From Thalassospira sp. TSL5-1 (GTDB taxonomy: Bacteria > Pseudomonadota > Alphaproteobacteria > Rhodospirillales > Thalassospiraceae), in assembly GCF_001907695.1 (NCBI RefSeq), contig NZ_KV880638.1, positions 1,426,882 to 1,490,881 on the forward strand: a stretch of DNA of 64,000 nucleotides. Reading direction: 5' to 3'. The notes under the pieces were generated by a model. It saw only the letters and a list, made by a program, of their open reading frames with translations, had not been told where the DNA came from and did not search any database. Below, piece after piece: positions 1-64,000 of this stretch; positions within the stretch are counted from its first letter, which is position 1, and every line of letters begins with the position of its first letter. Made by a program: the position numbers and the translations under genes.

Positions 1-766
1 TATAGGGGTGCTTGGGCGCATTATAGATGGTATCGCGATCCGCAACCTCCATCACATTGCCCAGATACAGCACCAAAATACGGTGGCTGATATGGCGCAC
101 GACCGACAGGTCATGGCTGATAAACAGCAAGGCCAGTCCAAATTCACGCTGCAATTCCTGCAACAGATTAACGATTTGCGCCTGAATGGACACGTCAAGG
201 GCGGATACCGCCTCGTCACAGACAATCAGTTTCGGGCGCAAAACCATGGCCCGGGCAATGCCGATACGCTGGCACTGCCCGCCGGAAAATTCATGGGCAT
301 ACCGGTTGATCATTTCCGGCATCAGGCCAACGCGGGCCATGATCTCGCGCACTTCGTCGCGCACCTGGGCCTTGCTGAGTTCCGGGCGGTGCGTGGTCAA
401 GGGTTCGGCAATGATCTGGCCGATGGTCATGCGCGGATCAAGGGATGCCAGCGGGTCCTGAAAAATGATTTGCAGGTCAGACCGCAGGGCCTGCATCTGT
501 TTATGGTTGATCGATGCCAGATCACGGCCCAGCCATACGGCTTCGCCAGCAGTGGGTTCAATCAGGCGCAAAATGGCACGGCCGAGCGTGGATTTGCCAC
601 AGCCCGATTCCCCCACAACACCCAGCGTTTCGCCAGCCTTGATCTGAAAGCTGACATCATCCACGGCCTTAAGCGGGACTGTCTTTTTGAACAGAAAGCC
701 ACCCGCAGGCACATCAAAATGCACCTTCAGGTTTTTCACATCCAGAAGAACGGGTTCAACAGTCAT
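1..766 (-). CDS. oppF: Oligopeptide ABC transporter ATP-binding protein OppF (partial, 3' end outside window)
   Basis: Second ATPase subunit of an oligopeptide/dipeptide importer, which powers uptake through OppBC at the inner membrane. The first 255 codons are visible. They show a Walker A motif (GESGCGKST), a Q-loop ([11 protein letters not shown]), the ABC signature ([14 protein letters not shown]), Walker B ([12 protein letters not shown]) and the switch His (FISHDL). The ATG at 764-766 overlaps the oppD stop codon (ATGA), so translation is coupled. The missing end should carry the short C-terminal oligopeptide-transporter extension. It is cut only by the window edge; nothing suggests a broken gene. 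Family assignment is firm; substrate is inferred from the operon. Confidence 0.93.
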
Positions 767-1761
767 GCGGCAAGTCCCTTGTTATCTTCCAAATGGCAGG
801 CTTTGATATGAAGGTCGCCTGTGCTGCCATCTTCGGTCTGGCGCAAAAGCGGCAGTTCCGCCCGGCAGCGGTCAAAGGCGTGCGGGCAACGCGGGGCAAA
901 GCTGCACCCGGCAGGCAAACGTTGTAGGTTGGGCGGCTGGCCCGCGATGGTGACAAGTTTTTCATCTGCATTGACGACATCCAGGCGTGGGGAAGATGCC
1001 AGAAGCCCGGCGGTATAGGGATGCTGCGGGTTGCCAAACAGGTCATCGACCGGCGCACTTTCAATAATGCGCCCGGCATACATCACCTGCACATGGTCAC
1101 AAATACCGGCCACCACACCCAGATCATGGGTGATCATGACGATCGCGGTATTCATTTCCCGTTTAAGGTCGCCCAGCAGGTCGAGAATTTGCGCCTGAAC
1201 GGTCACATCAAGGGCGGTGGTCGGTTCATCGGCAATCAGCAGTTCCGGCTCGCACAAAAGCGCCATTGCGATCATCACGCGCTGGCGCATCCCGCCGGAA
1301 AATTCATGTGGATACATATCGAACCGTTTGCGCGCCTCGGGAATGCGCACCAGGTCCAGCATATCAAGGGCCTTGGCGCGGGCTTCCTTTTCGCTCATGT
1401 TCTTGTGCTGTACCAGCACTTCGGAAAGCTGTTTGGAAATGCGCATATAGGGGTTGAGCGATGTCATCGGATCCTGAAAGATCATCGACATTTTCAAACC
1501 GCGCACCTTGTTAAGCTCGCGGGTGGAAAGGCCAATCAGTTCCTGGCCTTTCAGTTTGGCCGACCCGGTGGAATAGCCGTTGGACGCCAGAAGCCCCATA
1601 ATGGCAAGGAAAGTCTGGCTTTTGCCCGACCCGGATTCCCCGACAACCCCAAGGGCTTCGCCCGCCCTGATCGAAAAGCTGAGGTCATTGACGGCTTTGA
1701 CATCGCCATCATGGGTTTTAAAGACCGTGGTCAGGCCCTGGACGTCAAGAATATTGCTCAT
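763..1761 (-). CDS. oppD: Oligopeptide ABC transporter ATP-binding protein OppD
   Basis: A 332-residue ATPase, normal OppD/DppD length. It shows Walker A (GESGSGKSQ, with Q where T is usual), IFQDPMTSLNP, the signature FSGGMRQRVMIAMAL, Walker B LLIADEPTTALDVT and the switch MITHDLGVV. Near the C-terminus (residues about 285-320) the cysteine cluster typical of OppD/DppD is present (GCSFAPRCPHAFDRC...KACH), which binds an iron-sulfur cluster in characterised relatives. It lies between oppC (14 bp gap) and oppF (4 bp overlap). It pairs with OppF as the heterodimeric motor. The Walker A Q is the only oddity; it is tolerated in some OppD sequences. Confidence 0.93.
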   Translation of the reverse strand: MSNILDVQGLTTVFKTHDGDVKAVNDLSFSIRAGEALGVVGESGSGKSQTFLAIMGLLASNGYSTGSAKLKGQELIGLSTRELNKVRGLKMSMIFQDPMTSLNPYMRISKQLSEVLVQHKNMSEKEARAKALDMLDLVRIPEARKRFDMYPHEFSGGMRQRVMIAMALLCEPELLIADEPTTALDVTVQAQILDLLGDLKREMNTAIVMITHDLGVVAGICDHVQVMYAGRIIESAPVDDLFGNPQHPYTAGLLASSPRLDVVNADEKLVTIAGQPPNLQRLPAGCSFAPRCPHAFDRCRAELPLLRQTEDGSTGDLHIKACHLEDNKGLAA

Positions 1762-1775
1762 GGCGTCATGCTCCT

Positions 1776-2693
1776 TTAGCGGTCACGCGGGTCAAGGGCA
1801 TCGCGCAGCCCGTCGCCGATGAAGTTAAAGCAAAACAGAATGGCCGCCAGGATCGTTGCCGGGAACAGCAGCGTCCAGGGCGCACTTTCCATTTGCTGGG
1901 CACCTTCGGAAATCAGCACACCCAGGCTGGTCATCGGTTCCTGAACACCCAGCCCGAGGAAGGACAGGAAACTTTCAATCAGGATCACCTGCGGGATCGT
2001 TAGCGTGACATACACAATCACCGGGCCCAGCGCATTGGGCACAATGTGGCGGCGAATAATGTTGAAATTCGATACACCCGATGCCCGTGCCGCCTCGACA
2101 AATTCGCGGTTTTTGATCGACAGCGCCTGGCCGCGCACAATGCGCGCCATCGTCAGCCATTCAACCGCGCCAAGGGCAGCAAAAATCAGGTAAATATGGC
2201 GACCAAAAACCACCATCAGCATGATGACGAAAAACATGAAGGGCATCGAATACATGATATCGACAATGCGCATCATGATGCTGTCGGTACGCCCGCCGAT
2301 ATAGCCCGAAATCGCGCCATAGGTCACACCAATCAGAAGCGACACTGATGTGGCGACAATCCCCACCATCAGGGAAACCCGAATGCCATACAGGGATCGG
2401 ACAAAAAGGTCGCGGCCATTGGTATCGGTGCCAAACAGGAAACCGGCCTCAATGTCGGGCGGGGCCTGAATGTAATCCCAGTAAATTTCGTCAAACGGAT
2501 GCGGGTGAAACATGGGAATGATGATGGCAGACAGGGTGATCAGCACCAGCAGGGTGACACTGACCATTGCCGCCTTATTCGCATGCAGGCGGCGAAAGGC
2601 ATCTTCCCACAGAGAACGGCCTTTGACATTGTCTCCGGCCAGTGCCAGATCGGCGGCCTCGGTCGCGGAGGCCGGATTGATTTTTGCAAACAT
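1776..2693 (-). CDS. oppC: Oligopeptide ABC transporter permease OppC
   Basis: Inner-membrane permease of 305 residues. A soluble N-terminus (about 40 residues) is followed by six predicted membrane segments. The EAA loop that docks the ATPase is visible (EFVEAARASGVSNFNIIRRHIVPNALGPV). The N-terminal region around residues 75-105 holds the periplasmic OppC_N-type segment (PPDIEAGFLFGTDTNGRDLF). The start codon overlaps the oppB stop (TAATG), so oppB and oppC are translationally coupled. Together with OppB it forms the peptide channel. Confidence 0.93.
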   Translation of the reverse strand: MFAKINPASATEAADLALAGDNVKGRSLWEDAFRRLHANKAAMVSVTLLVLITLSAIIIPMFHPHPFDEIYWDYIQAPPDIEAGFLFGTDTNGRDLFVRSLYGIRVSLMVGIVATSVSLLIGVTYGAISGYIGGRTDSIMMRIVDIMYSMPFMFFVIMLMVVFGRHIYLIFAALGAVEWLTMARIVRGQALSIKNREFVEAARASGVSNFNIIRRHIVPNALGPVIVYVTLTIPQVILIESFLSFLGLGVQEPMTSLGVLISEGAQQMESAPWTLLFPATILAAILFCFNFIGDGLRDALDPRDR

Positions 2694-3613
2694 TACTGCA
2701 TCCTCACCTTCGGATCGAGCAGGCCGTACACAAGATCGACCAGCAGATTGAACAGAATGATCAGCGAGCCGTAAAAAATAACGACCCCCATCACCAGCGT
2801 ATAGTCGCGGTTCAGCGCGCCCTGGACGAAATAGCGCCCGATGCCGGGAATGGAAAAAATCTGTTCAATCACCACCGAACCGGTGATCACGGCGGCACTT
2901 GCCGGGCCAAGATAGGATACCACCGGCAGGATGCCGGCCTTTAGCGCATGGCGGGTGATCATGATGTGTTCGGGAATGCCCTTTGCCCGGGCGGTGCGCA
3001 CAAAGTTGGAGCGCAAAACTTCGATCATGGAGCCACGGGTGAGGCGGGCGATATAGGCGATTTGCGGCAGCGCCAATGCGACAATCGGCAACACAACCTG
3101 GTCCCATCCCTGTTCCCAGCCACCTACAGGCAGCCAGCGCAAATAAACCCCGAAAACAAGGGTGAGCAGCGGGGCCATGACAAAGTTTGGAATGGTAATG
3201 CCGGTCATGGCGGTTGCCATCACGGCGTAATCAAGTTTTGAATTTTGTTTTAAGGCGGCCAGGGTGCCGAGAGTTGTTCCGATAATCAGGGCCAGGAAAA
3301 TGGCAGATCCGCCAAGCGTTAACGACACCGGAAAACCGCGAAAAATAAGTTCGGTCACGGTAAAGTCGCGATACTGGAAGGATGGGCCGAAATCACCCTG
3401 GATCACATCACCCAGATAGCGGCCATATTGCATCCACAGCGGTTCATCGAGGTGATAAACGGCATTGAGGTTGGCAGCCACCTCTGGCGGTACGGAACGT
3501 TCCTTGTCAAACGGTCCGCCCGGTGCGGTCCGGATCAGAAAGAATGACAGGGTGACAATGATAAAAAGCGTCGGGATCGCCCCGAGCAACCGTTTGAGCG
3601 TAAAGCCAAGCAT
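2693..3613 (-). CDS. oppB: Oligopeptide ABC transporter permease OppB
   Basis: Inner-membrane permease of 306 residues with an N-terminal membrane helix (LKRLLGAIPTLFIIVTLSFFLIR), a periplasmic loop and five further hydrophobic segments. The EAA motif region reads VRTARAKGIPEHIMITRHALKAGILP. The ATG follows a GGGGAT ribosome binding site. The gene lies 74 bp downstream of oppA, and that gap holds a strong hairpin (separate entry). It is the usual partner of OppC. Confidence 0.93.
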   Translation of the reverse strand: MLGFTLKRLLGAIPTLFIIVTLSFFLIRTAPGGPFDKERSVPPEVAANLNAVYHLDEPLWMQYGRYLGDVIQGDFGPSFQYRDFTVTELIFRGFPVSLTLGGSAIFLALIIGTTLGTLAALKQNSKLDYAVMATAMTGITIPNFVMAPLLTLVFGVYLRWLPVGGWEQGWDQVVLPIVALALPQIAYIARLTRGSMIEVLRSNFVRTARAKGIPEHIMITRHALKAGILPVVSYLGPASAAVITGSVVIEQIFSIPGIGRYFVQGALNRDYTLVMGVVIFYGSLIILFNLLVDLVYGLLDPKVRMQ

Positions 3614-3634
3614 ATGGTTATCCCCAAAGCCTGC

Positions 3635-3658
3635 CCGCCGCGCATGGAGGCGCGGCGG
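3635..3658 (-). promoter_or_regulatory. Stem-loop in the oppA-oppB intercistronic gap
   Basis: A perfect 9-bp GC-only stem (CCGCCGCGC / GCGCGGCGG) with a 6-base loop lies between oppA and oppB and is not followed by a T-run. Hairpins in this position commonly stabilise the upstream binding-protein mRNA, or attenuate read-through so that oppA exceeds the permease genes. The role here is inference; the stem itself is directly visible. Confidence 0.6.
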
Positions 3659-3687
3659 ACAGCATGTTCAGACTGTCAATCGAAGGA

Positions 3688-5346
3688 TTATTTTTCGATA
3701 TACAGATACTGCGAACGAACATGGTCCAGCACGTTGACATGCCCTTTGCCATCGGCATCCCAGCCTTTGACATACGGTTTGATCATGTGCTTGGTCACAT
3801 AGTGATAAATCGGGGCAACCGCGTTGGCATCCAGGAAGATGCGCTCGGCATCCTCAAGCAGTTTCATCCGCTTGGCGGAATCCTGCTCCTTGGAGGCTTC
3901 GTCCATCAGCTTGTCATATTCCGGATCGGCAAAGCCGGTGTCGTTCAGGCCGGAATCGGATTTCCACAGTTCCAGGAAGGTGTTGGGGTCGTTGTAATCG
4001 CCAATCCAGCCCGCACGGAAGACCTGGGTTTTTTCCTTGGCCTTACGGGTTTCCAGGAAGACCTTGAATTCTTCATTGACCAGATTGACCTTGGCACCCA
4101 GCACACTTTTCCACATCGAGGCAATCGCAATGGCGATTTTCTTGTGGTTGTCATTGGTGTTGTAACGAATTTCAACCGTCAGGGGGTTATCCTTGGAATA
4201 TCCGGCTTCCTGATACAGCTTATAGGCTTTTTCGTTGCGTTCCTTTTGGGGCATGTCCTTGAAATTGACATAAACCGGATCATAACCGTTCATGCCGGGC
4301 ACGACATAGGAATAGGCCGGAACTTCGCCTGCGGTGACAATCTTGTCCATCAGGATGTCGCGATTGATCGCCAGTGAAAAGGCTTCGCGCAGCTTGGCAT
4401 TGTCAAAGGGCGGCTTGGTCATGTTAAAGCCGTAATAATAAACGCCCAGATAGTTCGACACGACGAATTCATCATTCATATTGTCGCGGATCCATTTGAT
4501 CTGGTCGTTCGGCACTTCATAGGTCCAGTCCAGTTCCCCGGCGCGATAACGCTTCAGCTCGGCCGTGGTGCTTTCGGTCGGATAATAAATGACCTTGTCG
4601 AGCTTGACGCTGTCGGCATTCCAGTACTGGTCGTTCTTGGCCAGAACGATGCGCGACTGCGGGTTCCATTCAATCAGTTTGAAGGCACCATTGGTCACGG
4701 AATTGTCCGGGCGGGTCCACTGGTCGCCAAATTTTTCAACAGCCGGTTTGTAAACCGGATAGCTGACCGAATGGGTCAGCAAGCCCAGGAAATAGGGGGT
4801 CGGACCGGCAAGGTCCACTTCCAGGGTTTTGTCGTCAATGGCCTTGGCACCCAGTTCGGACGGGTCCTTTTTGCCTGCGGTAATGTCTTCGGCATTTTTG
4901 ATCGGCGCCAGCAGGAACGAATATTCCGATCCGGTTTTCGGGTCCACGGCACGCTGCCAGGCATAAACGAAGTCACCGGCGGTCACGGGCTCGCCATTGG
5001 ACCATTTGGCATCATCGCGGATTTTGAAGGTATAGGTCAGGCCGTCTTCACTAACGGTCCAGCTTTCGGCATCGCCGGGAACGATGTCACCGCTGGGCGC
5101 TTCGCCAACCAGGCCTTCAAAAAGGTCGCGCAAAATGTGCGATGCCGGAACGTCTTCGGTAATTTGCGGGTCAAGGCTGCCCGGTTCCGAACCATTGCCC
5201 CGGTTCAAAACCATTTCAGCCTGGGCCGAAACCGGTGCCAATACAGCCATGCTGCTTGCGAGAAGGCCAGTGCCAATCAGAAAAGCTCGTGACGAATTCA
5301 AGAAACCGTGCACGAGACCATCTTTGGTCTTCGTGATAAATGACAT
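3688..5346 (-). CDS. oppA: Oligopeptide-binding protein OppA (extracellular solute-binding protein family 5)
   Basis: Periplasmic peptide receptor of 552 residues, the usual OppA length. An N-terminal signal peptide with a charged start, a hydrophobic core (AFLIGTGLLASSMAVLAPV) and a likely cut after AQA at about residue 43 is seen. The mature start MVLNRGNGSEPGSLDPQ is typical OppA/MppA, followed by the family-5 signature near residues 105-130 (YTFKIRDDAKWSNGEPVTAGDFVYAW). An AGGGAGA site precedes the ATG. It is the first gene of oppABCDF and should deliver peptides to OppBC. A relative that binds murein peptide cannot be excluded from sequence alone. Confidence 0.94.
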   Translation of the reverse strand: MSFITKTKDGLVHGFLNSSRAFLIGTGLLASSMAVLAPVSAQAEMVLNRGNGSEPGSLDPQITEDVPASHILRDLFEGLVGEAPSGDIVPGDAESWTVSEDGLTYTFKIRDDAKWSNGEPVTAGDFVYAWQRAVDPKTGSEYSFLLAPIKNAEDITAGKKDPSELGAKAIDDKTLEVDLAGPTPYFLGLLTHSVSYPVYKPAVEKFGDQWTRPDNSVTNGAFKLIEWNPQSRIVLAKNDQYWNADSVKLDKVIYYPTESTTAELKRYRAGELDWTYEVPNDQIKWIRDNMNDEFVVSNYLGVYYYGFNMTKPPFDNAKLREAFSLAINRDILMDKIVTAGEVPAYSYVVPGMNGYDPVYVNFKDMPQKERNEKAYKLYQEAGYSKDNPLTVEIRYNTNDNHKKIAIAIASMWKSVLGAKVNLVNEEFKVFLETRKAKEKTQVFRAGWIGDYNDPNTFLELWKSDSGLNDTGFADPEYDKLMDEASKEQDSAKRMKLLEDAERIFLDANAVAPIYHYVTKHMIKPYVKGWDADGKGHVNVLDHVRSQYLYIEK

Positions 5347-6123
5347 TTAGATATGTCTCCCTATTTTTGTTGTTCGCCCTGAAGCAGGAAGCATCCCCAC
5401 TAATGCGTACGTGGAAATACTGATAACAAAGCCTGTAACCTGCAAGTGACAAATCCACAAAACGGAAACAATTGAAAAAAAATTACCGAAATCAGGTTCA
5501 ATATTTTATATTTTTGCGCAAAATGCCGGTTTGGCAGTGGGTTAATTGCATGTTCGTATCGCGTCGATACAGTCACTTTGCCATGCGGGCATTTGGTACC
5601 GGTCAGGGTTTTGCGGCAAATCAGCGTGTGGGGGCTTTTGTCTGCATATCCTTGATCAAGCTATGTATTTTTCGATGGGCAGCATTGCGCGGCGTTTGTT
5701 CTCGGTTGGTGGTGTTTTGGTAATCCGGCTCTCAATGTCCTGCTTTTATCAAAGCTTTTTTGGTTTAAGGTTTTGATATTTAAAGATTAAAAAAACTTCT
5801 CAGTCGTAGATATGTTGTGCATCCCTGTTTGGCGATGTGTCTGCGGCTGGCAGGGCGACTCGATGGTTCCCGTTTTCTTTTTTGTGCAGTGAAATGTCTC
5901 ACACCCGAGTCAGGTATCTGCCCGAAATCTGGGCAGAATGTTGAATTTGCTCTGCCCTTTGTAAAAAGCGGCCGTCTGTTTGCCAGGGCAATGGTATAAG
6001 TTTTGGAAAATTCTTGCAGATCACGGTGAACGGGGTTTGTTTTAAAAAATAGGGCAGGCCGCTTGTCGGGGGTGGTAGATAACCCGGACATATGGCACGG
6101 CAGCCATCAGCACAGGGGGCATC
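5347..6123. other. 777-bp intergenic region upstream of oppA and the methyltransferase gene
   Basis: No convincing gene was found on either strand. Open frames here (for example 5780-6091 on the minus strand) lack ribosome binding sites and recognisable domains. The region includes A+T-rich tracts around 5500-5520 and 5770-5800. It must contain the divergent promoters of oppA and of the methyltransferase gene, but I cannot assign -35/-10 elements with confidence. Confidence 0.5.
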
Positions 6124-7035
6124 ATGAATCAAAATGCGGGGAACCCGGTTTGGCAGGATCTGTCATCTGACTGGCTGAACTGGGCGGACCGGCTGGCACC
6201 CCAGGCCGATAAAATCAACCGTCACCTTGCGGATGCGCTGGAATTACACGCAATGGCCGATCAGCCAGGGCGTTCTGGCCCAAATGGCCTGTGCGTGCTT
6301 GATCTTGCTTCGGGGGTCGGAGAGCCGGCATTTGGTCTTGCGGCTTTGTTGTCGTCCGCATTTTTGGACATGTCCGCCAGTGCAGAGGAAAAGTCGCTTC
6401 CCCAGGGCCGGGTGATCGCCAGTGATATTGCCCCGTTAATGTGTGCCGGGCTGGCCGGGCGTGCCGCACGGGCGGAAATTGCCAATCTTGATGTTGTTGC
6501 CGCCAATATGCAGTCCCTGCCATTTTCCGATGGGGTGTTTGACGGGGTGTCGTGCCGGTTTGGCATCATGTTTTGTCAAAATCCGGACCAGGCCCTGCGC
6601 GAAACCCGCCGTGTTTTGTCACCGGGCGGGCGGGCAGCCTTTATGGTTTGGGGGCCAATGGCGGAAAATCCGCTATTTGCGGCAATGGATGCAATTTTCA
6701 CCCGGGTTCTGGGCACCGGGTTTGAGGCGGCGGGACTGGATCTGTTTGGTTTTTCGTCCGCCGAAAATTCGGTTGCACGGCTGATCAATGCTGGTTTTGA
6801 CGATGTTTCGCTTGTTACACATACACCATGCGGGCGGATTCCCGCCTCCGCCCCCTTCTGGCGACCACAAATGGAGATGCTTTTTGGCGCTTCATTGCGA
6901 AATGCCACGTTTGAGCAGGGCAGGGAAATTGACGATCTGATGCGGGCCAGCCTGTCGCAACATATTGAAGACACATATTTTCGAGTGCCGATGTGCTTTC
7001 ATGTCCTTTCGGGACGTCGCGAAGCCGCAGAATGA
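6124..7035 (+). CDS. Class I SAM-dependent methyltransferase
   Basis: A 303-residue soluble protein with a Rossmann-type SAM-binding core. Motif I is CVLDLASGVGEPA at about residues 58-70. An acidic residue ends strand 2 (VIASDIAPLM), and motif IV/post-I follows (FDGVSCRFGIMFCQNPDQALRETRRVLSPGG), as in the UbiE/COQ5-like Methyltransf_11 family. The substrate is unknown. The gene stands alone between the opp promoter region and queC and is transcribed toward queC. A ubiquinone-type role is possible, but the C-terminal part does not match UbiE closely, so I keep the general name. Confidence 0.8.
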   Translation: MNQNAGNPVWQDLSSDWLNWADRLAPQADKINRHLADALELHAMADQPGRSGPNGLCVLDLASGVGEPAFGLAALLSSAFLDMSASAEEKSLPQGRVIASDIAPLMCAGLAGRAARAEIANLDVVAANMQSLPFSDGVFDGVSCRFGIMFCQNPDQALRETRRVLSPGGRAAFMVWGPMAENPLFAAMDAIFTRVLGTGFEAAGLDLFGFSSAENSVARLINAGFDDVSLVTHTPCGRIPASAPFWRPQMEMLFGASLRNATFEQGREIDDLMRASLSQHIEDTYFRVPMCFHVLSGRREAAE

Positions 7036-7093
7036 AAGCCCTTGCCTTTTTTTGCGTGATGTGTGAAACGCCCCGCTTGGTGAACTTTCAGGG

Positions 7094-7108
7094 CCGGTAA
7101 AATACCGG
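7094..7108 (+). repeat. Short inverted repeat between the methyltransferase gene and queC
   Basis: CCGGTA-AAA-TACCGG is a perfect 6-bp inverted repeat followed by TTT, just upstream of the candidate preQ1 aptamer. It may be a weak terminator for the methyltransferase gene or part of the queC leader. It is short, so its significance is uncertain. Confidence 0.4.
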
Positions 7109-7120
7109 TTTCGAGAGGTC

Positions 7121-7156
7121 CCCCTGTCGTAGCACCAGGTAAAAAACACGCAAAGG
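7121..7156 (+). promoter_or_regulatory. Candidate preQ1-I riboswitch in the queC leader
   Basis: The leader immediately before queC has the compact layout of a class I preQ1 aptamer: stem strand CCTG (7123-7126), loop TCGTAGCAC (7127-7135), closing strand CAGG (7136-7139), then an A-rich tail TAAAAAACACG (7140-7150). The tail ACG can pair with CGT in the loop, as in the H-type pseudoknot. The tail runs directly into AAAGG (7152-7156), the ribosome binding site of queC, so ligand binding would hide the site. The stem is only 4 bp. The assignment rests on layout and gene context; no covariance model was run. Confidence 0.6.
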
Positions 7157-7163
7157 TTATACC

Positions 7164-7895
7164 ATGAAAACCATCGTCGTCTGTTCGGGCGGCCTGGATT
7201 CTGTGACGCTGGCGCACAAGGTTGCGCGCGAACACAGTTTGCAGGGACTGATTTCCTTTGATTATGGTCAGCGCCATAAAAAGGAACTTGATTATGCTGC
7301 CGATACCGCCCGCGATTTGGGCGTTCCGCACAATATTGTTGATCTGAAACCTGTTGGCAGGCTTCTGACCGGCTCGTCACTCACCAGTGATGATGTTGCC
7401 GTGCCCGATGGCCATTATGCCGAAGAAACCATGCGCATTACGGTTGTGCCCAACCGCAATGCCATCATGATGACGGTGGCATTTGGTGCCGCCGCCAGTG
7501 CTGGGGCCGATGCGGTGGCGGCTGCCATGCACGGCGGGGATCACTTTATCTATCCCGACTGCCGGCCCGATTTTGTTAATGCGTTTCAGTCCATGCAGGA
7601 TCATGCCCTGGAAGGGGTGGCGCAAATCCGGCTTTATACGCCTTTCATTCATACTTCCAAGGCCGATATTGCTGCCGAAGCTGGCCGCCTTGGCGTGCCG
7701 ATTGATCGTACATGGTCCTGTTATAAGGGCGGCGATGTGCATTGCGGGCGCTGCGGGACCTGTGTGGAACGGCGCGAGGCATTGGAGCTTGCCCGTGTTC
7801 CTGACCCGACCGTTTATACCGACCGGGAATACTGGAAACAGGCCCGTGCCGAACACGCGAAGCGCAAATACGCTGAACACAGCAGCCAAAACTAA
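7164..7895 (+). CDS. queC: 7-cyano-7-deazaguanine synthase QueC
   Basis: Converts 7-carboxy-7-deazaguanine to preQ0 using ATP and ammonia, on the queuosine pathway. The 243-residue protein has the PP-loop ATP-binding motif SGGLDS at residues 8-13. It also has the four zinc-binding cysteines C186, C194, C197 and C200 (CYKGGDVHCGRCGTC). Length and motif spacing are standard. AAAGG precedes the ATG by 7 bases and forms the 3' end of the candidate riboswitch. It is followed by queD and queE on the same strand, so the three steps from dihydroneopterin triphosphate to preQ0 are encoded together. Confidence 0.96.
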   Translation: MKTIVVCSGGLDSVTLAHKVAREHSLQGLISFDYGQRHKKELDYAADTARDLGVPHNIVDLKPVGRLLTGSSLTSDDVAVPDGHYAEETMRITVVPNRNAIMMTVAFGAAASAGADAVAAAMHGGDHFIYPDCRPDFVNAFQSMQDHALEGVAQIRLYTPFIHTSKADIAAEAGRLGVPIDRTWSCYKGGDVHCGRCGTCVERREALELARVPDPTVYTDREYWKQARAEHAKRKYAEHSSQN

Positions 7896-8034
7896 ATTCA
7901 CGATCACTTTACGATTACTGGCGTGGTCTCCTGCGACCGGCAAACGGCCCTTGTGATTGGCGGCGTCCAGCGTCTGTCCAGGTGGGCCGGTTTGTTGGCT
8001 GTGGGCAAATCTGCTGCCTGAAACGAGATAAAAG

Positions 8035-8391
8035 ATGTTTAGAATTACCAAACAATTTGCCTTTTCGGCTTCCCATGTTCTGGGCGGGCTGGAGGCTGAT
8101 CACCCTTGTGCGCGCCTGCATGGTCACAACTATATTGTCGAGGTCGAACTGGCCGCTGCCAGTCTGGATGGGCGTGGTTTTGTGCGCGATTACCGCGAAC
8201 TTTCACCTTTAAAACGTCTGATTGACGATGAATTTGACCATCGGCACCTGAACGACGTGCTGGGTCACGACCATGTCACGGCTGAAAATCTGGCAAAGTT
8301 CTTTTACGATTGGGCAAAGGGCCGTTGGCCCGAAGTTTCTGCCATTCGGGTGTCGGAAACCCCCAAAACCTGGGCGGAATATCGGCCATGA
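8035..8391 (+). CDS. queD: 6-carboxy-5,6,7,8-tetrahydropterin synthase QueD
   Basis: Second enzyme of queuosine precursor synthesis: it turns 7,8-dihydroneopterin triphosphate into 6-carboxytetrahydropterin. The 118-residue protein has the zinc ligands H14, H29 and H31 (FSASH...RLHGHNY) and the active-site Cys C25. The later DHRHLND-type element (FDHRHLNDVLGHDHVTAENLA) and a terminal Glu-containing segment (IRVSETPKTWAEY) are also present. It overlaps queE by 4 bp (ATGA), indicating coupled translation. A gap of 139 bp after queC contains no gene. Confidence 0.95.
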   Translation: MFRITKQFAFSASHVLGGLEADHPCARLHGHNYIVEVELAAASLDGRGFVRDYRELSPLKRLIDDEFDHRHLNDVLGHDHVTAENLAKFFYDWAKGRWPEVSAIRVSETPKTWAEYRP

Positions 8392-9215
8392 GCCGGCATA
8401 TCATGGCCTCCGACAGCACGGAAAATGACCTTGTAACTCAGGCCCGACCGGTTGATGACAGCCAGAAAGTGCGCCGAGATGGCAAAATTCGCATTTCGGA
8501 AATTTTCGGCCCGACCGTGCAGGGCGAAGGGGCGCTGTTGGGCCTGCCAACGGTTTTTGTCCGCACCGGGGGCTGCGATTTCCGTTGTTCGTGGTGCGAT
8601 ACCCTTTATGCCGTAGACCCGGCCTTTCGGGCCGACTGGCAGCCGATGGATGCCGGGCAGATTCTCGATCAGGTAAAAAAACTCTCGGGCGGGCGACCAG
8701 TGTTGGTCACCCTCTCGGGGGGCAACCCTGCCATTCAACCGTTGGAACCGCTCATTGATTTGGGCCAGCCGCAGGGCTTTAGCTTTGCCATTGAAACCCA
8801 GGGCAGCATCGCCCGGCGCTGGTTTGCCAAACTCGATCATTTGACGCTGAGCCCCAAACCGCCCTCCAGTCACACGACATTCAATGCCGATGATCTGGCT
8901 GCCTGCATTGCCGCTGCTCGCAATGGTACGGGCCACGGTCCGGCCATAACCCTGAAATTTCCTGTGGCGGACGAGGCCGACCTGGCGTTTGCCAACCATG
9001 TGAGGTCCCTTCACCGCGATATTCCCTGTTATTTGCAGCCGGTCAACGCCACCCCGGCGGCCCCGCATCCCGATGGGGCGGACGGCGTTGATCTTGACGC
9101 CCTGACAGAACGCTATCGCTGGCTGGTGGACCGGGTTGCGAAAAACGGCTGGTTTGATGTGCGCGTCATGCCGCAATGGCATGTGCATGTCTGGGGCAAT
9201 CTGCGCGGGGTTTGA
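8388..9215 (+). CDS. queE: 7-carboxy-7-deazaguanine synthase QueE (radical SAM)
   Basis: Radical-SAM enzyme that rearranges 6-carboxytetrahydropterin to 7-carboxy-7-deazaguanine. From the ATG that overlaps the queD stop it has 275 residues. The cluster motif is C63-x3-C67-x2-C70 (CDFRCSWC), preceded by EIFGPTVQGEG, the QueE hallmark near residues 38-48. The frame is open further upstream inside queD, but the ATGA overlap is the most economical start; an alternative ATG is at 8403. The C-terminal VMPQWHVHVWGN is typical of the family. Confidence 0.94.
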   Translation: MSRHIMASDSTENDLVTQARPVDDSQKVRRDGKIRISEIFGPTVQGEGALLGLPTVFVRTGGCDFRCSWCDTLYAVDPAFRADWQPMDAGQILDQVKKLSGGRPVLVTLSGGNPAIQPLEPLIDLGQPQGFSFAIETQGSIARRWFAKLDHLTLSPKPPSSHTTFNADDLAACIAAARNGTGHGPAITLKFPVADEADLAFANHVRSLHRDIPCYLQPVNATPAAPHPDGADGVDLDALTERYRWLVDRVAKNGWFDVRVMPQWHVHVWGNLRGV

Positions 9216-9335
9216 TCGCCGCGATCAACAGGGTTTTTGTCACTCAGTTGCTGAACTATTTCCAGGGCCTTCGCCCCGACCCTCGGCAAGGCGTGGTTTC
9301 CCGTGCCAAATTTCCCTTTTTACAAGGATAACCCG

Positions 9336-9878
9336 ATGTTTGTCATTTGCCGCGAAACGCCAGACCAGCCTGCGGTTACATCCCTGTTTGACCAGGCGGA
9401 TGCCAGGACCGCAGGGCTTTATCCAGGGCAGGATCGGGCAGGGTTAAGTGCAGGGCAGCTTATTGCCGAGGATGTGCGATTTTTTGTTGTTCGACGAAAC
9501 GTGGACAGCCTGGCTGTTGCCTGCGGCGGCTATATCCCGCAGCCCCTTGGTCAGGGACCTTTTCTATCGTCAAGGCATGATGCCCCTGTTTCGGTTGTTG
9601 AAATAAAAAGATTGTTTGTTAATGGCGACATGCGCCGGCAGGGCCTTGCGCGCATGCTTATGGTGCATATGGAGCAGGACGCGCTTGCAAATGGTTTTGG
9701 TGGCATCTGCCTTGAAACCGGTATTCAGTCCGATGCAGCCATCGCCCTTTATGCGTCGCTGGGGTATCAGCGGTGTGCGCCGTTCGGGCCGTATCAGCGC
9801 GATGTGAACAGTGTTTTCATGGTGAAAATGCCGGTCTTTCCCCTGCGACAGGACAACAAGGCAGTTGCCCCAAAATGA
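9336..9878 (+). CDS. GNAT family N-acetyltransferase
   Basis: A 180-residue GNAT acyltransferase. The acetyl-CoA binding motif A reads RRQGLARMLMVHME (consensus R/Q-x-x-G-x-G/A), preceded by the strand VVEIKRLFVN and followed by GFGGICLETGIQSDAAIALYASLGYQ, the family motif B. I chose the ATG at 9336 because AAGGA lies 8 bases before it; a GTG at 9303 in the same frame lacks a ribosome binding site. Substrate unknown. The 87 to 120 bp between queE and this gene contain nothing recognisable. Confidence 0.87.
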   Translation: MFVICRETPDQPAVTSLFDQADARTAGLYPGQDRAGLSAGQLIAEDVRFFVVRRNVDSLAVACGGYIPQPLGQGPFLSSRHDAPVSVVEIKRLFVNGDMRRQGLARMLMVHMEQDALANGFGGICLETGIQSDAAIALYASLGYQRCAPFGPYQRDVNSVFMVKMPVFPLRQDNKAVAPK

Positions 9879-9907
9879 TCACGATTGGTCTTAATCGCTG
9901 ATTCCTG

Positions 9908-9926
9908 CGGCTTTGAAGCCGGTTTT
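9908..9926 (+). terminator. Weak putative terminator after the GNAT gene
   Basis: A 5-bp stem CGGCT-TTGA-AGCCG is followed by GTTTTG. It is short, so it is only a weak candidate for ending GNAT transcription. Confidence 0.35.
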
Positions 9927-9970
9927 GCCGCCTGTCGTGCCCGATTTGAAGGTGTTTGAGCACCTGGCGC

Positions 9971-9995
9971 GGAACAAGAAACCACAGCCGACGTT
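9971..9995 (+). promoter_or_regulatory. EcfG (general stress sigma factor) type promoter
   Basis: GGAAC at 9971-9975, a 16-base spacer and CGTT at 9992-9995 match exactly the alphaproteobacterial EcfG consensus GGAAC-N16/17-CGTT. The element ends 57 bases before the start of the small lipoprotein gene at 10053, a suitable promoter distance. This suggests control by the general stress response. The match is seen directly; its use in the cell is inferred. Confidence 0.65.
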
Positions 9996-10052
9996 TGAAG
10001 TAGTGTGTAATGAATACAAAACAATCTCAAGTTCAAGGATCAGGAGTTCATC

Positions 10053-10193
10053 ATGTCCACTTTCTTGAAACGCTTTTTTGCCCTGGCGATGATTGCCGGT
10101 TTTGGCATGGGTTTGGCCGCGTGTGAAACCGCCGAGGGTTTTGGTCAGGACGTTGAAAAGCTTGGTGACAACATTCAGGAAGGTGCCAACTGA
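10053..10193 (+). CDS. Entericidin-like small lipoprotein (copy 1)
   Basis: A 46-residue protein. It has a basic start (MSTFLKR), a hydrophobic core, a lipobox LAAC at residues 21-24 and a short amphipathic tail (AEGFGQDVEKLGDNIQEGAN) that matches the entericidin EcnA/EcnB family. A strong AGGAG site lies 6 bases before the ATG. It should be an inner- or outer-membrane-anchored lipopeptide made under stress. A paralogue of the same length is at 10824. An EcfG-type promoter lies upstream. Entericidins were described as a toxin-antidote pair in enteric bacteria, but many family members have no proven toxic role. Confidence 0.88.
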   Translation: MSTFLKRFFALAMIAGFGMGLAACETAEGFGQDVEKLGDNIQEGAN

Positions 10194-10311
10194 TTTGACG
10201 GGCAGAAGCCCGCAACGGATCGGATCTGGCTGACGGCTGGCAAAATTTAAACAAAAGACACGAGCAAACTGCGCCGGTCGCCTGAAAATAAAATAACAAC
10301 AGGAGAATAAC

Positions 10312-10488
10312 ATGCTTGGTTGGGCAATATTCTGTCTTGTCCTGGCTTTGCTGGCAGCCGTTCTTGGTTTTGGCGGGCTTGCCGGTACCTTTGTCGGGAT
10401 CGCGAAAATTCTGTTCTTCGTCTTTATCGTTCTGTTTGTGGTGTCGTTGCTGGTCAACGCCCTGCGCGGGCGCCGCCCACCGATTTAA
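10312..10488 (+). CDS. DUF1328 (UPF0391, YtjA-like) small membrane protein
   Basis: A 58-residue protein with two membrane helices. The first ([19 protein letters not shown]) is followed by [27 protein letters not shown], a close match in layout to the YtjA/DUF1328 family. AGGAG precedes the ATG by 6 bases. It sits between two entericidin-like genes and ends 51 bp before a strong terminator, so it probably shares a transcript with copy 1. Proteins of this family are often stress-induced; the biochemical role is unknown. Confidence 0.9.
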
Positions 10489-10538
10489 AACGAAAGACAC
10501 AACGCAGGCATTTTCTGACTGCCGATAGATAAAAAACG

Positions 10539-10568
10539 AAACGGACCTGCCATTGGGTCCGTTTTTTT
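10539..10568 (+). terminator. Rho-independent terminator after the DUF1328 gene
   Basis: A 9-bp stem AAACGGACC / GGTCCGTTT with an 8-base loop is followed by a run of T. It should end the transcript carrying lipoprotein copy 1 and the DUF1328 gene. The 255 bp after it contain no gene. Confidence 0.88.
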
Positions 10569-10823
10569 GTGTTTTGCGTGCAAATGCCGTAGTTAATACA
10601 AGGTGAAGTGGCTTGCGATCCCAAGGGCGGTTATGTCAGGCTTTTCAATCCCGCGACTCTTTTTTTGCCAGCAACGATTTTTGTAGGGGACGCCATGATT
10701 TCGTTATATTTTGCGCGTTGTTTTGCAGGAACATTGAAATGCCGTCTGCTTGATGCGGAGGCTTCGGATGTTGCAACTGGTAAAAGCTGACGGGCATCTG
10801 GCCCAGGTTGGAGAATAGCGAAG

Positions 10824-10964
10824 ATGGAAAAACGGGTCCGCAAGGTTATGGCGATTCTGTTGATGGTTGCGTTTGGGGCGGCCCTGGCGGGGTGTGAAAC
10901 CGCCGATGGTTTTGGCAAGGATCTGGAAAAGCTGGGGCAGAATATTCAGAAAAAAGCGAATTAA
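10824..10964 (+). CDS. Entericidin-like small lipoprotein (copy 2)
   Basis: A 46-residue paralogue of the protein at 10053, exactly the same length. It has MEKRVRK, a hydrophobic core and a lipobox LAGC (residues 21-24). The tail ETADGFGKDLEKLGQNIQKKAN matches copy 1 in the segment ETA-GFG-D-EKLG-NIQ. Unlike copy 1 its tail ends basic (KKAN), giving an opposite net charge. GGAGA lies about 9 bases upstream of the ATG. It is separated from copy 1 by a terminator, so the two copies can be expressed independently. Confidence 0.85.
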   Translation: MEKRVRKVMAILLMVAFGAALAGCETADGFGKDLEKLGQNIQKKAN

Positions 10965-11033
10965 ACGGCAACCGAGCATCCTGGTTCGCTGTTCTTTGGT
11001 TTGCTTACTCGTGACGCGATTTGCGAAGGTCAC

Positions 11034-11339
11034 ATGATCACCTGCTATCTGAAATACGTTATCGATATGCACAAAATCCCCGAATTCGAGGATTATGCTC
11101 GCCGCTGGATTCCCATCGTCAATCGCATGGGCGGCACGCATCATGGCTATTTTCTGCCCCATGAGGGGGCCAGCAATATTGCCTATGCCCTGTTTAGTTT
11201 CCCAAGTCTGGCGGCCTACGAAACCTATCGCAATCAGATGGCTGATGATGCCGAATGTGTGGCAACGCTGGAACTTGAACAGAAAAACCGTTCCATCATC
11301 AGCTATGAACGCAGTTTCATGCGCCCGGTTCTCGGCTGA
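11034..11339 (+). CDS. NIPSNAP family protein
   Basis: A 101-residue single-domain protein with the ferredoxin-like NIPSNAP/dimeric alpha-beta barrel pattern: ITCYLKYVIDMHKIPEFEDYARRWIPIVNRMGG, then HGYFLPHEGASNIAYALFSFPSLAAYETYR and a C-terminal ISYERSFMRPV. I chose the ATG at 11034 (GAAGGT upstream) over an in-frame upstream start because homologous domains begin with this strand. The function of the family is poorly known; many members are small dimeric proteins near quinone or fatty-acid enzymes. It lies between lipoprotein copy 2 and alaS. Confidence 0.8.
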   Translation: MITCYLKYVIDMHKIPEFEDYARRWIPIVNRMGGTHHGYFLPHEGASNIAYALFSFPSLAAYETYRNQMADDAECVATLELEQKNRSIISYERSFMRPVLG

Positions 11340-11497
11340 TCCGGGGCTTATCCCTTACGCGATAGTGCTTGAAACGTACCTTTTAAGCGTTTAGCCCTTT
11401 TCCCCGACTGGACAGGGCAGAGACGAGCCGCTAAACAGTGCAGTCAACCCGCAGTCTAGGTGGGTATTTTGTTCCGCGTTTTCCGGGTTGGAGAGAG

Positions 11498-14152
11498 ATG
11501 CAGACCGTTAACGATATCCGCACCACGTTTTTGGAATTCTTCGGCAAGAACGGCCACGAGGTCGTGTCTTCCAGCCCGCTGGTGCCGCGCAATGACCCCA
11601 CCCTGATGTTTACCAATGCCGGGATGGTTCAGTTTAAAAACGTTTTTACCGGCCAGGAGCATCGCGATTATTCCCGCGCGACCACCTCGCAGAAATGCGT
11701 GCGGGCCGGGGGCAAGCATAATGACCTGGAAAATGTCGGTCATACCGCGCGTCATCACACCTTTTTTGAAATGCTCGGCAATTTTTCGTTTGGCGATTAT
11801 TTCAAGGAAAACGCGATTGAATTCGCCTGGAACCTGATCACCAAAGAATACGGCCTCCCGGCGGAAAAGCTGCTGGTAACGGTGTATCATACCGATGATG
11901 AAGCCCATGGCCTGTGGAAGAAAATCGCCGGTCTGAGTGATGATCGTATCATCCGCATTCCCACCTCGGATAATTTCTGGTCGATGGGCGATACCGGCCC
12001 GTGTGGTCCGTGCTCGGAAATCTTCTTTGATCATGGCAATCACATTTGGGGTGGTCCTCCGGGCAGTGCCGAAGAAGACGGCGACCGTTTCATCGAAATC
12101 TGGAACCTGGTTTTCATGCAGTACGAACAGATGGCGGATGGCCGCCGTCTGGATCTGCCGAAACCCTCCATTGATACCGGCATGGGCCTGGAACGTGTAG
12201 CCGCTGTCTTGCAGGGCAAACACGATAACTATGATATCGATTTGATGCGCGCCCTGATCGAGGCATCGGCCGACATCACCAATACCGATCCGGATGGGCC
12301 GTATAATGTGTCCCACCGTGTGGTGGCGGACCATTTGCGTTCCACAAGTTTCCTGATTGCCGATGGCGTTTTGCCGTCCAATGCCGGTCGCGGGAACGTT
12401 CTGCGCCGCATCATGCGCCGCGCGATGCGTCATTTGCACATGGTCGGCACCAAAGACCCGTTAATGTATAAACTGGTTCCGGCACTGGTGCGCAAAATGG
12501 GCGCTGCCTACCCGGAATTGGTCCGGGCCCAGGCCTTGATCGAAGAAACCCTGAAGCTTGAAGAACATGGCTTTAAAACCATGCTCGATCGTGGCCTCAA
12601 GATGCTCGATGATGCCACAGTTGATCTGGGCGAAGGGGCGGTTCTGCCCGGCGATGTGGCGTTCAAGCTGTATGATACCTATGGCTTCCCGCTTGATCTG
12701 ACAGCGGATGCGCTTAAAACCCGCAAAATCGAGATCGACGAAGACGGTTTTTCTGCCGCAATGGCCGAACAGAAAGCCAAGGCCCGTGCGGCCTGGTCCG
12801 GTTCGGGCGAAGCGGCGACCGAAGAGGTGTGGTTTGACCTGAATGACCGTTTTGGGGCGACCGAATTTCTGGGTTATGAAACCGAAACTGCCGAAGGCGT
12901 TTTGACTGCCATCATCTTGGATGGCAAAGAAGTTGAAACGGCCAAGGCAGGTGACCAGGTGGCCATTCTGGCCAACCAGACGCCGTTTTTTGGCGAATCC
13001 GGTGGTCAGCAGGGTGATGCCGGTGTGATCCGCACGGAAAATGGTGCGGTGATCGAAATTGCCGATACCCAGAAAAAACTCGGTGCGCTGCATGTGCATT
13101 TGGGCAAGGTGGTGTCGGGCGAGATCAAAACCGGCAATGCCGCCGAATTCCGGGTTGACCATGAACGCCGTTCAAAACTGCGTGCCAATCACTCGGCAAC
13201 GCATCTCCTGCATGCCGTGATGCGCAAACATCTGGGCGACCATGTGACGCAGAAGGGCTCGCTTGTGGCCCCCGAGCGCCTGCGCTTTGACGTATCCCAT
13301 CCGAAACCGGTGACGGCGGAAGAAATTGCCGTGATCGAAGCCGATGTGAACAGACTGGTGCGTGAAAACACCGAAGTTGTTACCCGTTTGATGACGCCTG
13401 ATGAGGCGATTGAACTGGGCGCGATGGCGCTGTTTGGTGAAAAATACGGCGATGAAGTCCGTGTTGTTTCCATGGGCCTGCCGGAAGAAAAGGAATTTGC
13501 CTATTCGCTGGAACTGTGCGGTGGCACCCATGTCAAACGCACCGGCGATATCGGCCTGTTCAAAATCGTTTCCGAGGGTGCCGTTTCCAGCGGTGTCCGC
13601 CGTATCGAAGCACTTAGTGGTGCCGATGCTGCAGGCTATATGGCAAACCGGGATCGCCTGTTGCAATCCGTTGCCGGTGATTTGAAGGCGGTGCCCGAAG
13701 ATGTGCCTGCCCGTGTGCAGGCCCTGCAGGAAGAACGCCGCCGTCTGGAACGCGAAGTTTCCGACCTGCGCAAAAAGCTGGCAACTGGTGGTGCCGGCGG
13801 CGCCGGTGGTGATGCAGGCTTTAAGGAAATTAACGGCGTTAAAACCGCGTTCAAGGTTCTCGAAGGCATTCCGGCCAAGGAACTGAAGGGCATGGTCGAT
13901 GAATTGCGCAGCCAGATGGGATCGGGCATTGCTGCCGTGATCGCGCTGGATGGCGGCAAGGCCTCCATCGTTGTTGGCCTGACCCAGGACCTGGTTGCCA
14001 GCCACAATGCGGTTGACCTGCTGCGCATCGGTGTTGCCGAACTGGGTGGCAAAGGTGGCGGTGGCCGCCCGGATATGGCCCAGGGCGGTGGACCCGATGG
14101 CGACAAGGCCGAACAGGCCCTTGCTGCGATTGAGGCGGCGCTGGCGGGCTGA
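11498..14152 (+). CDS. alaS: Alanine--tRNA ligase
   Basis: Charges tRNA-Ala in the cytoplasm. From the ATG after GGAGAGAG the protein has 884 residues, the usual length for AlaS. The N-terminal class II core begins [15 protein letters not shown] and includes the motif 2 region ([22 protein letters not shown]). The editing domain carries the zinc ligands in HSATHLLH (near residue 565) and CGGTHV (near residue 674). A Gly-rich linker (GGAGGAGGD, near residue 765) leads to the C-Ala/DHHA1 domain with [16 protein letters not shown]. An in-frame start 60 bp upstream exists but lacks a site. Its own terminator follows. Confidence 0.97.
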
Positions 14153-14178
14153 TTGGCCCTGCAATGATGCAAATATCC

Positions 14179-14215
14179 AAAACCCCGTTGCCAACCCGGC
14201 AACGGGGTTTTGTTT
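14179..14215 (+). terminator. Rho-independent terminator after alaS
   Basis: A perfect 14-bp stem (14179-14192 with 14198-14211, core CCCCGTTGCC / GGCAACGGGG), 5-base loop AACCC, then TGTTTT. It is bidirectional in form and sits between convergent alaS and the DUF2254 gene. Confidence 0.93.
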
Positions 14216-14310
14216 TGCGCTTTTACATTTCCATTAAAGGCTCTGACAGAGAATTCCAATGGAAGTAAAATCACTGGCGGAACGGCGCTTGCAGCCTGAC
14301 CTGAACCCTT

Positions 14311-15684
14311 TCAGTTTGCCTGAGAAGGGTCTTCTTCAAGTGCGTTTTCCTGCCATTCGGCACTGCGGCGCAAAACGCGGCGGGCGGCAGTTTCCACATC
14401 GTGGCGGTCATCGGGTTCGCCAATGTTGCGTTGGGCGGTGCGGATGATGATTTTTGCCTGACGGCGGATTTCATCGCGCTGATTGACGTTGTTGATAAAC
14501 GGGATCAGCCCTTCAAGGGTTTGGGCAATCGGGATCAGCACATCGGGCTTTTGCACCGCAGCCTGCCGGATCTGATCAATTGCGGCACTGAGCATGCCGC
14601 AAAAATCGGCAACAGGGCCGCTCAGGCGGGCGATGTTTTTATCATCCGTCCATAACCCGGCCGGGTAGGCAAAAGCCAGTGTACTGCGTAAGGCCCGGCC
14701 CAGGCGGTTGATCGATGCAATGGCGGTAAACGGATCGTTAATACCCGGCGAGAGGGCACGAACGGCAATTTCGACAATCTGACGCAGCGAAAATTCCACA
14801 TCCAGGGCTGCCGTGCGGAAATTGCCGATCATGACGGTTTGCGCGACATCGCGGGTGATTTGCGGGCATAGCGTTTCAAGCTGGTCCCTGTCACATAAAA
14901 TGCGGCCAAGAACCTGCCCTTTGATCACATGCTCCCCGGGTTGGCGGATCAGTTCGACACAGGCATGGCGGGCGGCAATGCGCTGGCACAGGCCATCATA
15001 ATCAATGCCCTGAATATAGCCCGATCGCGTTGCCTGAATGGCGGTTTGCGGATCAATATCAACCGTTTCGGGCAGGGGTGTTTGCGCGTTGCGTGCCGCA
15101 ACGATGGCGGGGCCAATGCGCGATTGGATGTCGGATATGGTTTTTTCCAGCCGGTCGCCTGTTTCGATAATCACCTGATCAGCCACAATGGAACGGCCAA
15201 GATGATGCACAAACACAATAAGCGAAAACAGGCTGATCACAAAAATCACCGCCCCGAGCAGCCCGGCAATTTGTGAGACCTGATTATCCGCCGCAAGGCC
15301 GCCCATCATCAGCAGGACTGTGACAAAAAAGGTGATATTGGCAACAAAAATGCCAATCATGGATTGGGTAACACGGTCGCCCATAAAATTGCGGATCAGG
15401 CGCGGGCCCAGATTTTGTGCTGCCAGGGTCAGCACCACCATCGTGATCGACAGCGCCAGGGTAAACATGGTGACAAGGGCGGGCAGCAACATGCCGATCA
15501 TGCTTTTAACATCGTCGATGTTGGAAAAAAGCGGCCAGACGGGCGCAAGTATGCGCGCAAAAGGCAAGTCGGCCAGTTGCATGATACCCGCGGCCAGCAG
15601 CGCCCCTGTCAGGCCAAACAGCAATGGCACGATCCACAGGCTGTGGCGCAGGCGTTCCCAAGTGCGGATCAGGCGTTCAAACAT
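14311..15684 (-). CDS. DUF2254 family membrane protein
   Basis: A 457-residue protein matching the DUF2254 predicted membrane protein family. There are four hydrophobic segments in the first 170 residues (for example LWIVPLLFGLTGALLAAGIM and MLLPALVTMFTLALSITMVVLTLAAQNLGPRLIRNF). A long soluble C-terminal half includes the conserved IDYDGLCQRIAARHACVELIRQPGEHV and ALSPGINDPFTAIASINRLGRAL. The family function is not established. It stands alone, convergent with alaS, and 113 bp downstream of the AraC-type gene on the same strand. Confidence 0.88.
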   Translation of the reverse strand: MFERLIRTWERLRHSLWIVPLLFGLTGALLAAGIMQLADLPFARILAPVWPLFSNIDDVKSMIGMLLPALVTMFTLALSITMVVLTLAAQNLGPRLIRNFMGDRVTQSMIGIFVANITFFVTVLLMMGGLAADNQVSQIAGLLGAVIFVISLFSLIVFVHHLGRSIVADQVIIETGDRLEKTISDIQSRIGPAIVAARNAQTPLPETVDIDPQTAIQATRSGYIQGIDYDGLCQRIAARHACVELIRQPGEHVIKGQVLGRILCDRDQLETLCPQITRDVAQTVMIGNFRTAALDVEFSLRQIVEIAVRALSPGINDPFTAIASINRLGRALRSTLAFAYPAGLWTDDKNIARLSGPVADFCGMLSAAIDQIRQAAVQKPDVLIPIAQTLEGLIPFINNVNQRDEIRRQAKIIIRTAQRNIGEPDDRHDVETAARRVLRRSAEWQENALEEDPSQAN

Positions 15685-15796
15685 ATGTTTTTCCCGGTGC
15701 AGGCCCCAAAGGCGGCAGGCTGGACAGATGTGCGGTCACACTCCAACCAATGATATGAAACGCTTTGAAATGCTAGCGGTTCCCCGGGCATAGATG

Positions 15797-16702
15797 TCAG
15801 GCCAGCGGAATATAAATATCTGTTGTTGCCTGCGGGGCCACAACATCGGGAAACAGCGACAGCCGGTGAAAGATAATCGGATAATCACCTGCATTTTCGC
15901 CTGTCTGCGGCATCCAGTGGGCGAAGACCGGCAAGATGGTATCATTCAGGGTGTGATCCGGGCCGGTATGGCGCACACGGGCGCAGCGCAGGGAAGGAAT
16001 GGTCTGTTCAAAAATGCCTTCGGGGTTTTGATTGATGGTGATCCGGGTTGCCACGCACAAATCAAACATAAAGGCATCGGGCGGCGTTTCATTCGGGTTG
16101 GAATGAACAATGTTATAGGTCGCATATTTGTGCGGCGGCAGGGCGTGGCGTTTGCGCCAGGCAATAAAACGGCGAATACTGTCGCCCACAAAGGCCGGAT
16201 CACCGTGATGGCGCAGGGTTGCCACACGGGTTTGCGGAAAATCGATAATCTCGACATGGGGCATTGTCATACCTTTGCGTGCGGTTATGTGCCGTGCGTC
16301 AATAAGGGGCTGGTAAAGCGCCCTGGCTTTATCCCAGTTCGGGGTTTGGCGAAAATCGCTGGGGCTTTGTCCATGCCACTTTTTGAAGGCCTTGCTAAAG
16401 GCTTCCGGGCTTTCAAACCCGCACTCCAGGGCGATGGTGAGCACGCTTTTTTGCGGGCGAAAGGCCAGTTGTTGTGCCGCACGGTGAAAGCGGGCCAGTT
16501 GAACATATCTCCCCACCCCAAGGCCAAACAGGGCGGCAAACTGCCTGTGAAAATGAAACCGCGAATAGGCGGCAATATCGGCCAGTATTTCCCCGTCCAG
16601 CGGGTCGGACAGGTTGGCATCAATATGGTCGATGACACGGGTAAAGCGTGTCAGATGCCGATTTTGGTGTTGCGGCCGGTGCTTTGGCGCGTCGTTCTGC
16701 AT
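15797..16702 (-). CDS. AraC family regulator with GyrI-like effector domain
   Basis: A 301-residue regulator. The N-terminal half is an AraC/XylS double helix-turn-helix: residues about 20-115, with LADIAAYSRFHFHRQFAALFG for the first HTH and VLTIALECGFESPEAFSKAFKKWHGQSPSDFR for the second. The C-terminal half (from VEIIDFPQTRVATLRHHGDP) has the GyrI/AraC_E_bind small-molecule binding fold seen in Rob- and SoxS-related multidrug regulators. It probably senses hydrophobic compounds. Its neighbours are a DUF2254 protein gene and, divergently, a TetR-MFS efflux pair; a regulatory link to the latter is possible but unproven. Confidence 0.9.
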   Translation of the reverse strand: MQNDAPKHRPQHQNRHLTRFTRVIDHIDANLSDPLDGEILADIAAYSRFHFHRQFAALFGLGVGRYVQLARFHRAAQQLAFRPQKSVLTIALECGFESPEAFSKAFKKWHGQSPSDFRQTPNWDKARALYQPLIDARHITARKGMTMPHVEIIDFPQTRVATLRHHGDPAFVGDSIRRFIAWRKRHALPPHKYATYNIVHSNPNETPPDAFMFDLCVATRITINQNPEGIFEQTIPSLRCARVRHTGPDHTLNDTILPVFAHWMPQTGENAGDYPIIFHRLSLFPDVVAPQATTDIYIPLA

Positions 16703-16846
16703 GGTCTTTTCCTGTTATTGCAAAACCATTTTGCCATGTGACGCGATTCAATACCTGTCCAGGATTGCGGTTTTGTCATTTTGCCAGTTTAGTTCCGGGA
16801 ATCAGAATAGATGTATTTATATAAATAATTGAAATATATAAATTTT

Positions 16847-16913
16847 ATCGAATTTCAGGGCAGGTCTGCAAAAAATTTCATTGCCGTGAGTGAAAAAATG
16901 AACCAAATTCGAT
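16847..16913. promoter_or_regulatory. Inverted repeat upstream of the TetR-MFS pair
   Basis: ATCGAATTT (16847-16855) and AAATTCGAT (16905-16913) are perfect inverted copies 49 bp apart in an A+T-rich 236-bp gap, the second copy ending 25 bases before the TetR start codon. They could be paired half-sites for the TetR protein. The spacing is wide for a single operator, so confidence is low. Confidence 0.3.
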
Positions 16914-16938
16914 TTTAAATCATTTTGAGGTGGCGGAC

Positions 16939-17646
16939 ATGAAGCAGGAAAAGCGACAGCAACGGGAAAAGGTCATTTTGGACCGTGCGCAGGAATTGAT
17001 CGGCGAGTATGGCTTCTTTGATTTGAAAATGTCGGACCTTGCCCGGGCGGCCGAAATTTCGGTAGGCACCCTTTATGTTCATTTTGCCAGCAAGGAAGAC
17101 CTTTTGTTGGGCCTTGCTGTGCGGGCCGGCATGATCCGCAAGGAGTTTCTGGCAACGGCGCGCAATCATGACGGCCCGGCGCTGGAAAAATTTATTGTTG
17201 CAAGCCTGCTCGACATTCTGTTTTCCATCGAAAACCCGCAGCTATTTGAAATGGAATATCTGGCAATGTCGCCATCAATCTGGCGGCGGGCAACGGTCGG
17301 CCGTCATCAGGAACTGTTGCGCAAGGTGGATGATATTACCCTGATGTTTCAGGGATTTCTGGACGATGCGGCCCCGACATTGCGCGGGGATCCGGTGCGG
17401 GACCGGGGCAGGATGCTTAATCTCGCCAGTTGGGCGCTGTCTTTTGGCATGAATGCCCTGGCCCTTTCGGAAATTACCGATGCCCATTATGGCAGTTTGC
17501 TGCGTGAAAATGCCTTTGAAACTTATTGCGATGGTCTGTCGGCCATTTTAACCGGTGCGGGGTGGCAGGCCGAAGAGGCAACAAGCCTTGTCCACGATTT
17601 GGGCCGACGTTACGTGCCGGCTCATTTTGCATTGCCCACCTCCTAA
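16939..17646 (+). CDS. TetR/AcrR family transcriptional regulator
   Basis: A 235-residue repressor-type regulator. The N-terminal TetR DNA-binding helix-turn-helix spans residues about 10-55 (LDRAQELIGEYGFFDLKMSDLARAAEISVGTLYVHFASKEDLLLGL). The C-terminal ligand domain is all-helical and not similar to well-known subfamilies. GAGGTG lies 6 bases before the ATG; an in-frame GTG three codons earlier is less likely. It is followed after 69 bp by an MFS transporter gene on the same strand, the common arrangement for a pump and its repressor. Confidence 0.88.
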   Translation: MKQEKRQQREKVILDRAQELIGEYGFFDLKMSDLARAAEISVGTLYVHFASKEDLLLGLAVRAGMIRKEFLATARNHDGPALEKFIVASLLDILFSIENPQLFEMEYLAMSPSIWRRATVGRHQELLRKVDDITLMFQGFLDDAAPTLRGDPVRDRGRMLNLASWALSFGMNALALSEITDAHYGSLLRENAFETYCDGLSAILTGAGWQAEEATSLVHDLGRRYVPAHFALPTS

Positions 17647-17715
17647 TAAAAAACGATCGCCGATGCCCGTCGCCACGGCATCTAACGATTTTTCAGGACA
17701 GAGTTTAAATATCCC

Positions 17716-19059
17716 ATGCCCCAGGAACGTAAATTAATGATCGCGGTCTTTATGACCGTCCTGTTCGGTTTTGCCGGTTTCAGCCTGCCTTTTCCGGTAT
17801 TTGGTCCGATGTTTTTAAAACCGGAACTGGGTTTTCTGGACCCTTCCATTCCGGTGGAATATCGCCCGTTATTGCTGGGTGTTGCCATCGCGCTTTATCC
17901 GATCGGCCAGTTTATTGGGTCGCCCTGGCTGGGCCGCTGGTCGGACCGGATCGGGCGGCGGCCGGTTTTGCTGGGCTCGCTGGCCGGTGCAGCGGGCGGC
18001 TATCTGGTTACGGCAGGCGGGGTTGCGTTATCCAGCCTGCCATTATTGTTGGCAGGAAGGTTTGTCTCGGGGCTGTGCGAAGGCAATATGGCCATTGCCC
18101 AGTCCATTACATCTGACATCAGCACGCCGCAAAACAAGGTGCGCAATTTTGGCCTGATCACGGTGGCGATTAATGTCGGCTGGATTATTGGCCCGCTTTT
18201 GGGCGGTTTTTTATCCGATTCCTCGATTTACGCGGGCTTTAACGTTTCCTGGCCGTTCTTTTTTGCCGCTGGCATGTTTGGCATCAATTTGCTGGTGGTG
18301 TTTTTCGCCCTGCGCATTCCGGGTTATGCCCGCCGTCGGGGTAAGGCAAAGCCACCCGTTTCTGCCACGCAGGACCTGAACGGGGCACTGGCCGTGGAGC
18401 TTTCGGCAACCGCCGACCCCGTGAGCGACGATGCGCAGGCTCTTCCCGTGCGTTCCGTCTGGCAAACCGTGCGGGATAAACGGCTGTTGCCCGGCTTTGT
18501 CATTTCGTTTTTCAGCTATGTCGCGGTTTATGTTTTTTTTGCCTTTTTCGGCGTGTATCTGGTGCAAAACCACGATGTCAGCAGTTCGTTTCTGGGGATG
18601 TGTTCGGCCATTATTTCCATCCCGCTTATTGCGGCGGGCCTGTTGGTGGAACCTGCACGCAAACGCATCGGCTTGGCCGGGGTCAGTGCGGTGGCACATT
18701 TGTTTTTGGCCGTGGGCATCATCACCTTTTTGCTGCCCGATGGTCTGATCTGGATATTTGCCCCGATGTGCCTGGCGGCCTTTGGCATTGCCTGGTGCGA
18801 AGTCACCACCAGCCTGTTTGTATCCGACGCTGCCGGGGCCCATGAACAGGGGCAGGCCCTGGGGATTTATCGTTCCGTCCATGTGATGGCCGAGGCCTTT
18901 GCCGTGCTGGTCGGCGGGCTTTTGTCGGGGCAGTCATCCCCATCGCCATTTTTTATGGGGGCTGTCGCCGCCCTGATATGTGTGGCAGGCATTATGGCCT
19001 GGAAGCGTGCCATGCCCGATTTGGGGCGCAACGTTGAAAGCAGTGCTGCATCCCATTAG
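17716..19059 (+). CDS. MFS transporter, drug/H+ antiporter type
   Basis: A 447-residue inner-membrane protein with about twelve hydrophobic segments and a central cytoplasmic loop (residues about 205-250). The MFS motif A between helices 2 and 3 is clear (GSPWLGRWSDRIGRRPVLLGS), as in TetA/DHA1 exporters. It follows the TetR-type gene in the same direction and likely forms an operon with it. The substrate is unknown. A GAGGGCAG/CTGCCCTC hairpin lies about 15 bases after the stop. Confidence 0.88.
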   Translation: MPQERKLMIAVFMTVLFGFAGFSLPFPVFGPMFLKPELGFLDPSIPVEYRPLLLGVAIALYPIGQFIGSPWLGRWSDRIGRRPVLLGSLAGAAGGYLVTAGGVALSSLPLLLAGRFVSGLCEGNMAIAQSITSDISTPQNKVRNFGLITVAINVGWIIGPLLGGFLSDSSIYAGFNVSWPFFFAAGMFGINLLVVFFALRIPGYARRRGKAKPPVSATQDLNGALAVELSATADPVSDDAQALPVRSVWQTVRDKRLLPGFVISFFSYVAVYVFFAFFGVYLVQNHDVSSSFLGMCSAIISIPLIAAGLLVEPARKRIGLAGVSAVAHLFLAVGIITFLLPDGLIWIFAPMCLAAFGIAWCEVTTSLFVSDAAGAHEQGQALGIYRSVHVMAEAFAVLVGGLLSGQSSPSPFFMGAVAALICVAGIMAWKRAMPDLGRNVESSAASH

Positions 19060-19135
19060 GGATTTCGCGCGGAGAGGGCAGTATCCATGCTGCCCTCCGT
19101 CCCATTTGTTAAAGACAAATCGCTTTAGTCACGGG

Positions 19136-19996
19136 TTATACGATGGTGGACATGGTCAGTGTGCCATTGGCCAGATATTGGCGTTGCCCGGCGGTATCGG
19201 CATTGGCATCGGCACTAAACAGGTCCTGTGCCAGGCCATGAAGCTGGGCAATGGCCGCACTGCGCACACCGTCTGGCGGGGCGGTTTCATCGGCAGCAAG
19301 GGCCTTTGCCCAGGCGTCCGGTGCGGTTTCATCGTCCAGAACCGTCAGGGCAACCGCAAGGTTGGCAAGGGCGGTGGGCGATGTCGGGGCGACTTGCAGG
19401 GCACGATCAAAATAATCCCTTGCGGCATTGTAATCGCCATCAATCATATCCAAACGGCCCAGATCATTCAGGCAGGCCAGTGAGTGGGGGGTGATGCGCA
19501 ATAGTTGCTCTAGCGCACGACGTTCACCTTCACTGTCTTTTTTCGCCCGGTAACACAGTGCGATCATATGATGGATCATGCCATTGCCGGGGCGCAGACG
19601 CGATGCACTATGAAAATCGGCAAGGGCTGTGCCATGACGCCCCAGTTCAAGCTGGGCCATGCCATGTGCGGTTAACAAATCTGCATCACCTGGGGTGGCA
19701 CGCAGGGCAATATCCAGATTATTCAGCGCCTGGCGCGGTTTGCCTGACAGCAAATAAACTTCGGCCAATTGGCGCAGGGCCATCGGATGGTCTGGCTCGG
19801 TGCGCAAAACGGTTTGATATTCATAGGTTGCTTCGGTCAAATTGCCCCGCCGATGCAGGGCCTGTGCCAGCCCAAAACGGGCGGGCAGGTCGTTTTGGTC
19901 GCGGCCCAGTGCCTGGCGCAACATGTTGATCGCGGCGTCATATTGCCCGTGTGACAGGGCTTCCAGCCCCATTTTGGTAAATTCCGCCGTGCTCAT
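19136..19996 (-). CDS. Tetratricopeptide repeat protein
   Basis: A 286-residue soluble protein made largely of TPR units of 34 residues. Examples start at about residue 5 (FTKMGLEALSHGQYDAAINMLRQALGRDQND), 39 (ARFGLAQALHRRGNLTEATYEYQTVLRTEPDH), 73 (LRQLAEVYLLSGKPRQALNNLDIALRATPGD) and 107. No signal peptide or enzymatic domain is seen. The C-terminal 60 residues are not repeats. Such proteins mediate protein contacts; the partner is unknown. It is convergent with the MFS gene and 43 bp downstream of the SufR-like gene on the same strand, so co-transcription is possible. Confidence 0.85.
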   Translation of the reverse strand: MSTAEFTKMGLEALSHGQYDAAINMLRQALGRDQNDLPARFGLAQALHRRGNLTEATYEYQTVLRTEPDHPMALRQLAEVYLLSGKPRQALNNLDIALRATPGDADLLTAHGMAQLELGRHGTALADFHSASRLRPGNGMIHHMIALCYRAKKDSEGERRALEQLLRITPHSLACLNDLGRLDMIDGDYNAARDYFDRALQVAPTSPTALANLAVALTVLDDETAPDAWAKALAADETAPPDGVRSAAIAQLHGLAQDLFSADANADTAGQRQYLANGTLTMSTIV

Positions 19997-20039
19997 CCAT
20001 GTTTTCCTGTTCTGCGTTTATCTGTTGGCGCAACAGCGT

Positions 20040-20696
20040 TCAGGGCCGCGCCGAGATGCGATAGGCGCAGCGTCGTGCGCCTGCCAGAATATGGTCTGTC
20101 CGCTCAACAGATATATCCGGTCCCAGAACGGATTGAAACACTTCGAGTTCCCGCGCACAAAGCGACCGGCACGCCGATGCCGCCGAGCAGATCGGACAAT
20201 GGTTTTCCACCAGCAACAGGTTGCCCTCTGCATCCTGCTGGAGTTCGGCCATATATCCCTCGGCCTCGCGTGCGGCGGCCAGGGCGGCGACCCGCGATTC
20301 CAGGTCTTCCCCGGCATTTTGCAGGCGGGTTTTATAAATCATTTTCTGTTGTTCAGCCCGGGCCTCAATAATGCGCGCCAGCCCGTCCGGGCCAAAGGTA
20401 TCTCGCATGCAGTCAATCAGCGATACCGCCAGTTCCTGATGCCCATCCGGGAAGGCCTTGTTCGATTGTTCGGTTAATGCCCACAGTTTGGCCGGTCGCC
20501 CCTTGGTTGCGGCCATTTGCTGTTCACTGACCATCTCCTGCTCGGCCAGGGTTTTTAAATGCTGGCGCACGGCCATTGCCGATATGCCCAGGCTTTCGGC
20601 CATTGTATCGGCACGGGCAGGGCCGCCTTTTTTAAGCATATCGAGGATGGCGCGGCGGGTTTCGCCATCGGCTGCTTTGGGATTACGTTTTGTCAT
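20040..20696 (-). CDS. SufR-like winged-helix regulator with C-terminal cysteine cluster
   Basis: A 218-residue regulator. Residues about 12-70 form an ArsR/DeoR-like winged helix (RRAILDMLKKGGPARADTMAESLGISAMAVRQHLKTLAEQEMV, wing GRPAKLWALTE). The C-terminus carries C167, C170, C176, C180 and C210 in the context NHCPICSAASACRSLCARELEVFQ and ARRCAYRI. This resembles the Fe-S-binding tail of SufR, although the exact C-x12-C-x13-C-x14-C spacing is only partly kept (C167-x12-C180 fits). It likely senses iron-sulfur status or oxidative stress. It is divergent from a Rieske-domain gene with an 88-bp gap that holds repeated A+T-rich operator-like motifs. Confidence 0.82.
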   Translation of the reverse strand: MTKRNPKAADGETRRAILDMLKKGGPARADTMAESLGISAMAVRQHLKTLAEQEMVSEQQMAATKGRPAKLWALTEQSNKAFPDGHQELAVSLIDCMRDTFGPDGLARIIEARAEQQKMIYKTRLQNAGEDLESRVAALAAAREAEGYMAELQQDAEGNLLLVENHCPICSAASACRSLCARELEVFQSVLGPDISVERTDHILAGARRCAYRISARP

Positions 20697-20706
20697 GTGT
20701 CTTTTA

Positions 20707-20776
20707 TAAAGAATTTTCTATTGAAATGGCAAGGGGGATGGCGTAGCGTATTTTTTAAAGAATAATCTTTTAAAAG
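20707..20776. promoter_or_regulatory. Candidate operator repeats between the SufR-like and Rieske genes
   Basis: TAAAGAAT occurs twice (20707-20714 and 20756-20763). The second copy lies in a palindromic block (AAAGA-ATAA-TCTTT, 20757-20770, flanked by TTT and TTAAA). Both sit in the 88-bp divergent promoter region, one near each start. They are plausible binding sites for the SufR-like regulator. This is inferred from symmetry and position. Confidence 0.45.
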
Positions 20777-20784
20777 AGGGCGCC

Positions 20785-22395
20785 ATGACATCGACGAATG
20801 ACAACTGGGTTGCTGCCACCACATTGGCGGAATTATCGGAAAAAGGGCGCAAGCTGGTGCGTCTTGATGGCCGTCAGGTCGCCATTTTCCAGACCGAAAC
20901 CGGTCTTTATGCCTGCAATAACCGCTGCCCGCATGAGGGCTTTCCGCTGATGGAAGGCACGGTTAGCGATGGCTGTGTGTTGACCTGCAACTGGCATAAC
21001 TGGAAATTTGATTTGGAAAATGGCGATACCCTGGTGGGCGGTGATAAGTTACGCCGTTACCCGGTGCGGATAAATGAGGATGGTATCGTGGAGCTGGATA
21101 TGACCGAACCCCCGCAAAATCAGCAGCGTGATGAAATTCTGTCCAATCTGGACGAGGCGCTGCATAAAAATGATTATAGCCGCCTGAGCCGCGAGCTCGC
21201 CCGCCTGGATATGATCGGCGTTGATCCGCTGGTTGCGGTGAAAAAGGCCTTTGCCCTGCGCATGGACCGGTTTGAATTTGGCACCACCCATGCCATGCCC
21301 GGTGCGGCGGACTGGCTGGCCTACCGGCAGGAATTGACCGACCCGTATGAACGCCTTGCCTGCCTGTCCGAAGTTTTAGGCCATATTGCCTGGGATAGTG
21401 CCTATCGTCCGGTTTATCCGTTCACCACCGACGTTGCGACATGGTCCGAGGCCGAATTTTCCCGCGCCATCGAGGCCGAGGATGAAAATACCGCCGTCGC
21501 TTTGGTGCGTGGTGCTCTGGCCGATGGCATGACATGGGATGATCTGCGCCCGGCCTTTGCCCGCTGTGCCATGCGCCATTATGCCGGTTTTGGGCATTCG
21601 GTGATTTATGTGTCAAAGGTGTCCCCTTTGATCGACATTTTGGGCGGTGATGTGCTCGAAAGCCTGATTTTGCCGTTAACCCGCCATTTGTGCACCGTCA
21701 CCCGCGAGGATTTGATCCCCGAATTTCGCGCCTTCCATGTCGTGCGCAAGGATTGGGACGAGCATGTGGATCGCGAACCGGCAAGCCGGGATGATTTTTT
21801 GGGGCTGCCGGTGGCACGGGTATTGTCACGGGTGCGCAAGTCCGCTGCAGACCCGCAGGCCTGTTATCACGCCCTGATGGAAGCCGCCGTCTGGCAGGTG
21901 CGCCATTTTGATGAAAGCGTGATGTATCGCACCAACATGCCAATTGGCACCAATGTCAACTGGCTGGATGTGACCCATGCCATGACAACCGCCCAGGCCG
22001 TGCGCGAACTGGCCACCGAACTGCCGGAATTGTGGGGTGATGGTTTGTTGCAAATTGGCTGTTTCATCGGCCGCAATGCCAAATATGTCCATAAGGATGG
22101 CGACCCGGCGGATTATGCTGGTCGCTCCGGTATTGACTGGGAAGGCGATAGCGAAACCATTTTGGGTGATTTGCTGCACAGCAAAGTGCTCTATCATGGA
22201 TGCACCGATTTTATTGAATCGGTCCATCGTCTCAAAACCATCTCGATGGTGCGTTCCGAACTGGCCCTGTTCCCCGATGCGCCGTGGCGCAAGGATATGC
22301 TGGTGGCGGTGCATCGTTATGTCAGCAGCGAATTTCCCCGCCGCCGTGCGGTGCGGGTTGCCTATCAGTCCACAACTTTTGTCGGTCGGGGATAG
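20785..22395 (+). CDS. Rieske [2Fe-2S] domain fused to a large domain of unknown function
   Basis: A 536-residue soluble protein. Residues about 8-105 are a ferredoxin-type Rieske domain with the exact motif C48-x-H50-x17-C68-x2-H71 (CPH...CNWH), as in small Rieske ferredoxins. The remaining 430 residues are a helical domain rich in His, with segments such as HYAGFGHSVIYV, WLDVTHAMTTAQAVRELATELPELWGDGLLQIGCF and LLHSKVLYHGCTDFIESVH. These vaguely recall questin-oxidase-like (PF14027) proteins, but I am not sure. A Rieske centre feeding electrons to a C-terminal oxidase is the natural guess. It starts 8 bases after AGAGGG and is divergent from the SufR-like regulator. Confidence 0.75.
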   Translation: MTSTNDNWVAATTLAELSEKGRKLVRLDGRQVAIFQTETGLYACNNRCPHEGFPLMEGTVSDGCVLTCNWHNWKFDLENGDTLVGGDKLRRYPVRINEDGIVELDMTEPPQNQQRDEILSNLDEALHKNDYSRLSRELARLDMIGVDPLVAVKKAFALRMDRFEFGTTHAMPGAADWLAYRQELTDPYERLACLSEVLGHIAWDSAYRPVYPFTTDVATWSEAEFSRAIEAEDENTAVALVRGALADGMTWDDLRPAFARCAMRHYAGFGHSVIYVSKVSPLIDILGGDVLESLILPLTRHLCTVTREDLIPEFRAFHVVRKDWDEHVDREPASRDDFLGLPVARVLSRVRKSAADPQACYHALMEAAVWQVRHFDESVMYRTNMPIGTNVNWLDVTHAMTTAQAVRELATELPELWGDGLLQIGCFIGRNAKYVHKDGDPADYAGRSGIDWEGDSETILGDLLHSKVLYHGCTDFIESVHRLKTISMVRSELALFPDAPWRKDMLVAVHRYVSSEFPRRRAVRVAYQSTTFVGRG

Positions 22396-22449
22396 GCGAT
22401 TTTCGCTACGCTCCCTCGCGTCTGCATCCCGCATCCCAGGGCGACAAAC

Positions 22450-22490
22450 GCCCCCGTTGTGCCGCCACAGCACAACGGGGGCAACTTTTA
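22450..22490. terminator. Bidirectional terminator between the Rieske-fusion gene and the SDR gene
   Basis: A perfect 13-bp stem GCCCCCGTTGTGC / GCACAACGGGGGC with a 7-base loop, followed on the + strand by AACTTTTA. It lies between convergent genes. Confidence 0.85.
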
Positions 22491-22506
22491 TAAAAATGCG
22501 ATCCCG

Positions 22507-23301
22507 TCAGGCGATGCTATCGACAACACCGCCATCTACCCGCAGGGCCGCCCCCGTTGTGGCCGATGACAGCGGCGATGCCACATACACCACCATATTG
22601 GCAACTTCATCAACATGGGCGGTACGCTGAATGATCGATGTGGGGCGCGCTTTCATAACGAAATCTTTGGCGACGTCTTCAATATCCTTGCCGGTTTTCT
22701 GCACATCGTCGGCCAGCATGGTTTCCACCCCTTCCGACAGGGTGGGGCCGGGCAGTACGGCATTGACGGTCACACCCGTGCCTGCCATGCGCTTGGCAAG
22801 CCCGCGGGACAGCGCCAGATAGGCGGTTTTGGTCACACCATAATGGATCATGTCAGCAGGGATGTTCAGCGCGGATTCCGATGACAGGAACACAACCCGG
22901 CCCCAGCCCTGTTTTTCCATGGCTGGCAAATAGGCGCGCGATAGCCGCACGCCGGACATCACATTGACATCCATGAAATTCTGCCAGTCGCTATCGGGTG
23001 TTTCAAAAAAGTCCTGCGGGCCAAAAATACCCACATTATTGACCAGAATATCCAGATGCGGCACTGCCTTGATCAGCTTGTCACATCCCTCTGCCGTGCC
23101 CAGATCGGCGGCAACCCCGTGAAGGGTGGCGTCCGGCAGTTGGGATTTCAGTTTTTCAAGTGCCTTTGCTGTTTTGTCATCCTTGCGGCCATTGATAATC
23201 ACTTCGGCGCCTGCCTTGGCCAGGCCCGCTGCAATGGCAAAGCCAATGCCTTCGGTCGATCCTGTTACCAGGGCTTTTTTACCGCTTAAATCAATTTTCA
23301 T
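22507..23301 (-). CDS. SDR family oxidoreductase
   Basis: A 264-residue short-chain dehydrogenase/reductase. The NAD(P)-binding motif is TGSTEGIGFAIAAG at residues 12-25 (TGxxxGIG). The NNVG motif (ILVNNVGIFGP), catalytic Ser (VVFLSSESA) and YGVTKTAYLALSRGLAK (Y-x3-K) are all present. The C-terminal SSATTGAALRVDGGVVDS matches the classical SDR end. I start at the ATG at 23299-23301, which follows AGGATCGGG. The frame is open 40 codons further upstream but without support. Substrate unknown; it resembles 3-oxoacyl-ACP reductase-like SDRs. It is divergent from the MoxR gene. Confidence 0.9.
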   Translation of the reverse strand: MKIDLSGKKALVTGSTEGIGFAIAAGLAKAGAEVIINGRKDDKTAKALEKLKSQLPDATLHGVAADLGTAEGCDKLIKAVPHLDILVNNVGIFGPQDFFETPDSDWQNFMDVNVMSGVRLSRAYLPAMEKQGWGRVVFLSSESALNIPADMIHYGVTKTAYLALSRGLAKRMAGTGVTVNAVLPGPTLSEGVETMLADDVQKTGKDIEDVAKDFVMKARPTSIIQRTAHVDEVANMVVYVASPLSSATTGAALRVDGGVVDSIA

Positions 23302-23479
23302 AACCCGATCCTTTCTATAATAATGTGTTGTATCTACATAATTTGTTGAAAGCCTGGGGCAAGGGCAGGTACGACAGAAGGGGCCGTTGGCGCCGTTGGC
23401 GTCAATTGCCTTCTTGCCCAAAAGCGGTGGACACCTTAGGTTAACGTAAACGTCAACTTATGTTGCAGGGCAGAATGAT

Positions 23480-24325
23480 ATGAAGTTTCAGGGTACGGAA
23501 AATTACGTTGCGACCGAGGACCTGATGGTTGCGGTCAATGCTGCCATCACCTTGCAGCGTCCGCTTTTGGTCAAGGGCGAACCGGGCACGGGCAAAACCG
23601 TGCTGGCCGAGGAAATTGCCAAATCGCTGGGCAAAAAGCTGATTACCTGGTCGATCAAATCCACCACCCGCGCCCAGCAGGGGCTTTATGAATATGATGC
23701 CGTTTCCCGCCTGCGCGACAGCCAGTTGGGGGACGAGCGGGTGCATGACATTGCCAATTACATCGTCAAAGGCAAGTTATGGGAAGCATTCGAGGCCGAT
23801 GACGCCCCGGTATTGCTGATTGACGAGATCGACAAGGCCGATATCGAGTTCCCCAACGATCTGCTGCAGGAACTCGACCGCATGGAATTTTATGTCTACG
23901 AAACACAAAAAATGGTCACGGCAGCCAATCGACCGATCGTGATCATTACGTCAAACAATGAAAAGGAACTGCCCGACGCCTTTTTGCGCCGCTGTTTCTT
24001 TCATTATATCCGCTTTCCCGATGCCGAAACGATGGCGCAAATCGTTGATGTGCATTTCCCCAATATTCAAAAACGGCTGGTCAGCGAGGCGCTGAACCTG
24101 TTTTACGACATGCGCGATGTGGCCGGGCTCAAGAAAAAGCCCTCAACCTCGGAATTGCTGGACTGGCTTAAACTGCTGATGGCCGAGGACCTGCCCCCTG
24201 AAGCCCTGCGCGCCAAAGACGCCAAAACCGCCGTGCCGCCCCTTCATGGTGCGCTTTTGAAAAACGAACAGGATGTGCATCTGTTTGAACGTTTGGCTTT
24301 TATGGCACGGCGTGAAGGCCGGTAA
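23480..24325 (+). CDS. MoxR family AAA+ ATPase
   Basis: A 281-residue AAA+ ATPase of the MoxR/AAA_5 group: Walker A GEPGTGKTVLAEEIAKSLG at residues about 33-51, Walker B VLLIDEIDKAD near 110-120, sensor 1 region (PIVIITSNNEKELPDAFLRRCFFHYIRFPD) with Arg finger RRC. MoxR ATPases act as chaperones with a VWA-domain partner to mature or insert cofactors into enzymes such as CO dehydrogenase or methanol dehydrogenase. The expected partner, a CoxE-like VWA protein, is encoded at 26251, but a hipBA module on the other strand lies between. The gene ends 5 bp before the hipA stop. Confidence 0.9.
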   Translation: MKFQGTENYVATEDLMVAVNAAITLQRPLLVKGEPGTGKTVLAEEIAKSLGKKLITWSIKSTTRAQQGLYEYDAVSRLRDSQLGDERVHDIANYIVKGKLWEAFEADDAPVLLIDEIDKADIEFPNDLLQELDRMEFYVYETQKMVTAANRPIVIITSNNEKELPDAFLRRCFFHYIRFPDAETMAQIVDVHFPNIQKRLVSEALNLFYDMRDVAGLKKKPSTSELLDWLKLLMAEDLPPEALRAKDAKTAVPPLHGALLKNEQDVHLFERLAFMARREGR

Positions 24326-24330
24326 GCGAA

Positions 24331-25650
24331 TTATTTCATTATCCGGGCGCGGGCTTGTCGAAAGGTATCTTGCAGCCCCTTGTGACCAGTGCCGAGGCTG
24401 TCGATACAATAGGGATTGAGAAATTGCCGCCCTGCAAACAGGGTGCGATCAACTGGCGAGAGTTGTGCGGTTTTACAGATATGGTCCCATTGATCGGCGA
24501 TGGTGGTCATTTGCTGCTCGATGATTGATGCGGCTTCATCTTCACGCAGGTGATAATCGGCCGCTGCGGCAAGGCAGCTTGCTATTGTGCTGGCCCGTTT
24601 GTCGTCTTTGATCAGCATGGCCTGTGTGGCCTCGTTGCCGGTGCGCCCCTGGGGGCAAATGTCATAGGCGGGGGTGAGGTGCAGCATCCTGCCATCCCAA
24701 AATGCGGCATGGTTGCGGGCGTGATCGTCCGTATTGCCGCACAGGATGTTAAAACTTATCCGGCCATAAAGCTCTTTGAGGGTTTTTTTGGGGGCTGCAA
24801 AACGATGTCGGATGATTTCGGCCAGATCTTCATAGGACGCATATCGGGCCATCATTTCATCCAGACCCAACAGGGTCAGGGCCGAAACCATCGCTTTGCG
24901 TGTCCAGCCTCCTTGGGTTTGAAGGCGGTCAAACCGCTCGATCAGCAAGGTATCTTTGTTGGCGGCCTGCGTCAGGGATACAGGCGCAACATTCAATCCG
25001 CACAGTTTTGCCAGGCGCATGGCGATAAATTCGGCTTTTACAACGCTATACAGGTCTGAGCTGGACGAGAATTTGGCAACAAATTTCTTCTGCCCATCCT
25101 TGATTAGGGCTTTGGGGCGGGCGCCGCCAATCGATGTGCGGTGATTGATTGCCAGATCAAGGGCCGGGGGGAGGGGCAGGCCCTTTTCCACATGATCCGC
25201 CGCATGTTGCAAATCTTCAAGTATTGCTTCTGCCGCCTGTCTGGGCTGGTAGTGTGTGGCCGATGTTTGAAAATCCAGTGCACCGATCCGGTCTGACCCG
25301 GATTGCAAAAGAAAGGTCAGTTCATTGAAGGACGGGGCATGGGCCGCATTTGGTTTGTTGCCTGTCAATTTGTTGATGATCACCCGTCTTCCCCAGGCAT
25401 CGGGGGACGCATCACGCAGGCTGCTTGCCATTGTCAAACCTGCAAGGGGGGCGATGGTTCCCTGGCGCAGGGGGAGTTCCGGGCTGTAAATTGCGATGGC
25501 ATTTTCGCGGCTGCGATAGCTTGCCCCATAGGTAAAAACCAGCCGGTCGCCGTCTTGTGTGATACGTCCGGCAACGACAGGCTCCGTCTCGCCGGGCAAC
25601 CATATCCAGACATAGGCTTCCCGCGCTTCGGTAACATCAGAAGTCATCAT
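24331..25650 (-). CDS. hipA: HipA family serine/threonine kinase toxin
   Basis: A 439-residue HipA-type kinase. The N-terminal subdomain (GETEPVVAGRITQDGDRLVFTYGASY) is followed by the HipA_N/HipA_C kinase. The Gly-rich loop is TSIGGARPKALI, the ATP lysine region KKFVAKFSS, the catalytic loop CGNTDDHARNHAAFW and the metal-binding LTPAYDICPQ. All key kinase residues seem present, so it should be active. Characterised HipA phosphorylates glutamyl-tRNA synthetase and causes growth arrest. A strong AGGAGG precedes tandem ATGs (25650 and 25647). The start lies inside the 3' end of hipB (14-bp overlap). Together with hipB it interrupts the MoxR-VWA pair. Confidence 0.9.
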   Translation of the reverse strand: MMTSDVTEAREAYVWIWLPGETEPVVAGRITQDGDRLVFTYGASYRSRENAIAIYSPELPLRQGTIAPLAGLTMASSLRDASPDAWGRRVIINKLTGNKPNAAHAPSFNELTFLLQSGSDRIGALDFQTSATHYQPRQAAEAILEDLQHAADHVEKGLPLPPALDLAINHRTSIGGARPKALIKDGQKKFVAKFSSSSDLYSVVKAEFIAMRLAKLCGLNVAPVSLTQAANKDTLLIERFDRLQTQGGWTRKAMVSALTLLGLDEMMARYASYEDLAEIIRHRFAAPKKTLKELYGRISFNILCGNTDDHARNHAAFWDGRMLHLTPAYDICPQGRTGNEATQAMLIKDDKRASTIASCLAAAADYHLREDEAASIIEQQMTTIADQWDHICKTAQLSPVDRTLFAGRQFLNPYCIDSLGTGHKGLQDTFRQARARIMK

Positions 25651-25969
25651 CCACCTCCTGTGTCACTGGCCGCACTGCTTGCGGCATAAGTGTCAGTTTT
25701 TCGCGAAGGCGGGTCTCCTGCAGGGCCACAACCCGGTCATCGGCGTCAAATAACGGCACGCCAACAAGATGGGCGACCTCAAATACCGTGCCAATTTCAG
25801 GGCCGGGCGCACCCTTTTCAATATTGTGCAGGGTGGTGCGGCTAATACCCGCCCGATCCGCCAGTTCCTGCGCTGTCATGTTGCGTTCCGTTCGGCCAAT
25901 ACGGATCATGCTGCCTAAAATAGACAAGGCATGACGGGTGGTGCGCGAGTAGCTTCTTTTGCGTTTCAT
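25637..25969 (-). CDS. hipB: HipB-type antitoxin (XRE family HTH)
   Basis: A 110-residue DNA-binding protein with an XRE/Cro helix-turn-helix at residues about 23-70 (MIRIGRTERNMTAQELADRAGISRTTLHNIEKGAPGPEIGTVFEVAHLVGV). It lies directly upstream of and overlapping hipA, the usual antitoxin-first order. It should bind HipA and repress the operon. Perfect inverted repeats lie just upstream of its start (separate entries). The extended C-terminus (residues 75-110, ending EVDDDF) may contact HipA. Confidence 0.88.
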   Translation of the reverse strand: MKRKRSYSRTTRHALSILGSMIRIGRTERNMTAQELADRAGISRTTLHNIEKGAPGPEIGTVFEVAHLVGVPLFDADDRVVALQETRLREKLTLMPQAVRPVTQEVDDDF

Positions 25970-26010
25970 GGCAGATGATTTTTGTTCAATAAAACAGGTA
26001 TGTGAAGTGT

Positions 26011-26032
26011 AATGTTCAATTTACTGAACATT
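26011..26032. promoter_or_regulatory. Palindromic operator candidate upstream of hipB
   Basis: AATGTTCA-ATTTAC-TGAACATT is a perfect 8-bp inverted repeat 42 bp upstream of the hipB start. A further half-site TGTTCAAT occurs at 25983-25990. Autoregulatory HipB operators are palindromes in this position, so this is a likely HipB site. Confidence 0.6.
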
Positions 26033-26091
26033 GTGAGAGGTTTTACTGTGGTTGGTCAAGGAAATGTCCATTAAATTATACAAAAAGGCCT

Positions 26092-26115
26092 AAATGTATA
26101 ATTAACTATACATTT
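26092..26115. repeat. A+T-rich 9-bp palindrome between hipB and the VWA gene
   Basis: AAATGTATA-ATTAAC-TATACATTT is a perfect inverted repeat with the same ATT-AC type 6-base centre as the hip operator. An outer pair ATACAAAA (26078-26085) / TTTTGTAT (26113-26120) overlaps it. It could be a second operator, perhaps for the VWA gene promoter, or a mark of the hipBA insertion boundary. Confidence 0.45.
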
Positions 26116-26250
26116 TGTATGGGGTTTGCATTTTCTGGCCCAATAGCTTTGGGGGGGCTCTGATGTCGGTTATTCTGTGCTGTAGCCTCGAATTCTCCGA
26201 CCGCGTTTGGTATCCTTGCGGTCCTTTTCTTTGATTGGGATGGAAGTAGT

Positions 26251-27435
26251 ATGTTCACCGGTTTTTTCTACAAGCTCAAAGAGGCCCGGGTGCCGGTCAG
26301 TTTGCGGGAATATCTGACGCTGCTTGAAGCGATGGAAAAGGGGGTGGCCGGATATTCGGTCGAGGATTTTTATTACCTTTCCCGGGCGTCGCTGGTGAAG
26401 GACGAACGCAACCTTGATAAGTTTGATCAGGTCTTTGGGGCGCATTTCAAGGGCCTTGCCAGTCTGGCCGACGCGGGGGCGGAAATTTCGGCGGAAATCC
26501 CCGAAGAATGGTTGGGCAAACTGGCCGAGAAATATTTAAGTGACGAAGAAAAGGCACAAATCCAGTCCCTTGGGGGCTGGGACAAGCTGATGGAAACATT
26601 AAAGCAGCGCCTGGAAGAACAGAAAAAACGCCATCAGGGCGGCAATAAATGGATTGGCACGGCTGGCACATCGCCTTTTGGCGCTTATGGTTATAATCCC
26701 GAAGGGGTGCGTATCGGGCAGGATAAATCGCGCCATCGTCGGGCGGTCAAGGTGTGGGATAAACGCGAATTTAAAAACCTGGATGACAGCGTTGAAATTG
26801 GCACCCGCAACATCAAGGTGGCGTTGCGCAAACTCCGCAAATGGGCGCGCACCGGTGCGGCCGACGAGTTGGACCTGGCAGGCACCATCCGCTCAACGGC
26901 CCGGCAGGGCTGGCTGGATGTACAAATGCGGCCCGAACGGCACAATGCGGTAAAGGTTTTGATGCTGTTTGATATTGGCGGCTCGATGGATGATTATATC
27001 CGCGTGTGCGAGGAACTGTTTTCGGCGGTGAAAACCGAATTCAAGCATCTGGAATATTATTATTTCCACAACTGCCCCTATGAAGGTTTGTGGAAGGACA
27101 ATGCGCGTCGCCGCAGCGAACAGATTTCAACGCTGGATGTGATCAATACCTATTCCAGTGATTACAAACTGGTTTTCGTCGGCGATGCCACCATGAGCCC
27201 TTATGAAATTACCTATCCCGGTGGCTCCGTCGAACACTGGAATGCCGAGGCAGGCCAGGTCTGGATGCAGCGCCTGCTGGATCATTTTCAACACGCCGCC
27301 TGGATTAACCCCCAGCCGGAAAAATGGTGGCACTACACCCCCTCGATCCAGCTTTTGCACAAGATGATGGAAGGCCGGATGTATCCGCTGACCCTGGAGG
27401 GGTTGGATCGGATGACGGGCGAATTGTCTCGTTAG
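26251..27435 (+). CDS. CoxE-like VWA domain protein, MoxR partner
   Basis: A 394-residue protein. The N-terminal 200 residues are the CoxE/COG3825-like domain (FYKLKEARVPVSLREYLTLLEAMEKGV, SKHRRAVKVWDKREFKN-type region near 165-180). The C-terminal part is a von Willebrand A fold starting at VKVLMLFDIGGSMDDYI. The metal site reads D-I-G-G-S rather than the canonical D-x-S-x-S, so metal binding may be altered. It normally follows a MoxR ATPase gene; here 1925 bp including hipBA separate them. A GGATGGAAG site precedes the ATG. Expected role: cofactor insertion or complex assembly with MoxR; the target is unknown. Confidence 0.87.
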   Translation: MFTGFFYKLKEARVPVSLREYLTLLEAMEKGVAGYSVEDFYYLSRASLVKDERNLDKFDQVFGAHFKGLASLADAGAEISAEIPEEWLGKLAEKYLSDEEKAQIQSLGGWDKLMETLKQRLEEQKKRHQGGNKWIGTAGTSPFGAYGYNPEGVRIGQDKSRHRRAVKVWDKREFKNLDDSVEIGTRNIKVALRKLRKWARTGAADELDLAGTIRSTARQGWLDVQMRPERHNAVKVLMLFDIGGSMDDYIRVCEELFSAVKTEFKHLEYYYFHNCPYEGLWKDNARRRSEQISTLDVINTYSSDYKLVFVGDATMSPYEITYPGGSVEHWNAEAGQVWMQRLLDHFQHAAWINPQPEKWWHYTPSIQLLHKMMEGRMYPLTLEGLDRMTGELSR

Positions 27436-27568
27436 AATCTAATGCTGACTTGTCGATGAGAATTTCGTTATTTAGAATTAATTTATTTTTTTTGCAAGTT
27501 TTTTTTTCTTGAAAAAATGCCATGTTGATGTGTTAATAGCTGTAATGGTATTTTTATAGGTAAGTGTT

Positions 27569-28609
27569 ATGGCAAAAATAATAAATTTGTTTAATCATAA
27601 GGGCGGTGTGAGTAAAACGACAACGGTATTTAATCTTGGGTGGATGCTGGGGAGCCTTGGTAAGCGTGTCATTATTGCTGATTTTGATCCTCAATGTAAT
27701 CTGACAGGAATGGTTTTAGGATTTAAAGGTGTCGAGGACTTGGATGGTGTGTACACTTCTAGTCCAGCGAATAATGTTAAAGACGCACTCTCCCCAGCCT
27801 TTGAGTCTAAACCATTCAAAATAGATGGCTCAGAGTGCATGTGTGTTAATGGGAATGGAAACCTTTTTTTGTTGCCAGGGCATATTGGAATAGCGGAATA
27901 TGAGACAACACTAGGTATTGCTCAGGAGCTCAGCGGTTCCCTTCTTGCTCTTAAAAATCTTCCTGGGTCTATTCGTTATATGTTGGACCGTACAGCCGAG
28001 AAATATAATGCAGACTTTGTGTTGGTTGATATGAGTCCCAGCCTGGGGCCAATTAATCAGAATCTCTTGATGACAAGTGATCATTTCATCGTGCCACTTC
28101 ATCCTGACTATTTTTCTTCAATGGCATTGTCATCTCTTACAAAGACGTTACCTCGTTGGAAGAAATGGGCAACCACAGCTAGTTCTCTCGATGTTTTGAC
28201 TGACGCAGATTATCCTTTTCCAAACACAAATACGTCATTTATCGGCGCGATCGTTCAAAAATATAGGCCGCGTAATGGTAGGGCAAGCAGCGCATTTCAG
28301 CATTGGATCGATGATTTGACCTCAGGTTTGAAAGATAAATTAATTCCAATGTTAATCGAAAATGATTTGCTTGATGCGGTTTTGTTCGAAGAAATTACGG
28401 GGTCAAAGCCATGGAATCCTATTCTGGAAGTTGCTGATTTTAATAGTTTAATTGCATTGTCTCAAGAGCATCAAGTTCCAGTTTATGCGCTTGAGAAAAG
28501 CAAGGTTAACCAAACGGGTGCAGTTTGGGATCAGACGGAGAGGTCAATGAGTGCTTTTGAAAAAGCATTCCGTGACTGTGCCGAGAATGTGATTTTGCTT
28601 TCGGAATAG
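27569..28609 (+). CDS. ParA/MinD-type ATPase of an A+T-rich two-gene island
   Basis: A 346-residue P-loop ATPase. The deviant Walker A is NHKGGVSKTTT at residues 9-19, the Walker A' region ADFDPQCNLTGM and Walker B FVLVDMSPSLGPIN near residues 150-162, as in ParA/Soj (AAA_31). It is longer than chromosomal ParA (about 260) and contains insertions at residues about 50-90 and 195-260, with a C-terminal extension. It has no ParB partner; instead a HEPN-like gene follows after 6 bp. Codon use and base composition (lines with about 40% G+C) differ from the flanking genes, suggesting horizontal transfer. It is not the chromosome-partition ParA. Confidence 0.8.
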   Translation: MAKIINLFNHKGGVSKTTTVFNLGWMLGSLGKRVIIADFDPQCNLTGMVLGFKGVEDLDGVYTSSPANNVKDALSPAFESKPFKIDGSECMCVNGNGNLFLLPGHIGIAEYETTLGIAQELSGSLLALKNLPGSIRYMLDRTAEKYNADFVLVDMSPSLGPINQNLLMTSDHFIVPLHPDYFSSMALSSLTKTLPRWKKWATTASSLDVLTDADYPFPNTNTSFIGAIVQKYRPRNGRASSAFQHWIDDLTSGLKDKLIPMLIENDLLDAVLFEEITGSKPWNPILEVADFNSLIALSQEHQVPVYALEKSKVNQTGAVWDQTERSMSAFEKAFRDCAENVILLSE

Positions 28610-28615
28610 TTGTAA

Positions 28616-29242
28616 ATGAAGCCGATTCAATATTATGAGGGAGTATGGTCTAGGTGTGACCAGCTGCAGTCTCTATTTTTGTATTTAAATAGCAATACAT
28701 CTAGTGTTGTTGACTTAAGTGATTTGTTGCGTGCCGAGTGGTCGATGAGAGTCAGCGCACTCGATCTTTACGTGCATGAACTGGTTGCTCAAAATATGTT
28801 GTCGATATTTCAAGGAAATAGGGCCATTTGTGATGGCTTTCAGCGTTATAAATTGAAAGCGAGTACTTTGCTGAGAATTAGGGGTTCTGTAAATGCTTTT
28901 GAAGTAGATAATGCATTTGATTTAGATGTCCGTGAGTATCTAAGTGCGTTAACTTTTCAAAGATCAAATAGTATTGCGGACGGAGTCAGGATGATCTCTC
29001 CTATAGTATTGTGGGACGCTGTTTGTCAAATTCTGGGTGCCGACGGAAGGTCTTTGAAAAACATGAAGCAGGATATTAAGTCTCAGTTAGACTTAATTTG
29101 CGATAGAAGAAATAAGATTGTGCATGAGGGTGATTTGAATAATACTTTTCCTCGAGGGTTGAGACCTGTTGCGCGCGGTGAGGTTGACTTTGTCAAAATG
29201 CATATTGATCGCATCGTGAGGGCAATTGATTCGTGTGTTTGA
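28616..29242 (+). CDS. HEPN-like protein (RiboL-PSP-HEPN type) paired with the ParA-like ATPase
   Basis: A 208-residue mostly helical protein. The N-terminal helix LLRAEWSMRVSALDLYVHELVAQ and the C-terminal ICDRRNKIVHEGDLN fit the RiboL-PSP-HEPN pattern. R165-x4-H170 gives the R-x4-6-H motif that forms the active site of HEPN ribonucleases. It starts 6 bp after the ParA-like stop, so the two are one transcription unit. Base composition is low in G+C (lines of 37-43%). HEPN RNases are common effectors in toxin-antitoxin and antiphage systems, so an ATPase-controlled RNase is a reasonable guess. No search was possible; the family call is from motif and layout. Confidence 0.65.
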   Translation: MKPIQYYEGVWSRCDQLQSLFLYLNSNTSSVVDLSDLLRAEWSMRVSALDLYVHELVAQNMLSIFQGNRAICDGFQRYKLKASTLLRIRGSVNAFEVDNAFDLDVREYLSALTFQRSNSIADGVRMISPIVLWDAVCQILGADGRSLKNMKQDIKSQLDLICDRRNKIVHEGDLNNTFPRGLRPVARGEVDFVKMHIDRIVRAIDSCV

Positions 29243-29327
29243 GGATAAAACATCGTTGTTCTCGTGTGCGATTATTTTTGATCTAATTTTGGGTTTTGTT
29301 TCATGAATATACATTTGATTTGAATGT

Positions 29328-29744
29328 TTACGTAGGCCCCAAAAACAAATAGGTTTCGGTTTTGGCAATGCCGTCCATACTGCGGATATGGGTAACGATG
29401 CGGTTAAATTCCGGCAGGCTGCCAACTTTAACCTCAGCAATCAGGTCCCATTCACCATTGGTGGTGTGAAGGGTGCGAAAGCTGAGGGTTTTGCGTAATG
29501 TTGCCACTAGGGCCTTCACGTTGCGACCCGAGAGCTCCATCATTATCACCCCGCGAATGGTGCCATCACTGGCATCTTCGTGCAATCGCACGGTGTAACC
29601 GGCAATGACGCCGTTTTGTTCGAGACGGGTCATGCGCGATTTTACCGTGCCCGGTGCCACGCCCAAAAGGTCGGCCAGTTTGGGCACCGATGCGCGGGCA
29701 TTAATGCGCAATTCGGCAATCAGGCTGCGGTCCAGATCGTCCAT
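29328..29744 (-). CDS. Lrp/AsnC family transcriptional regulator
   Basis: A 138-residue regulator, slightly shorter than Lrp. The N-terminal winged HTH is LDRSLIAELRINARASVPKLADLLGVAPGTVKSRMTRLEQNGVIAGYTVRL (residues 3-53). The C-terminal RAM/AsnC domain (VIMMELSGRNVKALVATLRKTLSFRTLHTTNGEWDLIAEVKVGSLPEFNRIVTHIRSM) binds amino acids. It is divergent from a RocB-like peptidase gene (122-bp gap to the chosen start), which it probably regulates in response to an amino acid, possibly arginine or ornithine. That last point is inferred from position. Confidence 0.9.
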   Translation of the reverse strand: MDDLDRSLIAELRINARASVPKLADLLGVAPGTVKSRMTRLEQNGVIAGYTVRLHEDASDGTIRGVIMMELSGRNVKALVATLRKTLSFRTLHTTNGEWDLIAEVKVGSLPEFNRIVTHIRSMDGIAKTETYLFLGPT

Positions 29745-29866
29745 TTTTGGGGTTCATTGCTGTTTTCGTCAGTGTATGGCGTATAATTGCATTGATTCTG
29801 CATTTTCATTGGCGGGGCATCGCGCTAATTTGGCGCTTTGATGCAATGTCAGGCAGGAAAACAATC

Positions 29867-31540
29867 ATGAGCGCAGCAACAGGCCACTGGGCCCCCGAAG
29901 CCCGCACCCGCGACATTGCCGAACGTCTGACCCGCTGGCCCAGTGTGACCGGCACCAGGGACGAGGCCGATTTTGCCGAAAAGCTGGTGGGGCTGCTGCG
30001 TGAAATTCCCTATTTTCAGGAAAATCCCGATGACATTGCCGTTATTGACAGCCATCTGGTTGCAAATGGCACGGCAATGGCAAAAAATGTGGTGGCGCTG
30101 GTGCGCGGAACCGGGCGCAAAACCCTGGCGCTGGCCGGGCATTATGATGTTGTCTCGATTGAGAATTTCCATGACCTACAACATCTGGCCTTTTCGCCCG
30201 ATGAACTCTGCGCCGCCCTGATTGCCGATCTTTCCAGCCGGTCTGATTTGACTGCCAAGGAAGAATTCGCCCTGCGTGATTTGCAAAGTGGGGATTTCGT
30301 TCCCGGTCGCGGGCTTTTGGATATGAAAAGCGGCGATGCGGCGGGTATTGCCTTTCTGGAGCATTTCGCTTGTCAGGCAGACTGCAATGGCAATGTGGTG
30401 CTGTGTCTGACCCCGGATGAAGAACGCAACAGTTGCGGTATGCGCAGCCTGCGCAATGCTTTGCCCGAACTGGTGCGCCGCTGGGACATTGATATTGTCG
30501 GCGGCATTAACCTTGATGCCAGCAGTGATTACGAAAATGGCGAAATCGGCCGGGCGATTTTTCATGGCTCGATCGGCAAGATCATGCCCTTTGCCATGAT
30601 TGTTGGCCAGCCGACCCATGTGGGTTATCCGTTTGACGGGATCAGCGCCCATGTCATGAGTGCCGAAATCATGCAGGCGATAGAGGGCAATAATGACCTG
30701 TCTGATCATGCCCGCAACGTAACCGCCCCGCCGCCGGTATGCCTGGAATGCCGGGATTTGCGCGAAAATTACGAAGTCACCACGCCCGAACATGTCTGGA
30801 TGGCGTTCAACTGGTTGATACAAAGTAAATCGGCCAGCGATGCCCTGGGTGAATTTGCCGATATTGTTAAAACAACTGCCAATCGGGCGCTGGATCGTTT
30901 GTTTGACCGCGCCACCCGGCACGCCGAAGCCAATGGTGAACCCGCGCCAATGGCCTATCGCCCGCTGGAGGTTATTTCCTATGCGCAGTTAATCGAGATG
31001 GCGAGAACGGTTGGCGGGGAGGCGGGGATGGCCCGTATTGCGGCGGTGGAGGATGAATACCGCTACAGTAACAATCCGTTGTTACGTTCGCGTATGCTGG
31101 TATTGGCCGCAATGGCCGAGGCCCGGTTGCAGGCCCCGGCGATTATTACCGGCAATGCCAGCCTGCATTACCCGGCGGTTCATCTCGATACAGATAGAAA
31201 ACTGGATCGTGATTTTATCGAAGCCATCCATGAAGCCCGGCAGATAATCGAGGCGCGTCATGACACCAAAATCATTGATCGGGGTTATTTTGGCGGCATT
31301 TCGGATATGTCTTTTTTCGGAAAATGTCCAGAAAGTGACGAATCGAAAGTTATCGCCGAAAATACCCCGGTAGGGGAGTTGGTGGACCAGCCAGTGGCCG
31401 ATGCGCTGGAATATCCGGTGGTCAATATTGGCCCGTGGGGGCGCGAATATCATCAGCGTCTGGAGCGGCTTTATGCGCCTTATTGTTATAAGGTTCTGCC
31501 GGATTTTCTGTCTGAAATAGCCAAAAAACTGCTAGCTTAA
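29867..31540 (+). CDS. M20 family peptidase, RocB-like
   Basis: A 557-residue M20/M28-type metallopeptidase resembling RocB, the protein of arginine utilisation. Zinc-site motifs are visible: AGHYDVVS (His), GRGLLDMKSGDAAG (bridging Asp), LTPDEERNSCGMRS (catalytic Glu-Glu), GINLDASSDYENG, and a lid region with IVGQPTHVGYPFDG. The long frame is open to 29747, but the ATG at 29867 follows AGGAAA and fits the family start; an ATG at 29846 is the alternative. It is divergent from the Lrp-type gene. The substrate is likely a peptide or amidated amino acid; not proven. Confidence 0.85.
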   Translation: MSAATGHWAPEARTRDIAERLTRWPSVTGTRDEADFAEKLVGLLREIPYFQENPDDIAVIDSHLVANGTAMAKNVVALVRGTGRKTLALAGHYDVVSIENFHDLQHLAFSPDELCAALIADLSSRSDLTAKEEFALRDLQSGDFVPGRGLLDMKSGDAAGIAFLEHFACQADCNGNVVLCLTPDEERNSCGMRSLRNALPELVRRWDIDIVGGINLDASSDYENGEIGRAIFHGSIGKIMPFAMIVGQPTHVGYPFDGISAHVMSAEIMQAIEGNNDLSDHARNVTAPPPVCLECRDLRENYEVTTPEHVWMAFNWLIQSKSASDALGEFADIVKTTANRALDRLFDRATRHAEANGEPAPMAYRPLEVISYAQLIEMARTVGGEAGMARIAAVEDEYRYSNNPLLRSRMLVLAAMAEARLQAPAIITGNASLHYPAVHLDTDRKLDRDFIEAIHEARQIIEARHDTKIIDRGYFGGISDMSFFGKCPESDESKVIAENTPVGELVDQPVADALEYPVVNIGPWGREYHQRLERLYAPYCYKVLPDFLSEIAKKLLA

Positions 31541-31691
31541 GGTCTGTCAGCAGGTAGGACGAAAAAGAACATTTTACGAAATTTTCTACCTTGGGCTGAT
31601 AAAGGGGCAAATATGTGATGCAACTGCCTTGATCCTGCCGCTTGTCCACGTCACTATCGCGAAAATTCGTTTCGGAATGAAGGAGTTGCAG

Positions 31692-32810
31692 ATGGTCCGG
31701 GCAATGCTGGCGAATAGGGCGGCAAAGGCAAAAATCGGGATCAATCGATACGGGAACAAACGGTGCAGGCGTGCGCCCCGGCTTGCGGCATGGGCCGCCG
31801 GCATGATGTGTGCCGCGATGATGGCCTTTTCACCGGCAATGGCGCAGGCTGTGACCGATGACCATGTGGTGATTGCCCATCGCGGGGCATCGGGTTATTT
31901 GCCGGAACATACCCTCCCGGCGGTTGCCCTGGCCTATGGCATGGACCCGGATTTTATCGAACAGGATGTGGTGATGTCCAAGGATGGCGTGCCGGTTGTC
32001 CTGCACGATATTCACCTTGATACCACTACTGATGTGGCAAAAAAATTCCCCAAACGGCACCGCAAGGATGGCCGTTTTTATGCGATCGATTTTACCCTGG
32101 CAGAGCTTAAAACCCTGAATGTTCACGAGCGGACGGATGCCAAAACCGGCAAGCAGGTTTATCCTGACCGCTTTCCGCTGGAATATGGCATTTTCAAAAT
32201 TCCGACCTTTGAAGAAGAAATCAAACTGATCCAGGGGCTTAACAAATCCACCAATCGCGATATTGGCGTTTACGCCGAAATCAAGGACCCTGCCTGGCAC
32301 CGGGCCCAGGGTCAGGATATTTCCAAGGCCGTGATCAAGGTGATGGAAAAATGGGGTTATGGCACGCGGGAATCCAATGGTTACATCCAGTCTTTTGACT
32401 GGAACGAAACCAAACGCATCCGTAATGATCTGAATTATCAGGGGCGTCTGGTGCAGCTATTGGGCGAAAATAGCTGGAAAATCGCCCCGAATGTCGATTT
32501 TGATTTCCTGAAAACCGATGAGGGTGTGGAGGAAATGTCCAAGGTGGTGGACGCCATCGGCCCGTCGCTGGATCAGGTGATTGAAGGTCTTAGCGAGGAT
32601 GGACATGCCGTCATGTCGCCCACCTTGATTGCGGCACAGCGCCGCCATTTACCGGTTCATGTCTATACCCTGCGCGCCGACCAGTTGCCCAAGTGGGCGG
32701 GAGATTTCCGCATTGTGATGACGGCTGTTTTTGACGATGCGGGCATTGACGGCGCCTTTACCGACTTCCCCGACCAGGTGGTGGATTATCTGGCGGCAAC
32801 GCCGGAATAG
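31692..32810 (+). CDS. glpQ: Glycerophosphodiester phosphodiesterase, periplasmic GlpQ type
   Basis: A 372-residue exported enzyme that splits glycerophosphodiesters to sn-glycerol 3-phosphate and an alcohol. I chose ATG 31692, which has AAGGAG 6 bases upstream. The signal peptide then has basic residues (KRCRRAPR), a core (LAAWAAGMMCAAMMAFSPAMAQA) and a likely cut after AQA. The GDPD motif is VIAHRGASGYLPEHTLPA (HR...E) followed by IEQDVVMSKDGVPVVLHDIHLDTTTDV (E-D-D-H). YAEIKDP and a C-terminal GIDGAFTDFPD complete the TIM barrel. Length matches E. coli GlpQ. Confidence 0.92.
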   Translation: MVRAMLANRAAKAKIGINRYGNKRCRRAPRLAAWAAGMMCAAMMAFSPAMAQAVTDDHVVIAHRGASGYLPEHTLPAVALAYGMDPDFIEQDVVMSKDGVPVVLHDIHLDTTTDVAKKFPKRHRKDGRFYAIDFTLAELKTLNVHERTDAKTGKQVYPDRFPLEYGIFKIPTFEEEIKLIQGLNKSTNRDIGVYAEIKDPAWHRAQGQDISKAVIKVMEKWGYGTRESNGYIQSFDWNETKRIRNDLNYQGRLVQLLGENSWKIAPNVDFDFLKTDEGVEEMSKVVDAIGPSLDQVIEGLSEDGHAVMSPTLIAAQRRHLPVHVYTLRADQLPKWAGDFRIVMTAVFDDAGIDGAFTDFPDQVVDYLAATPE

Positions 32811-32856
32811 GTTCCAATCCCTGTTATTCGCCAACAGGGGGCAGCAAAGACGAACG

Positions 32857-32886
32857 GGCCGGAACCAAAAATGTTCCGGCCTTTTT
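32857..32886 (+). terminator. Rho-independent terminator after glpQ
   Basis: A 9-bp stem GGCCGGAAC / GTTCCGGCC with a 7-base loop is followed by TTTTT. It separates glpQ from wrbA. Confidence 0.9.
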
Positions 32887-33011
32887 GCCATTTTGGGGTG
32901 AAATACACTGTTTCCAATCCCGGCCTTTTCGTTGGGGTGGAAAGGGCGCATGATGCGGACGATGTTTTGGCCGGAACGCGGCCAGCGATCTTATCAAACA
33001 GGAGGCATGGA

Positions 33012-33614
33012 ATGGCAAAAGTACTGGTGCTTTATTATTCGATGTATGGTCATATCGAAACAATGGCAAAGGCCGTTGCCGAAGGCGCGGTCGGTGTTGC
33101 CGGTACCACGGTTGATATCAAGCGCGTGCCTGAAACAATGCCCGAGGATGTTGCCAAGGGTGCCGGGGCTAAACTTGATCAGGATGCGCCGGTGGCCTCG
33201 GTTGATGATCTGGCAAATTATGATGCCATCATTTTTGGCGTTCCCACCCGTTTTGGCAATATGTGCGGTCAGATGCGCACTTTCCTTGATCAGACCGGCG
33301 GTCTTTGGGCACAGGGCAAGCTGATTGGCAAAATCGGCTCGGTCTTTGCTTCCACCGGCACCCAGCATGGCGGTCAGGAAACCACCATCACCTCGACCCA
33401 CACCACATTGTTGCATCATGGCATGGTGCTGGTTGGCGTACCTTATAGCTGTGAAGGTCTGACCAAAATGGACCAGATCACCGGTGGCTCGCCTTATGGC
33501 GCAACGACCCTGGCAGGCGCCGATGGTTCGCGCCAGCCTTCCGAAAACGAGCTTGATATTGCCCGCTTCCAGGGCAAGCATGTGGCCGAACTTGCCGCCA
33601 AGCTGGCAGGCTGA
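33012..33614 (+). CDS. wrbA: NAD(P)H:quinone oxidoreductase WrbA
   Basis: A 200-residue flavodoxin-like FMN protein, standard WrbA length. It starts [19 protein letters not shown] (phosphate-binding loop). It then shows the WrbA signatures [45 protein letters not shown] and VPYSCEGL...[14 protein letters not shown] lies 6 bases upstream of the ATG at 33012; a second ATG at 33007 is out of frame. It reduces quinones by two electrons, protecting against oxidative cycling. It stands alone after a terminator and before sbmA. Confidence 0.95.
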
Positions 33615-33796
33615 AACAATCAGCCTTAAAACGGACTTATGCCGCATCGGTTGTGTATCCGGTGCGGCATTTTCTGTTTTGGAATTATTTTGAAATTAGG
33701 GCAATTTTCGGCGCAATTACCATAATCGCGTCGTGGAATTGCCTTGGTTCGGGATCATTTCGTTTTTTAAAGTCTCAAAAAAAAACGGAGCTTCCC

Positions 33797-35014
33797 GTGT
33801 TCCAGTCCTTTTTTCCCCGTCCCAGACTGTTTTTCTCAAGTGCCCTTATCTGGACTGTCATTGCCGCCACCATCTGGTATGGCGGCGGGCAGCAATGGGG
33901 GCAATATTTGGGGCTTGGCGTTGCCTCATCCGCCGATGGACAGGTTGTCGGCATTGCCTATTTCGCAACGCCGACCTTTTTATGGTTTAGTGCCTATTAT
34001 TTTATTGCCGTTGGCCTGTTTGGTCTGGTCTGGCGTTTTTGTTCCGATAATCCGTGGCAGTTATGGTCGGTCTTCGGTTCGGCGATTATCATTTTCACCA
34101 CCTTTTTTGATGTCGAAGTCTCGGTTGCCATCAATAACTGGCGTCGGCCGTTTTTTGATGATGTGCAAAATGCCCTGTCGGGCCAAGCAGTGGTACATGC
34201 CGTTGATTTGTATTTGCTAATCGGGCAATTCGCCGAAATTGCCCTGTGCGCCATGTTCCTGTTTGTCTTGACGCGTTTTTTGGTCAGCCACTGGATCTTT
34301 CGCTGGCGCACGGCGATGAACAGTTATTACATGTCGCATTGGCAAAAATTGCGCCATACCGAAGGCGCGGCCCAGCGTGTTCAGGAAGACACCATGCGCT
34401 TTGCCAGCGTGATCGAGGGGCTGGGCATCTCACTGGTCAGCGCAATCATGACGCTGATCGCGTTTTTACCCGTATTGTGGGGCCTGTCAAAATATGTCAC
34501 CACCCTGCCATTGGTGGGCGAAATTCCCGCTCCCCTGGTGACGGCAGCCATCATTTGGTCGGTTTTTGGCACATTGCTGCTGGCCCTTGTCGGGATCAAG
34601 TTGCCGGGGCTGGAATTTCATAATCAGCGGGTCGAGGCGGCCTATCGCAAGGAACTGGTCTATGGCGAGGATCACGAACACCGTGCCGACCCCGTAACCG
34701 TGCGCGAATTGTTCGGCTTTGTGCGGCAAAACTATTTCCGGCTTTATTGGCACTACACCTATTTTAATGTTTTTCGCGGGTTATATATCCAGGCAGACGG
34801 CATTTTTGCCATCGCCATTCTCATTCCCACGATTGCGGCAGGGGCGACCATTGGCTTCACCTTTGGGGTGCTTCAGCAGGTTTTAACCGCCTTTGGGCAG
34901 GTCTCCGGCTCTTTTCAATATCTGGTTGATGCCTGGACCACGATTATCGAATTGCTGTCGATTTATAAACGTCTGCGGGCCTTTGAGGCCTCCGTTTCGT
35001 TGGTAACGGACTGA
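33797..35014 (+). CDS. sbmA: SbmA/BacA-like peptide antibiotic transporter
   Basis: An inner-membrane protein of 405 residues, essentially the length of E. coli SbmA (406). Like SbmA it starts with MFQSFFPRPRLFFSSALIWTV-type sequence and has about eight hydrophobic segments. Typical motifs are NNWRRPFFDDVQNAL, TRFLVSHWIFRWRTAMNSYYMSHW, GAAQRVQEDTMRF (E-x2-x2-R-x2-D-x region) and TIIELLSIYKRLRAFE. The start is a GTG with ACGGAG 6 bases before it. SbmA/BacA proteins import peptides, Pro-rich antimicrobials and bleomycin in exchange for protons, and BacA is needed for chronic infection or symbiosis in some alphaproteobacteria. Confidence 0.93.
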   Translation: MFQSFFPRPRLFFSSALIWTVIAATIWYGGGQQWGQYLGLGVASSADGQVVGIAYFATPTFLWFSAYYFIAVGLFGLVWRFCSDNPWQLWSVFGSAIIIFTTFFDVEVSVAINNWRRPFFDDVQNALSGQAVVHAVDLYLLIGQFAEIALCAMFLFVLTRFLVSHWIFRWRTAMNSYYMSHWQKLRHTEGAAQRVQEDTMRFASVIEGLGISLVSAIMTLIAFLPVLWGLSKYVTTLPLVGEIPAPLVTAAIIWSVFGTLLLALVGIKLPGLEFHNQRVEAAYRKELVYGEDHEHRADPVTVRELFGFVRQNYFRLYWHYTYFNVFRGLYIQADGIFAIAILIPTIAAGATIGFTFGVLQQVLTAFGQVSGSFQYLVDAWTTIIELLSIYKRLRAFEASVSLVTD

Positions 35015-35050
35015 TTTTGCGCTGATTGTCCCGTTTGGGGAAACAATAAG

Positions 35051-35083
35051 GTGCCCGAATAGAGGTTGTTCGGGCGCTTTTTT
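35051..35083 (+). terminator. Rho-independent terminator after sbmA
   Basis: A 9-bp stem GTGCCCGAA / TTCGGGCGC (one T-G wobble) with a 9-base loop is followed by TTTTTT. Confidence 0.88.
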
Positions 35084-35153
35084 GTGCCAGATTCAAAGTA
35101 ACTGTTCACCACCACGCGGTGGTGCCCGATTTTGAAGAAAGGGAGCTTTCCCG

Positions 35154-36026
35154 ATGAAAAATGACGATGTTAACCTGCGCAAGGTCGCCCGGACAATCCG
35201 GGCAATGGATACCTCGGATGGGGCCGGTGTGCGCCTGAAACGGTCTGTTGGCTCGCCTGCTTTGCCAATGCTCGATCCGTTTTTGATGCTGGACTCGATC
35301 TCCAGCGACAAGGCGGATGACTATATTGCCGGTTTCCCCGAACATCCCCATCGGGGCTTTGAAACCGTGACCTATATGGTCGAAGGGGCGATGCGCCATA
35401 ATGACAGCATTGGGTCAGAGGGCGTTTTACGCTCTGGCGGGGTGCAGTGGATGACGGCCGGCAGCGGCATTATCCATTCCGAAACGCCAGAACAGGAAGA
35501 TGGCCTGTTGCAGGGTTTTCAGCTTTGGATCAACCTGCCCGCCAAGGACAAAATGCAACGTCCGCGTTACCAGAACCTGGAGGCCCATGAGGTTGCCGAA
35601 GTCAGCCCGGCAGCAGGCGTGGATATTCGTCTGGTCGCCGGTTCCGCCTTTGGCAAAACCGGGCCGGTCTCGGGTATTTCGACCGAACCGGTGTTTATGG
35701 ATGTCAAACTGGCGCCCAATGCCGAAGTGACCCTGCCAGTGCCAGAGGGGCACGCCGCCCTTGTCTATATGTTCATTGGCGATGGCGAGGTTGCCGGTCG
35801 TTCCCTGCCCACCCATCATCTGGCGGTGCTCAAGGATGGCAATGCGGTATTGCTGAAGGGCGGTAGCGAAGGCGGACGATTGTTGCTGATTGCGGCCGCA
35901 CCGATTGACGAACCCATTGCCCGTCACGGTCCGTTTGTAATGAACACCCGCGAAGAACTGATGCAGGCCTTTGAAGATTTCCAGCGCGGCCGCTTCGTGC
36001 GCGAAAAAGCCGTCGGACAGGGCTGA
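35154..36026 (+). CDS. Pirin family protein
   Basis: A 290-residue bicupin of the pirin family. The N-terminal cupin has the metal motif FPEHPHRGFETVTYMVEGAMRHNDSIGSEGVLRSGGVQWMTAGSGIIHSE (metal ligands His-x-His...Glu...His). QGFQLWINLPAKDKMQRPRYQ follows and the second cupin is metal-free. Bacterial pirins include quercetin dioxygenases and metabolic regulators; the role here is unknown. GGGAGC lies upstream of the ATG. A strong terminator follows. Confidence 0.93.
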   Translation: MKNDDVNLRKVARTIRAMDTSDGAGVRLKRSVGSPALPMLDPFLMLDSISSDKADDYIAGFPEHPHRGFETVTYMVEGAMRHNDSIGSEGVLRSGGVQWMTAGSGIIHSETPEQEDGLLQGFQLWINLPAKDKMQRPRYQNLEAHEVAEVSPAAGVDIRLVAGSAFGKTGPVSGISTEPVFMDVKLAPNAEVTLPVPEGHAALVYMFIGDGEVAGRSLPTHHLAVLKDGNAVLLKGGSEGGRLLLIAAAPIDEPIARHGPFVMNTREELMQAFEDFQRGRFVREKAVGQG

Positions 36027-36062
36027 CGTTACGTTATTTCGGCAAAAGAAACGCATTTCAAG

Positions 36063-36104
36063 CACAACGGGCGAGGGAGTTTACTCCTTCGCCCGTTGTG
36101 TTTT
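36063..36104 (+). terminator. Rho-independent terminator after the pirin gene
   Basis: A 17-bp stem with one G-T pair (36063-36079 with 36084-36100; outer arm CACAACGGGCGA / TCGCCCGTTGTG) and loop TTTA, followed by TTTTG. Confidence 0.93.
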
Positions 36105-36171
36105 GTGTCATCATCAAAATGCGATATGATGACAATACATTTGGTAAAACGAGTTTGTTTATAGCCTGATC

Positions 36172-36672
36172 ATGACGCCCGAGCATTACATAGATAGGTT
36201 GCTGCAAAAATATCAAAAATATCCAGGTTTTCCCTTTGACGACTGGGTGCAAAACGCGGGTTCGTTTTATGCGCTTATCAATATTTGGGATGAAATTTTC
36301 AAAGCTTCTGCCGGAAAATTATTTGCCGATTATGTTGCTTATGGTGATGCACAACAGGATGAATACTCGTTCATTTATCGAGTTAAACATGTAAAGAAGA
36401 ATGCTGTTGTTTGGATTACTCCATCCTGGCCTGCGTTAAAAACGAAGATTGGCGGTGATGGCGGGATTCTTGAAACGGTATATCCGCCGGAGATGCAGCC
36501 AAGGGATGACAAGTATGAGTTGAATATCAATTCAGACCTGGATAGAGACCGTCTCGTTTGTTTCTTTGAAATGATCAGGCATTTTATCCACAATCTTCCG
36601 GAAAATAGTGTTGATGTAGAACGCCACAATAAGATGTACATCGAGAGATATGGAAAATACTTTGGTTGGTGA
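36172..36672 (+). CDS. Unknown protein, first of two tandem paralogues
   Basis: A 166-residue soluble protein not recognised. It aligns along its length with the next gene. Both start MTPE--ID-LL-KY-K-P-FPF-DW, share S/A-AG and G-A-QQ--S-IY, then a block D-ELxxxxDL-RDRLVC-F-MI and end RYGKYFG. There is no signal peptide or membrane segment. The base composition is A+T-rich (one line counted at 40% G+C), unlike the pirin gene upstream, which suggests acquisition. Small helical/beta paralogues like this are sometimes orphan immunity proteins; that is only a thought, as no toxin gene is nearby. Confidence 0.7.
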   Translation: MTPEHYIDRLLQKYQKYPGFPFDDWVQNAGSFYALINIWDEIFKASAGKLFADYVAYGDAQQDEYSFIYRVKHVKKNAVVWITPSWPALKTKIGGDGGILETVYPPEMQPRDDKYELNINSDLDRDRLVCFFEMIRHFIHNLPENSVDVERHNKMYIERYGKYFGW

Positions 36673-36791
36673 GATTTTAATTTATATAATGCGCCGTTGT
36701 TTTGTGATGCTGGTATGAAAGATGATAGGATAAAATTTTTTCTATTCGCATGATATGTAAATGTAAATTTTAAGTAATTTAGTTGCGAAAT

Positions 36792-37346
36792 ATGACGCCG
36801 GAAACCTGCATTGACGCACTTCTTGAAAAATACAAAAAGATTCCAGACTTTCCCTTCGGGGATTGGTCGGAGAACTTTGTTTCTTTTGGTGTTTTGAAAA
36901 AATTATGGGGCGAGGTCTTTTCTGCTGCTGCAGGGACGAACAAACAAGGTTACAAAGCTTTAGGTGAAGCAACACAACAAAAAGATTCGTATATCTACCA
37001 AATATATGAATCTGGTTCGAGAAAGAAATTCCGGGTGACATATAGTGAAAAGGGCGGAACTTTTCATGTTCTAACAAACATTGTTGATCCGGGGCTGGAA
37101 GATTTGGATGAATATGAGTTGGGATTTGTTGTGGATTTGGAACGAGATAGGCTGGTCTGTTGTTTTAAGATGATCCAGTATTACGTTTCAAGATCGATAA
37201 AAAATGACAATGATCTCAGGGCTATGAATGAAATGTTTGTCGATCGCTATGGGAAATATTTTGGTTTTGAGAATTATAATCCGTTCAATTCACCTTTGTT
37301 TCCCGTCACCGAGATAGAAGATGACGATGATGAGGAGCTGCTTTGA
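36792..37346 (+). CDS. Unknown protein, second of two tandem paralogues
   Basis: A 184-residue paralogue of the preceding protein, beginning MTPETCIDALLEKYKKIPDFPFGDW. I start at the ATG at 36792, which matches the paralogue's start; a TTG three codons earlier is open. It shares DLERDRLVCCFKMIQYY and VDRYGKYFGF with copy 1. It has an extra 20-residue C-terminal tail that ends in an acidic run (EIEDDDDEELL). A+T-rich (one line counted at 37% G+C). The 119-bp gap between copies is very A+T-rich and contains no gene. Function unknown. Confidence 0.7.
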   Translation: MTPETCIDALLEKYKKIPDFPFGDWSENFVSFGVLKKLWGEVFSAAAGTNKQGYKALGEATQQKDSYIYQIYESGSRKKFRVTYSEKGGTFHVLTNIVDPGLEDLDEYELGFVVDLERDRLVCCFKMIQYYVSRSIKNDNDLRAMNEMFVDRYGKYFGFENYNPFNSPLFPVTEIEDDDDEELL

Positions 37347-37404
37347 GTGCGCGATACGCAGTTTCTCTATCCATTTCCACTTCCATTTGGTCAGACATAA
37401 AGAC

Positions 37405-38400
37405 CTAAAGGTTCTGATGTGCCGCTAACGGTTCGGACCCCAAATCAGCGGCAGCGCCGGGGAACAGGCGGTAAACGGTTTGCCAGCCATCCTTGGGGTC
37501 GCGGCATGCGCGGCCAAAGAAGGTGATTGGTTTTTTCTGGCCCATGTCAATATCGGCGCGGTATTCGCGGCAGAAGCGTCCGTTAAGCTGGAAGGTTCTA
37601 AGCGGTTCGATGGATGTTTTGCCGATTTTTTCCGAATCCGTGGCAAGAGCAGCCTTTTTGACCTGTCCGCTTTGGGTGGTTTCGAGCGTTTCATTGATCA
37701 GCATATCCAGCCCGGCACTATCGAGCTTGGTGCTATCTTTGCCATTGGTGGCAATAACCGGATGTTGAGTGACCGTTGTTGTGCGCTGGTAAATGCTGCC
37801 GGCGAAAAAGGCGATGGCAAGGGCCGCTGCCATGCCAGCCCCGGCCCACCAGCGGGCAAAGGTTTTTCCCGTACTGCGAGGTTGCGGGCGGTGTTCGACG
37901 GTGCTGTCCTGATCATACCCGTTATATTTGCCATACATCGCGGTCATGGTATCGCCCGTTTCGCTCTGGCTGTTTTGCGCCTGCCGGGTCAGGGCGTGTG
38001 TCGCGGGTACAGGGTTTTGCTGCTGATAGGTGGCAAGCGTGAGCAGATCGTCACTATTTTGCCTGTTCGGTGTATCCGGGCCATTTTTACCTGTGGCCGG
38101 GAACAGAAATTTTTCGTCGGTCAAAAAGGTATGGATGCGTTGGTTCTTGTCGGAGCCATGCAGGCCAAAACCGGCATCCAGAATGGCATCAATGCGGTTC
38201 TGAAGGACCGGTGGGACATCTTCACCATATGATCCGTCCGCAAGCTGGTCAGCCTGAAACGCCATGATCTCCAGGCGTTCGCGCAGGGCAGCATCATGCT
38301 CCAGACGAAGTTCCAGTTTTTCGCGCGCCGGGGCGTCCAGTTCATCATCCAGATAAGCCGAAATCAGCAAATCGTCATTGGGTGTAATGAGTGCGGTCAT
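37405..38400 (-). CDS. Membrane-bound anti-sigma factor
   Basis: A 331-residue protein. The N-terminus (LISAYLDDELDAPAREKLELRLEHDAALRERLE) is typical of anti-sigma domains that grip ECF sigma factors (the DDEL--E---L--DP-x-R-- pattern of zinc-less anti-sigma domains). A single membrane helix (WAGAGMAAALAIAFFAGSIY, residues about 190-210) separates it from a periplasmic C-terminal domain with Cys (GRFCREYRADIDM and GRACRDPKDGWQTVYRLFPG). The ATG overlaps the sigma-factor stop by 4 bp (ATGA). It should hold the ECF sigma factor at the membrane until a periplasmic signal releases it. Confidence 0.87.
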   Translation of the reverse strand: MTALITPNDDLLISAYLDDELDAPAREKLELRLEHDAALRERLEIMAFQADQLADGSYGEDVPPVLQNRIDAILDAGFGLHGSDKNQRIHTFLTDEKFLFPATGKNGPDTPNRQNSDDLLTLATYQQQNPVPATHALTRQAQNSQSETGDTMTAMYGKYNGYDQDSTVEHRPQPRSTGKTFARWWAGAGMAAALAIAFFAGSIYQRTTTVTQHPVIATNGKDSTKLDSAGLDMLINETLETTQSGQVKKAALATDSEKIGKTSIEPLRTFQLNGRFCREYRADIDMGQKKPITFFGRACRDPKDGWQTVYRLFPGAAADLGSEPLAAHQNL

Positions 38401-38933
38401 GGAATCCCCCGTTTAATCTCGTGCGGTAGTACAGAATGGTCGGCGTCATGCAAATCAATCAGCGCACGGCGGGCGCGGGCAACGCGGCTCATCACTGTGC
38501 CATCGGGCACCTTTAATATCTCGGCAGCTTCGCGGTAGCTGTATCCTTCAACCAAAACCAGTGTCAGTGCGGATCGCTGGTCCGCGGGCAATTTGGCCAG
38601 GGCAGCACGTAAAAAAACGCGGTCACTGCCCCCGTGGCCCTGCATTGGCATGCCGGCGTCGCGGGCATCTTGCAATGATATGACATTGCCGTTGCGTTGT
38701 GCGCGACGCTTTTCGTCAATCCAGGTGTTTTGCACAATTTTGAACATCCAGCTATCCAGGCGCGTGCCGGGTGTAAATTGTGCCAGGCTTTCAACAGCCT
38801 TGATATAGGCGTTTTGCACCAGATCTTCAGCCGCCGCACTATCGCGGGTCAGGGACCGGGCAAAACGAAGTATGCGGGGCAGCAAACGGGACATTTCGTC
38901 GCGAAGCGCCGGGTCGAACCTATGTGTCTGCAT
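38397..38933 (-). CDS. ECF RNA polymerase sigma factor
   Basis: A 178-residue sigma-70 family ECF factor. Region 2 is LLPRILRFARSLTRDSAAAEDLVQNAYIKAVESLAQFTPGTRLDSWMFKIVQNTWIDEKRR. Region 4 is LRAALAKLPADQRSALTLVLVEGYSYREAAEILKVPDGTVMSRVARARRAL. I start at the ATG at 38931-38933; a TTG ten codons upstream is the longer choice. The downstream anti-sigma gene overlaps by 4 bp. It is divergent from an exported protein gene at 39085 that may be a target. It is not obviously EcfG, which is usually next to phyR/nepR. Confidence 0.92.
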   Translation of the reverse strand: MQTHRFDPALRDEMSRLLPRILRFARSLTRDSAAAEDLVQNAYIKAVESLAQFTPGTRLDSWMFKIVQNTWIDEKRRAQRNGNVISLQDARDAGMPMQGHGGSDRVFLRAALAKLPADQRSALTLVLVEGYSYREAAEILKVPDGTVMSRVARARRALIDLHDADHSVLPHEIKRGIP

Positions 38934-39084
38934 GGCATCCAGATAAGTCGTGTGAAGGGACAACGTGTAGGGGCGAATTTTTATTCCGCATATTTTTTAA
39001 AAAGTTTTTGGAAGAAATAGGGCAACGTGAACGTTGTTCCCCTGAAAGCAGACAAAAACGGGGTTTCGCATCGGGAGAAAGCGG

Positions 39085-39741
39085 ATGTCCCAGGGACAGA
39101 TGGTGCTGCTTCGATGGTTGTTGCCTGCCGCGATGGGCGGTGTCGCAATAATCGTTTTGGCGGTTACGCCTTTGTCGGCCCAAACGGCGCGTGATGGCTT
39201 TTGGCCTTTTTTCACCGCGACGGATGGTGCGGCAAGGGTTTTGAAAACAAGTGTATCTTCTGATGCTGCGGGGGCCGCATCGGGGCAGGATACAATAATT
39301 TGGCCTGGTGCGGGCATGCCCGTATCTGGCCCGTCTCCTCATGGGGACGACACGGTTGGTGCGCCAGACACTGGTTCATTGCCACAGAATGACACGGTTG
39401 CAAAAGGGCATGCCGGATATGAATTGCGAGACAGGGGCGCACGCGCAACGCGCGATCTGCCGCCCGGTATTCGTGATATTCCGGATATGGCGGGGGATTT
39501 GCCCGGTGTCATTTGGCACATGTTTGGCGCACCGGCCGGGTCGGACATCGGGCCCGACCAGGAACGAAAGTTTATAAAGGAAGGCTGGCCGTCGTTGTCG
39601 CAAAAAGCCGGGCAAAAGACAAACCTGGTGGCGAGACAGCCCGCAAAGGAATTATGTGCTGGCGGGAACTGCCCCGACAGTACCGCGCCGCAAGGCGCAC
39701 AAGGTGTCACGGGAAGCACGACCGGGACCAGCGGCACCTGA
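39085..39741 (+). CDS. Exported low-complexity protein divergent from the ECF sigma gene
   Basis: A 218-residue protein with an N-terminal hydrophobic signal (LLRWLLPAAMGGVAIIVLAVTPLSAQT, likely cut after SAQ/SA). The long Gly/Ala/Asp/Pro-rich region that follows has no recognised domain. It has a pair of Cys (LCAGGNC) near the C-terminus and ends in a Ser/Thr/Gly tail. A GGGAGA site precedes the ATG. Its position divergent to the sigma/anti-sigma pair suggests envelope-stress control. Function unknown; one or more hydrophilic loops may be disordered. Confidence 0.65.
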   Translation: MSQGQMVLLRWLLPAAMGGVAIIVLAVTPLSAQTARDGFWPFFTATDGAARVLKTSVSSDAAGAASGQDTIIWPGAGMPVSGPSPHGDDTVGAPDTGSLPQNDTVAKGHAGYELRDRGARATRDLPPGIRDIPDMAGDLPGVIWHMFGAPAGSDIGPDQERKFIKEGWPSLSQKAGQKTNLVARQPAKELCAGGNCPDSTAPQGAQGVTGSTTGTSGT

Positions 39742-39807
39742 TGGCTCGAAACGTTTGATTCTGTCGTTTCTGAGCCCTGCCGCTCGTTGGGACACGTGCA
39801 AACTAAC

Positions 39808-39840
39808 ACCCCGCCAGTTTTGACTGGCGGGGTTCTTTTT
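39808..39840 (+). terminator. Rho-independent terminator after the exported protein gene
   Basis: An 11-bp stem ACCCCGCCAGT / ACTGGCGGGGT with loop TTTG is followed by TCTTTTT. It shares its CCCCGCCAG core with the icd terminator 85 bp further on. Confidence 0.9.
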
Positions 39841-39886
39841 GTTTGGTCCTTAACGGAGATGCTGTCCCTCGATCCGGTGCCGCGAA

Positions 39887-39921
39887 AACAAAACCCCGCC
39901 AGAATAAAATCTGGCGGGGTT
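39887..39921 (-). terminator. Rho-independent terminator after icd
   Basis: A 12-bp stem AACCCCGCCAGA / TCTGGCGGGGTT with a 6-base loop. On the minus strand it is followed by TTGTTTT, fitting icd. It is a near copy of the hairpin at 39808. Confidence 0.88.
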
Positions 39922-39951
39922 CGTATTTTCAAAGGCAAACCTGCCGGGCAA

Positions 39952-41169
39952 TTACATGCCCATTGCGGTTTTCAGGCCTTCGTCAAGTTTGTCGAGGAAC
40001 TGGTTGGTGGTCAGCCATTTCTGGTTCGGGCCGATCAGCAATGCCAGGTCCTTGGTCATGAAGCCCGATTCGACGGTGTCAACACAGACTTTTTCAAGGG
40101 TTTCGGCAAATTTGACAACTTCCGGGGTCCCGTCGAATTCACCACGGTATTTCAACCCTTGCGTCCAGGCAAAGATCGACGCAATCGGGTTGGTCGAGGT
40201 TTCTTTGCCCTGCTGGTGCTGACGGTAGTGGCGGGTCACGGTGCCGTGTGCGGCTTCGGCTTCAACGGTCTGCCCATCCGGCGTCATCAGAACCGAGGTC
40301 ATCAGACCCAGCGAGCCAAAGCCCTGTGCAACGGTGTCAGACTGAACGTCGCCGTCATAGTTTTTGCAGGCCCAAACGAAACCACCGTTCCACTTCATGG
40401 CACAGGCGACCATATCGTCGATCAGGCGGTGTTCATAGGTGATGCCGGCTTCTTTGAACTTGTCGGCAAATTCGGCGTCGAAAACTTCCTGGAACAGGTC
40501 TTTGAAACGGCCATCATAGGCTTTCATGATGGTGTTTTTGGTCGACAGGTAAACCGGCCAGCCCAGCGACAGACCATAGTTCATGCAAGCACGGGCAAAG
40601 CCCTTGATGCTGTCATCAAGGTTGTACATCGACATGGCGACACCCGAGGACGGGAAATCGAACACTTCATGTTCGATCGGCTCGCCACCGTCGGCCGGCT
40701 GGAATTTGATGGTCAGCTTGCCTGCACCGGGAACCTTGAAGTCGGTCGCACGGTACTGGTCACCAAAAGCGTGACGGCCGATCACGATCGGCTGGGTCCA
40801 GCCCGGAACCAGGCGCGGCACGTTTGAGCAAATGATCGGCTGACGGAAAACAGTGCCACCAATAATGTTGCGGATGGTGCCGTTCGGCGACTTCCACATT
40901 TTCTTCAGATCAAATTCTTCAACGCGCTGCTCATCGGGGGTGATGGTGGCGCATTTGACGCCAACGCGATGTTCCTTGATGGCATTTGCGGCATCAATGG
41001 TGATCTGGTCGTTGGTTTCGTCACGTTTCTGGACCGACAGATCGTAATATTTCAGATCAATGTCGAGATAGGGCAGGATCAGTTTGTTTTTGATGAAGTC
41101 CCAGATGATGCGGGTCATTTCGTCGCCGTCAAGCTCGACGACCGGGTTCTTCACTTGAATCTTGCTCAT
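39952..41169 (-). CDS. icd: NADP-dependent isocitrate dehydrogenase
   Basis: TCA-cycle enzyme, oxidising isocitrate to 2-oxoglutarate with NADP+. The 405-residue length and sequence match the eukaryote-like/type II monomer group common in alphaproteobacteria. It starts [36 protein letters not shown], has the substrate Ser loop [21 protein letters not shown] and the Asp-containing [60 protein letters not shown] is the NADP-binding region. GGGAG precedes the ATG at 41169. A longer frame upstream is unsupported. Its terminator is at 39887-39921. Confidence 0.97.
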
Positions 41170-41423
41170 AAAATACTCCCTTTCTGGCCGCTGCCAGGTA
41201 TCAGCGCGGCTGCCATTTGACAAGGTGGGTCAAACTATCCGGCGCGCGAGGGAGCGCCCTGGCCGCGTCGGGAGATCGCAACATACAGGATGCGACCGCA
41301 AAATCAAATAGGCTCGCGCAACTTCCTGCGCAAGATAATTCATCAAATAGTCTACAGCCCTGAAAACCGCCATTTTTGCCGTGAACCGGGAAGTTGCCAA
41401 ACCGGTAAAAGCGTTTAAGTGCG

Positions 41424-42077
41424 TTAAGAAGGGCGGCGTTGTTCGGCAATCGGTTTGCCCTGCCCGTATCCTGCCAGAAACATGTCAACCGCTAAGGTAA
41501 CATGTTGTTTCAGATCACCGGCACTGGGTTCCCAGCCGACATAGGTCAACTGGCGAAAATCGTAATCCGACTTGATCAGACTGACCAGAAAGCGTGCCGC
41601 CTGTTCCGGGTCGTGGTCGGGAAAGCGGCCAAGTTTGATTTGTTGGGTGAAATATTCGGTCAGCAGGCGCCGCCCGGTCATCATCCCGCTTTCATAAAAG
41701 ACTTTGCCCAGATGCGGGAAGCGCGGCACTTCGCTTAGAAACATGCGCAAATAGCGCAAGGTGTCGGTACGGGTCAGGGCCGTCATCAGGTTTTCACCAA
41801 ATTCGATCAACGTGTCGCGCAGCGGTTTTTCCGAAAGCGGCAAGTCGCGCATGATTTGGGTGATTCGCGCCGTACAATTGCGAATCACCGCTTCGAATAT
41901 GCCATCCTTGTTGCCAAACAGCTCGTAAATCGTTCGTCTGGACCCACCGGCCTCAGCGATGATCATTTCCAGCGTCGTGCCAGACAAACCATATTCGCAA
42001 AAAAGTTCGCGGGCGGCCTCGATAATGGCTTCGCGGCGTTTTTCTGTGCGCGGATCAATCTTCTTTGTTTCGGACAA
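41424..42077 (-). CDS. TetR/AcrR family repressor of the adjacent EmrAB-type pump
   Basis: A regulator of about 217 residues. The N-terminal HTH is REAIIEAARELFCEYGLSGTTLEMIIAEAGGSRRTIYELFGNKDGIFEAV. The C-terminal domain has RDTLIEFGENLMTALT and RFPHLGKVFYESGMMTGRRLLTEYF, the TetR_C fold of AcrR-like drug sensors. There is no in-frame ATG near the HTH. I place the start at TTG 42077 (GGAATGG upstream); a GTG at 42143 is the alternative but would lie inside the operator region. It is divergent from the MFP-MFS genes. Confidence 0.85.
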   Translation of the reverse strand: MSETKKIDPRTEKRREAIIEAARELFCEYGLSGTTLEMIIAEAGGSRRTIYELFGNKDGIFEAVIRNCTARITQIMRDLPLSEKPLRDTLIEFGENLMTALTRTDTLRYLRMFLSEVPRFPHLGKVFYESGMMTGRRLLTEYFTQQIKLGRFPDHDPEQAARFLVSLIKSDYDFRQLTYVGWEPSAGDLKQHVTLAVDMFLAGYGQGKPIAEQRRPS

Positions 42078-42118
42078 GGTGCCATTCCATTTTTGGGTCA
42101 ATTTAGAACTTGACCAAG

Positions 42119-42164
42119 GGTACTGGCCGGTACCATATTGCACGAAATGGTACTGATCAATACC
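42119..42164. promoter_or_regulatory. Twin operator sites in the TetR/EmrA divergent promoter region
   Basis: Two 16-bp near-palindromes, GGTACTGGCCGGTACC (42119-42134) and GGTACTGATCAATACC (42149-42164), have starts 30 bp apart, about three helical turns. They share GGTACTG at the left and TACC at the right. They lie between the TetR-type gene and the MFP gene and are excellent candidates for binding by that TetR protein. Confidence 0.72.
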
Positions 42165-42184
42165 AAAAGGAACGAAGACATAAA

Positions 42185-43288
42185 ATGAGCGTGAAAAAAA
42201 TCCTGCTGCCAGTCATTGCTTTGGCGGCAATCGGCGGTGGTGTGTATTACGGTTTCTATTGGGTGACAGAAGGTCGCTTCCATGAAGAAACCGACAATGC
42301 CTATCTTCATGCCGACCAGGTGGCGATCTCGCCCAAGGTGTCGGGCTATATTGACCGCCTGCTGGTTGAAAATAACCAGAGTGTCAAGAAGGGCGACCTT
42401 CTGATGGTGATCAATGATGCCGATTACATGGCGAAATATGACCAGGTCCGAGCGGCACTCGAGTCTCGTATTGCTGCACTCGACACAATGGACAAACAAA
42501 TTGCCCTGCAACAGGCCTCGATTGATCAGGCCCAGGCCAATGTTGCCATTGCCGAGGTGGAACATAGCAAAACCAGCGAAGATTTTGACCGTTATAAAGA
42601 CCTGGTCAAAAAGGGGGCTGCCAGCCGCCAAAAATATGATTATGCCGTGGCCGATCGCAACAAGGCCATTGCCCAGGTTAATGCAGCAAAAGCGACCCTT
42701 GCGGTTCAAAAAGGCCAGCTTGAAGTGCTGAAGGCACAGAAAGTTGAAACCGAACGCAGTGTTTCCGAGGCCCGTGCCGATCTCGACCTTGCCCAGCAGT
42801 CGCTGGATGATACCCGCCTTTATGCGCCCTTTGACGGCGTGATCGGTAATCGGTCGGTTCAGCTTGGTGCGCTGGTGCAGCCCGGCCAGCAATTGGCTGT
42901 TTTGGTGCCGTTGCCGGGTGTGTATGCCGTTGCCAATTTCAAGGAAACGCAAATCGGCCACATGGCGCCGGGTCAAAAGGTCAAACTGGAGGTCGATGCC
43001 TTTCCCGATAGCGAAATTACCGGTGTGATCGATAGTTTTGCCCCGGGCACGGGCGCACAATTCAGCCTGCTGCCGCCCGAAAATGCGACGGGCAATTTCA
43101 CCAAAATCACCCAGCGCGTGCCGGTTCGCATCCGGCTTGATAAAAGCCCGGTTGCCGATGCCTTGCGCCCGGGCCTGTCGGTGGTGGTGGATGTTGATGT
43201 GCGTGATGCCTCTGGCGAAATGCACGCCGCGGGCACTGGCCTTGACCCGCGCGTTGCCCAGATCCGCGATGTATCGGAGCTGCAATAA
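42185..43288 (+). CDS. emrA: HlyD/EmrA family membrane fusion protein
   Basis: Periplasmic adaptor of 367 residues. An N-terminal membrane anchor (ILLPVIALAAIGGGVYYGFYWV) leads to the lipoyl halves (TDNAYLHADQVAISPKVSGYIDRLLVENNQSVKKGDLL). A coiled-coil hairpin spans residues about 85-195 (ALDTMDKQIALQQASIDQAQANVAIAEVEHSKTSEDFDRYKDLVKKGAASRQKYD), then LYAPFDGVIGNRSVQLGALVQPGQQLAVLVPLPGVYAVANFKETQ. The stop overlaps the start of the MFS gene (TAATG). It bridges the inner-membrane pump to an outer-membrane channel not encoded here. Confidence 0.92.
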   Translation: MSVKKILLPVIALAAIGGGVYYGFYWVTEGRFHEETDNAYLHADQVAISPKVSGYIDRLLVENNQSVKKGDLLMVINDADYMAKYDQVRAALESRIAALDTMDKQIALQQASIDQAQANVAIAEVEHSKTSEDFDRYKDLVKKGAASRQKYDYAVADRNKAIAQVNAAKATLAVQKGQLEVLKAQKVETERSVSEARADLDLAQQSLDDTRLYAPFDGVIGNRSVQLGALVQPGQQLAVLVPLPGVYAVANFKETQIGHMAPGQKVKLEVDAFPDSEITGVIDSFAPGTGAQFSLLPPENATGNFTKITQRVPVRIRLDKSPVADALRPGLSVVVDVDVRDASGEMHAAGTGLDPRVAQIRDVSELQ

Positions 43289-44925
43289 TGGCAAGTGGCA
43301 GCCAGACTTCGCGCAAGGACGGTGGTGAAAACGGTGCGGCTGCCCCTGCACACGCCAAGGCCGCCCCGGCACCTGCTCTTGGCCCGGACCATGTTGATCC
43401 CCTGCATTTTATTGGCTGGATCGCGATGGTCATTGGCATGTTCATGGCCATCCTCGATATTCAGATCGTTGCCAGCTCGCTGGAAGATATTCAGGCGGGT
43501 CTTTCCGCCAGCCCGGATGAAATTGGCTGGGTTCAGACCTCCTATCTGATTGCCGAAGTGGTAATGATTCCGCTTTCGGGCTTTCTTTCGCGCCTGATTT
43601 CGACACGCTGGCTGTTTGTGCTTTCGGCTGCTGGTTTCACGATCATGAGCATCTTTAGTGCGATGGCCTGGTCGATCAACAGTATGATTCTGTTTCGCGC
43701 CCTTCAGGGGTTCCTGGGCGGGGCGATGATTCCGACGGTTTTTGCCACCACTTATATTATCTTCCCGAAATCGCGGCAAAATGGCGCCAGTGTCTTGATC
43801 GGGCTGATTGCGACAATGGCGCCCACCGTCGGGCCCACATTGGGCGGCTATCTGACCCAGTCGCTGTCCTGGCACTGGCTGTTTCTGATCAATGTGGTGC
43901 CGGGCATTATTGTTGGCGCGGTTGTTGCCATGACCCTGCATATCGACAAGGGCGACCGGTCGCTCCTTAAGGGGTTTGACTTTGAAGGTCTGGTCGCGAT
44001 GGCGGTGTTTCTGGGCAGTCTGGAATTTGTGCTGGATGAAGGCCCGCGTAATGACTGGTTCGATGATCAGGCCATAGCTTACGGCACGGTGATCTGTGCG
44101 CTGTCGGGGTTCTATTTTCTATGGCGGATGTTCACCTACGAAAAGCCGATTGTCGATCTGACCTCTTTCACTGATCGCAATTTCTCGATGGGCTGTATCT
44201 TCAGCTTTACGCTGGGCATCGGGCTTTATGGCAGTGTCTATATTTTGCCGCTTGAACTGGCCCGTGTGCGCGGTTTCGACAGCTTGCAAATCGGCACCAT
44301 TATGGCCGTGACCGGAACCTGCCAGTTCCTTTCTGCCCCTATTGCGGGGCGGCTGATGAAGGTTTTGCCGCCGCGTGTTTTGCTGGGCTTTGGTTTGGCA
44401 CTGTTTGCGGTAGGCGTTGGACTGAACGGCTTTCAAAACAGCCAGTTGGGCTTTGATGAATTGCTTGTGCCCCAGGCGTTGCGGGGGTTTGCCCTGATGT
44501 TTTGCATGTTGCCCATTACCAATTTGGCGCTGGGGACTCTGCCGCATGACAAAATCAAGAATGCGTCGGGTTTGTTTAACCTGACACGTAATCTGGGCGG
44601 CGCAATTGGTCTGGCCTGTATCAATACGTTGCTTGATAACCGTTCCGACCTGCATTGGGCGCACCTGGCGGAATATATCAATCCGGCCAATCCGATGTAT
44701 CAGAAATACTTGCATACATTGACCGCACGTTACGATGCGATGGGGATCGCCGAACCGGCAACGGCGGCCATGAAGTCGATTGGCAATATTATCATGCGGG
44801 AATCGACCATGATCGCCTTTAACGATGTTCATTTGGCAATGGCGGGTGCCTTCGTTCTTGCCCTGATGTTGCTGCCATTGGCAAAGAAACCACAAATATC
44901 GGCAGAGGCCGCACCAGCCCATTAA
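43288..44925 (+). CDS. emrB: DHA2 family (EmrB/QacA) MFS drug transporter
   Basis: A 545-residue proton-driven multidrug pump with about fourteen membrane segments, typical of EmrB. Motifs include MAILDIQIVASSLEDIQAGLSASPDEIGWVQTSYLIAEVVMIPLSGFLSR (DHA2 motif D and A) and GAMIPTVFATTYIIFPKSRQ, followed by LIGLIATMAPTVGPTLGGYLTQSLSWHWLFLINVVPG (motif C). The N-terminal 45 residues are a soluble Ala/Pro-rich tail. The ATG overlaps the emrA stop. Efflux is probably induced when a compound releases the divergent TetR-type protein. No outer-membrane factor gene is near. Confidence 0.93.
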   Translation: MASGSQTSRKDGGENGAAAPAHAKAAPAPALGPDHVDPLHFIGWIAMVIGMFMAILDIQIVASSLEDIQAGLSASPDEIGWVQTSYLIAEVVMIPLSGFLSRLISTRWLFVLSAAGFTIMSIFSAMAWSINSMILFRALQGFLGGAMIPTVFATTYIIFPKSRQNGASVLIGLIATMAPTVGPTLGGYLTQSLSWHWLFLINVVPGIIVGAVVAMTLHIDKGDRSLLKGFDFEGLVAMAVFLGSLEFVLDEGPRNDWFDDQAIAYGTVICALSGFYFLWRMFTYEKPIVDLTSFTDRNFSMGCIFSFTLGIGLYGSVYILPLELARVRGFDSLQIGTIMAVTGTCQFLSAPIAGRLMKVLPPRVLLGFGLALFAVGVGLNGFQNSQLGFDELLVPQALRGFALMFCMLPITNLALGTLPHDKIKNASGLFNLTRNLGGAIGLACINTLLDNRSDLHWAHLAEYINPANPMYQKYLHTLTARYDAMGIAEPATAAMKSIGNIIMRESTMIAFNDVHLAMAGAFVLALMLLPLAKKPQISAEAAPAH

Positions 44926-45009
44926 CCCGAACAGGGCTGGTAGCGTTTCATTTGTCACCCGATAAACCGCGCATGTTTCCCCCCCCGACCCCGCCTGCGC
45001 GGTTTTCCG

Positions 45010-45049
45010 ACCCCCGAACGGCCCTGCGCCGTTCGGGGGTTTTGGTTTT
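45010..45049 (+). terminator. Terminator after emrB
   Basis: A 12-bp stem ACCCCCGAACGG / CCGTTCGGGGGT with a 7-base loop is followed by TTTGGTTTTA. It lies between convergent emrB and the EamA-type gene. Confidence 0.88.
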
Positions 45050-45081
45050 ATGGACCCCGAACCCGTCCAAAACGAACAAAC

Positions 45082-45103
45082 GACGCCAGCATAAACTGGC
45101 GCC
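45082..45103 (-). terminator. Putative terminator after the EamA-type gene
   Basis: GACGCCAG / CTGGCGCC (one mismatch) around a 6-base loop, followed on the minus strand by a T-rich run containing GTTTGTTCGTTTT. A weaker candidate than the one above. Confidence 0.5.
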
Positions 45104-45137
45104 GTCTGTCCGGCGGGGCGGGGGAGGGGAAAAATGT

Positions 45138-46124
45138 CTATTTTTGTGCCGCGCAGGCCGTAGCGGGGGGTAGCTTTTGTGACGACGTGCTGGCGGCGCG
45201 TTTTTGGCGGGCGTAGCGGCGACTCAGGGTAATGGTGATAATTCCACCTGTCATAAAGGCCGCGCAGACCCAGAAAATTCCGTCGGGTTCCGGTGTCGGC
45301 ACGGTGGTAAAGCGCGCGGTAATAAATTCGATCCCCATCAGGATAAAGGTCAGCGAGCTTGCCGCGAGAAAATAGGTTTCAACCCCGGCCAGCTTGATCG
45401 ACCGCAGGGTCAGCACCATTGCCGGGCCCCGAAACAGTACACCGACGAGGAAGCCCGAAATCAGGGTGGGCCAGCCAAAGAAATTTTCCAGTGACAAAAA
45501 TGGCATCTCGAACGGCAGGACAAGGCCGATCAGCGGCGGGAAAACCAGGAAAATGACCGATGTGACCAGCAATAAAACGCCGGTAAAGCGCAAATGCGCC
45601 CAACTGTCGCGCACCTGATTATAGGGGTGCTTTTCCGCGACGATGGATGACGAGATGGATGTGATTTCACTTGCCAGCATCAGCCACACGGCCGGATTGG
45701 AAAATCCGCCCGGTAAATGCCACGACATCAGCAACACGCCAGCAAGTAAAAGTGCATGCCCGATCCATTCGGTTTTATGCGGCGGACGTCCCAGGAACAA
45801 CATGGCGGCAAGGGCGGCCAGCGGCATGCCGCTTTGCGACATAATGCCACTTTGCGGCGATGATATATACAGCAGGGCCGCCGTCCATGTGACGCCCGTC
45901 AACACCCGTAACATGCCATACAGCCAGTTCAGCGGCAGGTAAAACTGCCGCCAGGGAATTTTGCGTCCCGGTGACAAAATAATCAGTGCCAGCCCGCCAA
46001 AAGCCAACTGCCAGCAGGTCATGGCATAGGCATCGGCATGGAATTGCAGCAGGGCAAGACGGTTTGCCACCAGCAATAACGCCCATGTGAGCATGTTGAC
46101 CACAAGCAGTATGAAAACAGGCAT
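45138..46124 (-). CDS. EamA/DMT family transporter
   Basis: A 328-residue inner-membrane protein with about ten hydrophobic segments in two EamA halves (MPVFILLVVNMLTWALLLVANRLAL at the start; second half begins with EITSISSSIVAEKHPYNQ). I choose the ATG at 46124, at the first membrane helix, over a start 23 codons upstream. DMT transporters export amino acids or metabolites; the substrate is unknown. It is divergent from a LysR-type gene, which is the usual arrangement for regulator and target. Confidence 0.85.
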   Translation of the reverse strand: MPVFILLVVNMLTWALLLVANRLALLQFHADAYAMTCWQLAFGGLALIILSPGRKIPWRQFYLPLNWLYGMLRVLTGVTWTAALLYISSPQSGIMSQSGMPLAALAAMLFLGRPPHKTEWIGHALLLAGVLLMSWHLPGGFSNPAVWLMLASEITSISSSIVAEKHPYNQVRDSWAHLRFTGVLLLVTSVIFLVFPPLIGLVLPFEMPFLSLENFFGWPTLISGFLVGVLFRGPAMVLTLRSIKLAGVETYFLAASSLTFILMGIEFITARFTTVPTPEPDGIFWVCAAFMTGGIITITLSRRYARQKRAASTSSQKLPPATACAAQK

Positions 46125-46351
46125 ATGAAAAATCTCAAATTTGTATGAACATGTGTAGTCTTGCAGGTTTAAAAATGAATATCTATGCTTCAATTTTATG
46201 CAGGGTTATTCATATTTGTATCACCGAGGCGGCAAGGCCGCGACACGAACCGCGCAATCATGAACATTTTGCGTTCCGGGGTGTGGATGGGGGATGCGGC
46301 AAGCCATGCAGGGTGAAGAATGATCGTTGTTAAGGGATCGGAACAGGTCAA

Positions 46352-47281
46352 ATGCTGACAGTTAAAATGCCGGACTGGGACCATATTCGCATGTTTCTGG
46401 GCATTGCCCGCGCGGGTAGCCTGCGTGCGGCCTCGCAGGAAATGGGCATAAGCCAGCCCACCGTCGGACGGCATCTTTCCGTTTTGGAAGAAAGCCTGGG
46501 GGTTACATTGTTTGACCGCCTGCCCGAAGGCCTGCGCCTAACCGAAGCCGGGCGGGATTTGATGCCCCGGGCCGAAGCAATGGAAACGGCGGCATTGGCA
46601 TTTCATCGGCATGGTGACGCCATTTCCGGCATGCGCGACCGACAGGTCCGTCTGACCGCAAGCCCATGGTCGGCGCTGTTTTTATCGGGTGAAATCGGCA
46701 CCCGGCCCGAGGGGCTGTTTGCCGAAATTCGCCAGTCGGATGATACGCAGCTGTTAACCAAGCGCGAGGCCGATGTGGCCGTGCGTCACGGTTTGCCCCT
46801 GACGGGCGATTTTATCACCCGCAAGCTGGGCTCGATTGCCTGCGCGGTTTATGCCGCACCGGCCCTGGCGGCCAGCATGCTGGCAATGACCCGGGATCGC
46901 CTTTTCATTGATGCCCCTTGGGCCTGCTTTGCCGAGGAATTTGATCTTTATGATAGCCAGCGTTGGGTTTTGGGACATCTGGGCGATGCCAAGCCGGTTT
47001 TTCGCGCCGGAACAACCCCGATGTTGCAACAGGCCCTGCGCAGCGGTATCGGGGCTGGTATTTTACCGTGTTTTATGGGCGACGAAGACCCCCGTCTGAC
47101 CCGCGTTTCCCAACCGATTTCGGCCTTGAATTCCGACATATGGCTGATTGTTCATCGTGACTTGCGCAAGGCCGAAGGTGTTGTTCTTGCCAGCGACTGG
47201 GTGGTGGAGTGTTTCAAAAGCCAGCATTTTCGCCTGAGTGGCGCTGCGGGCCATGCCGCGCATCAATGCAATTTGGTTTGA
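46352..47281 (+). CDS. LysR family transcriptional regulator
   Basis: A 309-residue LysR regulator. The N-terminal HTH is WDHIRMFLGIARAGSLRAASQEMGISQPTVGRHLSVLEESLGVTLFDRLPEGLRLTEAG (residues about 9-68), followed by a periplasmic-binding-like effector domain. An alternative start is the ATG of MPDWDHI at residue 6. It is divergent from the EamA-type transporter gene (228-bp gap to the chosen start) and likely controls it. The effector is unknown. Confidence 0.9.
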   Translation: MLTVKMPDWDHIRMFLGIARAGSLRAASQEMGISQPTVGRHLSVLEESLGVTLFDRLPEGLRLTEAGRDLMPRAEAMETAALAFHRHGDAISGMRDRQVRLTASPWSALFLSGEIGTRPEGLFAEIRQSDDTQLLTKREADVAVRHGLPLTGDFITRKLGSIACAVYAAPALAASMLAMTRDRLFIDAPWACFAEEFDLYDSQRWVLGHLGDAKPVFRAGTTPMLQQALRSGIGAGILPCFMGDEDPRLTRVSQPISALNSDIWLIVHRDLRKAEGVVLASDWVVECFKSQHFRLSGAAGHAAHQCNLV

Positions 47282-47324
47282 GGTTTGAATGTCGTGAACA
47301 GTTCACCTGTTGCAAATAACGAGA

Positions 47325-47359
47325 AAAAATAAAGCCCGCCCCAATTTAGGGGCGGGCTT
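47325..47359 (-). terminator. Terminator after the di-haem peroxidase gene
   Basis: An 11-bp stem AAGCCCGCCCC / GGGGCGGGCTT, loop of 6, followed on the minus strand by TATTTTTT. It lies between convergent LysR and peroxidase genes. Confidence 0.88.
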
Positions 47360-47382
47360 GCACGATACAATCGTTTATCGGT

Positions 47383-48462
47383 TTATTTTGCGATCATTTC
47401 CTTGGGCAGTGGTGTTGCATGGGTGCTGACAGGCAGGATTGGATACACGATTTGGGGTTCTTGCCCGGTCAGGGTGCGCAGGAATGCGGCAATGGCGGCA
47501 ACTGATTTGTCGTCAAGTTCGGTGCCAAGCTGGCTGGTTGCCATGATGCCAACCGCCTGTTCCAGGTCCCAGACCTTGCCGGTATGGAAATAAGGCGCGG
47601 TCAGTTCGATATTGCGCAAGGGACCTGCGCGGAAGACATAATCGTCATCGGCGGTATGGGTGACGGCAAACCGGCCCTTGTCATTGGCTGGCAGAATATC
47701 CGCCCCCGGTTTTTCAACCACGCCAAACGGGTAATAGCCATTCCCGCCGATATTTACGCCATTATGGCAGGAGGCACAGCCGCTATCCATAAACAGGGCC
47801 AGGCCTTCTTTTTCCTGTTTGGTCAGGATGGCATCATTGCCTTCAAGGAACTGGTCAAACCGGGATGCCGGGGTGATCAGGGTGGCTTCAAAGGCTTCGA
47901 TGGCTTTGGCCATATTGTCGAAGGTTACAGGGTCTTTTTCACCGGGGAATGCCTTGGTAAAGCGATCGACATATTCCGGCATGGATTTAAGGGTGGTTAC
48001 CACGCGGTCCGGCGTGCTGGCCATTTCGACACCGGCCTGAACCGGGCCTTTGGCCTGTGCCTTCAAATCGGCTGCGCGGCCATCCCAGAACTGGGCGATG
48101 TTAAATACAGCGTTTAAGACCGTCGGGGCATTACGCGGGCCTTTCTGCCAGCCGTGACCGATTGATGTTTCAAGGTTGTCATCACCCCCCATCCCCAGAT
48201 TGTGGCAGGTATTGCAGGAAATGAGCGCACTTGACGACAGTCGCGGTTCAAAAAACAGCATTTTGCCCAGTTCGACCTTTTCATGGGTCACAGGGTTGCC
48301 TTTAACCGCAGGCACGGCAGACGGGACAACTTCAAAATATCCACTGGCAGCCGTGCGCAGGGCGGCATCGTCCCCCTGGTTGGCCGCAAGGGCATGGCTA
48401 ACAAATCCGACGCACAGGGCAGAGGCCCCCAGCAGCCGGACGATGGTGCGGGCGGTGTTCAT
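47383..48462 (-). CDS. Di-haem cytochrome c peroxidase (CcpA/MauG family)
   Basis: A 359-residue periplasmic enzyme. The signal peptide (IVRLLGASALCVGFVSHALAAN) is followed by two c-type haem sites, C83-x2-C86-H87 (CNTCHNLGMGG) and CASCHNG near residue 230. The segments RFFDPRLS-like FFEPRLSSSALISC and WDGRA are typical. It reduces hydrogen peroxide to water with electrons from cytochrome c. It stands alone in its transcription unit, and the 247-bp gap upstream contains a possible FNR-type site. Confidence 0.93.
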   Translation of the reverse strand: MNTARTIVRLLGASALCVGFVSHALAANQGDDAALRTAASGYFEVVPSAVPAVKGNPVTHEKVELGKMLFFEPRLSSSALISCNTCHNLGMGGDDNLETSIGHGWQKGPRNAPTVLNAVFNIAQFWDGRAADLKAQAKGPVQAGVEMASTPDRVVTTLKSMPEYVDRFTKAFPGEKDPVTFDNMAKAIEAFEATLITPASRFDQFLEGNDAILTKQEKEGLALFMDSGCASCHNGVNIGGNGYYPFGVVEKPGADILPANDKGRFAVTHTADDDYVFRAGPLRNIELTAPYFHTGKVWDLEQAVGIMATSQLGTELDDKSVAAIAAFLRTLTGQEPQIVYPILPVSTHATPLPKEMIAK

Positions 48463-48513
48463 GATCGTTCCCTCTCTCTTGTATGGGAACGGTTACATCA
48501 TCACTGCAACCTC

Positions 48514-48527
48514 TTGATAACCATGAT
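48514..48527. promoter_or_regulatory. Possible FNR/Anr box upstream of the peroxidase gene
   Basis: TTGAT-AACC-ATGAT resembles the FNR consensus TTGAT-N4-ATCAA, with a full left half and a poor right half. It lies 52 bases upstream of the peroxidase start in its promoter region. Many cytochrome c peroxidase genes are FNR-controlled, which motivates the call. Confidence 0.35.
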
Positions 48528-48709
48528 TTATGTCAAATATCTAATTTAATGTTATTTAATGTAAATAAGCTTGTATTGCGCTTCAAATCGTTAAAAAATG
48601 TATTCTTGCGACTCACCATAAAACGATGTGTTTCTGTTCACAAAGCGGCAGGTAATATCCGTTTTATCGGGGATATACACGCAGGGATGCTTTTGAGTTT
48701 TTGCAACTG

Positions 48710-49804
48710 TCATACAGCGTAAGCCTGGATATCAATAATACCGGTTGGAATCTCATAACTATCTTCGCGGCCCAAAACCTGGTCAGTCAGGTATTGGGCC
48801 ATGACGGGTGCCAAAATGAAACCGGGATGGGCGATTGCCAGAAACAGATTTTCAATATGTTTTACGCGACCAATCCGGGCTTTTCCGTCAATACTATCGG
48901 GGCGATCCCCGATCTGAACAGACAGGATGCGCGGATTTTTACCCCCCCGAAACACCCGGCATACAGATGCCAGTGTTTGATCGGCCAAATCCTGCAAGGC
49001 GGTTTTGGTCGGGTTTTTGGGCATGTCTTCGGCAATGATGAAACGGTTCTTTTCAAGTTGGCGTATTTCAAGCTCCGGTCCGCATAAAATGCCGTGAAAG
49101 CCGGGAATTTCTGCCTCCAGGGTGATTAAAACCGCAGGTGACGCGATAATGCCGTGCTGATCGCCAAAGGGGGCAAGCAGCGGGATGCTGCCCGTTGCCG
49201 ATGCAACAATAACCCGATCGGTTGCCAGTGCTGCGCCATCAATTACAACGGCGCTGGCCCGGTTGTGTTGCACAACGATCTGCTCCACGTTGCGACCAAA
49301 CATCATTTCAGCGCCCAGCCTTTTAAGCGCCTGACAGTAATGTGCCATCACATTGCGTGGATGCAGGGCAAAATCATGGGCGCAATAGGCCGCATAATCG
49401 GGCGGATTGATCACAAAGGGGGCCAGTTTGGCAAATTCGGCACGGTTGAGCGCACGGGGTGCAGCACCGTGTTGCTGGTGGCGATGGACCAGATCAAGGG
49501 TTTGCCGGGCATCATCTGTCCATAGCAGGGAGCTTGTTGCCGGGGAAAAAAGCCTGCCGTCAAAATCTGTGTTCAGGGCATGGTAACGGTCAAACGCCGC
49601 ACGGCAATAACGATGCGCGGCAGGGTCATCGGCGGGGTCGCGGGTGATGTAGTTGATCCAGCCAAAGGATCGGTCGGTAACGCCCCGTCCTGGAGTTTCT
49701 TCGCGATCCATTAGACGGACAGATACCCCGGCGCGGGCCAGGAAATAGGCCACTGTCATCCCGACAATGCCTGCACCAATGATCGTCACATGGGGGGAAG
49801 TCAT
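48710..49804 (-). CDS. FAD-dependent oxidoreductase (DadA/DAO family)
   Basis: A 364-residue protein with the FAD-binding GxGxxG motif at the start (TIIGAGIVGMTVAYFLARAGVSVRLMDRE, residues 8-37) and the DAO fold. The second nucleotide region includes ATDRVIVASATGSIPLLAPFG, and the C-terminus AIAHPGFILAPVMAQYL matches the family. It likely oxidises a D-amino or N-methyl amino acid to an imino acid and hydrogen peroxide. It is next to a peroxidase gene on the same strand, 247 bp away, so the peroxide link is suggestive only. Confidence 0.88.
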   Translation of the reverse strand: MTSPHVTIIGAGIVGMTVAYFLARAGVSVRLMDREETPGRGVTDRSFGWINYITRDPADDPAAHRYCRAAFDRYHALNTDFDGRLFSPATSSLLWTDDARQTLDLVHRHQQHGAAPRALNRAEFAKLAPFVINPPDYAAYCAHDFALHPRNVMAHYCQALKRLGAEMMFGRNVEQIVVQHNRASAVVIDGAALATDRVIVASATGSIPLLAPFGDQHGIIASPAVLITLEAEIPGFHGILCGPELEIRQLEKNRFIIAEDMPKNPTKTALQDLADQTLASVCRVFRGGKNPRILSVQIGDRPDSIDGKARIGRVKHIENLFLAIAHPGFILAPVMAQYLTDQVLGREDSYEIPTGIIDIQAYAV

Positions 49805-49956
49805 TATTGCGTTCCTGATGTTTTTAAGGCGACTGCCGTGCCAACAGGAACAAAAGATGCGCTAAAAATGCAAAGGGTGCAACGTGGCACCCTTTGTGAT
49901 CCTTTGTGACGTATGGTTTGTTCTGATCTGGTCAGATCAAACGATCCTGCCGCCTG

Positions 49957-50541
49957 TTACAGCAGCTTTTCCTTGGGATCAAATTTCGGTCCCGGTTCGG
50001 CGGAAAGCTTTTCAAACACGCCTTCCAGCGTATCGGCCACCGAATAAAGCTGGCGGTTGCTGGGGCGGGCAAAGCCTTCCTCGATGATGCCATCAATCAT
50101 ATCCAGGCATTTATCCCAGTAGCCAAGCGCGTTTAAAAACACCAGCGGCTTGTCATGAATGCCAAGCTGGCGCAGGGTCAGGGCCTCGAAGGCTTCGTCA
50201 AGGCTGCCCAATCCGCCAGCCAGGGTGACAAAGGCATCAGACCGGCGGAACATTTCCACCTTGCGTTCATACATGGATTTACACACGATCAGTTCCGAAA
50301 GCCCGGCATGGCCGACTTCGATATCGTCTAGATGGGCCGGAATAATGCCGACAACATTGCCGCCATTTTCCATGACCGCATCGGCAACGGCACCCATCAG
50401 GCCAATGCGCCCGCCGCCGTAAATCAGGGTCATGCCGCGTTCGGCCATCATTTTGCCAAAGGCGATGGCGTTTTCCTTGTGCTGGGGGTTCACACCGTTT
50501 GATGCACCGCAAAATACACAAATCGAGTTTATTTTCGTCAT
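49957..50541 (-). CDS. LOG family protein (cytokinin riboside 5'-monophosphate phosphoribohydrolase, TIGR00730)
   Basis: A 194-residue Rossmann-fold protein of the LOG/TIGR00730 family. It starts with VFCGASNGVNPQHKENAIAFGKMMAERG and has LIYGGGRIGLMGAVADAVMENGGNVVGIIPAHL. The motif usually written PGGxGTxxE reads AGGLGSLDEAFEALTLRQLG here, with S for T, and MYERKVEMFRRSDAFV precedes it. Members release adenine-type cytokinins from their 5'-monophosphates or act on related nucleotides. Length is standard. The gene stands alone. Confidence 0.92.
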   Translation of the reverse strand: MTKINSICVFCGASNGVNPQHKENAIAFGKMMAERGMTLIYGGGRIGLMGAVADAVMENGGNVVGIIPAHLDDIEVGHAGLSELIVCKSMYERKVEMFRRSDAFVTLAGGLGSLDEAFEALTLRQLGIHDKPLVFLNALGYWDKCLDMIDGIIEEGFARPSNRQLYSVADTLEGVFEKLSAEPGPKFDPKEKLL

Positions 50542-50870
50542 GGCGGCCTGCCTTTCTTGTTATCTTGTTGCAGGAAAGAAACCTTAAGCATTCTCAATGT
50601 CTCTTTCATCGCCAGCTTACCGTATGATATGCCTGCGCCGTCAATGATATCTTGATGTCAAAAAACGATTTTCCGAAAGGTCTTTGCCCGCCGCGATTGC
50701 AGTGCGCAAATTCCCGCGGCAAAAGCGCAGCCCGATTTGTGCCGCAATATGCCGTATTGTGTCGGTCCCGCTCTGTGCAGATGCGTAACGGCACTTTGTG
50801 GCAGATGTGATAGGTGTGGCCGGTACGCCCGAAACAGAAACTGAAAGTTATTAAGGCAGGTTAAGTCAGC
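50542..50870. other. 329-bp intergenic region
   Basis: No gene, terminator or clear repeat is seen. It should hold divergent promoters for the LOG-family gene and the membrane protein gene at 50871. Confidence 0.4.
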
Positions 50871-51908
50871 GTGTTTGTCGACAGTCCCTTCTGGTTTGCC
50901 ATTCTTGTTTCCGGTGTGATTGCCGGGGTTTTGATGCTTGCCCTCTGGCTGGGGCTGGATCGTCCTGTGGCACGGCGTATTGTGCTCTCTGCCATAATTC
51001 CCGCCATTCTGGTGGCGGTTCCGGCGGCGGTGGGCCTGCCTGAAGGCATGCGCGGCGGGGCCGGGGCGGTGCTGGCGGTTATTCTGATTGGCGGGTTGGC
51101 CGGGATCATGATTGATGTGGCGCGGTTTTCGGCGCGCATATCATCGGTTTTGGCCGCAATTGTCATTGTTGGTGGGGGCTGGCTGGTGCTGGGTGATGAA
51201 ACCGGGGGCACGGCAGCCCTGCTATCGCGGGTGGCCCGCCCTGAAACGGCAAATTCTGTTTCGGTTCTGGCATGGGCGGTTTACCTGCTGGTGGCAATGG
51301 TGCTGGCCTATGTGACTTTGCCCGATTTTACCGCCGATACCGCCGATGACGTATCGACAAGCGGCAAGGCTAAGCCCAAGGGCAAATCGGCCAAGGTCAC
51401 CACTACCCGTAAAAACAAAACCACAACCGATACATCACAACCGCCGGATCGCGGGCCAGGTGCGCTATCGGTGTTTTTGGCTCTGGTGCTGGGCATGGGC
51501 GTTATTGCCGTTCAGTTTGGCCTGCGCGATTTGAAAATTTTGTACGGTGCAATGGCAGTGGCGTTGCTGATGGCGTTGATTTCCGAAAAGGCAGCACCGC
51601 AATATCGCGCCGCTGTGTGGTTGTCGATGGTGGGGGCGATTATGGTGGCCGGTGCCACGGCCATTTTGCGCGCCCCGGCCAGCCTGGTGGCCCATGCGGT
51701 GTTGTTGCTGGTGTTGTTTGCCGGGGCAGGGGCCACGATATTGCAAAAGGCGTTGCGCCTGGACCGCGTGGCAAATGGTGATGCAACCGGAGCCGAAGCC
51801 GGCCTTGCCTGGGCCGGGGCGGCGTTGGTACGGGGGCTGGCATTGGCATTGCCGGTGTTTATGGCGGCTTTGGTGGCCTATATCGGGGCGTCAATGTCGC
51901 AGCCGTAA
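50871..51908 (+). CDS. Polytopic membrane protein of unknown function
   Basis: A 345-residue protein with a GTG start. About four membrane segments lie in the first 155 residues (FWFAILVSGVIAGVLMLALWL, IVLSAIIPAILVAVPAAVGL, AVLAVILIGGLAGIMIDV, VSVLAWAVYLLVAMVLAYV). A charged cytoplasmic loop rich in Lys/Thr follows (residues about 165-195), then four or five more segments (SVFLALVLGMGVIAVQFGL, LLLVLFAGAGATI, LALALPVFMAALVAYIGAS). No domain is recognised. The ribosome binding site is weak (AGGCAGG, 13 bases upstream), so the start is uncertain. Confidence 0.68.
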   Translation: MFVDSPFWFAILVSGVIAGVLMLALWLGLDRPVARRIVLSAIIPAILVAVPAAVGLPEGMRGGAGAVLAVILIGGLAGIMIDVARFSARISSVLAAIVIVGGGWLVLGDETGGTAALLSRVARPETANSVSVLAWAVYLLVAMVLAYVTLPDFTADTADDVSTSGKAKPKGKSAKVTTTRKNKTTTDTSQPPDRGPGALSVFLALVLGMGVIAVQFGLRDLKILYGAMAVALLMALISEKAAPQYRAAVWLSMVGAIMVAGATAILRAPASLVAHAVLLLVLFAGAGATILQKALRLDRVANGDATGAEAGLAWAGAALVRGLALALPVFMAALVAYIGASMSQP

Positions 51909-52222
51909 AGCAGGCAGGGCTTTAAGGGCAGCTTTGTGACGGTTGTGCCCCATAATCGGTTAATCCACCGGGAAATGGCTTGAAATCGGGAATATTAACG
52001 CCCAGATACGATTATGACGGGTCAATTTTCATATTTGCAACGGCATGATGCAATTCCGGCTTTGTTACGGTATGGAAACTGTGCGATGAAAGTAGTACAA
52101 GTTTCCGATTACCGTGTCGGGGGTGGGGGCGGAATTCCGGTTTCTATGATGAATGCCGCGTTTAGACGTGATTCTGACCTTCGGCGAACAAAAGATAACC
52201 ATCGTTCAAGGATATTTTTCCG
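51909..52222. other. 314-bp intergenic region
   Basis: No convincing gene is found. A short open frame from about 52014 lacks a ribosome binding site and domain. It should hold the promoter of the LysM protein gene. Confidence 0.4.
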
Positions 52223-53389
52223 GTGAAACGACCTTATATCCTCGTCATTATCGGCGTTTTGCTGATCATTGCAGCTATCGTTTTGAATTATACGCTTACC
52301 GGTTCTGTCGATGATGATGCCGATACGGTTTCATCTGCACCGCCATCCCAGGCAGATAATGCTGGAAATAGCGGGCAGAGTGCGGCACCAAAGCCCGATA
52401 CAACGGCACAGGCGTCTGACGATGACAAGGCACCGGATGTTTCCGATCCCAGTTTTGACGTTGTGCGTGTCAGCCCGGATGGCAATTCGGTTATCGCCGG
52501 TCGCGCTGAACCCAACAGCAAGGTGCGTGTGCGCGAAGGCGAGGACGTCATTGGCGAAGCTACGGCCGATGACCGTGGCGAATGGGTGATTTTGCCAGAA
52601 AGGCCCCTGGAACCGGGCGACCGCGAGCTTTCGGTTGAAAGCGAAAGCAAGGATGGAAAAATTAAAAGCGGCAACGAGGATGTTGTGGTCCTGATCCCGG
52701 AAAATCCATCCCGGGAAACCACAGCGCCGATTGTGACCCAGAAAGACGGCGATGATACTGCTAAGACCGATGACGGTAAAAAGCCGATCATTGCATTGCG
52801 TGTCCCATCCGAGGGGAAAGGCCCGGCAACTGTATTGCAGGGGCCAGGGGCGGTTGCTGAAAATAGTGAAATTGCCAAGGCGGCCAACCAGGCTGCCCGC
52901 GATGCCGGCCTGCCGGAAATTGCCAACACCCGGCCACGGTTGAGTGTAGGCGTGGTGGATTATGACGAAAAGGGCCAGGTTTCCATGTCTGGCGATGCGG
53001 ATCCTGACCATAATATCCGGGTTTATCTGGATAACAAATTTGTCGGGAATGCGCTGTCAGACGACAAGGGCGACTGGGCCGTCACCCTTGGTGCCGATAT
53101 TGATCCCGGACAGTATAAATTGCGTGCCGACGAGGTAGATAAACAGGGCAAGGTGGTTGCCCGGATCGAATTGCCCTTCGAGCGTGCCGATGCCAAAAAG
53201 GCGATGGAACCGGGATCGCGCTATGTTGTGCAGCCGGGCAACAGCCTGTGGCGCATTGCGCGGCGGGCCTATGGGGATGGTATCCAGTATTGGGTGATTT
53301 ATCATCGCAACGAAGACCAGATCCGCGATCCCGACCTGATTTATCCGGGGCAGATTTTTGCCTTGCCCGAACAGAAAAAGGCGAATTAA
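52223..53389 (+). CDS. LysM domain protein with two Ig-like repeats
   Basis: A 388-residue envelope protein with a GTG start. Its N-terminal membrane anchor (PYILVIIGVLLIIAAIVLNYTLTG) is followed by an acidic Ser/Asp/Ala-rich linker. Two related bacterial Ig-like units follow: residues about 75-137 (FDVVRVSPDGNSVIAGRAEPNSKVRVREGEDVIGEATADDRGEW) and 236-318 (QVSMSGDADPDHNIRVYLDNKFVGNALSDDKGDW). The C-terminal LysM domain (residues about 331-383, SRYVVQPGNSLWRIARRAYGDG...NEDQIRDPDLIYPGQIFALP) binds peptidoglycan. It probably tethers the inner membrane to the wall. It is followed by a terminator. Confidence 0.85.
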   Translation: MKRPYILVIIGVLLIIAAIVLNYTLTGSVDDDADTVSSAPPSQADNAGNSGQSAAPKPDTTAQASDDDKAPDVSDPSFDVVRVSPDGNSVIAGRAEPNSKVRVREGEDVIGEATADDRGEWVILPERPLEPGDRELSVESESKDGKIKSGNEDVVVLIPENPSRETTAPIVTQKDGDDTAKTDDGKKPIIALRVPSEGKGPATVLQGPGAVAENSEIAKAANQAARDAGLPEIANTRPRLSVGVVDYDEKGQVSMSGDADPDHNIRVYLDNKFVGNALSDDKGDWAVTLGADIDPGQYKLRADEVDKQGKVVARIELPFERADAKKAMEPGSRYVVQPGNSLWRIARRAYGDGIQYWVIYHRNEDQIRDPDLIYPGQIFALPEQKKAN

Positions 53390-53399
53390 ACCGATCTGA

Positions 53400-53437
53400 A
53401 ACAGCAATAGCGTCTTGGGCGTTATTGCTGTTTTGTC
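53400..53437 (+). terminator. Rho-independent terminator after the LysM gene
   Basis: A 12-bp stem AACAGCAATAGC / GTTATTGCTGTT (one G-T pair), 9-base loop, followed by TTGTCCTTTT. The remaining bases up to psd hold no gene. Confidence 0.72.
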
Positions 53438-53826
53438 CTTTTGCCATCGACATTGCCTTTTCCCGGCTTATATCAGGGCAACGATCGGGGCCGGGTATCA
53501 ACCGATGATCCGATAAATCCATGATACCGGGCCGTTGGCGTGGTGTCTGATTTCGCGAGATGTATGAGGGGGTAAATCCGTTTTTGCCCTTTTGTGCTTA
53601 GCCGATTATCGGGCGGTTTATTGGCCTTTATGCGGGGCGAAACGTGATGATTTTCACAGAAATGCCCGCCCAGGACAGGCAAGGTGAGGGATCGCAGGGT
53701 GATCGTGTTGCGAAAAAAGTGCTTTTCCGGTGATCCCCCTTGTTGATGGACATGGATTGCCAGTGATAAGAACATGCCAGACGTGCCGCTGACCGGTGCG
53801 TTGCATTGCAACCAGGGAAGACAACT
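53438..53826. other. 389-bp gap upstream of psd
   Basis: No gene or clear repeat is seen; presumably the psd-pssA promoter lies here. Confidence 0.4.
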
Positions 53827-54516
53827 TTGAAATCCGTTCTTGTGCCGATCAATTCCGAAGGCTGGAAATTTATTGCAATTTTCGCCGCCGTGACCGTGAT
53901 CCTGTTTCTGATTGCCGAGCCACTTGGCTGGATTGGTGTGATTCTGACGTTGTGGTGCGCCTATTTCTTCCGCGACCCCGACCGCGTGACGCCGACCAGC
54001 GACAATTTGGTCATCGCCCCGGCGGATGGCCGCATTTGCATGATTTCGCAGGCACCGCTGCCCAAGGAACTGGAACTTGAAGACCAGTCGCCGCGCACCC
54101 GTGTTTCGATTTTCATGAATGTGTTTAACGTGCACGTTAATCGCTCGCCGGTGAATGGCGAAGTGGTAGGCGAGGCGTATGTGCCTGGCAAGTTTGTCAA
54201 TGCCGAGCTCGATAAGGCATCGGAAAATAACGAACGCCAGATTTTGCTGGTGCGCGATGGAGCAGGCCGTGAATTTGGCGTGGTTCAGATTGCCGGTTTG
54301 GTCGCCCGCCGTATTCTGTGTGATGTCGGTCGTGGTTCGATCCTCAAGGCAGGCGAACGTTTTGGTCTGATCCGTTTTGGGTCCCGCGTGGATGTCTACC
54401 TGCCTGCCGGTGTGGAACCGAAGGTCTGTGTTGGTCAGCTTACCGTTGCTGGTGAAACGGTGCTGGCGGACGTATCTGAAACCGAAGCAACACCCGCAAC
54501 CGGGGAGATTCGTTAA
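53827..54516 (+). CDS. psd: Phosphatidylserine decarboxylase proenzyme
   Basis: A 229-residue proenzyme of the short PSD family. It makes phosphatidylethanolamine from phosphatidylserine in the inner membrane. The self-cleavage site is G185-S186 (RFGSR, where Ser becomes the pyruvoyl cofactor). Membrane-spanning N-terminal helices ([35 protein letters not shown]) and [19 protein letters not shown] are typical. The start is TTG after AGGGAAG (6 bases before); an earlier TTG at 53806 is less supported. The stop overlaps the start of pssA (TAATG). Confidence 0.94.
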
Positions 54517-55373
54517 TGCCCTATGGTCCCAATCGCAACCGGCCGCGGCGGTTCAAGGCACTGTCCCTGTCCCGTTTGGCCCCGAATGTCGCGACCCTTA
54601 TGGGGATGTGCGCGGGTTTGACCTCGATCCGGTTTGCCATGCAGGACCATTGGGAAGCCGCTGTTACTGCCATTCTGATTGCCGGGATCATCGATGGTTT
54701 GGATGGGCGGCTGGCCCGGATGCTCAATGCGTCCAGCCGTTTTGGTGCCGAACTTGACTCGCTTTCGGATTTTGTCTGCTTTGGTGTGGCCCCGGCCCTG
54801 TTGATGTATTTCTGGTCGCTGCATCAGTTGGGGCCAATCGGCTGGGCCCTGTGCCTGTTATTTGCCGTGTGCATGTCGTTGCGTCTGGCCCGGTTCAATA
54901 CCCAGATGCTGGGCGAACCGGAAATGCCGACCTGGGCTTATCGCTTTTTTACCGGGGTTCCCGCCCCGGCGGCAGCGGCCCTGTCGATGTGGCCGATTGT
55001 GTTAAGCTTCCAGTTCGGCGAAGGTATTTTTGATACCCCCTTTATCACCGCCCCCTACATTGTGTTGATTGCGGTGTTGATGGTTTCGCGCATGCCGACC
55101 TTCAGTTTTAAAAAGGTCAAAGTCCCGCGTGCCTGGGTCTTGCCGCTAATGTTGGCATTCGGGGCGTCGGTCGCGTTTCTGGTTTCGTCGCCCTGGCTGA
55201 CCCTGTCGGTCATTGCCGGTGTTTATTTTGCGACCTTCCTTTTCAGTTATCGGTCCTATCGTCGCATGGGCGTTGAACAACAGCAGCGCGAAGATGAAAC
55301 CGAGGAAGAAGAAGATCTCGGTCAGTCCGATGACGACCCAGAAGATGGCCTGAACCGCGTTCACCAGAACTAA
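54516..55373 (+). CDS. pssA: CDP-diacylglycerol--serine O-phosphatidyltransferase
   Basis: A 285-residue integral membrane enzyme that makes phosphatidylserine, the substrate of the preceding Psd. The CDP-alcohol phosphotransferase motif is DGLDGRLARMLNASSRFGAELDSLSD near residues 60-85. About eight membrane segments are seen, plus a 35-residue soluble C-terminal tail rich in Glu and Asp (ETEEEEDLGQSDDDPED) that is not part of the catalytic fold. Overlaps psd by one base of the stop. Together the two genes form the phosphatidylethanolamine pathway. Confidence 0.94.
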   Translation: MPYGPNRNRPRRFKALSLSRLAPNVATLMGMCAGLTSIRFAMQDHWEAAVTAILIAGIIDGLDGRLARMLNASSRFGAELDSLSDFVCFGVAPALLMYFWSLHQLGPIGWALCLLFAVCMSLRLARFNTQMLGEPEMPTWAYRFFTGVPAPAAAALSMWPIVLSFQFGEGIFDTPFITAPYIVLIAVLMVSRMPTFSFKKVKVPRAWVLPLMLAFGASVAFLVSSPWLTLSVIAGVYFATFLFSYRSYRRMGVEQQQREDETEEEEDLGQSDDDPEDGLNRVHQN

Positions 55374-55426
55374 CGGTTTCGGGTATAGGGCGCATTCGCG
55401 ACCCTGCAAGGTGAAATTCCCTTAAA

Positions 55427-55467
55427 ACAGGGCCAGCCAGCGTCGTCGGCTGGCCCTGTGTTTTTTT
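55427..55467 (+). terminator. Rho-independent terminator after pssA
   Basis: A 12-bp stem ACAGGGCCAGCC / GGCTGGCCCTGT with a 9-base loop is followed by GTTTTTTT. Convergent with the RND gene. Confidence 0.93.
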
Positions 55468-55566
55468 GGGGCTGGCAGGGCTATGGTCGGGCCTGCAAAA
55501 AAGCAGCCCTTGTCAGGAGCAGCTTTTGTAAAGGGTTTTTTGGGGGGCTTGGTTGTTACCCCTTCA

Positions 55567-58500
55567 TCATTGGGGGAAGCCTTTGGGCCCGCTGTGATCA
55601 TTCCGATCCATGTTGCGTTTATTGCGCCAGTGCTGCCAGCGTTGGCCGATCCTGCCCACCATCAATAGGGCGCAGGGGGTAAAGACCAGTGTCAGAACCG
55701 TTGCAAAGGTAAGGCCAAAGGCAATCGAGGTTGCCAACTGCACCCACCATTGGGTGGAAGGGGCCCCAATGGAAAATTCGCGGGTGACAAAGTCGATATT
55801 GATTTGCAGGACCATTGGCACCAGGCCCAAAATGGTGGTCACGGTAGTTAACATCACCGGGCGCAGGCGCTGGGCGCAGGTTTGCAGAATGGCATCTTCG
55901 ATGCTGTCCGCCGTTAGTTTTAGCCGGTCATAGGTATCGATCAGCACGATATTGTTGTTAACCACGATGCCTGCCAGCGCGACAATGCCGATTCCGTTCA
56001 TGACAATCGAAAAGGGCTGACCGGTAAGCAGCAATCCGCCCAACACCCCGGCCGTCGACATGATGATGGCGACCATGATCAGAAGCGAACTGGTGATCGA
56101 GTTAAACTGCGTTACCAGAATAATGAACATGATAAACAGGGCAGCCGAAAAGGCATTCTGAAGGAAGGCTGCCGATTTTTGCTGTTCTTCGTCCTGGCCT
56201 TTGAACTCGACATTGACACGTGGGTCAATATCAAGGGTTTTCAGCCATTCTTTGACTTCTTGCACCTTGGTATCGACCAAAATGCCTTCGGTGACGTCAG
56301 CCTTGACCGTGAGCGCGCGGCGGCTGTCCACCCGATGCAGGGTGCCGGTTTTGGGTTCTGCGGTGCGGGTGACGAAATTTGAAACCGGCACCAGCCCCTT
56401 GTCGGTGACAATATTCAGGCGTTGCAATTCCTCCAGGGTGCGGCGATTTTCCGGGAAGCGGCCCACAATATCAATTTCCTCGGTCGAATCATCGGGCCGG
56501 TAGGTGGAAAACAAAATACCGTTTGTCACCAGCTTGACCGTATTGCCGATGGTGGCAATATCCGCGCCAAATTTTAGGGCCTGGGCACGGTCCACCTTGT
56601 ATTCCCAGTCAATGCCGGGCGGTGATTTGCCGTCTTCAAAATTGTAAAGACCACCGATTTTTTGCAGCCCGGCCATAATTTCGGCCGAAGTTTTATCCAG
56701 AAGCTCCGGGTAAAGCGAACGCAACTGGATCTGAACATCCTTGCCCTGGGGCGGTCCGGCTTCCGCAGCCTGGATTTCAACCTGAATGCCCGCCAGATCC
56801 CGGGTGGCTTCAAGGATTTTATGTTCTATCTCACTGGCTTTGGGTCGCAATTGCCAATTGGCATATTCCAGCTGGATCACGCCAATTACATCTTCCGGGC
56901 TGTCACCACCGCCCTGGGCGGATGCCCCAGCCCGACTATAGACCGTATCAAACCAGTGATGGCCACTCTCGGAATGGTCATCAAGGGCAAGGATGCGGTC
57001 TTCGACCTGATGCACCAGGGCGTCCTGTTCGTAATAGGACATATTGCCCCGTGCGCGAATTTGTACGGCGGCATTCTCCGGCTCGACAGAGGGGAAAAAT
57101 TCAAACCCCTTGCCAAATGAGTCAAAAGCCATCCACATCGCAATCAGGATCACGAAGGCAGCCGGAATGATCAGCCAGTAAACCCTGAGCGATTTTTGCA
57201 ACACGCGAATATAAAAGCCGGTCCCGCCGGTCAGTTTTTTTAGTTTATCGGTTTCGCCTGCGGCCACGGCATCGAGGGCTTCGTTGGAACTGGTGCCGGG
57301 TTTGCCAAACCATGCGCCGACCGTTGGCACAAAAATAAGTGCCATTGCCAGCGAGGCCGACAGGGTAAACAGCACCGTAATGGGCAGGAATTTCATGAAA
57401 TCGCCCACCACATCGGGCCAGAAGGCAAGCGGTAAAAACGCCGCCAGTGTGGTGGCCGTCGAGGCGATAATGGGCATCGCCATGCGTTTGGCCGCCAGCG
57501 GATAGGCCTGTTTGCGGTGCATCCCGTCAAGCATTTTACGGTCGGCATATTCGGTGACAACGATGGCACCATCGACCAGCATGCCAACCGCGAGAATAAG
57601 CGAGAAGAGGACAACGATATTCACCGTCATGCCCAGGCCCCACAAAATCAGGATCGCTGTCAGAAACGAGCCGGGAATGGCAAGCCCCACCAGCAGGCCG
57701 GACCGCCAGCCCAGCGACCAGATGACCACCACCATCACCAGCAGGATTGCCAGGATGACGCTGTTTTGCAGGTCATTGAGCATGGTGCGAATGTCGGAGG
57801 ATTTATCCTGCGAGTAGGTGACTTTAACCGTCTCGGGGTAGGCGGCGGCATCTTCGGCGGTGACTGTTTTGACCGCATCAATCACATCAATGATGTTTTC
57901 GCCCACCCGTTTGGAAACTTCAATCGCAATGGCGGGGCGGCCATTTAACCGGGCAAAGCTGGTGGCATCCTTGAAGGTGCGGCGCACCTCGCCAATATCG
58001 CGGAAACGGATCACCGAATCCCCATCGACCAGCAGCGGCATGTTCAAAATATCATCGACATTCTCAAACAGGCCTGGAACCTTGATGTTAAAGCGCCCGG
58101 CACCGGTATCAAGCGCGCCTGCGGCCACCAGCGAGTTGGAATTGCGCACCAGCGAGACAATATCAACACCCCGGAGGCGGTAGCTTTCGATCTTCATGGG
58201 ATCGATGACAAATTCCACCAGTTCCTCGCGATTACCGGCAAGGTTTGCCTCCAGAACCGCAGGAATGCCCTCAATATCGTCTTTCAGGTTCCGCGCCAGG
58301 CGTAAAAGGCTGCGTTCCGGCACATCACCGGACAATGTGACCACAAGGACCGGAAATAGCGACAGGTTTACCTCGTGGACTTCGGGGTCGTCGGTATCGT
58401 CGGGCAGGTCGGATTTGGCAATGTCCACCCGTTCGCGCACATCGGCCAAAGCATCGTCAATATTGACGTCGCTGTAAAATTCCAGCGTGACCGATGCCCC

Positions 58501-58761
58501 GCCCTGATAGGCCTGCGAGCGCATTTCCTTGACACCTTCGATGGTGCGCAATTGCTGTTCCATCGGGCGCAACAGCAGGCGTTCGGCATCTTCGGGGGAA
58601 ATCCCCTCGTGATGGATTAGTACATACAGGATCGGAATTTGCACATCCGGGTCAGCTTCCTTGGGGATGGCGTTATAACCAACCCAGCCCGCCACCAGCA
58701 GCAGGATCAGCGTCATTATGACGGTGCGCGAACGGTTTAGCGCAAGATCAATAAGAGACAT
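55567..58761 (-). CDS. RND efflux pump, HAE1/AcrB-type inner-membrane transporter
   Basis: A 1064-residue transporter, full length for the family. Two halves with twelve membrane segments and large periplasmic loops are visible: residues about 9-30 and 330-470 in the first half, 520-550 and 855-1040 in the second. The proton-relay region in TM4 reads LAVGMLVDGAIVVTEYADRKM; AcrB has VDDA here, so the second Asp is Gly. The N-terminus (LALNRSRTVIMTLILLLVAGWVGYNAIPKEADPDVQIP) is typical. Operon with an MFP and a PadR regulator, but no outer-membrane factor. It may export lipophilic compounds. Confidence 0.93.
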   Translation of the reverse strand: MSLIDLALNRSRTVIMTLILLLVAGWVGYNAIPKEADPDVQIPILYVLIHHEGISPEDAERLLLRPMEQQLRTIEGVKEMRSQAYQGGASVTLEFYSDVNIDDALADVRERVDIAKSDLPDDTDDPEVHEVNLSLFPVLVVTLSGDVPERSLLRLARNLKDDIEGIPAVLEANLAGNREELVEFVIDPMKIESYRLRGVDIVSLVRNSNSLVAAGALDTGAGRFNIKVPGLFENVDDILNMPLLVDGDSVIRFRDIGEVRRTFKDATSFARLNGRPAIAIEVSKRVGENIIDVIDAVKTVTAEDAAAYPETVKVTYSQDKSSDIRTMLNDLQNSVILAILLVMVVVIWSLGWRSGLLVGLAIPGSFLTAILILWGLGMTVNIVVLFSLILAVGMLVDGAIVVTEYADRKMLDGMHRKQAYPLAAKRMAMPIIASTATTLAAFLPLAFWPDVVGDFMKFLPITVLFTLSASLAMALIFVPTVGAWFGKPGTSSNEALDAVAAGETDKLKKLTGGTGFYIRVLQKSLRVYWLIIPAAFVILIAMWMAFDSFGKGFEFFPSVEPENAAVQIRARGNMSYYEQDALVHQVEDRILALDDHSESGHHWFDTVYSRAGASAQGGGDSPEDVIGVIQLEYANWQLRPKASEIEHKILEATRDLAGIQVEIQAAEAGPPQGKDVQIQLRSLYPELLDKTSAEIMAGLQKIGGLYNFEDGKSPPGIDWEYKVDRAQALKFGADIATIGNTVKLVTNGILFSTYRPDDSTEEIDIVGRFPENRRTLEELQRLNIVTDKGLVPVSNFVTRTAEPKTGTLHRVDSRRALTVKADVTEGILVDTKVQEVKEWLKTLDIDPRVNVEFKGQDEEQQKSAAFLQNAFSAALFIMFIILVTQFNSITSSLLIMVAIIMSTAGVLGGLLLTGQPFSIVMNGIGIVALAGIVVNNNIVLIDTYDRLKLTADSIEDAILQTCAQRLRPVMLTTVTTILGLVPMVLQINIDFVTREFSIGAPSTQWWVQLATSIAFGLTFATVLTLVFTPCALLMVGRIGQRWQHWRNKRNMDRNDHSGPKGFPQ

Positions 58762-58785
58762 GGTTGAATTTCCTTTGCGCGCCGG

Positions 58786-59973
58786 TCAGTTGCCAGAAAC
58801 GCTGGTGCTGGTGTTGCTCGCTTCGGCTGTTTGAGCTTTTGCGGTGCCGGTGGCCGGTGTGGCGCTGGTCGGAATATGGTCAATCCGGTCAATTGTTACG
58901 TTCGTACCTTCCTTGACCCAGTCCTGGCCGACAACAATCAGGTCGATCTTCTCGGGTAGGCCACTGACCCAGACCTTTTCGCGGTCGCCGCCCTGCAGGC
59001 TGACGGGGTAAAACACGACTTTGCCCTGTTCAACACCGCGCACGCCCAGTTCACCCTGATCATTCAGTGTCAGGGACGAGGACGCGATTTGGTGGGCTTT
59101 ATCCGTGCCAACGGGAATAACCAGTTCTGCCGTCATGCCATCGGGAATGGAATGATCGGCATTGTCCATTTCCACCTCGATGCGGTAGGTGCGGGTATCA
59201 TTGTTGCTGGCAATGGCGGTATAGCGCACAACGCCCTGTCGGGTGCGGCCGTCAAACAGGCGCACATGTGCCAGTTGTCCCACATGCAGCGCCCCGATGG
59301 AATGTTCGGGGATATGGGCAACCACCAGCATCGGGTCCGGTTGAACGATGGTGGCGATGATGTCGCCAACCGATACCAGATCGCCCATTTCAGCCGGGCG
59401 GGTTTCAATAACACCGTCAAACGGGGCGCGAATGGTGGTTTGGGTCAGTTCAACCTCGATGGCCTTTAAATCGGCACGGGCTTCTTCAAGCGCGGCTTTG
59501 GATTCCGCAACGCCGGTTTTGGAACGATAGTCCTTTTTTGCCAGGCTTTTGGCCGCGTCATATTCCAGTTCGCGCTGATCGACCAGGGCACGCGCCTTTT
59601 CCAGCCGCGCGGGGCGGTCATCGGCAGCAAGCCGCACGATCATGTCGCCCTTTTTAACCGTTGCACCTTTTTCAACAGCAATTTCAATAATGCGCGACGA
59701 TGTTTGTGCGCGAATGTCGGATTTGGTCGCTGCCTCGGTGCTGCCGGTCTGGACCAAATGCCGAACATGGTCCTGTGCGCTTGATGCCATTACCCGGACA
59801 GACGGCAAAGGGGCTGCTGTTTGGGATGGATCGCCATTATCGGCAGCGCCTTTGGCAGCGGTGGCTGCGGTTTCCTGTGCCGGGGCGGGTTCCGCGCCGG
59901 GGATCATGCTTGAACCGATCCACAGTGCCGCGCCAACAACCAGCGCGATGGCGATCAAACGTGAAGCATTCAT
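58786..59973 (-). CDS. RND efflux periplasmic adaptor (membrane fusion protein)
   Basis: A 395-residue adaptor with an N-terminal anchor (LIAIALVVGAALWIGSSMI) and Ala/Pro-rich linker. The barrel-sandwich region follows (IRAQTSSRIIEIAVEKGATVKKGDMIVRLAADDRPARLEKARALVDQRELEYDAAKSLAKKDYRSKTGVAESKAALEEARADLKAIEVELTQT and TIRAPFDGVIETRPAEMGDLVSVGDIIATIVQPDPMLVVAHIPE). The coiled coil is short. 24 bp upstream of the RND gene on the same strand and 72 bp after the PadR gene. Confidence 0.92.
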   Translation of the reverse strand: MNASRLIAIALVVGAALWIGSSMIPGAEPAPAQETAATAAKGAADNGDPSQTAAPLPSVRVMASSAQDHVRHLVQTGSTEAATKSDIRAQTSSRIIEIAVEKGATVKKGDMIVRLAADDRPARLEKARALVDQRELEYDAAKSLAKKDYRSKTGVAESKAALEEARADLKAIEVELTQTTIRAPFDGVIETRPAEMGDLVSVGDIIATIVQPDPMLVVAHIPEHSIGALHVGQLAHVRLFDGRTRQGVVRYTAIASNNDTRTYRIEVEMDNADHSIPDGMTAELVIPVGTDKAHQIASSSLTLNDQGELGVRGVEQGKVVFYPVSLQGGDREKVWVSGLPEKIDLIVVGQDWVKEGTNVTIDRIDHIPTSATPATGTAKAQTAEASNTSTSVSGN

Positions 59974-60045
59974 GGGTTTCGCGTTCCTAAAAGATCTGTG
60001 CCTAATTTTTGTTGCCGCCGCTGGGGCGGCATGGGCTGCCCGGGG

Positions 60046-60624
60046 TTAGGGCTGGCCGGAGTGGCGGTTGCGTAATTCGTCTAAAAACGGTTCTTTGTTT
60101 TTGCTGATAAAATCCAGCGTTGCCTTGCAAACCGCTTCCCCCAGGCCACCAATAAAATCGCGACCTGCCCTTTGGCAGGGATTTTCGGCATTTGCGGGTG
60201 CATTTGGGGCTGTCGCAGGGCAGGCTTCCTGGATGCGGTCAAGTATGGTTTCCTGGCGGGCGGCATATTCGTCAATCAGGGCTTCGCACAGTTCAACCGG
60301 AAGCTCGTGGGCAAAGGACAGCAAAAATAAAATATCCGATCGGTAGCGGTCCTCGCCGGGGCGGGTTTGAAACAGGGTGCGCAAGAAAGTCCGGCGGCCT
60401 TCCGGGGTCAGGCTGTAGACCTTTTTGTCGGGGCGGTTTTCCTGCTCTTGTGCGGTGAATGTTACCAGGCCTTCCTGACCCAGTTTTGTCAGGGCCGGAT
60501 AGATCGAGCCAAGGGAAGCCATTTGAAAATAGCTGAAAATGCCGTCTTCAAACATTTTGCGGATCTCGTAACCGCTGGCGTCGCCCGCCATTAGCGCGCC
60601 GAGACATAGTGACCGGATATCCAT
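60046..60624 (-). CDS. PadR family transcriptional regulator
   Basis: A 192-residue PadR/Vir-type winged-helix regulator. It begins MDIRSLCLGALMAGDASGYEIRKMFEDGIFSYFQMASLGSIYPALTKLGQEGLVTF with the PadR wing ENRPDKKVYSLTPEGRRTF. The C-terminal Vir_act_alpha_C-like helices lie in the second half, with RYRSDILFLLSFAHELPVELCEALIDEYAARQ. It is the first gene of the PadR-MFP-RND operon and probably represses it, with operator repeats in its promoter region at 60658-60704. Confidence 0.9.
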   Translation of the reverse strand: MDIRSLCLGALMAGDASGYEIRKMFEDGIFSYFQMASLGSIYPALTKLGQEGLVTFTAQEQENRPDKKVYSLTPEGRRTFLRTLFQTRPGEDRYRSDILFLLSFAHELPVELCEALIDEYAARQETILDRIQEACPATAPNAPANAENPCQRAGRDFIGGLGEAVCKATLDFISKNKEPFLDELRNRHSGQP

Positions 60625-60657
60625 CGCCGTTTTTGATGCCTTTATTCATGAATTTAA

Positions 60658-60704
60658 TATATCAGTCCGATATAGTACGGATTGTTATATATCGAACCGA
60701 TATA
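60658..60704. promoter_or_regulatory. Twin 17-bp operator palindromes upstream of the PadR-MFP-RND operon
   Basis: TATATCAGTCCGATATA (60658-60674) and TATATCGAACCGATATA (60688-60704) are near-perfect palindromes of the form TATATC-N5-GATATA, starts 30 bp apart. They lie 34 bases upstream of the PadR start. They are good candidates for binding by PadR and hence autoregulation. Confidence 0.72.
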
Positions 60705-60725
60705 GTCAATTTCAGTTTTGTCACG

Positions 60726-60847
60726 GAATAGAAAATTTCGTACAGGTTGTGTCTATGATAATTTGGCTTGGCAGTTGGCAGGAAACTGACTGAAAATTAC
60801 CCAATAGGCGTCCGTTCATGCAGGATCGGACGCACGAAATTCTATTC
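60726..60847. repeat. Long inverted repeat with internal hairpin between the PadR and AraC-type genes
   Basis: GAATAGAAaATTTCGT-type sequence at 60726-60741 is mirrored by ACGAAATTCTATTC at 60834-60847, about 92 bases apart. Between them GCGTCCG / CGGACGC (60809-60833) form an inner 7-bp hairpin. The whole could fold into a structured leader of the AraC-type gene, or it may be a small mobile-element remnant (MITE-like). Confidence 0.45.
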
Positions 60848-60929
60848 GGACATATAGAATGGATATAATCGGGCCTGCATAAGGGACCGCAAATGCCAGA
60901 CCGGCCAGAAAGCATGCCCAGTATGGCTT

Positions 60930-62495
60930 GTGCAGGATGGAAGTATTTTGAGTACAGTTGGTTTCTATGAGGGTGTTGACCTGTTCATCTCGGTGCTGGG
61001 ATTGATGCAGGCGGGCTTCCTGGGCGTTTTGTTGTTGTCCGAGGGGCGGCGTGCCTACCGGGCCAATCGCTGGATGATACTGTTTATCGCTGCTGTCAGT
61101 GCGAACCTGATTGAAGATGTTCTGGATGTTTTTAGCGGACCCGCCCTTAATTTTTACGGGACTCTTTTCTTTCTGCCATTCAATTTTGTGATTGCGCCTG
61201 CGATCTATCTTTATTTTTGCGAGGTTTCAGGCCGCACAAAGTTGAATTACGGGCTGCATCTGGCGACTGTGCCTGTTGTTGCCAACTTGACATTCTGGTT
61301 GCTGACGGGCGTCGGGACAATGCCGGTCAATGGCGCGTTGACCTATGAACTGGCCGAAAAAACCAGCCCGCTTATGGTTGCTTTGCTCAACATTATTCAT
61401 TTTGGTCTGTATGTGCAGGCGGCGATTTATGTTGTTTTACTCTGGCGGGTAGCGATGCGCTATTTCCGGCAAGTCCAAAAGCAGCTTGGTGCCCAACGCG
61501 AAGATATGGTGCGCTGGTTGCGCAGTGTTTTGGGCAGCGTGTTGTTTATTTTTCTGGTTTTTGTCGTGCAGGAGATGGCTGCCGACTTTCGCTGGGGAAG
61601 CTGGCTTTGGTCGTTTCAGTTTTTAAACGTGGCCTTCCTGCTGGTGTTTTTTTGGCTGAGTTACACATTGGCAGCACATCAGGTTGTTTTTGTACTGCCC
61701 GATTGGGATGACACCGACGGTTACGGTATTGATGATGATATTGACGCAGCCGAACAGGCCCGACAGGGTTATGGTGGCGGAGTAATGCGGGACGGGATGG
61801 TTGCCAGTCAGCCAAATGTCACATTAATCAGTTTATATGATAAAGGTGAGGGCGAAAAAATAAGTGGCGGAAATTCAGGGGATACAGAGTCGCCAGTTCG
61901 TCACTTTCTGGACAAAAACGACTCCGCCCTGGTTGCCGGTGAGGCGACAGGATCATTCAATGGTTTGGCCGGTCAACCCGGTGGTGCGCCTATACCGCCC
62001 GATATGCGCCATCAGGCGGGGGCAGCCGGGCCTGATGATGCTTTGTGGGCAACCGGTGCTGCGGGGGTATCAGGTGCTGAGGGGGCAAAGGGATCGGGCA
62101 TATCTCTGCCGGTAGATGCGACCGTTCCCCGCCCCCTAATGGATGAAGATGATGCCGCGCGGGCCAAGCGTCGCCTTATGATCATTCACGGGCAGGGGGA
62201 TTTGTTGCATGACCCGATGATTTCACTGCCCAAGCTGGCGCGTGCTGTGGGCATTTCCCCCAACCAGCTTTCTTATGTTTTGAATCACCATATCGGCCAG
62301 AACTTTTTTGATTTTGTGAACAGTGCCCGCATTGCCGAAGCTCGGCGGATTTTGCTGGGCGAACCGGACCGGCCCATTTTGGATGTGGCCATGACGGTGG
62401 GGTTCAATTCAAAATCGACTTTCAACCTTGCCTTTAAAAAAATCACCGGCGAAACCCCCAGTAGCCTGAGAAGAAAGGAAAATGGCACGTCCTGA
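60930..62495 (+). CDS. Membrane-anchored AraC-type transcriptional regulator
   Basis: A 521-residue protein. The first 250 residues contain about seven hydrophobic segments (DLFISVLGLMQAGFLGVLLL, MILFIAAVSANLIEDVL, GTLFFLPFNFVIAPAIYLYF, LHLATVPVVANLTFWLL, LMVALLNIIHFGLYVQAAIYVVLLW and two more). A Gly/Ala-rich linker (about 255-400) follows. The AraC HTH is at the C-terminus (ISLPKLARAVGISPNQLSYVLNHHIGQNFFDFVNSARIAEARRILL...ILDVAMTVGFNSKSTFNLAFKKITGETPSSLRR). Such proteins sense envelope or outside signals. GTG start chosen; TTG at 60948 with GGAAG upstream is an alternative. It is followed by a MipA/OmpV gene. Confidence 0.85.
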   Translation: MQDGSILSTVGFYEGVDLFISVLGLMQAGFLGVLLLSEGRRAYRANRWMILFIAAVSANLIEDVLDVFSGPALNFYGTLFFLPFNFVIAPAIYLYFCEVSGRTKLNYGLHLATVPVVANLTFWLLTGVGTMPVNGALTYELAEKTSPLMVALLNIIHFGLYVQAAIYVVLLWRVAMRYFRQVQKQLGAQREDMVRWLRSVLGSVLFIFLVFVVQEMAADFRWGSWLWSFQFLNVAFLLVFFWLSYTLAAHQVVFVLPDWDDTDGYGIDDDIDAAEQARQGYGGGVMRDGMVASQPNVTLISLYDKGEGEKISGGNSGDTESPVRHFLDKNDSALVAGEATGSFNGLAGQPGGAPIPPDMRHQAGAAGPDDALWATGAAGVSGAEGAKGSGISLPVDATVPRPLMDEDDAARAKRRLMIIHGQGDLLHDPMISLPKLARAVGISPNQLSYVLNHHIGQNFFDFVNSARIAEARRILLGEPDRPILDVAMTVGFNSKSTFNLAFKKITGETPSSLRRKENGTS

Positions 62496-62659
62496 TGCGC
62501 ATTCGCACGTTTTGCACGTCCGAACGTATCTGCGCGGACGCCGCACTGCCATAAAACCGGCATGTTGGTCTGAAGATTGGGACACGAGCAAACTGCGTGG
62601 GGGCCTGCGCCCTTAAAAAACCGATCATGACAAATAAATGACGGAGATATCTTCAGGAT

Positions 62660-63517
62660 ATGAAAGTGTATCATTTACGTTACGGCCTGTTGCCGGTGAG
62701 CCTGGCGGTGGTGACATTGGCGGTCACATTGCCTGTTGTCGCAAAGGCCGATGACGCAACCGCATCAAAGACGGTCAACACCACTATGCCGGCAAAGGGC
62801 GACGAGGGCACGCAAACCACGTCCTATCGCGATCAGTGGTTGAAGGGGCGCTTTCGGTTGGGAGCATTGGGCACGGTTCGTACATCCCCCTATCGTGGGG
62901 CGGATAACGCCGATTTTGGTGGCCTGCCCACGTTGGCCTTTGATAGCGAACGCCTGCATGTTGGTCTTGATGGCATCAGGGCCAAAATCGTTCAGGGCAA
63001 TTGGGGCAGCGTTTCCATTTTGGGAAATGTGCGCATGAAGCCGTTTGATGATGATGACAGCAGCTATTTGCGCGGCCTGCATGAACGTGACTGGGCCTTT
63101 GAAACCGGCGTGGCCTATGACCGCCGGTTTGGCCCGGGTAATGCCCATATCGAGTTTTTGCACGATGTCAGCGGAGAACATGAGGGCAAGCAGTTTGATG
63201 CGACCTACAAGGTGCCGTTTCAAACCGGTCGGTTCAAGTATGAACTGGGCGGTGGTGTGATGTGGCGGGATTCCGACCTGAACAATTATTATGTCGAGGT
63301 TCGCCCCAACGAGGCCCGTGCCGACCGTGCGGCCTATTCGGCCGATAGTGCCTTTTTGCCGCATCTTGATGCGTCGGTGGCGTATCAATTGACGGCACAG
63401 ATGATGGTGCGTGCCAACGCCAGCGCCACCTTCCTGCCCAATGAATATACCGACAGTTCAATCATCGAGGATGACGTGATTTATGGTGTTGGCCTGGGGC
63501 TGGTTTACCAGTTTTAA
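62660..63517 (+). CDS. MipA/OmpV family outer membrane protein
   Basis: A 285-residue exported protein. The signal peptide (LLPVSLAVVTLAVTLPVVAKADD) is followed by a beta-barrel domain of the MipA/OmpV family: RLGALGTVRTSPYRGADNADFGGLPTLAFDSERLHVGLDGIRAKI, with later strands DWAFETGVAYDRRFGPGNAHIEF and the C-terminal aromatic YQF typical for outer-membrane proteins. The family scaffolds murein synthesis or forms channels. It lies 164 bp after the membrane-anchored AraC-type gene in the same direction, so that regulator may control it. Confidence 0.88.
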   Translation: MKVYHLRYGLLPVSLAVVTLAVTLPVVAKADDATASKTVNTTMPAKGDEGTQTTSYRDQWLKGRFRLGALGTVRTSPYRGADNADFGGLPTLAFDSERLHVGLDGIRAKIVQGNWGSVSILGNVRMKPFDDDDSSYLRGLHERDWAFETGVAYDRRFGPGNAHIEFLHDVSGEHEGKQFDATYKVPFQTGRFKYELGGGVMWRDSDLNNYYVEVRPNEARADRAAYSADSAFLPHLDASVAYQLTAQMMVRANASATFLPNEYTDSSIIEDDVIYGVGLGLVYQF

Positions 63518-63613
63518 TCCCCGTTGCCAGGCTGGCAAAGCAGGCAGTGCAACCAGATCCGTCCCCCACCGGATGCACTGTCTGCCGTTGCCGCATCAAT
63601 GGGGAACATGCCA

Positions 63614-64000
63614 TCAGGTAATGGCGTTGGCGTTACGTAAAATCAGCGATGTGTTGATACCGCCAAAGGCAAAATTGTTCGACATGACGTGCGTTGCGTC
63701 AATATGGCGGGCGCTGCCTTTGATATAGTCCAGCTCGCCACATTGCGGGTCCACCTGTTCCAGGTTGGCGGTGGCAACAAAGCGGCCTTCGCGCATCATT
63801 TCAATGCCCAGCCAGGCCTCGACTGCCCCGCACGCGCCCAGCGAATGGCCAAAATGCCCCTTTAGGGTATGTAGCGGCACTTCGCGGTTAAACACTGCCC
63901 GCGTGGCAAGGGTTTCGGCAAGGTCGCCGTGGTCGGTGGCGGTGCCGTGCCCATTCACGATGTCGATGTTGCTGGCACCCAGCCCGGCATCATCAAGGGC
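63614..64000 (-). CDS. Beta-ketoacyl-ACP synthase (FabF-like), C-terminal part; N-terminus outside window
   Basis: The C-terminal 128 residues of a condensing enzyme of the KAS II type. The two catalytic His motifs are seen: VNGHGTATDHGDLAE (HGT) and LKGHFGHSLGACGAVEA (GH). The end is the canonical VMSNNFAFGGINTSLILR. The gene runs out of the window to the right (its 5' end is not in it). It could be fatty-acid synthase FabF or a KAS in an unsaturated or polyketide pathway; the start region is needed to tell. It is convergent with the MipA/OmpV gene. Confidence 0.9.
   Translation of the reverse strand, partial: ALDDAGLGASNIDIVNGHGTATDHGDLAETLATRAVFNREVPLHTLKGHFGHSLGACGAVEAWLGIEMMREGRFVATANLEQVDPQCGELDYIKGSARHIDATHVMSNNFAFGGINTSLILRNANAIT

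What the first reader, a model, noticed from the sequence alone, without database searches (positions are those of the whole stretch)
27569..29242. ParA-type ATPase paired with a HEPN-like protein in a two-gene A+T-rich island
The ATPase has a deviant Walker A (KGGVSKTTT) and no ParB partner. Six bases after its stop begins a protein with R165-x4-H170 (RNKIVH) and an N-terminal helix of the RiboL-PSP-HEPN kind. Hand counts of three lines give 37-43% G+C, below most flanking lines. HEPN RNases are established effectors in toxin-antitoxin and antiphage systems; P-loop ATPases often act as their sensors. The pair looks like a self-contained conflict module. That it is a defence system, and that it is undescribed, is inference.
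Basis: partly seen in the sequence, partly recalled or inferred. Interest (0 to 1): 0.75.

Follow-up and report, generated by a model that had tools for sequence, protein, structure and literature searches.

The report
Mobile ParA–HEPN toxin-antitoxin-like gene pair
Two neighbouring genes, a ParA-like ATPase and a predicted RNA-cutting HEPN protein, recur together in bacteria of many phyla, in phages and on plasmids, and probably act as a self-poisoning stress or anti-phage switch of a kind predicted in outline in 2013.

Summary
27569-28609 (+) is a ParA/Soj-fold ATPase with KGGVSKTTT; six bases on, 28616-29242 (+) is a HEPN protein (Pfam RiboL-PSP-HEPN, above cut-off) with R165-x4-H170. The pair fills the most A+T-rich stretch of its size in the window. 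The HEPN gene is missing from 28 of 28 other genomes of the genus; at the site some have nothing, two that were read have a MarR-GNAT gene.

It is not an isolated oddity. The same two-gene operon turned up in about ten phyla, filamentous phage Pf1, other phage contigs and Burkholderia plasmids. In a tree of 93 ATPases the 64 paired with HEPN lie on one side of one branch (support 100/99); the two proteins' distance matrices correlate (r 0.85); R165 and H170 do not vary in 52 pairs. No ParB gene was found within 10 kb in 19 genomes.

Most likely it is a mobile toxin-antitoxin or abortive-infection module: a HEPN RNase held by the ATPase. Anantharaman et al. (2013) predicted such a ParA/Soj-HEPN dyad, but for the MAE_18760 HEPN family; this HEPN tests as RiboL-PSP. 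Hence a new variant of a predicted kind; I found no experiment on it. Toxicity, neutralisation and phage defence are inference.

The parts
27436..29327 (.). A+T-rich island between the stop of a VWA_CoxE-domain gene (26251-27435 +) and the stop of an Lrp/AsnC-type gene (29328-29744 -)
   Evidence: 39.3% G+C; flanking genes by Pfam; the site holds 52, 22 and 49 bases in L082, L083 and L084 and a MarR-GNAT gene in L077 and L079
27436..27568 (+). A+T-rich leader that should hold the promoter; sigma-70-like match 27450-27478, not more than shuffles give
   Evidence: sequence; scan of 27380-29400: 7 promoter-like sites found, 5.1 expected
27569..28609 (+). ParA/Soj-like ATPase, 346 aa, P-loop from residue 11 so no N-terminal HTH; predicted regulator or antitoxin
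   Evidence: Pfam AAA_31 3.5e-29; AF2 pLDDT 93.3; Foldseek Soj/ParA, best 2.6e-13
27599..27625 (+). deviant Walker A KGGVSKTTT, residues 11-19; K16 in 52 of 52, K11 in 51 of 52, S15 in 49 of 52 pairs
28610..28615 (+). six-base gap between the two genes (close operon)
   Evidence: 42 of 46 recovered pairs have gaps of -17 to +25 nt
28616..29242 (+). HEPN protein, 208 aa, RiboL-PSP-HEPN family; predicted RNase toxin or effector
   Evidence: Pfam PF18735 above cut-off, matched by 52 of 52 aligned relatives; AF2 pLDDT 96.8; ten best rows of the structural alignment are HEPN-fold chains, Z 8.1-9.4
29108..29125 (+). predicted RNase motif R165-x4-H170 (RNKIVH)
   Evidence: R165 and H170 invariant in 52 of 52; R-x4-H in 17 of 17 pairs reached through the ATPase (six of these contigs were also in the HEPN-recruited set)

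Best explanation
A horizontally mobile two-gene toxin-antitoxin or abortive-infection module. Shown: a ParA/Soj-fold ATPase gene in tight operon with a HEPN gene that keeps the R-x4-H motif; the two diverge together; the unit sits in phages, on plasmids and, in this genus, at a chromosomal site that is empty or otherwise filled in relatives. Inferred: the HEPN protein dimerises and cuts RNA, the ATPase (made first) binds it and holds it inactive in a nucleotide-dependent way, and a disturbance such as phage attack, DNA damage or loss of the ATPase frees the RNase, which stops translation and growth. On a prophage or plasmid this would protect or addict the carrier; in the chromosome it would work as an acquired defence or stress gene.
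For: HEPN family and fold; the nearest solved structures include HepT-MntA complexes, whose antitoxin also uses ATP (abstract of PMC7641770). R39, A48, D50, H54, Q115, R165, I168, H170 and D173 are invariant in 52 of 52. ATPase first, HEPN second, close or overlapping in 42 of 46, the order usual for antitoxin-toxin operons (PMC3710099, passage). In a careful tree of 93 ATPases the 64 paired with HEPN lie on one side of one branch, support 100/99 and in 200 of 200 bootstrap trees (a quicker tree of 78 rows agrees). Distance matrices of the two proteins correlate, r 0.848, 0 of 5000 permutations as high. G+C is lower than in the flanks in 30 of 34 loci, median -9.5 points. The pair is in phages Pf1 and WX-TY, on Burkholderia plasmids, 9 of 13 HEPN-bearing records typed conjugative (two opened), and in viral contigs beside repressors, terminases and portals. 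Sporadic: HEPN gene absent from 28 of 28 genus mates and no DNA match to the island in any of them. A Spirochaetales genome keeps an intact pair (L028) and a broken second one (L054).
Against: No activity, toxicity or neutralisation was or could be tested. PADLOC has no model for the window's HEPN, and no enrichment of defence neighbours was shown. The wider ATPase lineage occurs without HEPN in many phages and some genomes, so the ATPase does something that does not need this HEPN. Congruence of the two proteins includes common descent; I made no species-tree control. The HEPN set was partly recruited with a pattern over the R-x4-H motif. Four rows of the tree are long, one of them HEPN-paired (L051).
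Confidence: 0.6

Rival explanations
1. Sensor-effector defence system rather than toxin-antitoxin: the ATPase is the activator. It binds invading or damaged DNA (or a phage protein) as an ATP dimer and switches on an otherwise quiet HEPN RNase, so both genes are needed for harm.
For: ParA-fold proteins bind DNA unspecifically (recalled; a pNOB8 ParA-DNA structure is among the Foldseek matches). The wider ATPase lineage has other neighbours: a protein that looks cyclase-like to me in 4 viral loci (L158, L159, L160, L164) and a SocA/Panacea-domain gene 203 nt on in L148, as if one switch served several effectors. In phage SE1 and in an E. coli KE47 record a lone relative lies one gene after, or directly after, a CI-type repressor gene.
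Against: ATPase-first order and the 2013 analogy to MNT-HEPN favour an antitoxin role; no experiment separates the two.
Confidence: 0.25
2. Partition or positioning remnant: an orphan ParA with a HEPN protein as its cargo or adaptor, not a conflict gene.
For: ParA/Soj fold; orphan ParA proteins that position cargo are known (recalled; also said in PMC9879122, passage).
Against: No ParB_N match within 10 kb of the ATPase in 19 of 19 genomes, as far as the contigs reach; the nearest is a weaker one 11.3 kb off in Methylobacterium. Centromere-binding proteins without a ParB_N domain were not sought. The predicted RNase motif is invariant.
Confidence: 0.07
3. The HEPN protein is a non-catalytic binding partner and the pair is a regulatory module of the mobile element (for example of lysogeny in Pf-type phages).
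For: In viral contigs the commonest annotated neighbours are repressors and regulators.
Against: Strict conservation of R165 and H170, including R-x4-H in 17 of 17 pairs reached through the ATPase.
Confidence: 0.08

Closest known systems
ParA/Soj + HEPN (MAE_18760 family) dyad, predicted toxin-antitoxin system, Anantharaman et al. 2013, PMC3710099
   Same: ParA/Soj-like ATPase gene in operon with a HEPN gene that keeps the RNase motif; ATPase postulated as antitoxin (passages)
   Different: HEPN here matches RiboL-PSP in 52 of 52 and MAE_28990/MAE_18760-like weakly in 4 of 52. In my samples PF18737 HEPN genes had a DUF262/GmrSD_N-like gene in 24 of 36 loci and a ParA in 0 of 36 (loci of about 3.7 kb or less; 4 of the 24 checked by Pfam). 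The 2013 table lists Ribo L-PSP-HEPN with 'ParB', not ParA. The two dyads may still be one; the 2013 sequences were not at hand.
HEPN-MNT (HepT-MntA) toxin-antitoxin system
   Same: Nucleotide-using partner gene plus HEPN RNase toxin; same HEPN fold
   Different: The partner is a ParA-type ATPase, not a nucleotidyltransferase; no MNT domain
RiboL-PSP-HEPN / MAE_28990 HEPN next to DUF262 (Pfam GmrSD_N) genes
   Same: Same Pfam HEPN families
   Different: Different partner; ParA-paired HEPN genes are a minority: 4 of 45 places examined, of 48 found in 398 genomes
Pf1 phage Orf317 ('similar to Soj') and the ORF after it
   Same: ATPase 38% identical; the following ORF is a HEPN relative with RRNSIVH, not annotated in the record
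   Different: Phage-borne; HEPN ORF 175 aa in this record
Gifsy-1 STM14_3218-3220 of S. Typhimurium 14028s (PMC9879122, passages)
   Same: [quoted passage not shown] deletion raised phage titres 2- to 4-fold
   Different: Sequence not in my collections, so homology was not tested; gene lengths 840, 309 and 663 bp
DIP2308, PDB 3pg5, uncharacterised ParA-like protein
   Same: Best sequence match of the ATPase profile among solved structures (3.6e-31), similar length (361 aa)
   Different: No partner or function known from my calls

Membership tests
RiboL-PSP-HEPN (PF18735) | match above curated cut-off | tested here: met
   33.3 bits against 28.4; 52 of 52 aligned relatives match at E 0.01 or better
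HEPN RNase superfamily | R-x4-6-H motif conserved | tested here: met
   52 of 52; 17 of 17 in pairs reached through the ATPase; part of the 52 was recruited with a pattern over this motif
HEPN RNase superfamily | all-helical HEPN fold | tested here: met
   pLDDT 96.8; ten best structural rows are HEPN-fold chains, Z 8.1-9.4, next 6.7. Against: the tool warns that helical bundles can reach such Z by chance, and Foldseek alone gave no match under 0.001
HEPN RNase superfamily | metal-independent RNA cleavage | not testable with these tools
   needs an enzyme assay
ParA/Soj + HEPN (MAE_18760) dyad of 2013 | ParA/Soj-like gene adjacent to a HEPN gene | tested here: met
   39 of 45 genome loci and 7 of 8 viral loci recruited by the HEPN proteins
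ParA/Soj + HEPN (MAE_18760) dyad of 2013 | HEPN belongs to the MAE_18760 family | tested here: not met
   window protein has no PF18737 match at E 1; 4 of 52 relatives match weakly, best 4.9e-4; three cyanobacterial members match RiboL-PSP, not PF18737. Pfam's model lumps MAE_28990 and MAE_18760, so the test is indirect
Toxin-antitoxin system | second protein toxic, first neutralises it | not testable with these tools
   needs co-expression
HEPN-MNT (type VII) toxin-antitoxin | MNT nucleotidyltransferase partner | tested here: not met
   partner is AAA_31/ParA, Soj fold
ParAB-parS partition system | ParB gene beside parA | tested here: not met
   no ParB_N match within 10 kb in 19 of 19 genomes searched, some on short contigs
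Known anti-phage defence system (PADLOC-DB 2.0.0) | match to a system's models | tested here: not met
   no HEPN hit at E 1; the ATPase only a 36-residue hit to PDC-M28B at 5.9e-5; 13 of 52 HEPN relatives hit RTasHEPN weakly, best 7.3e-5

The most novel reading that the evidence does not exclude
A ParA-type ATPase lineage has been turned into a general conflict switch: its ATP-bound dimer on DNA reports that the nucleoid is intact and holds an exchangeable effector silent (HEPN RNase here, a cyclase-like protein in other phages), and loss of DNA or ATP during phage attack releases the effector. The same logic might explain ParB-less prophage ParA genes such as those in Pf1, P22-like phages and Gifsy-1.
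Probability: 0.15. Interest if true: 0.85.

Novelty: new variant of a known kind. Interest (0 to 1): 0.55.

Why it matters
It defines a compact, widespread two-gene family, consistent with a single origin, that can be tested directly, with a member in the classical filamentous phage Pf1 whose HEPN half is not annotated in the record seen. If the ATPase controls the RNase, it would be a use of the ParA fold outside partition and positioning, and would give ParB-less prophage parA genes a function.

Tried and rejected
Partition remnant: rejected for lack of ParB. Defence-island membership: neighbours of 34 genome-contig pairs (122 proteins) matched PADLOC families at 1e-10 with one or two members each, and Pfam families were heterogeneous (25 of 160 shown); no control set was run, so neither enrichment nor absence is claimed. 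Identity with the 2013 MAE_18760 dyad: 0 of 36 PF18737 loci from 398 genomes of the window's phylum, a sample of 145 from the class of a cyanobacterial genome and three cyanobacterial genomes had a ParA neighbour; not settled, since the 2013 sequences were not at hand. Ser15 as a mark of HEPN pairing: rejected; it is also found in ATPases without HEPN (the viral set was recruited with a pattern that contains it). HEPN scan of viral contigs with the single window protein: no relative. DNA-level search of plasmids: one 148-base match to a lone ParA in an E. coli record. E. coli genomes, DNA search with the B. glumae pair: no match. Foldseek on the HEPN model: no match under 0.001. Promoter and terminator scans: no more than shuffles give. 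Direct repeats at the island ends: none in the two end stretches. Gifsy-1 homology: wanted, not testable here.

Dropped before counts: of 48 PF18735 places, 45 were examined (G090:C34, G373 and G299 were not). In one search, 6 of 45 genome loci had no ATPase ORF upstream: L019 (contig start; probably the other half of L055, same bin), L048 and L050 (an AAA_21 ATPase upstream), L049 (fragment), L054 (both genes present but broken) and L056 (none). Four gaps over +25 nt (L036, L045, L046, L051) are partly start-codon choice: three have a nearer in-frame start, L046 has none. The tree used 22 of the 62 viral ATPases without HEPN (4 of the 22 with the cyclase-like partner), plus L009, L010, L229 and L225-L228; the viral scan itself kept the best 80 of 94. 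Only 2 of the 13 plasmid records were opened. In the genus, 11 of 28 genomes show the downstream flank on the same contig near the VWA gene; 12 site regions were fetched and ORFs read in two; L078 (1068 bases between the flanks), L080 (410) and others were not worked out.

Full report
What is there. The window holds two adjacent genes on the plus strand. 27569-28609 encodes a 346-residue ATPase with the deviant Walker A KGGVSKTTT; 28616-29242 encodes a 208-residue protein with R165-NKIV-H170; six bases separate them. Pfam places the first in AAA_31 (3.5e-29) and the second in HEPN_RiboL-PSP above its cut-off. The island between the neighbouring genes, a VWA_CoxE-domain gene and an Lrp/AsnC-type regulator, has 39.3% G+C against 53.9% for the window; the pair lies about four standard deviations below windows of its size. 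No tRNA gene was found in the window and no direct repeats in the two end stretches.

An acquired insert. The HEPN protein finds no match in 28 of 28 other genomes of the genus and 31 of 31 of the order in a set of 60. A DNA search with 26300-30200 finds the VWA gene in 29 of 29 genomes of the genus, own included, and no match to the island in the other 28; 11 of these 28 show the downstream flank on the same contig, about 30 to 1160 bases from the end of the VWA match. In three that I read (L082, L083, L084) 52, 22 and 49 bases lie between the aligned flanks. In L077 and L079 a MarR-GNAT gene of 337 and 357 codons fills the place. The site is thus variable between species. This genome has one ATPase of this kind at 1e-60 and its only ParB_N match is 1.26 Mb away.

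Structure. With 52 aligned sequences AlphaFold2 gives mean pLDDT 96.8 for the HEPN protein and 93.3 for the ATPase. Foldseek finds Soj, ParA and the uncharacterised DIP2308 for the ATPase (best 2.6e-13). For the helical HEPN model Foldseek alone finds nothing significant, but realignment of its candidates puts ten HEPN-fold chains first, Z 8.1 to 9.4, then a step to 6.7; they are SO_3166-SO_3165/HepT-MntA, other HEPN-MNT toxin structures and HI0074. The tool warns that such Z values are not by themselves decisive for helical bundles; together with the Pfam match and the invariant motif I take the assignment as firm.

The pair is a family. tblastn found the HEPN protein in phages Pf1 and WX-TY and in 13 Burkholderia plasmid records. 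In the four records I opened for it the same ATPase lies directly upstream (L005, L006, L007, L008). In the Pf1 record the HEPN ORF is not annotated and the ATPase is called Orf317, similar to Soj. A scan of genome contigs gave 45 relatives: 39 have the ATPase immediately upstream, as do 7 of 8 viral loci. Gaps are -17 to +25 nt in 42 of 46. By record titles and NCBI ranks the pairs come from Pseudomonadota, Poribacteria, Parcubacteria, Bacteroidota, Actinomycetota, Campylobacterota, Spirochaetota, Chloroflexota, Cyanobacteriota and Thermodesulfobacteriota, with one cut by a contig end in a Nitrospirae bin; many are metagenome bins, which can be mis-assigned. Prevalence is low: HEPN of Pfam PF18735 in 46 of 398 genomes of the phylum, the ATPase beside it in 4 of 45 places examined; the ATPase lineage (1e-80) in 6 of 385 genomes of the class, HEPN beside it in 2.

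Coupled evolution. In a careful tree of 93 ATPases, with relatives without HEPN from phages, an E. coli record and four genomes of the window's class, the 64 paired with HEPN lie on one side of one branch (bootstrap 100, SH-aLRT 99; 200 of 200 bootstrap trees; shuffled mean 25.0 changes); four rows are long, L051 among the HEPN-paired. A quicker tree of 78 rows agreed, with a long-branch warning elsewhere in it. Without a root this is consistent with one origin, not proof of it. Pairwise distances of the two proteins correlate with r 0.848; the largest of 5000 permutations was 0.17. This contains common descent and no species-tree control was made. R39, A48, D50, H54, Q115, R165, I168, H170 and D173 are invariant in 52 of 52 HEPN proteins; K16, D38, D40 and D154 in 52 of 52 ATPases. 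Part of the HEPN set was recruited with a pattern over RRN-IVHE; in 17 pairs reached through the ATPase 17 keep R-x4-H, though six of those contigs were also in the HEPN set.

Where it lives. The pair has lower G+C than its flanks in 30 of 34 loci, median -9.5 points. In 18 viral loci (102 neighbouring ORFs) the PHROG families with most members are repressors and regulators, then single-strand binding protein, head protease, terminases and portals (25 of 134 families shown), as around temperate-phage immunity regions. Chromosomal neighbours are mixed. Other members of the ATPase lineage in viral contigs lack HEPN: of 79 loci, 17 have HEPN downstream (L063 is an eighteenth), 4 a protein with a motif near VAFxDxLGF that looks cyclase-like to me (from memory; no Pfam match), and the others no HEPN or such partner.

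Mechanism. Best supported is a toxin-antitoxin or abortive-infection module, with the HEPN protein as RNase and the ATPase as its nucleotide-dependent keeper. Fold, motif, order, tight coupling and mobility are shown; toxicity, binding, neutralisation, target RNA and trigger are inferred. The main rival is that the ATPase is the sensor that turns HEPN on. A parallel, untested here, is Gifsy-1 of S. Typhimurium 14028s, where a ParB-less ParA-like gene and two unknown genes are required for activation of RtcR by what is thought to be cleaved tRNA, and their deletion raises phage titres (PMC9879122, passages). RtcB is present in the window's genome, which by itself means little.

Comparison with the literature. 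Anantharaman and colleagues (PMC3710099, passages) described a less common dyad of a MAE_18760 HEPN gene with a ParA/Soj-like ATPase and proposed that the ATPase is the antitoxin. The HEPN here is not of that family by Pfam, and PF18737 HEPN genes in my samples stand next to DUF262-like genes in 24 of 36 loci (by motif; four checked as GmrSD_N by Pfam) and next to a ParA in 0 of 36. Ten searches of the held library, for HEPN with ParA, ParA-like, defence, toxin, antitoxin, inovirus, Pf1 and Soj, for RiboL-PSP, MAE_18760, pair names and RtcR with Gifsy-1, listed no paper that I recognised as an experimental study of this pair. Of the papers listed I saw passages of six (PMC3710099, PMC9879122, PMC5512222, PMC7159879, PMC11437467, PMC2701414) and the abstract of PMC7641770; the rest only as listings. 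The library lacks most subscription journals.

Verdict. Observation confirmed; interpretation largely right in kind, too strong on being undescribed and on defence. A new variant of a predicted kind on which I found no experiment, of moderate interest.

Noticed in passing
window 36172-37346 (+): A second A+T-rich stretch (39.8% G+C in 36001-37000) with two small similar proteins of 166 and 187 aa that share MTPExxIDxLLxKYxKxPxFPFxDW near the start; no hit above a Pfam cut-off and none in PADLOC or NCBIfam. Perhaps immunity proteins or another small mobile module.
   Followed up: no
window 24331-25969 (-): A HipA-type kinase with an HTH partner (HipBA-like toxin-antitoxin pair), just beyond the VWA gene upstream of the finding.
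   Followed up: no
L158:5041-5760, L159:1617-2300, L160:5069-5716, L164:5068-5739: The wider ATPase lineage is paired in viral contigs with a protein of 215-239 aa bearing a motif near VAFxDxLGF, cyclase-like to my eye, without Pfam match; these four ATPases form their own clade.
   Followed up: partly
L009:3968-5074 (Salmonella phage SE1) and L229:3502-4578 (E. coli KE47 record): Lone relatives of the ATPase close downstream of a CI-type repressor gene, the place of rex-like lysogen genes (recalled), without HEPN.
   Followed up: partly
L008:5025-5552 (phage Pf1, AY324828.1): The HEPN ORF after Orf317 is not annotated in this record.
   Followed up: yes
L148:5251-5760: A SocA/Panacea-domain antitoxin-like gene starts 203 nt after an ATPase of the lineage.
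   Followed up: no
L225, L226, L227, L228: Genomes of the window's class with a KGGVSKTTT ATPase but no HEPN relative in the roughly 4 kb read around it.
   Followed up: no
L054 and L028: One Spirochaetales genome holds an intact pair and a second, broken pair.
   Followed up: no
L048:6605-7918 and L050:6605-7918: In two Peptostreptococcus genomes a distant HEPN relative follows an AAA_21 ATPase (AbiEii-like by Pfam description) instead of a ParA.
   Followed up: no
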